IMG/VR virus record: IMGVR_UViG_3300023548_000006
Span: 1-23,889 of that record
Direction: 5' to 3' (one strand)
DNA from: a virus
Length of the DNA stretch: 23,889 nucleotides
The notes beneath the pieces are model-generated. The model was given only the letters and a program-made list of their open reading frames with translations. It was not told the origin of the DNA and ran no database searches. The translations under genes were made by a program, and so were the position numbers. Each line of letters opens with the position of its first letter. The first letter of the stretch is position 1. Positions 1 through 23,889 of this stretch are shown here, piece after piece.

Positions 1-36
1 CTCCAAAAGAGTCTCCAAAAGAGTCTCCAAAAGAGT
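1..36 (+). repeat. 12-bp tandem repeat, three copies, inside intein 1
   Basis: The unit ctccaaaagagt occurs three times in a row and may continue upstream of the window. In the reading frame it encodes repeated Pro-Lys-Glu-Ser. Because the period is a multiple of three, copy-number change keeps the intein in frame. It lies just before the first endonuclease motif, where a flexible linker would be tolerated. Confidence 0.9.
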
Positions 37-923
37 CTACTGAATGGTCGGGAATTGATTTCAATGATTTAAGTTATGCTGATGTAGTAAACGGTGTATC
101 ATTTAGAAAATTTTCATCAGATATTACAGATATAAAAATTTCGAATGAATTTATGTACCTTTTAGGTTATTGGCTAGGAGACGGTAATTTATTTGAAAAT
201 ACTAGAAATAATGATCGTTTTGGGATGAAATGGGGTAGTTGGCAAATATGTTTTTCGGAAAAATATAAGTATATTGCACATAAGTTAAAGGATATTATAT
301 CTGATGTATTTAATATAGATGTAACTATAGATAAAGGATTATATAATCGAAAAGATGATAATCTTTGGTATATCCATATTAAAAATCCACTATTTTGTGA
401 TTGGTGGGGAAAAAATTTCGGGGGTAAATGTAAAGAAAAACGAATACCTCCCTGGGTTATATCCTTGCCGGATATTAAATTAAAACATTTAATAGCAGGA
501 TTAATTGATAGTGATGGTAATATTCTTACTCAGGGGTTTGAAATTAGTGGGATTAATAGTACTTTAATTCATCAGATATTTCAGATAGGTCTTCATCTGG
601 GTTATCCTTTTAGTAATTATGAAAATTCTAATTGCTCTGAGGTTACATTACCTGGAGGGCAAAAATGCACTGCAGGTATAGTATATATTACAAAATTAAC
701 TCACAGAGAACTTGCAGGGGATTTTCTTAAATACTCTTTAAAAGATTTGGAAAAATTTTCACGTACAAAGAAGAGCAAGTCTCGAAATAGATTACAGTTT
801 CATAATGGGCACTGGTACGCTGCTATTCGTAAAATAGAGGTACAGAAATATACAGGAACGGTATACGATTTAACTGTTGAGAATGTTCATGATTTTGAAT
901 GCGGTGGGCTGATTACTCATAAT
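1..923 (+). mobile_element. Intein 1 in portal, N-terminus outside window, LAGLIDADG type
   Basis: A protein-splicing element with a homing endonuclease. The two dodecapeptide motifs are LLGYWLGDG (159-185) and LIAGLIDSDG (489-518), each with the catalytic Asp. The splicing C-terminal block is VYDLTVENVHDFE, ending GGLITHN; Asn is codon 921-923 and the +1 extein residue is Cys (924-926). This is the canonical His-Asn/Cys junction of class 1 inteins. The N-terminal splicing block with its Cys1 is not in the window, so activity cannot be judged completely. A tandem Pro-Lys-Glu-Ser repeat at the window edge probably lies in the linker between splicing and endonuclease domains. Confidence 0.9.
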
Positions 924-3884
924 TGTTTTCCTTATGGGGCTTGGAATGTACAAGAATGTATGTGGGATCAATTTGTAATTTTAAATCCTGACTATGTATC
1001 TGTAGAGGGTACTTATTTAAATAAAAAACCTTTTATTAAATTACAACCAGACGAACATCTAAAGAAAGTTGTAACTACTGGGCAACCTAAATTTTTATAT
1101 GAACAACTTCCACGTGAGATTATTAAATATGTAAGAATGGGCCAAGAAATCCCATTATCTCCTCAAAATGTATTTCATATTGCACATAACAAGGCTCCTT
1201 ATGAAACTCTTGGGCGTTCTATTATTAAACGTATATTAAAAAGTTTAATATATGAAGATCGTATGTCAATGGCAAATTTTGCTATTGCTACTCGTCAAAC
1301 AATTCCAATTACTGTAGTAAAAATAGGCGATCCTAATTCAGGCTGGGTACCAAATGATTCTGAATTAGATGAAGTCAGAGAATTATTATCTGCACGTGAA
1401 GTAGATCCTAACTTTTGCTATGATGAAGAAACTGAATGCCTTACTGATCGTGGCTGGATAAAATATCAAGAGCTTACTTATGATCATAAAATAGCGAGTT
1501 TCAATCCTAATGGAAACCGTCTTGAATATCATTATCCGCAAGCTATTACTATCCAAGATTATAATGATGATATGATTCATTTTAAAACGCGTAAAATTGA
1601 TTGTAAAGTTACACCTAATCATAGAATGTGGGTAAAACGTGATGATAAGTGGCAAGTTATTTTTGCACAGGATGTATTAGAAACAGACATAATTCGAACA
1701 TGTGTAGATGATTATGAAAGTAAAGAATTACCGGCTACTTTAACAGTTGCGGGTGAAAAAGTAAATACAGGTGATTTTTTTGAGTTTATTGGTTGGTATA
1801 TTTCAGAAGGGTCTATTAGTTCTTATGGTAAAACTAATAGAAATTATGGGGTAAACATTACCCAAACTCATAATGGTTCTTTTAATGAAGTAAAGAAGAT
1901 AATGGAAAAACTTCCTTGGAAGTACGTATTACATCAAGATTGTCAATTTACTATTAATAATAAAATATTAGGTGACTATTTAGTAGAAAATTTTGATAAA
2001 GGTTCTAATAAGAAAAAACTTCCGCGTTGGATTTTAGACGCCTCTCCGGAATATTTGCAACGTTTATTTACTGCATATATTGAGGGCGGTGGTACAGCAG
2101 TTAAAACTAAACGGGGTGTATTTTACCAAGCATGTACTGCTTCGAAAGAATTATCAGATAATTTACAAGAAATTGGATTAAAATTAGGATATTCTGTTAG
2201 TTTAAATATAGGACAACCTTTATCTTATGTTAGTCCTAATACTGGTATACGTAGATATAAGAAGGCTGATGGTACTGATTTCTTTTTATCACACCATCTT
2301 AATTTTTCTATGGATAATGTATCTAGATTTCCTTCATTAAAACGGCGTAAAGATTATAATACTAAATTAAAAAATCTCCCTGTTTTAATAGGAGCTATTC
2401 CACATAAAGGTAAAAGAATTGATTGGGATAACATAGATTTAGTTTCTTTATTAGATCAAACAGAAGGATATGCTCCACAAGTTGCTAAATTTTTAGGTTG
2501 TACTGTTGGTACAGTTCTTAATCAAATGAAGTCTTTAGGGATTGTTCCACAAAAAGTAGGAACACGTATTTCTAAATATGAAGATACTGGGAATATTAAA
2601 CGTGTTCCATATAAAGGTAAGATATGGTGCGTATCAGTTCCTCCCGGAATTATAATAACTAGACGGCACGGTTTACCTTGCGTAGCAGGGCAGACGATTG
2701 TATATCATTGGGGAATTGACATAGAATTCTATGGGGCATCTGGAAAAATTTGGAATTTAACTAATGAATTTAATCGTATTATGAAATGGAAATTATTAGG
2801 TTTAGGTATTTCAGAGGCACTTTTAACTGGCGCAGGTTCGTATGCTTCTGCTTATGCTCAATTAGAAGTTTTACGTCAAAGATACCTCCATTTTCAAAAT
2901 ACTCTTCAACGTTTTGTATATCAAGGTATATTTGAACCTGTTGCTCGTCAATGTGGCTTTTATAAAACAAATGAAACTGTTGCTGGAAAGTATTATCAAG
3001 GTAAAAAATATGGAAGCCCTGATAGTTCTCTTGCAAAAATTGATGATGAAATTAGAAAACATGCTGCTAGTTATGATAATAAAGATAGTCATATATTTAC
3101 GCAACATTTATTACGTAAACAGGCTGCAGCTGATGCATTAGTAACCTTTGATTACCCAAAACTTGATTGGGATTTATTATCTCTTTCAAATGATGTTCAA
3201 TATCGCAATTTCTTAATGAATTTTGATAGACTTTTTCCTGGGCAACGAAAAGTTTCTGATGATTCTTTTTATACTGCCGCTAAACTTGATAGAGATACAG
3301 AAAGACTTAAAATTGAACAAGAGCACAAAGAAAATCTAGAAGATCAACTCAAGATTGGAAAAATTGATAAAGAGTATAAAAAGAAATTTGAAGAAGCGGG
3401 TATTCCATTTCCTGGTGCTCAACCTCCTCAAGGACAGGGACAGGGACAACCTGGAGTTCCTGGTGCTCCAGGAGGTTCGCCTGGCCCGGGAGGTATGAAT
3501 ATTCCTCCAGGCGGTGCTCCGCCAGTAGGTGGAACTGGTGGTGGTAATCTAATGGGTGCACCTGGAGTTGTTCCAAATGCTCCTGTAGGTAAAGGACAAT
3601 TTCAAGGTAGTCCTGGAGCACCTGGTGCTACTACAGGGGTACCTCGTAGTCCTGAAGCATCTAGATTACGTTCTATGCAATTACACGATAATTTAGCTAG
3701 AGCGAGTAAAACTATTTTAGATGAAAATAAAGAAGAAATTACTCGATTACGCAAATTTAATGCAGAAGCAGGTATAAATATTGATGCAATTGATTCTGAG
3801 ATTAATAATATTGAGGTAGATACTAATGTTAAATCTACGAAAAATAAGTCTAAAACTGCGGAAGACATCAGCAAATCCGTATGA
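1..3884 (+). CDS. Portal protein, 5' partial, interrupted by two inteins
   Basis: The frame is open from base 3, so the gene begins upstream and the ATG at 153 lies inside the first intein; it is not the gene start. The portal (extein) parts are 924-1415 and 2694-3884. After splicing, the join reads ...VDPNF-TIVYHWGI..., an uninterrupted sequence of the kind seen in large-phage portals. The second part has the helical region typical of portals (MKWKLLGLG, AYAQLEVLRQRYL). The portal is the dodecameric ring at the capsid vertex through which DNA enters and leaves. The C-terminus (about 3410-3640) is a collagen-like Gly/Pro/Gln-rich linker followed by a charged helical tail. The last 59 bases are shared with the next gene in another frame. 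The portal call rests on family resemblance and on position ahead of the protease and capsid genes; the terminase would be expected upstream. Confidence 0.8.
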   Translation, partial: PKESPKESPKESTEWSGIDFNDLSYADVVNGVSFRKFSSDITDIKISNEFMYLLGYWLGDGNLFENTRNNDRFGMKWGSWQICFSEKYKYIAHKLKDIISDVFNIDVTIDKGLYNRKDDNLWYIHIKNPLFCDWWGKNFGGKCKEKRIPPWVISLPDIKLKHLIAGLIDSDGNILTQGFEISGINSTLIHQIFQIGLHLGYPFSNYENSNCSEVTLPGGQKCTAGIVYITKLTHRELAGDFLKYSLKDLEKFSRTKKSKSRNRLQFHNGHWYAAIRKIEVQKYTGTVYDLTVENVHDFECGGLITHNCFPYGAWNVQECMWDQFVILNPDYVSVEGTYLNKKPFIKLQPDEHLKKVVTTGQPKFLYEQLPREIIKYVRMGQEIPLSPQNVFHIAHNKAPYETLGRSIIKRILKSLIYEDRMSMANFAIATRQTIPITVVKIGDPNSGWVPNDSELDEVRELLSAREVDPNFCYDEETECLTDRGWIKYQELTYDHKIASFNPNGNRLEYHYPQAITIQDYNDDMIHFKTRKIDCKVTPNHRMWVKRDDKWQVIFAQDVLETDIIRTCVDDYESKELPATLTVAGEKVNTGDFFEFIGWYISEGSISSYGKTNRNYGVNITQTHNGSFNEVKKIMEKLPWKYVLHQDCQFTINNKILGDYLVENFDKGSNKKKLPRWILDASPEYLQRLFTAYIEGGGTAVKTKRGVFYQACTASKELSDNLQEIGLKLGYSVSLNIGQPLSYVSPNTGIRRYKKADGTDFFLSHHLNFSMDNVSRFPSLKRRKDYNTKLKNLPVLIGAIPHKGKRIDWDNIDLVSLLDQTEGYAPQVAKFLGCTVGTVLNQMKSLGIVPQKVGTRISKYEDTGNIKRVPYKGKIWCVSVPPGIIITRRHGLPCVAGQTIVYHWGIDIEFYGASGKIWNLTNEFNRIMKWKLLGLGISEALLTGAGSYASAYAQLEVLRQRYLHFQNTLQRFVYQGIFEPVARQCGFYKTNETVAGKYYQGKKYGSPDSSLAKIDDEIRKHAASYDNKDSHIFTQHLLRKQAAADALVTFDYPKLDWDLLSLSNDVQYRNFLMNFDRLFPGQRKVSDDSFYTAAKLDRDTERLKIEQEHKENLEDQLKIGKIDKEYKKKFEEAGIPFPGAQPPQGQGQGQPGVPGAPGGSPGPGGMNIPPGGAPPVGGTGGGNLMGAPGVVPNAPVGKGQFQGSPGAPGATTGVPRSPEASRLRSMQLHDNLARASKTILDENKEEITRLRKFNAEAGINIDAIDSEINNIEVDTNVKSTKNKSKTAEDISKSV
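1416..2693 (+). mobile_element. Intein 2 in portal, complete, LAGLIDADG type with Gln/Thr end
   Basis: The element is 426 residues long. Block A starts at Cys1 (codon 1416) with CYDEETECLTDRGW; block B is CKVTPNHRMWV with Thr at 1611 and His at 1620. The endonuclease motifs are IGWYISEGS (1788-1814) and LFTAYIEGG (2064-2090), where Glu stands in the catalytic acidic position of both. A helix-turn-helix-like segment (VAKFLGCTVGTVLNQM, about 2479-2526) follows and may help bind the homing site. The C-terminal block is WCVSVPPG...RRHGLPCVAGQ followed by Thr (2694). The last residue is therefore Gln rather than Asn, and the penultimate residue is Gly rather than His. Gln-ended inteins that splice are known, so it need not be dead. 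Removing 1416-2693 restores a sensible portal sequence, which supports the boundaries. Confidence 0.85.
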
Positions 3885-5994
3885 ATTTAGCCCTAAGAAT
3901 ATTCTACGACGCGTAAAAAATAAAAATCCTCATGATAAATATATTGCTGAGGCTCTTTTAAATTATTTGAAAGATAAATGGGAAAGGGCTTTTATGAGTG
4001 CTCGAGCTGAAGGTGACGCTGTAAAATCTCAAGAATATTATGATAAACTTAAACAATATGATAATACTACATTTGATAATCCTGAACAATTAAGAACTCT
4101 TTTTAAAAATGATGAATTTTGGCCCCTTCCTTTTGAAGCAGATCCTAATAAAAAAGATTCTGAAGCTGTAACAGGTATTCCATCTAAATCAGATAATGAA
4201 ATTATGGGGGTTCCGCGTAAACACACTCCATTTAAACGTTATGATTTAGATAGTGCTCAAAAAAAATGGCAAAGTATTATAGATGACGCAGTACAATTAG
4301 AATCACGCGGTATAAAAAGTACTCTTGCGCATCTTATAGATAATGCATTACGTCAAAAAGGTATTCACCCCAATACAGAACAGCCTTTCGAAGGCCCTTT
4401 AGCAGATGAGTTACGTCATGAAGGAGTTAAACTTCCTGAAGTATATTCAGTTACTGAAGATGACTATCAAGAGTTTATTAATGAAATGATGGATAACTTA
4501 ATGAATTCAAATATGTTATTTAAAGGGCGTACACAATTTAATGAACCTTTTGATATGAATACTTATGAACAGCATGGGCAATCTCCCGAGAATTTATATG
4601 GTGCTTTTCAAAATTATATTGATAAAATAACTCCTATTTTTTGGAAAAGTTATTCAAATGAATTTATTATGAAACCTTTAATAGAGATTGAGCATCCTAT
4701 TTCTTTGAATGAAGAGGTTCCTAATGAATTTGGAGTATTAGAATCTCTTATGAATCAATTCGAAGATCCGAATGCTCTTAAAGATATTGAAACTGGTAAA
4801 GGAGTTTTAACTCCAGAATTAGATGTATTAAGTGGTTTGCAACAATTAGAACGTATGGCAGAGCAACCTATTGAAGATTATACAAATTCAAATCAATTTA
4901 AATTACAATCTTTGATTCAAATGTTAAAACCTTTTTGGGAACAGAAAGTACAAGAATTATCAGGGCCTAATAGTACCCCAGAGATGAAACAAGAAGCTCA
5001 AAAATATATTCAAAAATTAGATATGAGTAATAATTCTAAGATTGCACCTACTCCTGGTTCTGTAGATACTCAAGATCTTAATTTATTAGGAATTGATAGC
5101 TCTCAAGTACTTCCTATAATTGAAGATAACAAAGATAAATTTTTAGCTGAGATTTTATGGAATAAAGTATTAGAACCTTCTGGATCCCCTATCACAGAAA
5201 AGACACAATTTTTAAATACTTTTAATGACATTTTAACTGAACATCAAGAAACGGGTGAAAGTTTTGATGAGATGTTAAATGCTCTAGAAGAGGAAAATAA
5301 CCGTTCAGAGGGATATATAGGGGATACTATTGATGATAATCAAGAAGATACTAAATCCTCAGAAGCAAAAGATTTTGTATCTGATGCATTATCTCGTATT
5401 ACAGAACAATATGGAGAATCTTCTAAACTTAAAGAATTATTAGAATTAACTTTATCAATATTTAATGATCCTGAATTTCTTGCTAGATTACGAGAAGATA
5501 ATGATAGAAGCGGCGAAGATATCGCAGATCTTTTAGGTGAAAAATGGAATTTATTGCACCCAGATAAACCAATGACTGTAAAGCAGATTAATAAATTTTT
5601 AGATGAAATAGTTAAAGGAATTTTAGACGAAGTTAGACAAGAACAAAAAAATGAGTCATTCACTGATAAACCTATATTTGAACCTGCAGTAGTCCCTAAA
5701 CCTATTTCTCAGAAGCCTTCTCCTACTCTGCTAAATCCTCAATTACTACGTAAAATTCCAGGTGACCCAACAGGTTTCTATTATGCGGATCCAAGCGAAG
5801 AAGAAAATCCTGTAGAAGACCCAGTTGTTGTAGAAGAATTTCGTAAACTGTTAGAGTCTCAAGAAATGTCAAAGTATTATCAAGAGTTAGATTCTTATTA
5901 TCAAGAGTTAGATTCTCAAGGATTGAGTTTGCGTAAAAAAATTAAATTAAGTTTGCGTAAAAAAATTGGATTGAGTTTGCGTAAAAAAAATTAA
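3826..5994 (+). CDS. Unrecognised 722-aa acidic protein with terminal LSLRK repeats
   Basis: I do not recognise a family. The start at 3826 is supported by a GAGGT site about 8 bases upstream (3810-3816) and places the first 59 bases inside the portal gene in another frame. The body is acidic, Gln/Asn/Glu-rich and predicted helical, without membrane segments or cysteine motifs. Both ends are basic and repetitive. The N-terminus reads LNLRKISLKLRK; the C-terminus has two copies of YYQELDS followed by three copies of LSLRKK. The gene lies between portal and protease/scaffold, a place where head-internal or ejected proteins are often encoded. A role as an internal capsid or accessory head protein is inference from position only. 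Confidence 0.75.
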   Translation: MLNLRKISLKLRKTSANPYEFSPKNILRRVKNKNPHDKYIAEALLNYLKDKWERAFMSARAEGDAVKSQEYYDKLKQYDNTTFDNPEQLRTLFKNDEFWPLPFEADPNKKDSEAVTGIPSKSDNEIMGVPRKHTPFKRYDLDSAQKKWQSIIDDAVQLESRGIKSTLAHLIDNALRQKGIHPNTEQPFEGPLADELRHEGVKLPEVYSVTEDDYQEFINEMMDNLMNSNMLFKGRTQFNEPFDMNTYEQHGQSPENLYGAFQNYIDKITPIFWKSYSNEFIMKPLIEIEHPISLNEEVPNEFGVLESLMNQFEDPNALKDIETGKGVLTPELDVLSGLQQLERMAEQPIEDYTNSNQFKLQSLIQMLKPFWEQKVQELSGPNSTPEMKQEAQKYIQKLDMSNNSKIAPTPGSVDTQDLNLLGIDSSQVLPIIEDNKDKFLAEILWNKVLEPSGSPITEKTQFLNTFNDILTEHQETGESFDEMLNALEEENNRSEGYIGDTIDDNQEDTKSSEAKDFVSDALSRITEQYGESSKLKELLELTLSIFNDPEFLARLREDNDRSGEDIADLLGEKWNLLHPDKPMTVKQINKFLDEIVKGILDEVRQEQKNESFTDKPIFEPAVVPKPISQKPSPTLLNPQLLRKIPGDPTGFYYADPSEEENPVEDPVVVEEFRKLLESQEMSKYYQELDSYYQELDSQGLSLRKKIKLSLRKKIGLSLRKKN
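5875..5916 (+). repeat. 21-bp tandem repeat, two copies
   Basis: Two identical consecutive units (5875-5895, 5896-5916) encode YYQELDS twice near the C-terminus of the 722-aa protein. Identity at third codon positions indicates a recent duplication. They lie directly before the LSLRKK repeats. Confidence 0.9.
5923..5994 (+). repeat. 24-bp tandem repeat, three copies, encoding LSLRKK
   Basis: The units 5923-5946, 5947-5970 and 5971-5994 are nearly identical. They encode LSLRKKIK, LSLRKKIG and LSLRKKN plus stop. The bases after the stop (aattaag ttta) look like a decayed start of a further unit. The product is an amphipathic, strongly basic tail. Confidence 0.9.
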
Positions 5995-6018
5995 ATTAAG
6001 TTTAAGAAGGACTCGTTC

Positions 6019-6813
6019 ATGCCTACAAATATAGAACTTTTATTAAATTCTATTAATTCTGGAGACACTCCAAAAGTATTAACTAAAAAAGAAGAATTTA
6101 CTCTTGGAACATTAATTCAAAATCCTGATACTCCTGAAGATATTAAAAAGAAATCTATAAACACTTTAGTACTTCGTAATATTTATTTAGTTTTAAAACT
6201 TGTGCATAAATACAAAAGAACTTCTTTTGATTTTGAAGATTTAGTAGGCTATGGTATTTTAGGTCTTTTTTCAGCTGCTAATAAATATGATCCTCAACGC
6301 TCGAATAGATTCGCATCTTACGCAAGACATTGGATAAAAGAATCTGTAATGAAAGCAATTCGTGAGTATAGTGGTATTCCTAAAATTCCTGTATACTTAG
6401 TTAAAGATTTATGGGCTGTTACTAGAATTATTAAAAATAATGAAGATATTAGTGATGAAGCTTTAGCTACTCAATCAGGATTACCTTTAGCAAGTGTTCA
6501 ATATTTAAAAAGTTTATTATTTAAAACAGTCCAATTTGATCCTGAATATATTGAAATTTCTCATAGTACTCCTGAACAAGAATATATTTCTAAAGAGCGC
6601 GATTTTATATTTAAAGATACTCTTGAAAAAGTATTAACTCCGGAGGAATCAATTGTATTAAATCATTTTTGTGCTCTTAATGGGTGTAAAAAGATGACAT
6701 TTGCGCGTATAGAACAACATTTTAATATAAAAAACGCCCGTAAATTAAAAGTTACTGCATTTGCAAAATTAAGTAAAGATCCTAATTTAAAATTATTACA
6801 TGAGGATATTTAG
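6019..6813 (+). CDS. Phage sigma-70-family RNA polymerase sigma factor
   Basis: A 264-aa sigma factor that would redirect host RNA polymerase core to phage promoters. Region 2 is clear: FDFEDLVGYGILGLF (about residues 70-84) is the core-binding helix of region 2.2, and FASYARHWIKESVMKAI (about 98-114) is the -10 melting/recognition segment, with the aromatic Trp at about 105. A region-3-like stretch follows. The C-terminal part (LTPEES... MTFARIEQHFNI, about 205-245) matches the region 4 helix-turn-helix pattern but is divergent, so -35 recognition may be weak or altered. AAGAAGG (6004-6010) precedes the ATG by 8 bases. It is directly followed by the deformylase gene with no spacer, so the two are co-translated. 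The sequence is a sigma factor with high certainty; the late-promoter role is inferred. Confidence 0.93.
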   Translation: MPTNIELLLNSINSGDTPKVLTKKEEFTLGTLIQNPDTPEDIKKKSINTLVLRNIYLVLKLVHKYKRTSFDFEDLVGYGILGLFSAANKYDPQRSNRFASYARHWIKESVMKAIREYSGIPKIPVYLVKDLWAVTRIIKNNEDISDEALATQSGLPLASVQYLKSLLFKTVQFDPEYIEISHSTPEQEYISKERDFIFKDTLEKVLTPEESIVLNHFCALNGCKKMTFARIEQHFNIKNARKLKVTAFAKLSKDPNLKLLHEDI

Positions 6814-7428
6814 ATGAGTTATGATATACCTGCAACAAGTGAACTTCAACAACATAATAAATCATTAAGTTTTAAAGACCGATTAAATAATATTGATCCT
6901 TTGGAAATTAAATCTGTACCTATTATCCATAACAATACTTTAATTTATCGACCTAGTGAAGAAGCCACTATTGATGAGGCTGAAAAATTATGGCCAATTT
7001 TAGAAGCATCATTAGATCCTAAAATTGGCTATGGCCTTGCAGCTGTCCAAATAGGTATTTTAAAAAAGATTGCATTTATTAGATATAATGGTGAAGAATA
7101 TAGACTTTTAAATACTAGAATTACAGATAGAACAGGAATAATCCCTTTATATGGTGAAGGATGTTTAAGTCTTCCAGGTAAAGTATTTAATACTATTCGA
7201 AGCCAGCAAATTACTGTAGAAGATGATGTATTAGGACGTTTTGTATTAGATGAATCTACAAGCGGTTTACTTACTTTAATTTTTCAACATGAAGTAGATC
7301 ATTTTGAAGGTTTAACTCTTAAAGATAGACAGCGTAAACCTATAAAACATATTGAATCTAAGGTAGGACGTAATGAGTCTTGTCCTTGTGGTTCAGGTAA
7401 AAAATATAAAAAGTGTTGTGGGAACTAA
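6814..7428 (+). CDS. def: Peptide deformylase with C-terminal SEC-C zinc motif
   Basis: A metalloenzyme that removes the formyl group from N-terminal formyl-Met of nascent chains. All three catalytic motifs are intact: GYGLAAVQ (72-79), EGCLS with metal ligand Cys117, and HEVDH with ligands His159 and His163 and catalytic Glu160. The last 20 residues form a SEC-C motif ([18 protein letters not shown]; Cys190, Cys192, Cys201, Cys202), the zinc-binding tail known from SecA, which takes the place where bacterial deformylases carry a ribosome-binding helix. About 35 residues precede the catalytic fold; no function is visible for them. The ATG follows the sigma stop directly, with GAGGA 7 bases upstream. 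Phage deformylases are known; the SEC-C fusion is the odd part. Confidence 0.95.
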
Positions 7429-7485
7429 ATTCTTTTATATTTTTAACTCTTCCTTATTTCTTTAATCCCTTAAAAATTAGAAATC

Positions 7486-7537
7486 TATAATTATAGTCCT
7501 CGAGTCCCGGTTTCGGGAAAAGGGTACTATAATTATA
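7486..7537. promoter_or_regulatory. Nested inverted repeat in intergenic region
   Basis: The 151-bp gap 7429-7579 starts with a T-rich tract and then holds a perfect 12-bp inverted repeat, 7486-7497 with 7526-7537 (tataattatagt / actataattata). Inside its loop lies a second 5-bp hairpin, tcccg-gttt-cggga (7505-7518). A third, 6-bp stem, 7543-7548 with 7556-7561, sits just before the GGAG site of the next gene. Each outer arm also contains TATAAT and is close to self-palindromic. It could be a structured leader RNA, a terminator, or a promoter/operator. There is no U-tract directly after it, which argues against a plain terminator. Confidence 0.6.
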
Positions 7538-7579
7538 TTATATACTTGTACATTTCAAGTAATTCCGGAGTAAATATAT

Positions 7580-8014
7580 TTGAATTTTCAAGAAAACACA
7601 GCAAATTTATTATATAAAGCAGTTAAACGTGCATCCGTTTCTCCTACTTCTATAAAAATAGGAAGTTTAGTTGTTGTTACAGATGCAGATACAGATACTG
7701 TTGGTGTAATTCAAGCTATTGAACCTGTAGGTAACTTTACAAATATAACTTTACAAACTACTTCAGGTATAAAAAGCCTTCTTATAAATGATACTAATTT
7801 TGTACATATACTACGAAAAAAAGCTATGTTAGATATTAATCCACATTATCAATATGAACGTACTGATGAAAAAATTAATAAAGAAGTAGATATGATTAAG
7901 AAAAATAAGGGTAAACATAAAGAACGTCCTGATTTTAGTATAGAAAATTCTGAAAAATCCGCATTACCTACTTCTAAAATTTCTCTCTCATTACGTAAAG
8001 GAAAAGAGGGTTAA
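7580..8014 (+). CDS. Unrecognised 144-aa protein, TTG start, LSLRKG tail
   Basis: An in-frame TAA at 7571 and the absence of ATG until about residue 85 force a TTG start at 7580, served by CCGGAG 9 bases upstream. Residues about 22-65 are rich in alternating hydrophobic residues (KIGSLVVV, GVIQAIEP) and suggest a small beta-barrel. The second half is basic and Lys-rich. The C-terminus, ISLSLRKGKEG, repeats the LSLRK peptide of the 722-aa protein but with different codons. The gene ends one base before the protease-like gene and is probably a head-module protein. I cannot assign a function. Confidence 0.75.
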   Translation: MNFQENTANLLYKAVKRASVSPTSIKIGSLVVVTDADTDTVGVIQAIEPVGNFTNITLQTTSGIKSLLINDTNFVHILRKKAMLDINPHYQYERTDEKINKEVDMIKKNKGKHKERPDFSIENSEKSALPTSKISLSLRKGKEG

Positions 8015-8015
8015 T

Positions 8016-11000
8016 ATGTTAAGAAAGTTTGCATCTGGTAAACTTGCTTCTGTTATTCAAACAGAAGATGAATTTAATACTATTATAAATCCTTCATATG
8101 GTAGTTTAACTACTACATCCTCAGAACATCGTGTTCGAAAAGTAGTTAAATACAATCCAGATTTTGTGTATGCCCGTTTTAAAGCTATAGGGTCTGTTGA
8201 AGTAGACGGACCTAATGCAAACGCTGATGCATTTCCTTATATAGAGTTTCTTGATAATAGACCTAATTATGGATACCAATCATTTATTGGTAAGCACGCT
8301 TTTATAGAACATTCTAGTGATAATATTAATAATTCCATAGGAGATTTGCATCACGCATATCTTAATCGTTTTGATACTTCAAAGTTTGGGAATACTGAAT
8401 GGCAATTTTTAAAAGATGATGACCGTGCGTTTGTACTTGCAAATCGTAATCCAGAAGATGATGGTAGTATAGAAGTATTAATGGCTGTTGATCGAAAATT
8501 ATCTCCAACTGTTGCACGAATGTTAGAGACCGGTTCACCTACTGGATGTAGTATGGGAACTAATATTGATTACAGTGAATGTTCTGTATGTGGAAATCGT
8601 GCATATGTTGAAGAAAATTACTGCCCGCATATTAAATTTAGTAAGGGTCAGTATGTTTTAGTGCCCGCACAACAAATTTCTAATTTAGTAAAATCAGGGT
8701 CACTTAAACCTGAGTGGCTTCCATGGATTTTACAAAGAAGTTCTGACATTAAAGCGGTTAAAACTGCTAGTCGTAAAATGGTTTACGCAAAAGCTTTTGA
8801 GCTTAATTATGGATTAAGTTTCTTTGAACTTTCTGTAGTAGCTAATCCTGCGTATAGCAGAGGTTATAAACTTGAAAAAATTGCTTCATTATCAGCTTCT
8901 GCACAATTACTGCCTCTTATTCGAGTTGCAGGAAAACCGATTGAAGCAATTTTTAAAATTTCTAATGGGTACTATAATAATGTATTAAATACTCAAGATA
9001 TTCCAAATACATTAGCTCAACGAAATGGGGAAATTGCAAAAACTGCTTTATTTTCTGGGAACGTTCACGAAGTTTTAGTAGACCAGCGTAACGCCCCATA
9101 TTTTATAAAAGATAAAATTGAATTAACAGCTGCAGAAACTCCTGGGTTTTATAAAGTTTCTAATCCAGGAGTCCTTTTAGAAAAACAATTTGCTAATATC
9201 AGACACCGAGATAAAGTCGGTGTGGTAGGTACGATCAGCGAAACCTTATATGCATGTGCTAGTTGTATGAATGTATTTGAGCGTAATACTAATCGTAAAG
9301 TAAATCAAGATATAAGCAAATTTGATACTTTTTCTATTTGTCCAGAGTGTCCTCAACAAATTGGAATTCAGCATATAGGAGACAATACTAATATGTCAAA
9401 AAAACGCGCTGAATATGAAACTCTTCCAACCACAACAGAATTTACAGGTGATAAAGAAGTTATTCCTGGAAAAGGAGCGTTTGTTGAGGAGAAATCACAA
9501 CTTTATGAGCCTTGGGCTGAGAAAGGCAGCAAACTTATTGAAAAGGAGAAGGAATATAGGCCAATGGGAACAATTTTTATTGATCCGATCGTAGCTAAGA
9601 GTGATTTAAACTCTAGGGCTACCCGTATTACAGAACTTTCGAAGTCTGCTAGAATTTTAATTTCTCGCATTAAGTTATCTATGGAAGATCCAGCAGCTTT
9701 TATGTCTGAAATGAAAAAATCAGAACCTATAGGCGTGGGTATGGGCATAGGACCTAAACCTCCTATGGATGTGGGGATGGAAACTGACCTAGGTATAGAA
9801 GATCCTATGGGCGGTATGATGCTTGAAATTGATATGACACCCGATTCTGCAGCAGAAATTTTAAATAATGCAAAGCAAGATCTGGAAATGGTAGCTAATG
9901 ATTTAATGAAAGCAAAACAGCTTGTAGATACCAGAGAAGTTGAAGCTTCTAAAGCTATCGAGAAAAAAATTCGATGGAGTCGTAGATTTGCACTTTCTGC
10001 AGTTAAAACTGCTGAATCAGTAGATATGATTATTGAAGATGCTGAAGCTGCAGTATCTGATGCATTATTAAAACTTCAAAAAGCTTGTGATATGCTTTTT
10101 GAAGCTTCTGAAATAGATGAATCTAGTATGGATTCTGATAAAGATGATTTTTCTTCAAATCCTGCTGATTCTGATCATGATGCAGATGATATGAAAAAAG
10201 ATAAAAAAGATGATAAAAATTCTGGTGACAAAGAAGATTCTAAATCTTCTAATCCATTTGAATTTAAATCTAAAAATAAATCTGATAAATCTGATAAAGA
10301 TAAATCTGATAAAGATAAATCTGACAAACCCTCTAAAGGAGATGACGCAATGGCAAAAGAATCTACGCTGGAGCTTACCGAGGGCAATATCAACCTGCTT
10401 CAAAAATTGCGAGTTGCTTTTGCGGGAAGCCCTTCTTTACCATCAAAAACTGCTATGGAAGATGATTCTGAGAAAAAAGATGATTCTATGAATGGTAAAG
10501 ATGAAAAAGATGAAAAAGATGAAAAAGACGATAAGGATATGAAGAAAAAGAAATTTCCTTTTGAAAAGAAAGAAGCAGCTGCACAACCACCTACAGGTGC
10601 AAGAGATCTTGGAGATTACGCTGATCCAGGACGCATTGAAAGTTATGAGATGAAACGTTGGTGGCAAGATATGTATCCTGAATTTGAAAAAATGAAGGGC
10701 GCGGAAGTAGCTGGTGAATTAAATGAACCAGATAGTAAAGTAGAACTTCTTACCGGTTTCTTAGGTAATAAATCTGCTGATGATCCTGAAGTAGGTCATC
10801 AAACTAGTTCACCGGATATTTTTAATGTTTCTCCAAAAGCTGCTTTTGTAAAACGTTTTACTAAAGCAGGACCTAAATGGGCCCAATCATTTATTGGTGT
10901 TGTAAAATTAGGTGAAGATGGGCAAACTGAAGCTTTTACAGCAAACTTCCGTGATATCGCAGGTGAAACAGGTGGAGAAGCTGAATTTGAACAATTTAAT

Positions 11001-11906
11001 TCTGAAGAATATTTAGATCGAGTAATTGCTACCGTTAAAGATTACGGTATGAATGCTGCATTTTCACAAATGCGTGGAAAAGTAGCACAATTAGAAGGAA
11101 TTACTCCTGGTAAAACTGAGAAAGTTAATCCTCTTTATGATACTAAAGAAGAGAATAAACATTCTAATACTTCACGCCCAGGTGAACGTCCTGATAAAAA
11201 AGATGGGCATGGTACAACTGCGGGTGATAAAGAATTCTATGGAAAAGCTTATGGTGATGCAGGATTTGCAAGTGATTTAACTACTGCAAATAAGAAAATT
11301 GCTGCACTTTCAGATAAAATTACAACAATGGAAACCAAAGCGCGTTCTGATAAAATGGCTGAATATGCGTTACATTTAGCTCGTATGGCTTCTTCAAGAG
11401 GTATTTGTCCTTTTGATATTCCTAATATTCAGAAGCAAGCAATGGAATATATTCAATTAGATGAACCTGCAATTCAAGCAGTTAAAGCGCATATTGAAAA
11501 ACTTCCAGTAGTGAATCAACGCGCACTAGAAGCTTATCAGATTCCAGAAGCTGAGAATATGCAAAACGGTGTTATTCATAATAATGTAGACGCTGTTGAT
11601 ACTGTTCGAAACCCTGGAGGAACTTATCCTCAACAACCTGATAATGTAGCTCCTGAAGGTATTCAACCAGCAGTAAAACGTGATGCAGAAGTAAGTGCAA
11701 ATTTAAATGAAGATCGTATTCGTAAACAAGCTGCAGAACTTACAAATAATATTGTTCCGCAAATGCATGCTTCTGCAAATACACCACAACAATTTGGTGG
11801 AATGCCAGATGTGACAAAATATTTTAAAAGTACAATTGAAAATCAATTAAAACGTGCGGGTGCATATGAAGCTAATAAACAATATCTTCGTAGTAACCGC
11901 ATATAA
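8016..11906 (+). CDS. Prohead protease-like protein fused to scaffold region
   Basis: A 1296-aa protein, far longer than a usual prohead protease. Residues about 1-290 resemble the head-maturation protease fold of the HK97/herpesvirus assemblin group. They contain a His-containing segment (His94, His99, His112-113), SMG with candidate nucleophile Ser179, and the late strand FFELSVVANPAY. A CxxC...CxH zinc knuckle (Cys189, Cys192, Cys203, His205) is inserted after the serine. A second zinc ribbon lies at Cys414/Cys417 and Cys442/Cys445. After it come helical regions, Lys/Asp-rich repeats, and a helical C-terminus with a coiled-coil-like stretch. AGAGGG lies 5 bases before the ATG. Position before decoration and capsid genes fits protease plus scaffold. 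Catalytic residue assignment is tentative. Confidence 0.7.
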   Translation: MLRKFASGKLASVIQTEDEFNTIINPSYGSLTTTSSEHRVRKVVKYNPDFVYARFKAIGSVEVDGPNANADAFPYIEFLDNRPNYGYQSFIGKHAFIEHSSDNINNSIGDLHHAYLNRFDTSKFGNTEWQFLKDDDRAFVLANRNPEDDGSIEVLMAVDRKLSPTVARMLETGSPTGCSMGTNIDYSECSVCGNRAYVEENYCPHIKFSKGQYVLVPAQQISNLVKSGSLKPEWLPWILQRSSDIKAVKTASRKMVYAKAFELNYGLSFFELSVVANPAYSRGYKLEKIASLSASAQLLPLIRVAGKPIEAIFKISNGYYNNVLNTQDIPNTLAQRNGEIAKTALFSGNVHEVLVDQRNAPYFIKDKIELTAAETPGFYKVSNPGVLLEKQFANIRHRDKVGVVGTISETLYACASCMNVFERNTNRKVNQDISKFDTFSICPECPQQIGIQHIGDNTNMSKKRAEYETLPTTTEFTGDKEVIPGKGAFVEEKSQLYEPWAEKGSKLIEKEKEYRPMGTIFIDPIVAKSDLNSRATRITELSKSARILISRIKLSMEDPAAFMSEMKKSEPIGVGMGIGPKPPMDVGMETDLGIEDPMGGMMLEIDMTPDSAAEILNNAKQDLEMVANDLMKAKQLVDTREVEASKAIEKKIRWSRRFALSAVKTAESVDMIIEDAEAAVSDALLKLQKACDMLFEASEIDESSMDSDKDDFSSNPADSDHDADDMKKDKKDDKNSGDKEDSKSSNPFEFKSKNKSDKSDKDKSDKDKSDKPSKGDDAMAKESTLELTEGNINLLQKLRVAFAGSPSLPSKTAMEDDSEKKDDSMNGKDEKDEKDEKDDKDMKKKKFPFEKKEAAAQPPTGARDLGDYADPGRIESYEMKRWWQDMYPEFEKMKGAEVAGELNEPDSKVELLTGFLGNKSADDPEVGHQTSSPDIFNVSPKAAFVKRFTKAGPKWAQSFIGVVKLGEDGQTEAFTANFRDIAGETGGEAEFEQFNSEEYLDRVIATVKDYGMNAAFSQMRGKVAQLEGITPGKTEKVNPLYDTKEENKHSNTSRPGERPDKKDGHGTTAGDKEFYGKAYGDAGFASDLTTANKKIAALSDKITTMETKARSDKMAEYALHLARMASSRGICPFDIPNIQKQAMEYIQLDEPAIQAVKAHIEKLPVVNQRALEAYQIPEAENMQNGVIHNNVDAVDTVRNPGGTYPQQPDNVAPEGIQPAVKRDAEVSANLNEDRIRKQAAELTNNIVPQMHASANTPQQFGGMPDVTKYFKSTIENQLKRAGAYEANKQYLRSNRI
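10278..10526 (+). repeat. Lys/Asp-rich tandem repeats on both sides of internal start
   Basis: At 10278-10328 the codons form imperfect 15-base units encoding Ser-Asp-Lys-Asp-Lys. At 10500-10526 three 9-base units encode Asp-Glu-Lys. They make highly charged, probably disordered linkers separating the protease part from the scaffold part, on either side of the internal start at 10350. Confidence 0.8.
10350..11906 (+). CDS. Nested in-frame scaffold protein (518 aa), internal start
   Basis: In the frame of the protease-like gene, AAAGGAG (10335-10341) stands 8 bases before ATG at 10350, one of the best ribosome binding sites in the window although it lies inside a gene. The codons just after it (ctg gag ctt acc gag ggc) are richer in G/C than their surroundings, as at the starts of the decoration and capsid genes. 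The product starts MAKESTLELTEGN, contains a helical, coiled-coil-like segment (LTTANKKIAALSDKITTMET) and lacks the protease domain. This is the layout of lambda C/Nu3, where the scaffold is made from an internal start in the protease gene. The role is inferred; the start signal is seen directly. Confidence 0.6.
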   Translation: MAKESTLELTEGNINLLQKLRVAFAGSPSLPSKTAMEDDSEKKDDSMNGKDEKDEKDEKDDKDMKKKKFPFEKKEAAAQPPTGARDLGDYADPGRIESYEMKRWWQDMYPEFEKMKGAEVAGELNEPDSKVELLTGFLGNKSADDPEVGHQTSSPDIFNVSPKAAFVKRFTKAGPKWAQSFIGVVKLGEDGQTEAFTANFRDIAGETGGEAEFEQFNSEEYLDRVIATVKDYGMNAAFSQMRGKVAQLEGITPGKTEKVNPLYDTKEENKHSNTSRPGERPDKKDGHGTTAGDKEFYGKAYGDAGFASDLTTANKKIAALSDKITTMETKARSDKMAEYALHLARMASSRGICPFDIPNIQKQAMEYIQLDEPAIQAVKAHIEKLPVVNQRALEAYQIPEAENMQNGVIHNNVDAVDTVRNPGGTYPQQPDNVAPEGIQPAVKRDAEVSANLNEDRIRKQAAELTNNIVPQMHASANTPQQFGGMPDVTKYFKSTIENQLKRAGAYEANKQYLRSNRI

Positions 11907-11909
11907 TTA
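11902..11909 (+). promoter_or_regulatory. TATAATTA octamer upstream of decoration gene
   Basis: The octamer overlaps the stop codon of the protease-like gene and lies about 30 bases before the decoration gene start. The flanking atataattatta is repeated exactly at 13521-13532. There is no -35 hexamer at the usual spacing. Candidate -10-only late promoter. Confidence 0.35.
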
Positions 11910-11940
11910 TTATGTTTAACGTTTTTAAGGAGGAACACTA

Positions 11941-12498
11941 ATGGCAAATGTATTATCGCTGAATGGTTTTTTTGGCGTAAAGCAAGCCTTTAATGTTGCC
12001 GACCCCGTTGTTACCACTGGGTGGACAGAGGGGCAGCTCTTTAATATTGCTAGCATCGGAACACCCGGTGGTGGCACTCTTAAAGGTGCTGTAGGCGCAA
12101 GAGGCCCGTTTGTTGGTCTTGTTACTACTTCAGGTTCTACTATTACAGGTATTGCCCTTGAAGGATCTGACGAGGCTACTAGCCCTGTTTCGGGTATGCA
12201 ACAACCATCGGGTTCAATGGTTACTTTACTTCATGGCCACAGTTCATTTACTATTCAGTATAAAGGTACTGGAGCAACAGCATTAGCTCGTTGGGCAGAT
12301 GGTGCACCGTGGCAAGCTCACGTAGAGTCAGCAAATCTTATGGATCTATTGTATACAGGAGAAGATGGCAAATTTTCTACTGGTACTTTAACTAGTGATT
12401 TAGTAGCTGGTGCTTTACAACCACATGCAATTGGATACTTATCACAGGTTCCAAGTGCTGGAAACGATTACACCATGGGCGTTGTCCTATTTGGATAA
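11941..12498 (+). CDS. Probable head decoration protein
   Basis: A 185-aa Gly/Ala/Thr/Ser-rich protein of predicted beta structure with few charges, directly before the major capsid gene, the usual place for a capsid decoration or stabilising protein. It has no cysteine motif or membrane segment. TAAGGAGGA (11926-11934) is among the strongest ribosome binding sites here, and early codons are G/C-rich (gcc gac ccc gtt), both signs of high expression. Eighteen bases separate it from the capsid gene. The assignment rests mainly on position and composition; a minor capsid protein is the alternative. Confidence 0.6.
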   Translation: MANVLSLNGFFGVKQAFNVADPVVTTGWTEGQLFNIASIGTPGGGTLKGAVGARGPFVGLVTTSGSTITGIALEGSDEATSPVSGMQQPSGSMVTLLHGHSSFTIQYKGTGATALARWADGAPWQAHVESANLMDLLYTGEDGKFSTGTLTSDLVAGALQPHAIGYLSQVPSAGNDYTMGVVLFG

Positions 12499-12515
12499 TA
12501 TAAGGAGGATAAATA

Positions 12516-13526
12516 ATGAGCTTTAATAAACAAGCATCTTCGTATCCGCCTGGATTTCAAAAGACTGCGCCTAATGCAGGGTTCGGAGTTGAAAAAACTG
12601 CGGCACCTCAAGATTTCCAGACTGTAGATCCGTATACTCAATATTCAGATGCGAGTGAAGCGGATCAAATTTTTACACTTTTACAAACTGAAGCTGGTCG
12701 TCAGGCTCTTGGAGCTCAGATGGCTATTCCTATTCGTACCCAGCTTGATTATCAAGGTATGGCGCGTAGATTTTTCGAAATTGATGTACTGGGCCAAGGT
12801 CAGATTGCTCGTTACGATAAGGATATTAACGCTTTTGCGTCTACTGTGACAAAAAAAGGTGAAGCTGTCCAGTTTATCGTTGAAGGAGAATTTGTTGAAC
12901 CTGTAACCTGGGAAATTTTTGCTCCTGCGGCTATTAGATTGAAAGAAATTCAACAGAGACGTTTTAATGTTCTTGATCGTATGCAAGAGCGTATTCGCAT
13001 TGCTGTACAACTAGAAGAAGATGAGCAATTTTTAGCTCTTACAGAAACTACTGTATTAGCAAACACAGCAAACAATCCGGTAACTACATCAACATTAGGT
13101 GCTAATAAAGACCTTATGAATGCATTATCTGCAGAAATTATGAAGTTTGATCTTCCTGCATATGCATATTTGATGAATTTTAAAACGTATTCACAACTAC
13201 GTACATGGCGTCGCGAAGACATTGATCCAATTACTCAGCGTGAAATTTGGCAAACTGGTTTAGTTGGTAATGTTTGGGGTATCGATTTAATCGTATCTCG
13301 TTTAGTTCCTAACGATACTATTTATTGTTATAGTGAACCACGTTTTACCGGTGTACTTCCTATTCGTACAGATCTTATTCTGTTACCAGATGATACTCCA
13401 AAAGAGGCATTAATTGGTTATGTAGGATATGAAGAAATTGGTATGCTATTTGTTAATAGTAATTCGATTTCCAAAGCAACGTTTACGGGGTATATTGGGC
13501 ATAATCAGACAACTGCTGTAATATAA
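12516..13526 (+). CDS. Major capsid protein
   Basis: A 336-aa protein with the features of an HK97-fold capsid subunit. It has a low-complexity N-terminal arm (about 1-55), then an acidic helical segment (EADQIFTLLQTEAGRQAL). A long helix follows about residues 146-175 (IRLKEIQQRRFNVLDRMQER). The C-terminal beta-rich domain includes WGIDLIVSRLVP and a short YEEIGMLFVNSNSI strand. It forms the icosahedral shell. AAGGAGGA (12502-12509) precedes the ATG, and it follows the decoration gene in the same transcript. The N-terminal arm could be removed by the protease encoded upstream; that is inference. The downstream hairpin may help keep its transcript abundant. Confidence 0.85.
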   Translation: MSFNKQASSYPPGFQKTAPNAGFGVEKTAAPQDFQTVDPYTQYSDASEADQIFTLLQTEAGRQALGAQMAIPIRTQLDYQGMARRFFEIDVLGQGQIARYDKDINAFASTVTKKGEAVQFIVEGEFVEPVTWEIFAPAAIRLKEIQQRRFNVLDRMQERIRIAVQLEEDEQFLALTETTVLANTANNPVTTSTLGANKDLMNALSAEIMKFDLPAYAYLMNFKTYSQLRTWRREDIDPITQREIWQTGLVGNVWGIDLIVSRLVPNDTIYCYSEPRFTGVLPIRTDLILLPDDTPKEALIGYVGYEEIGMLFVNSNSISKATFTGYIGHNQTTAVI

Positions 13527-13529
13527 TTA
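13522..13529 (+). promoter_or_regulatory. TATAATTA octamer at end of capsid gene
   Basis: It overlaps the capsid stop codon and shares 12 bases (atataattatta) with the site at 11901. Transcription from it would begin just before the 13543-13570 hairpin. No -35 hexamer is visible. Candidate only. Confidence 0.3.
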
Positions 13530-13542
13530 TTAGTAGTTAAAA

Positions 13543-13570
13543 GGAGATAGGGGGAATTCCCCCTATCTCC
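13543..13570 (+). terminator. Perfect 28-base palindrome after capsid gene
   Basis: A 12-bp stem (ggagataggggg / ccccctatctcc) with an aatt loop. It begins 16 bases after the capsid stop and ends 23 bases before the next ATG. No T-run follows, so it may be a partial terminator, an RNase processing site or a 3'-end stabiliser for the capsid mRNA rather than a full intrinsic terminator. Confidence 0.6.
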
Positions 13571-13593
13571 CCATTATGTAAAGGAAATTTTGG

Positions 13594-13767
13594 ATGAATA
13601 AAGTACAAGTAGATAAAGTATTTAATAGATTACGTGCAAGATTATTTAATATGGTGGAAAAAATAGATTTGGACGAAAAACAATTAGATGCTTATAAACA
13701 GACTATTAAAGATATTACAGCTGCAGCTTGGAATGATATTGCTGCAGAAGTAGATAAGGAGATTTAG
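13594..13767 (+). CDS. Unrecognised 57-aa helical protein
   Basis: A short gene starting MNKVQVDKVFNRLRARL and ending AAEVDKEI. The protein is highly charged and predicted helical throughout, without cysteines. TAAAGGA lies about 8 bases before the ATG, and the last codons contain the AAGGAG site of the next gene, so the two are tightly coupled. Its position after the capsid gene suggests a small virion or assembly factor; nothing in the sequence identifies it. Confidence 0.65.
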   Translation: MNKVQVDKVFNRLRARLFNMVEKIDLDEKQLDAYKQTIKDITAAAWNDIAAEVDKEI

Positions 13768-13769
13768 TT

Positions 13770-14429
13770 ATGAGTGAATCTAATACAGATTTTGTGGTTA
13801 TTGCGCCTGAGGGGCAACAAGCCTTTTTAAATATTCAAGGACATAATTTTTTAATAAATTGTCATACCCCTTTAAATTTAACTAGTTTTTTTACAAATGA
13901 GCAATTAGAAAAAGATCCGTTTTTAAAAGCCAATTTAGAAGATGGAAATCTTTTACGTTATCATGGAGAAAAATTGCCGGAAGCATTAAAAACCGCGCAA
14001 ATAAAACCTTTAAAAGAAATTTCTGCAACTAAACTTGAGGCTACCTATTCACAAAAAACTGAAACAAATATTGATAATTATCGTGTAAAGACAGATACTA
14101 ACGTTTCTTCTGATATTAAAAGTGATATTCAAACTCGTGTAGTTAAAAATCGTGAAGCAATTTTAAATACTGACAAGAAGTTTTTAAAAACCCATAAAAC
14201 AAAAAATAAAAATATCGTAGAATCTTCTTCACGTCCCCAGGAATCGGGCGCATTAGATACTGATAAATTAAAAATGAAGGTTCAAATGGATATTTCTCCA
14301 TCTGAATTTAATAAGCGTCAAGAAGCTTCTCGTCAGCGTTTAATTGAACAAGAGAAAGTAGATAAACAACGCGCAACTGCAGCAATTAAAGATGCAGAAC
14401 AAAAAGATAATGATCTTAATAGGAGGTAA
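13770..14429 (+). CDS. Unrecognised 219-aa protein, charged C-terminal half
   Basis: The N-terminal part (about 1-75) has alternating hydrophobic residues (FVVIAPEG, FLINCHTP) and may be a small folded domain. The rest is Lys/Glu/Gln-rich and probably helical or disordered, ending in a charged helix (EFNKRQEASRQRLIEQEK). AAGGAG inside the end of the preceding gene serves its ATG. Its own last codons (aggaggtaa) supply the ribosome binding site of the next gene. Probably a head or neck accessory protein; this is inference from position. Confidence 0.65.
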   Translation: MSESNTDFVVIAPEGQQAFLNIQGHNFLINCHTPLNLTSFFTNEQLEKDPFLKANLEDGNLLRYHGEKLPEALKTAQIKPLKEISATKLEATYSQKTETNIDNYRVKTDTNVSSDIKSDIQTRVVKNREAILNTDKKFLKTHKTKNKNIVESSSRPQESGALDTDKLKMKVQMDISPSEFNKRQEASRQRLIEQEKVDKQRATAAIKDAEQKDNDLNRR

Positions 14430-14435
14430 TTATAA

Positions 14436-15074
14436 ATGGCAGTTACAGTATATTGGGTAGAATACGCAATTGGCGAATCTCCTGGTACAACACAACATAA
14501 CTTAGGAACAGGCGCTGCATTTGATGTAGGTGAAGCGCATACGGTAGTTAGTTCTTCTAATTTAAATTTTGGAAATACGGGTGCTCGTGCTGATATTCCG
14601 TTTACTCCTTCAGCTTTTCCAATTGCCGCTGGATCTAATAGTTATTCAAAATATTTTAGATTACAATGGTCTGGATCTTATACTCAAATTAGTAATGTTA
14701 AATTATGGAAATCGGCAGGTGCATATGTTACTGATGAATATGTATGGTTTTCAGGGAATGTAGGTTTTGTAGACCCTGCAACAACAGCAATTTTAGCAGG
14801 TGAACCAGATGTAGAATGGACAGATTTTGGTACAGGGCGTAGAATTCCAACATCACAGCCTGCTAATAATAATGTAGTATTGCACACAGATGCTACTGCA
14901 GCTGCTGGAACTACTGCTGCAGTTCTTCCTGAAGCATTTGAGTCTAATTCTACACCTGGATATTATTCTGGAAGTCAATCAGCTGTTATTGTATTTCAAT
15001 TAACAACTTCTGCAAATACCCCTGCAGGGCCTGTAAACCAAAAAACTTTTTCATTGACATATGATAGACAATAA
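14436..15074 (+). CDS. Probable virion protein, beta-rich, 212 aa
   Basis: The composition is Ser/Thr/Ala/Gly/Asn-rich with few lysines, and beta structure is predicted (YSKYFRLQWSGSY, VIVFQLTTSA, KTFSLTYDRQ). This resembles exposed phage decoration or fibre-like proteins. The ATG is served by AGGAGG overlapping the end of the previous gene, which suggests high expression. A strong hairpin follows at 15149. I do not recognise the family; a minor head protein or head fibre are options. Confidence 0.65.
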   Translation: MAVTVYWVEYAIGESPGTTQHNLGTGAAFDVGEAHTVVSSSNLNFGNTGARADIPFTPSAFPIAAGSNSYSKYFRLQWSGSYTQISNVKLWKSAGAYVTDEYVWFSGNVGFVDPATTAILAGEPDVEWTDFGTGRRIPTSQPANNNVVLHTDATAAAGTTAAVLPEAFESNSTPGYYSGSQSAVIVFQLTTSANTPAGPVNQKTFSLTYDRQ

Positions 15075-15145
15075 ATAATTTAGATTTAAGTAAATAGAAA
15101 AATAGAAATAGTAAATTAAAGGTCGTAATTCAATACGGTCAAAAT

Positions 15146-15153
15146 TATAATTA
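15146..15153 (+). promoter_or_regulatory. TATAATTA octamer before 15149 hairpin
   Basis: Part of a 12-base match (attataattagg) shared exactly with the promoter region before the sheath gene (18449-18460). It overlaps the left arm of the hairpin, so promoter and hairpin functions may interfere. There is no -35 hexamer at the usual spacing. Confidence 0.3.
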
Positions 15154-15185
15154 GGCCGAAGAGTTATTTATTTTTCGGCCTAATT
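15149..15185 (+). terminator. 12-bp stem hairpin, terminator-like
   Basis: Perfect arms aattaggccgaa (15149-15160) and ttcggcctaatt (15174-15185) enclose a 13-base loop, followed by an A/T-rich tatta. It lies in the 130-bp gap after the 14436-15074 gene, 4 bases before the ribosome binding site region of the next gene. Likely an attenuating terminator between the head and neck genes. Confidence 0.65.
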
Positions 15186-15204
15186 TATTAAAGAGGAAGA
15201 GAAT

Positions 15205-15633
15205 ATGTGGAAAGCTTTATTTAAAGATGGTAGTGAACTTTGTGAATTTGAAGTTATAAATGGAAAAAAAGTTGAACAAACTTTTGGGCGAATTTTAAAT
15301 AATTTAGATGCTTTAGATAATTTATCTATTTTACAAGGAGCACATAAATTTACAGTAAATATGAAAGATGGTAAATTTACGTGTACTATTAGTGGAATTC
15401 CATATAGCTTTTTTGCTTTAGATGTGAATACAATGCGTAATAAAAAATTAGAAAATATACGCCCAATTTATTTTGTAAGAGAAACAGTTGAAATACAAGA
15501 AAGTAATAGTAGAGCTAGTAATCCTATTATAGATTTTGTTGCATTAGGATTTCAAGCAAATCTTGATGGAGTAAATGTTAAGAGATACTTAGCAATTTTA
15601 CCTGATGGTACATATCATATTGAGAGTAAATAG
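15205..15633 (+). CDS. Unrecognised 142-aa protein opening the neck cluster
   Basis: A mixed alpha/beta, basic-to-neutral protein (MWKALFKDGSELCEFEV; RYLAILPDGTYHIESK) with no motif I recognise. AAAGAGGAAGAG precedes its ATG. Its TAG stop overlaps the GTG of the next gene by one base, so it is translationally coupled to the neck genes. It may be a small neck or head-completion factor. Confidence 0.65.
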   Translation: MWKALFKDGSELCEFEVINGKKVEQTFGRILNNLDALDNLSILQGAHKFTVNMKDGKFTCTISGIPYSFFALDVNTMRNKKLENIRPIYFVRETVEIQESNSRASNPIIDFVALGFQANLDGVNVKRYLAILPDGTYHIESK

Positions 15634-16409
15634 TGCAAATAATTTATCGAGATAGACCTGAACGCATATGGACAGATTTTAAGGATGCAAATGGAGTTAG
15701 TACTTTTCCTTCAGGAACAGTTACTGTAACAATACAATATCAATCTGGTCAAGTTAAAGTTCAGGATGCTGCTACTGTACATTCTAGTGATGGTAAATAT
15801 TATTATATATTAGATCCAACAGGGTATGATTTTGGTTATTATGGAGCTTTTTGGCGTTTACAGCAATCAACTTTTGATATTACCCAAGATGTACCAAACA
15901 TTTTTAAAGTAGAAGATAGAGCTGAGTCTATCATAAAAGCAGTAATGATGGAAAGAATTCGCTCAATGCTTTATATGCATGCAGATTCAGGTGGATTTCA
16001 AAATAAATTTCCTAGAGATAGAGAACTATTAGATTATTTACAAAATAGTCTTAATTGGTGGAATGCTTATCCCCCTGCTTTAACTTTTCATTCTTTTTTA
16101 GATTTACCTCAACCTTATCAATCTATTGTTGAAGAAGGTGCTGTCATTAAAGGATTAGAAGCTTTAGGAATTTTTGAAGCTGGGAAACATTTTATGTATA
16201 ATGATAATGGTATTTCAATTACTCGAGATAGAAGTGCTAAATACCAAGCTATATGGAATGGAATACTTGCTAACTATGTCCAAAACCTTAAACAAATGCG
16301 TACAAAGTTTGCCCTTGATCAAGTCCATGCGAAAGGTATATTTAGTTCTACTACCGGTTTCCCGAGATCATTATCAAGAGCTCTTCGTGGTGTATCCAAA
16401 TTTGCATAA
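15633..16409 (+). CDS. Probable connector/neck protein, GTG start
   Basis: 258 aa. An in-frame TAA at 15627 leaves GTG 15633 as the start, overlapping the previous stop as TAGTG. The N-terminal part (about 1-95) looks like an Ig-like beta domain (TVTVTIQYQSG, YYYILDPTGYDFGYYGAFW). The C-terminal part is helical with aromatic residues (LDYLQNSLNWWNAYPP) and ends in a basic tail. The BppU-like N-terminal domain plus helical domain and the position between capsid and sheath genes suggest a head-tail connector or baseplate/neck component. The exact role is not shown by the sequence. Confidence 0.55.
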   Translation: MQIIYRDRPERIWTDFKDANGVSTFPSGTVTVTIQYQSGQVKVQDAATVHSSDGKYYYILDPTGYDFGYYGAFWRLQQSTFDITQDVPNIFKVEDRAESIIKAVMMERIRSMLYMHADSGGFQNKFPRDRELLDYLQNSLNWWNAYPPALTFHSFLDLPQPYQSIVEEGAVIKGLEALGIFEAGKHFMYNDNGISITRDRSAKYQAIWNGILANYVQNLKQMRTKFALDQVHAKGIFSSTTGFPRSLSRALRGVSKFA

Positions 16410-17326
16410 TGGCAGATAGTAATAATCCTTTATTAGTCGGTGAAAGCCTTTTTACTACATGTGAAATAGGCTTAGATCCTGAAATAATTTCGTATATAAA
16501 AGAAAATAATAGTATACAAATTAAAATAGGAGCAGAACCCTTTTATTTATGGTTTCGGCAAGATCAAGGAGAATTGATTAGTAAATCAATTACTGTTTTT
16601 CAAACAACCGTTCCTCAATATTCCGCGTATATTTGGCAACCTAGTGATGGGGAAATTAACCATCCGAATGCTAGAATTCAACAAAATAAATTTAAAGTTT
16701 TCCAAAATGGTACAGAAATGGCCCGTGTGTATGATGTAGAATCTATTGCATTTGATAATGAATACGCATTAGATATTGAAGCGGGCGTAGACCCTGCGTC
16801 TTCTAGATCTGTGCGAATTTGGTTTAATTTAAATTATGTACCTACAAATATAGCGTATGCTTATCGAAATATTTGTGAATGTGTAGATTCTTCAACTGGA
16901 TACCCAAATAGAGAATGTCCATTGTGTAGAGGTACTAGTTATCCTGCAGCTTTTGTGCAATATACTACTTCTGCTACTAAATATAATCCTGCTGATACTA
17001 TTTTAGTTAGAGTTCCTATGGCTGCTGAAACTCTGACACCTGATCAAATTGGTAGAGTTTTACGTAGGGATTTACGTCATTGGATGGAATCTTCTCCAGT
17101 TGTTAATAACTTTGATCTTATTATGGGCACAACAGGTCGAAATGCTGGGGTACTTTTTGAAATTACTTCTAAAAGTGATAGTAGATGGCGCGGTGAATTA
17201 ACACACCAAGAATTTCAAACTATTAGAATAGAAGAAACAGATATTAGATATAAGTTAGCCCCAGTAACTGTATCAGCTATTACACAAGAAGTTATAGCTA
17301 TAACTTCAAATGCGGAGATTATATAA
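16409..17326 (+). CDS. Probable neck protein with zinc knuckle
   Basis: 305 aa, starting at a TAATG overlap with the preceding stop. A compact zinc-binding motif lies at residues 156-173 (CEC...CPLC; Cys156, Cys158, Cys170, Cys173), followed by RGTSYPAAF, a pattern like DnaJ-type knuckles. The flanks are beta-rich (IQIKIGAEPFYLWF; VRIWFNLNYVP). Position between connector and tail-terminator candidates makes a neck or head-closure protein likely; that is inference from gene order. Confidence 0.55.
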   Translation: MADSNNPLLVGESLFTTCEIGLDPEIISYIKENNSIQIKIGAEPFYLWFRQDQGELISKSITVFQTTVPQYSAYIWQPSDGEINHPNARIQQNKFKVFQNGTEMARVYDVESIAFDNEYALDIEAGVDPASSRSVRIWFNLNYVPTNIAYAYRNICECVDSSTGYPNRECPLCRGTSYPAAFVQYTTSATKYNPADTILVRVPMAAETLTPDQIGRVLRRDLRHWMESSPVVNNFDLIMGTTGRNAGVLFEITSKSDSRWRGELTHQEFQTIRIEETDIRYKLAPVTVSAITQEVIAITSNAEII

Positions 17327-18423
17327 TGTCAAATACTAGACTTAGATATAGACAGTCCCGCGATATAAAAAAAGTATTTACCTCTGTAGTTAATAAAATT
17401 TTTGCGTTGAATAGTGAATGGGCAAATGACGGTGTTGAAGTTGTTTCTGTATCCGGAGATAATTCTCCAAAAGCTTATGAACAATTTCCATGGAATAATG
17501 AAAAATATCCAATTGTCGTTTTATTTTCACAAGGTTCAAATTCTGATATGTGGGCAATTGATAGTTTTATAAGTAACCATACCCAATCATTAACTGCAGG
17601 CTCGACACCTAGTAGTTGGGTTCAATTATCATCTACGCCTGTAGCCACAGGATTTAGATTAGAACAAGGAGCTATGACTTTAAAATCTTCAAATATACTT
17701 GTACAAAATATTGGCCCTTATGAAGAAGATATTTTATTAAATATTTGGGATGAATCTAGTGGTATGCCTTCTACTATATTAACAGGGGGTACTATCCGGG
17801 GTAAAAAAACTTCAGGAATTGAATGGGTTCATGCTCAAATAGCTCCTGAAATTACTCTTGCTCAAAATACTAATTATTTTTTATCTGCAGAAACTGCTCA
17901 AATTTCAGGCTCTCCTTTAGGTTCTTATTATTGGTTTACAGATAACAATGTGGATACCCAAATAACTCCTTATTCATGGCAAGGAATAAAAAGTACTTCT
18001 TCTTGGACAATGACTTCAAGTATATCTCCTATTGCGCAATTATTTGGACCTTCAGTTAAACGCCTTGGAGGGGGTGCACAAACATCTATAAGGATGTTTA
18101 TAGAAGCTAAAGATTTATCTACTGTTCAAAAAATATCTGAACTTTTATTTGTATATCTCCATTTAGCTAGACATTCTAATGCTAATAGAAGTGCAAAATT
18201 ATCCAATCCAAATATAACTGCAACTGATTTTGACTTTGTTAGTGATTTATCAGATGAAGGTATTTATATAGTTGATATTAGTAAAGGCGCAGAAACTGTT
18301 AGAGTGCGTGGAAATGACAGATTATTTTCAACTGATTTAACATTAACATGTTATAGTCATTGGACTGAAGATTTTGTATTTCCAGTACTTGAATCACTTG
18401 ATTTTGATTTTTCATCCATATAA
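17326..18423 (+). CDS. Probable tail terminator with inserted beta-sandwich domain
   Basis: 365 aa, coupled by a TAATG overlap. Residues about 1-78 (IKKVFTSVVNKIFALN, YPIVVLFSQG) and about 240-365 (SIRMFIEAKDLSTVQKI, FSTDLTLTCYSHW) read as two halves of one alpha/beta tail-terminator-like fold, the ring that caps the tube and sheath. Between them, residues about 80-238 form a different Ser/Thr-rich domain (FRLEQGAMTLKSSN, ILLNIWDESSGMPSTIL, LAQNTNYFLSAET) resembling carbohydrate-binding beta-sandwiches of surface proteins. It is the last gene before the sheath, the usual tail-terminator position. The insertion could be exposed on the virion neck. Confidence 0.55.
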   Translation: MSNTRLRYRQSRDIKKVFTSVVNKIFALNSEWANDGVEVVSVSGDNSPKAYEQFPWNNEKYPIVVLFSQGSNSDMWAIDSFISNHTQSLTAGSTPSSWVQLSSTPVATGFRLEQGAMTLKSSNILVQNIGPYEEDILLNIWDESSGMPSTILTGGTIRGKKTSGIEWVHAQIAPEITLAQNTNYFLSAETAQISGSPLGSYYWFTDNNVDTQITPYSWQGIKSTSSWTMTSSISPIAQLFGPSVKRLGGGAQTSIRMFIEAKDLSTVQKISELLFVYLHLARHSNANRSAKLSNPNITATDFDFVSDLSDEGIYIVDISKGAETVRVRGNDRLFSTDLTLTCYSHWTEDFVFPVLESLDFDFSSI

Positions 18424-18427
18424 AAGT

Positions 18428-18456
18428 TTTACATTAAAAATGATCTATATTATAAT
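18428..18456 (+). promoter_or_regulatory. Sigma-70-type promoter before sheath gene
   Basis: TTTACA (18428-18433) and TATAAT (18451-18456) are separated by exactly 17 bases in the 108-bp gap after the tail-terminator candidate. Five of six -35 bases and all -10 bases match consensus. Transcription would start near 18463, leaving a leader of about 70 bases before the sheath ATG. The -10 belongs to the recurring TATAATTA octamer. Confidence 0.6.
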
Positions 18457-18531
18457 TAGGTTAAATAATATCGTTTAAAAGATAACTATGAAAATAACAC
18501 CTATAACAGATAATTCAGGAGGCTGTAAATA

Positions 18532-19968
18532 ATGGCATATACACCCCCATCAGTAACAGTTTCTAGTATTGCGAATAGTAGGATTATTAATATATCCGAA
18601 GATGCTCGCCTACCAGCAATTATAGGAACAGGGCCTGAAGTACGTACAACAACTGATACTGCGCTTGCCCGCGGATCCGCAAATTTTGATTTACTTCCTA
18701 CTTCTGGGGCAGCGGGGAGTGTAGTAATTGCTCAAGTTGCTGCGTATCCTGGAGCACCTTCATCTGATTCTAGATGGCAAGTCACAAGTGGCACTCCTAC
18801 CCATTGGAATGCATCAGGTTCTGGAGGAGCACTTTATTGGGCAGATACTGAAATTGCAGGAATAGGAAAACCTTTATTAGGTGAAACATATTATGTTTCA
18901 TATACTCAAACAGTTCCTGCTAATCAATATGAACCTCAAACTTTTACAGATTCTAAAGATGTTGCCGCTTTTTACGGCAGTGAAGAAACTGGAATTAAAG
19001 TAGGAGTTTTAACTGGGTCAGGGAGTATTGTAACAGGCGCAAATCTTGCTTTAGAAAACGGTGCTCCCGCAGTAATTGCTGTGCAATTATCTAATGGATC
19101 TAGTTATGCGTCATCTACTACTTGGGATGACGCATACCAAAAATTAGAAAAGAAAGATAATATTGCGTATGTTGTACCTCTTGCGTCAGGTTCAGTTGGT
19201 AAATTAGCTGCACATACAAGTGGTATTTTGCATGTAAATTCTCAATCAACACCTGTAAATGGGCATGAACGCTCTCTAATTGTAGGAGCTAGCGCAGGTA
19301 AAACTGTAGAAAATGTTGTAACAGATACTACTGCAATTGCAGATAAACGTGTAATTTATGTTGTACCAGGTAAAGAACTTACAAGAACTCTTGCATCGGG
19401 TACAGTAATTACTCTTGATGGAGCGTGGGCCGGTGCAGCTCTTGCAGGTTTATTAACTTCTCAAGATAAAGTAATTACACCTGCAACTGGTAAGGTGATT
19501 GCTGGTTTAACTATTCCAGATAGTCAATATACACCATTTGAATTAAATAGAATGGCAAATAATGGCGCATTGCTTTTAACTTCTAGAAATGGAATCGTTA
19601 AAGTACGCCATGGAATTACTACTGATCCTACTGATGCATCAACACAAGAAATTTCAGTAGTGGCTGGAGATGATTTAGTTCGTAGAATTACTAGAAATAA
19701 ACTTACTCAACGCTTCGTAGGTAAAGGTATTGTTATTGATGACGCAACAATTGCATCAGTTGAAGCTACTGTTAGAACAATTTGGGGTGCAATGCAACGT
19801 GATGCATTAATTCAAAGTTTTGGAACTAGAACAGACCCGACTACTGGGGAAGTTCCAATTACTGCAAATAGGGATTTATCTGATCCTACAAAAATCAACG
19901 TTACTGGTTCGATCAGATTCCTTTTCCCATTAAACTTTATAAATGTTGAGTTCTTTATCTTTGTATAA
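18532..19968 (+). CDS. Tail sheath protein
   Basis: 478 aa. The protein forms the contractile outer tail tube. The N-terminus MAYTPPSVTVSSIANS and the C-terminal conserved region (NNGALLLTSRNGIVKVRHGITT, then QEISVVAGDDLVRRITR) match myovirus sheath proteins; the latter is the domain that links neighbouring subunits. The middle is variable and Ser/Gly-rich, as expected for the outer domain. The ATG is preceded by AGGAGG (18517-18522) at 9 bases. It has its own promoter-like sequence and is followed 30 bases later by the tube gene. Confidence 0.92.
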   Translation: MAYTPPSVTVSSIANSRIINISEDARLPAIIGTGPEVRTTTDTALARGSANFDLLPTSGAAGSVVIAQVAAYPGAPSSDSRWQVTSGTPTHWNASGSGGALYWADTEIAGIGKPLLGETYYVSYTQTVPANQYEPQTFTDSKDVAAFYGSEETGIKVGVLTGSGSIVTGANLALENGAPAVIAVQLSNGSSYASSTTWDDAYQKLEKKDNIAYVVPLASGSVGKLAAHTSGILHVNSQSTPVNGHERSLIVGASAGKTVENVVTDTTAIADKRVIYVVPGKELTRTLASGTVITLDGAWAGAALAGLLTSQDKVITPATGKVIAGLTIPDSQYTPFELNRMANNGALLLTSRNGIVKVRHGITTDPTDASTQEISVVAGDDLVRRITRNKLTQRFVGKGIVIDDATIASVEATVRTIWGAMQRDALIQSFGTRTDPTTGEVPITANRDLSDPTKINVTGSIRFLFPLNFINVEFFIFV

Positions 19969-19998
19969 GATAAGATTAACTAAAGGAGGAAAAGGCTA

Positions 19999-20484
19999 AT
20001 GGCCCGTTTACCACAAACACGTTCAGAGGTATTTTATTCATATGAAATCCAAATTAATGGGTTACCTATTGGAACATTAAAATCATTTAATCCTACTCAA
20101 TCGCGTTCGCATGAATATGTTAGAGAGATTGCTACAAATGGTGGAGATCCTTTTGAAATTGTTCCAGGAGTACCTACTTATACAATTACATTGAATAAAG
20201 TACGTCTTTACGAAAATACTATTCTGAATCACTTTGGAATTGTTTCACAAAATATTCAAAATCAAGTCCGTGCAATTGATATTATTGAAACTGTATGGAC
20301 TCCTTCAGATATTGAAAATGAGGCTGCAACAGGTTCTCCCTTTAATGCAGGAGGAGAAGGTGCACGTGGTAGAGTAATGACTTATGAAGATTGTTGGATT
20401 ACTGATTGGGGTAAAACAGTTTCTTCTGATAATATTACAATTGTAGAAAATATGACAGTACAAGCTACCAGAACATCTGGTTAA
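19999..20484 (+). CDS. Tail tube protein
   Basis: 161 aa, the usual size of a myovirus tail tube subunit. It directly follows the sheath gene with AAAGGAGGA before its ATG. The fold signature is beta-rich: YSYEIQINGLPIGTLKSF, then a loop with REIATNGGDPFEIVPGVPTYTITLNKVRLY and terminal strands TYEDCWITDWGKTVSS and NITIVENMTVQAT. The tube is the inner conduit for DNA, surrounded by the sheath. A strong terminator-like hairpin follows, which fits a high-copy structural gene. Confidence 0.88.
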   Translation: MARLPQTRSEVFYSYEIQINGLPIGTLKSFNPTQSRSHEYVREIATNGGDPFEIVPGVPTYTITLNKVRLYENTILNHFGIVSQNIQNQVRAIDIIETVWTPSDIENEAATGSPFNAGGEGARGRVMTYEDCWITDWGKTVSSDNITIVENMTVQATRTSG

Positions 20485-20503
20485 AGTAATTAGTGTTAAT
20501 ATA

Positions 20504-20537
20504 TAGGAGGGTATATTATATACCCTCCTACTATTTT
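20504..20537 (+). terminator. Intrinsic terminator after tail tube gene
   Basis: Arms taggagggtata (20504-20515) and tataccctccta (20519-20530) form a perfect 12-bp stem with a 3-base loop, followed by ctatttttta. This is the only hairpin here with a proper T-run. It probably lowers transcription from the abundant sheath/tube genes into the chaperone and tape measure genes. Confidence 0.8.
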
Positions 20538-20556
20538 TTAAAGAGGATAATAAGTA

Positions 20557-21099
20557 ATGAATATTTTAGAAAATCTTGGGATTAAAACAGTTGGGCTTAC
20601 TAAGTGTGAAAAACCTTTTGAAGCTTGGAAAGGTTCTCCTATTCAAAATTGGGAATTTGTAATGTCAATGATTACTATTGGAGATTTAGCTGACATTGCT
20701 AAATTAATGGTATCAGCAGGGCCAATGGAATCAGGATATCTTAGTAAAATCTATTTATTAGCAAAGAGTTTAAAAACAATAAATAATGAGCCAGTTGTTA
20801 CTGAAGAAGATCTTGAACATTATAACGCTGAACATAATTTAAGTGGTATAAATAAAGTAGGTATATTTGAGTATAAAGTATTATTTATTCGTAAATGGTC
20901 TGAACAAATTATAAATCGCCTTACATATATGTATGATGAAATGCAAGATGAATATCTTTCCAATCACTTAGGTGATGTTTTACCTGATGCGTTAAAAGCT
21001 GCTAAAGTTCAAGGTGTTAATTTTAGTGATGCTATAGATCCTTCTGAAGACCAAAATAAGGACGTAAATAGTGAAGATAACGCCTCAAATACTCCATAA
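20557..21099 (+). CDS. Putative tail assembly chaperone, first gene
   Basis: 180 aa, mostly helical, with an acidic tail (EDQNKDVNSEDNAS). It lies between tail tube and tape measure, where phages encode tail assembly chaperones, often as two overlapping frames. AAAGAGGA precedes the ATG. The second frame overlaps its last 29 bases. No family motif is recognised, so the call rests on position and overlap. Confidence 0.5.
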   Translation: MNILENLGIKTVGLTKCEKPFEAWKGSPIQNWEFVMSMITIGDLADIAKLMVSAGPMESGYLSKIYLLAKSLKTINNEPVVTEEDLEHYNAEHNLSGINKVGIFEYKVLFIRKWSEQIINRLTYMYDEMQDEYLSNHLGDVLPDALKAAKVQGVNFSDAIDPSEDQNKDVNSEDNASNTP

Positions 21100-21754
21100 T
21101 ATTGTTATTGATAATATTTATCCGCGTAAAGTTGTATATTTAGGTGGAGTTCCTTTTTATATTCAACTTTCTCCCGATGATATTGATTCTTTTCATTCAA
21201 AATTTGAATATTTATACAAATATGTATCTGCTCGTGGTATAGATGGTAATATTTATAAAGGGAAAGAACTTATAAATTCTTTACCTGTTTCACTTGCTAG
21301 AATTTTAGAATACGAATGTAGTATATTTCAAGATACTATATGTACTGAAATTATGTATGCGCTTGAAAATTGGTGTAATACTTCACCTGATTCGCAAAAT
21401 TTATGGACTGTATTTAAATCTACTTCTCCTGAATTAGTATTAGTTATTCCTGATGATAATAAACTTTCTATTTTTCAACAGGCTTGGGTTATATACAATA
21501 CTATAAATGATAAACGTGATAGAAATACATTTATAGGTAGTGTGCTTGATGCATTATACCCATGGTTAAATCCTGAAATGTGGTCTAAAATGCAAGATGC
21601 TCAAAAAACTCGCCGTGAAAATTGGAAATTTGATAGTGATGAATTTGATAAACGTTTGCAAGAAAAAGCTGAACGTATTGCAAATGAAAAATTAAAAAAT
21701 ATTCCAGATGAAGAACCTGATACCATTGAATTAGAGGATAATATACATGGCTGA
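21071..21754 (+). CDS. Putative second tail assembly chaperone, GTG start
   Basis: 227 aa in the +1 frame relative to the preceding gene. A TAA at 21065 limits the frame, so GTG 21071 is the start, with AAGGA 8 bases upstream. I see no convincing slippery heptamer in the 32 bases where a frameshift would have to occur, so separate initiation is more likely than a lambda G/GT-type fusion. The protein is alpha/beta with a long charged C-terminal helix (FDKRLQEKAERIANEKL). It overlaps the tape measure start by 8 bases. Role inferred from position. Confidence 0.5.
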   Translation: MKITPQILHNIVIDNIYPRKVVYLGGVPFYIQLSPDDIDSFHSKFEYLYKYVSARGIDGNIYKGKELINSLPVSLARILEYECSIFQDTICTEIMYALENWCNTSPDSQNLWTVFKSTSPELVLVIPDDNKLSIFQQAWVIYNTINDKRDRNTFIGSVLDALYPWLNPEMWSKMQDAQKTRRENWKFDSDEFDKRLQEKAERIANEKLKNIPDEEPDTIELEDNIHG

Positions 21755-23840
21755 TAGTCGTAGAGACCTCGAAAAAATGCAAAGCGAACTTCTTTCGCGT
21801 ACTCCTTTAAGTACTGCAGGTGGTATTGCTTCTAAACGTCAAAATGAAACTGTTGCTGAATATACCAAACGTTTATATGATACTATTCAAGCGTATAATC
21901 AATATATCTTAAAACTTGAACAAGCAAATAAGTTAAATGATAAACAACTAAAACTTACGGGTGTTCAAACTAGAAATCTTGATGCGTTAAATCGTAAATA
22001 TTTAGATCTTGTTAAGTCTCAAAGTACTCTAGGTAAAGCAATGAGTTACCTTTCTACTAAAATGGGAGGAGGTTCAGGAGTAACAGGAGCTGCTACTCGT
22101 TTTGGGCAAGCTATACCGGGAATAATTAGTACTGTAGACGAAGCTAGTGGTATGATGAAAATATTAGGGATGAATACAGAAATAACTGCAGGAGCATTTG
22201 CATCTTGGGCAGCAATTATCCCTGTAGTTATTGGTGCCGCAGCTGCGTTTTTAGAATTTCAAGATACCGCACAAAAACGTCAAGGGGAACTTATAAAAGC
22301 TTTTGGGTCGGTTAGTAGTGTATCTATTGCAGCGCCATATAGAGCTGCAGCTGCTGGATTAGAAATTGCAGGGACTTCAGGGCAAGAAGCAGCCGAAAAA
22401 ATGCTTACGTCACTGTATAAAATGCGCGGTGTTCGCGGTAGTGAAATTAAAAATGCTTTTAATCTAGAAACTGATGGAGGTGAAGCTGCTTTTCAAGATT
22501 TAGTTGCATTAACTGCAGGATTTTCAGATAAAGTTCCTGCATGGATGGAAGCTTTACGCCATACTTTTGGTATGAATAATGGAATGAAAATGTTAAATGT
22601 TATTAAGCGTTTAGGAACAATGACTCATGCAAGTACTGCAGATATGGAAGATTTAGCTGCGTCTGTCATAAATTTAGCAGAATCTTTTGTTACTGTGGGC
22701 ATTAATGTTGATGATGCTACTAAAATAATGAGTAATTTTGCAGATGCTATTGGATCTCAAGGGTTAGCAAAGCCCATAGCATTAAATTATGCTCAAACTA
22801 GCTTACAACAATTTACAACGGGTGCCGGTGTTGATAAAATGATGATTGCTGCAATTTATGCAGGCAAAGAATTTGAAAAATTACCTAAAAGACTACAAAC
22901 AGATCTTAATGCACAAGCAGTTAAACAATTTGGAGAAGGTAGTGATTTTAGAAATCTTAAAATGCTTGAGCGTTTACGTGTATTAGAACAAGATAAGAGT
23001 GGTGATTTATATAGTAGAGCGCGTTTAGGTGTATTATACTTTTTACGTGATATTGAGCAAAGATATGGTCGTCCAATGGCTAAAAAAGGTTCTCCAATAT
23101 TAACAGGCCAAGAATATGTAGGTATTGAACCAATTATAAGTGCTGCGGAAGCTGCAGAAAATGCCCCGGGGGCAAAGAAAAGTGCTAAAGAGGCAATGGA
23201 TAAGTATTATAAAGGTGAAAGTGGAAATAAACAAGCTGCTGAAATTTTTCAAAGTGCTGTATCTGATTTTCAGAAGAATTATATAGCTGCCGCTCGAGCT
23301 CAACAAGAATGGTATTCAGATACGTTAAGTATGTGGGAAGGTATTAAAGCATGGTTCGCTGCGCATTTTATAATGAATACAGCTGCAGGCACAGAACTAG
23401 CAACAACTCAAACTCAAAATGAAATAAATTCAAATATGATGAGCAATTTTTTAGCTGGTAAACAGTCAAATACTTTAACACCTTCAGATTTTACAACTAT
23501 TGAACAAGCTATAGTAGCAGAACGAAATTTTAAATTAAATAATTTAAAAATTAAATTACAACAGTCGCAAAGTCAGCAGGATCCCGTATCTGGCATGGTA
23601 CTCAATTTTCTGGACGAAGCAGAATCTAAAAAATATAGAAAGTATTTAAGAGACATTGCTTATAGTACCCAAGTACAAATTGATGATTTACAATCTAGTA
23701 TTTATCATACTACACGAGATGTAGGTAAATACCGCTGGTATTTTGATATTTCTGCAACAAATAAATTATTAAATGTCCAATCAAAACCTATAAATAATAT
23801 TGGAAATTCACAAACACAATCAGTAGGTCCAAATCAATAA
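21747..23840 (+). CDS. Tape measure protein
   Basis: 697 aa. The N-terminal 100 residues are helical and coiled-coil-like (YNQYILKLEQANKLNDKQL). A hydrophobic, possibly membrane-inserting segment occurs at residues about 148-168 (AIIPVVIGAAAAF). The rest is Ala-rich and helical with long amphipathic stretches. These are tape measure traits, and the position after the chaperone pair fits. For a contractile tail it is on the short side, predicting a modest tail length of roughly 100 nm at about 1.5 angstrom per residue. AGAGGA precedes the ATG. The last base of its stop is the first base of the next ATG. Confidence 0.75.
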   Translation: MADSRRDLEKMQSELLSRTPLSTAGGIASKRQNETVAEYTKRLYDTIQAYNQYILKLEQANKLNDKQLKLTGVQTRNLDALNRKYLDLVKSQSTLGKAMSYLSTKMGGGSGVTGAATRFGQAIPGIISTVDEASGMMKILGMNTEITAGAFASWAAIIPVVIGAAAAFLEFQDTAQKRQGELIKAFGSVSSVSIAAPYRAAAAGLEIAGTSGQEAAEKMLTSLYKMRGVRGSEIKNAFNLETDGGEAAFQDLVALTAGFSDKVPAWMEALRHTFGMNNGMKMLNVIKRLGTMTHASTADMEDLAASVINLAESFVTVGINVDDATKIMSNFADAIGSQGLAKPIALNYAQTSLQQFTTGAGVDKMMIAAIYAGKEFEKLPKRLQTDLNAQAVKQFGEGSDFRNLKMLERLRVLEQDKSGDLYSRARLGVLYFLRDIEQRYGRPMAKKGSPILTGQEYVGIEPIISAAEAAENAPGAKKSAKEAMDKYYKGESGNKQAAEIFQSAVSDFQKNYIAAARAQQEWYSDTLSMWEGIKAWFAAHFIMNTAAGTELATTQTQNEINSNMMSNFLAGKQSNTLTPSDFTTIEQAIVAERNFKLNNLKIKLQQSQSQQDPVSGMVLNFLDEAESKKYRKYLRDIAYSTQVQIDDLQSSIYHTTRDVGKYRWYFDISATNKLLNVQSKPINNIGNSQTQSVGPNQ

Positions 23841-23889
23841 TGGCTTCTAAAAAAGAAACTCTTAAATTTACGCGTATTCAGGCACGTGC
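23840..23889 (+). CDS. Start of the next tail gene, 3' partial
   Basis: An ATG overlaps the tape measure stop as TAATG, the junction used repeatedly in this cluster. Sixteen codons are visible (MASKKETLKFTRIQAR), too few to identify. A baseplate or tail hub gene would be expected here. Confidence 0.6.
   Translation, partial: MASKKETLKFTRIQAR

Follow-up and report, generated by a model that had tools for sequence, protein, structure and literature searches.

In this study, we found that a single long gene of an AT-rich tailed phage probably gives rise to both a scarce protease-scaffold fusion and an abundant free scaffold, the latter through ribosomes that would start inside the reading frame; initiation, product ratio, scaffold role and co-assembly are points that we infer from sequence comparison. 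The gene, which lies in a 23.9-kb piece of the phage genome (23,889 nucleotides, hereafter the window), would join a head-maturation protease (residues ~1-459) to a scaffolding protein (residues ~460-1296). Ribosomes would begin weakly at codon 1 to make the protease-scaffold fusion, better at codon 460 to make an 837-aa scaffold, and best at codon 779 to make a short scaffold of 518 aa. Because all of these products share the C-terminal part, free scaffold could be supplied in excess while the common part would bring a small number of protease molecules into the prohead for later cleavage of scaffold and capsid proteins. A mechanism for excess scaffold is to be expected, since scaffold outnumbers protease in T4 proheads, at ~576 against 100 copies (PMC5694885). 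The features are collected in Table 1.

Table 1. Features of the protease-scaffold gene and its downstream neighbours (positions in the window)
Feature	Position	Strand	Basis or remark
Fused protease-scaffold ORF, 1296-aa full-length product	8016..11906	+	phrog_18299 head maturation protease match; full-length homologues
Protease domain, ~residues 40-292	8133..8891	+	phrog_18299/phrog_2774 match all 20 aligned members
Candidate catalytic residues His99 and Ser179	8310-8312; 8550-8552	+	Invariant in alignments
Cys-x2-Cys ... Cys-x2-Cys, zinc-ribbon-like stretch	9255..9350	+	Immediately 5' of internal start 1; weak Zn_ribbon match under cutoff
SD AGGAG of internal start 1	9377..9381	+	-7.3 kcal/mol, second strongest in the ORF
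Internal start 1, ATG codon 460, MSKKRAEY; predicted 837-aa product	9393..11906	+	SD and ATG kept in fused homologues; counterpart of the scaffold gene of split relatives
Charged disordered linker (Asp/Lys/Ser repeats)	10110..10349	+	Holds internal start 2; absent from split scaffolds
SD AAAGGAG of internal start 2	10335..10341	+	-8.7 kcal/mol, strongest in the ORF
Internal start 2, ATG codon 779, MAKESTLEL; predicted 518-aa product, likely the abundant scaffold	10350..11906	+	ATG/GTG at the aligned codon in 11/11
N-terminus of the short form, predicted for the window after Met removal: AKESTLELTEGN...			
Decoration-protein-like gene	11941..12498	+	Strong SD (-12.1); precedes capsid gene, cf. 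phage G gp26
Major capsid protein gene	12516..13526	+	phrog_2522 major head protein, E 3.5e-51; strong SD (-12.2)

The window carries, in order, a portal-like ORF with an intein remnant, a sigma factor, a peptide deformylase, the 1296-aa protease ORF, a decoration-like gene (for which no family match was obtained), the major capsid gene and tail genes. The portal-like ORF (153-3884) opens with ~250 codons from the C-terminal portion of an intein (splicing domain, LAGLIDADG), and the true beginning of this ORF probably lies to the left of the window. Between the portal and protease genes, 6019-7428 encodes two proteins, one resembling sigma-70 factors and the other a peptide deformylase that carries a SEC-C tail. 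Just 3' of the capsid gene there is a perfect 24-base palindrome, AGATAGGGGGAATTCCCCCTATCT (13545-13568), with no clear T run. A search of genome contigs for a host of the window phage found no relative.

The protease domain of the window matches phrog_18299 and phrog_2774 (E 2.8e-15 and 9.6e-12), as do all members of the alignment (20/20). H99, D159 and S179 are invariant in the protease alignments, and His99 and Ser179 are, by analogy, candidate catalytic residues. Its closest named relatives are Bacillus phage G gp19, mycobacteriophage Myrna gp97 and a protein of Erwinia phage Y3. Against Pfam and NCBIfam, including Peptidase_S49 and S78, nothing exceeded the cutoff, one member each reaching S78 and S78_2 at E 0.04-0.1, and the structure model of the protease gave no fold match to solved proteases. 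The tripeptide Lys-x-Ala occurs 22 times in the protease-scaffold ORF against 11 expected (z 3.6, ~2x); it is also enriched in the capsid and decoration proteins (region 8016-13526), not in three other ORFs tested, and is a candidate for the motif cleaved by the head protease.

The original prediction had pointed to AAAGGAG at 10335-10341, followed after an 8-base spacer by the ATG at 10350, in frame as codon 779 and after a charged linker, and this description is accurate; the linker is rich in Lys, Asp and Ser and directly precedes the start. Among the 49 in-frame ATG/GTG/TTG codons of the ORF, this ATG has the best anti-SD pairing with the 16S tail (-8.7 vs -6.3 kcal/mol for the gene's own start); the mRNA accessibility of the internal sites is mildly above average. 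An out-of-frame ATG at 10342 was rejected as the intended start, as it abuts the SD without a spacer. Judged on the window sequence alone, the SD signal of codon 779 is modest: 0.9% of codons have an SD as good upstream, and with 46 ATG/GTG codons ~0.4 such sites are expected by chance in one sequence. Relatives were needed for this reason, and it is conservation among them, not the window alone, that excludes chance for this site. It had also been claimed that the codons following the start are G/C-richer, as in the decoration and capsid genes. Within the window this holds, as GC3 over the 30 codons after codon 779 is 0.43 against 0.16 gene-wide (top 0.6% of 30-codon windows; decoration gene 0.43, capsid gene 0.30), but in the homologues GC3 is unremarkable, so that the G/C-rich run is peculiar to the window phage and no general signature.

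Homologues were gathered by scanning viral contigs with the full protein, the C-terminal module, the capsid protein and the protease. Eleven distinct fused ORFs were obtained, namely that of the window, its full-length homologues (L002, L003, L008, L009, L012, L010, L025, L026 and L028, of which L010 and L028 are near-duplicates at 94%) and L024, which is truncated by its own contig end. Around codon 779 (site 2) the homologues are 33-61% identical to the window, identity at 4-fold sites is 28-63% outside L010/L028, and the linker is otherwise hardly alignable. At the position of codon 779, the alignment shows a start codon in 11/11 ORFs, ATG in seven and GTG in the four most divergent. Where it reads as valine, GTG is used in 4/4 loci, this codon making up 9-19% of valine codons in the same genes. 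The following residue is A, S, G, T or P in all 11, compared with ~38% expected, and the resulting N-termini (MAKE, MSKE, MGKE, MSKD, VAKK, VTKK, VPDE) are like real protein starts. Further, the SD of site 2 (-8.7 to -13.0) is the strongest among the 25-49 in-frame ATG/GTG codons in 10/11 fused ORFs and ranks second in the remaining one. Synonymous-codon randomisation lent weak support to selection on the SD given the peptide (Fisher p ~0.03 per site), the test being weak because the Lys/Glu-Gly-Gly-Asp peptide already implies much of the SD, part of which could be a by-product of that conserved peptide. As evidence, we replaced it by the tests of GTG usage, second residue, SD rank and split versus fused genes. 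These comparisons best support an in-frame nested start that yields a scaffold-like C-terminal product of its own, its SD, start codon and small second residue being kept in 11/11 and absent from separate scaffolds. The gene would work like lambda C/Nu3, though no kinship to the lambda protease was seen among the peptidase-family matches.

The original prediction named one nested start, at codon 779; a second conserved in-frame start (codon 460, ATG 9393) had been overlooked. The SD of codon 460 (site 1) is conserved in the fused loci, ranking second or third in most, and in content its product matches the scaffolds that L042-L055 encode as separate genes. SD strength rises from the gene's own start to site 1 and on to site 2 in 9/10 loci with a known start, the two internal sites being about equal in L025, and these strengths predict the short product in excess over the long one. 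Codon 517 (EYRP/MGTIF) also has SD-like bases, but its peptide is fully conserved and we did not count it as a further start. With some reserve, we lean towards a stronger statement, that this is a three-tier gene (full-length, 837-aa and 518-aa products from three starts of rising SD) and that internal starts have arisen repeatedly upon fusion of protease and scaffold in the wider superfamily; given three starts of rising strength, the product ratio would be set by SD strength.

Relatives that encode the two functions separately provide natural controls. In 12 homologous scaffold ORFs with a gene of their own, none of 171 candidates is a strong internal start, and these split scaffolds have neither the linker nor the SD of site 2. 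In a protease tree of 79 domains, the fused clade of the window (SH-aLRT 93) is nested within a larger clade (100) to which ten split relatives belong as well, and parsimony requires five changes between the split and fused states, two of them forced by starred branches. The simplest history is likely one in which adjacent protease and scaffold genes fused, the ribosome site of the scaffold gene being retained as site 1 and site 2 being gained after the fusion; site 2 would not have been inherited from split scaffolds because its linker is absent there. The direction from split to fused is likely, short of proof, because the tree was built quickly and contains some long branches. In L038 (1515-5598), the protease ORF shares an overlap with an ORF of 1036 codons that contains the scaffold and has a very strong SD (-12.1) at its codon 118, an arrangement that is possibly intermediate between the split and fused states. 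A tblastn search with the middle and C-terminal parts alone gave no match among annotated phages. Homology of phage G gp20 and gp21 to the middle and C modules is not claimed, gp20 giving no match and gp21 a weak one (E 0.015-0.02).

Two other readings of the conserved sites bear on whether ribosomes use them. According to one, the linker peptide G-G-D/E-x-M/V is conserved as a protein feature, for example a site at which the prohead protease separates the polyprotein into protease and scaffold, so that the resemblance to an SD would arise by chance from Gly-Gly codons and translation would yield the full-length protein alone. The weak significance of the synonymous-codon test and the position of site 2 at a module border fit this, as does the cleavage of precursors at short motifs after Glu by T4 and giant-phage proteases (PMC5694885). 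A protein feature, though, would call neither for GTG as the valine codon in 4/4 and a start codon in 11/11 nor for a next residue that is small in every case, as in genuine N-termini; moreover, unfused scaffolds have neither linker nor SD, SD energies exceed that of the gene's own start, and the same design recurs at codon 460 in an unrelated peptide context. We consider this reading improbable. Still less probable is that the internal ribosome sites are relics of once-separate scaffold genes, now firing little or never. The nesting of the fused clade among split relatives and the correspondence of site 1 to the scaffold-gene start of those relatives would suit such relics, but SDs of -8.7 to -13.0 are retained in 11/11, when unused signals would be erased at the low 4-fold-site identity of these loci, and the site-2 linker is missing from split scaffolds. 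Internal initiation is our preferred reading of both sites.

That the C-terminal product is a scaffold we infer from three things: it is fused to the protease, it is encoded ahead of the decoration and capsid genes, and lambda and Mu offer a parallel. Its structure model consists of helices and long disorder at low confidence (pLDDT 57), structure matches of this model were dismissed as meaningless, and there is no family or fold match that identifies a scaffold. The lack of a match would suit a case in which internal initiation is real and the short product is an internal head protein (ejected or core) or a regulator, and giant phages do pack many internal head proteins (PMC5694885, PMC7411985). 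We hold this to be unlikely, given that the gene is fused to a protease and adjoins decoration and capsid genes, that the C-terminal part is helical and disordered in the model, and that no other candidate scaffold was recognised in the window between the protease and capsid genes.

In the wider superfamily, one or more strong in-frame ATG/GTG codons lie downstream of the protease domain in 51/67 distinct fused protease ORFs (593-2545 aa), compared with 32/119 other long ORFs of the same loci (Fisher 1e-10), and strong sites number 103/2042 in frame, 58/3070 out of frame and 46/2845 in control ORFs (in frame vs control 9e-12), p-values that overstate certainty because members of the set are not independent of each other. 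Among ORFs of the Myrna type, an in-frame ATG stands directly before R-x-A-D-E-K-L-E-V-A-A-P-D-x-R in 14, 13 of which have SDs between -6.6 and -12.0, and a further in-frame ATG precedes MARSTLASR in six aligned phages, with an SD of -5 to -6 in most. Conserved internal ATGs lie at codon 799 in Myrna, 839 in Tonenili and 421 in Phrappuccino. No homology was detectable between Myrna-type and window-type C-terminal parts. The internal starts of the Myrna type are probably an independent case, because start positions and neighbouring sequence differ. Some Myrna-type members carry an inserted methyltransferase-like stretch. The public record lists Myrna gp97 itself (L005:5980-9615) as a tape measure protein, but it is a protease joined to a long C-terminal region. 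In L142 and L134, protease-led open frames of >2500 codons run off the contig stretch and have few strong internal starts for their length.

For SPN3US, a separate gene, gp22, has been proposed as a scaffold candidate (PMC7411985). For a related large-phage superfamily, sequence here points to a scaffold inside the protease gene, behind ribosome sites of its own. The repeated origin of internal starts upon fusion, if true, would give Myrna-type phages their missing scaffold. Gene callers report the long ORF alone. The family also offers an example of two genes that fused and yet appear to have kept separate dosage control through internal initiation, with the split relatives at hand for comparison.

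Nested arrangements of this kind have precedents. Phage lambda C/Nu3 is a protease with a nested scaffold (Shaw and Murialdo 1980, cited in PMC8508860). The window gene is like C/Nu3 in having one frame common to protease and scaffold, an internal scaffold start, and a scaffold that is the C-terminal domain of the protease; it differs in being much longer and in having two stacked internal starts instead of one. It also differs from lambda C in that its protease matches phrog_18299/phrog_2774 and no named Pfam or NCBIfam peptidase family. In the Mu-like phage PaMx73, the internal scaffold start is a Val codon preceded by ACGAGGA with a 9-base spacer (PMC4378225). Mu I/Z and PaMx73 thus share with the window an in-frame scaffold start within the protease gene, and the Val start of PaMx73 resembles the GTG forms seen here. 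Unlike the window family, they have a single internal start and no split relatives shown, and kinship in sequence is undetectable. Herpesvirus UL26/UL26.5 likewise couples a protease-scaffold precursor to an excess of in-frame scaffold with a common C-terminus, UL26.5 being made from its own transcript. The shared C-terminus is alike in the window, which differs in that internal ribosome binding sites on one gene would do the work.

Within the same superfamily, Bacillus phage G (gp19-gp21) and the split relatives L011, L038 and L049 have a homologous protease (gp19, hhalign 99.6%), and in L011 and L042-L055 the scaffold is also homologous to that of the window. They differ in keeping protease and scaffold in separate genes, phage G gp21 being weakly like the C part. 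Myrna gp97 and its kin (Phabba, Tonenili, Pupper, Phrappuccino) resemble the window in their homologous protease, long C-terminal part and conserved in-frame SD and ATG, and differ in start positions, neighbouring sequence and C-terminal parts, which are not detectably homologous. A search of the open-access literature, with most subscription journals outside its scope, returned no paper describing this arrangement. Although nested protease/scaffold starts are already known from lambda and Mu, the doubled start, its conservation through ATG-GTG turnover, its tie to gene fusion with unfused controls, and its spread in a superfamily of large phages appear to be new.
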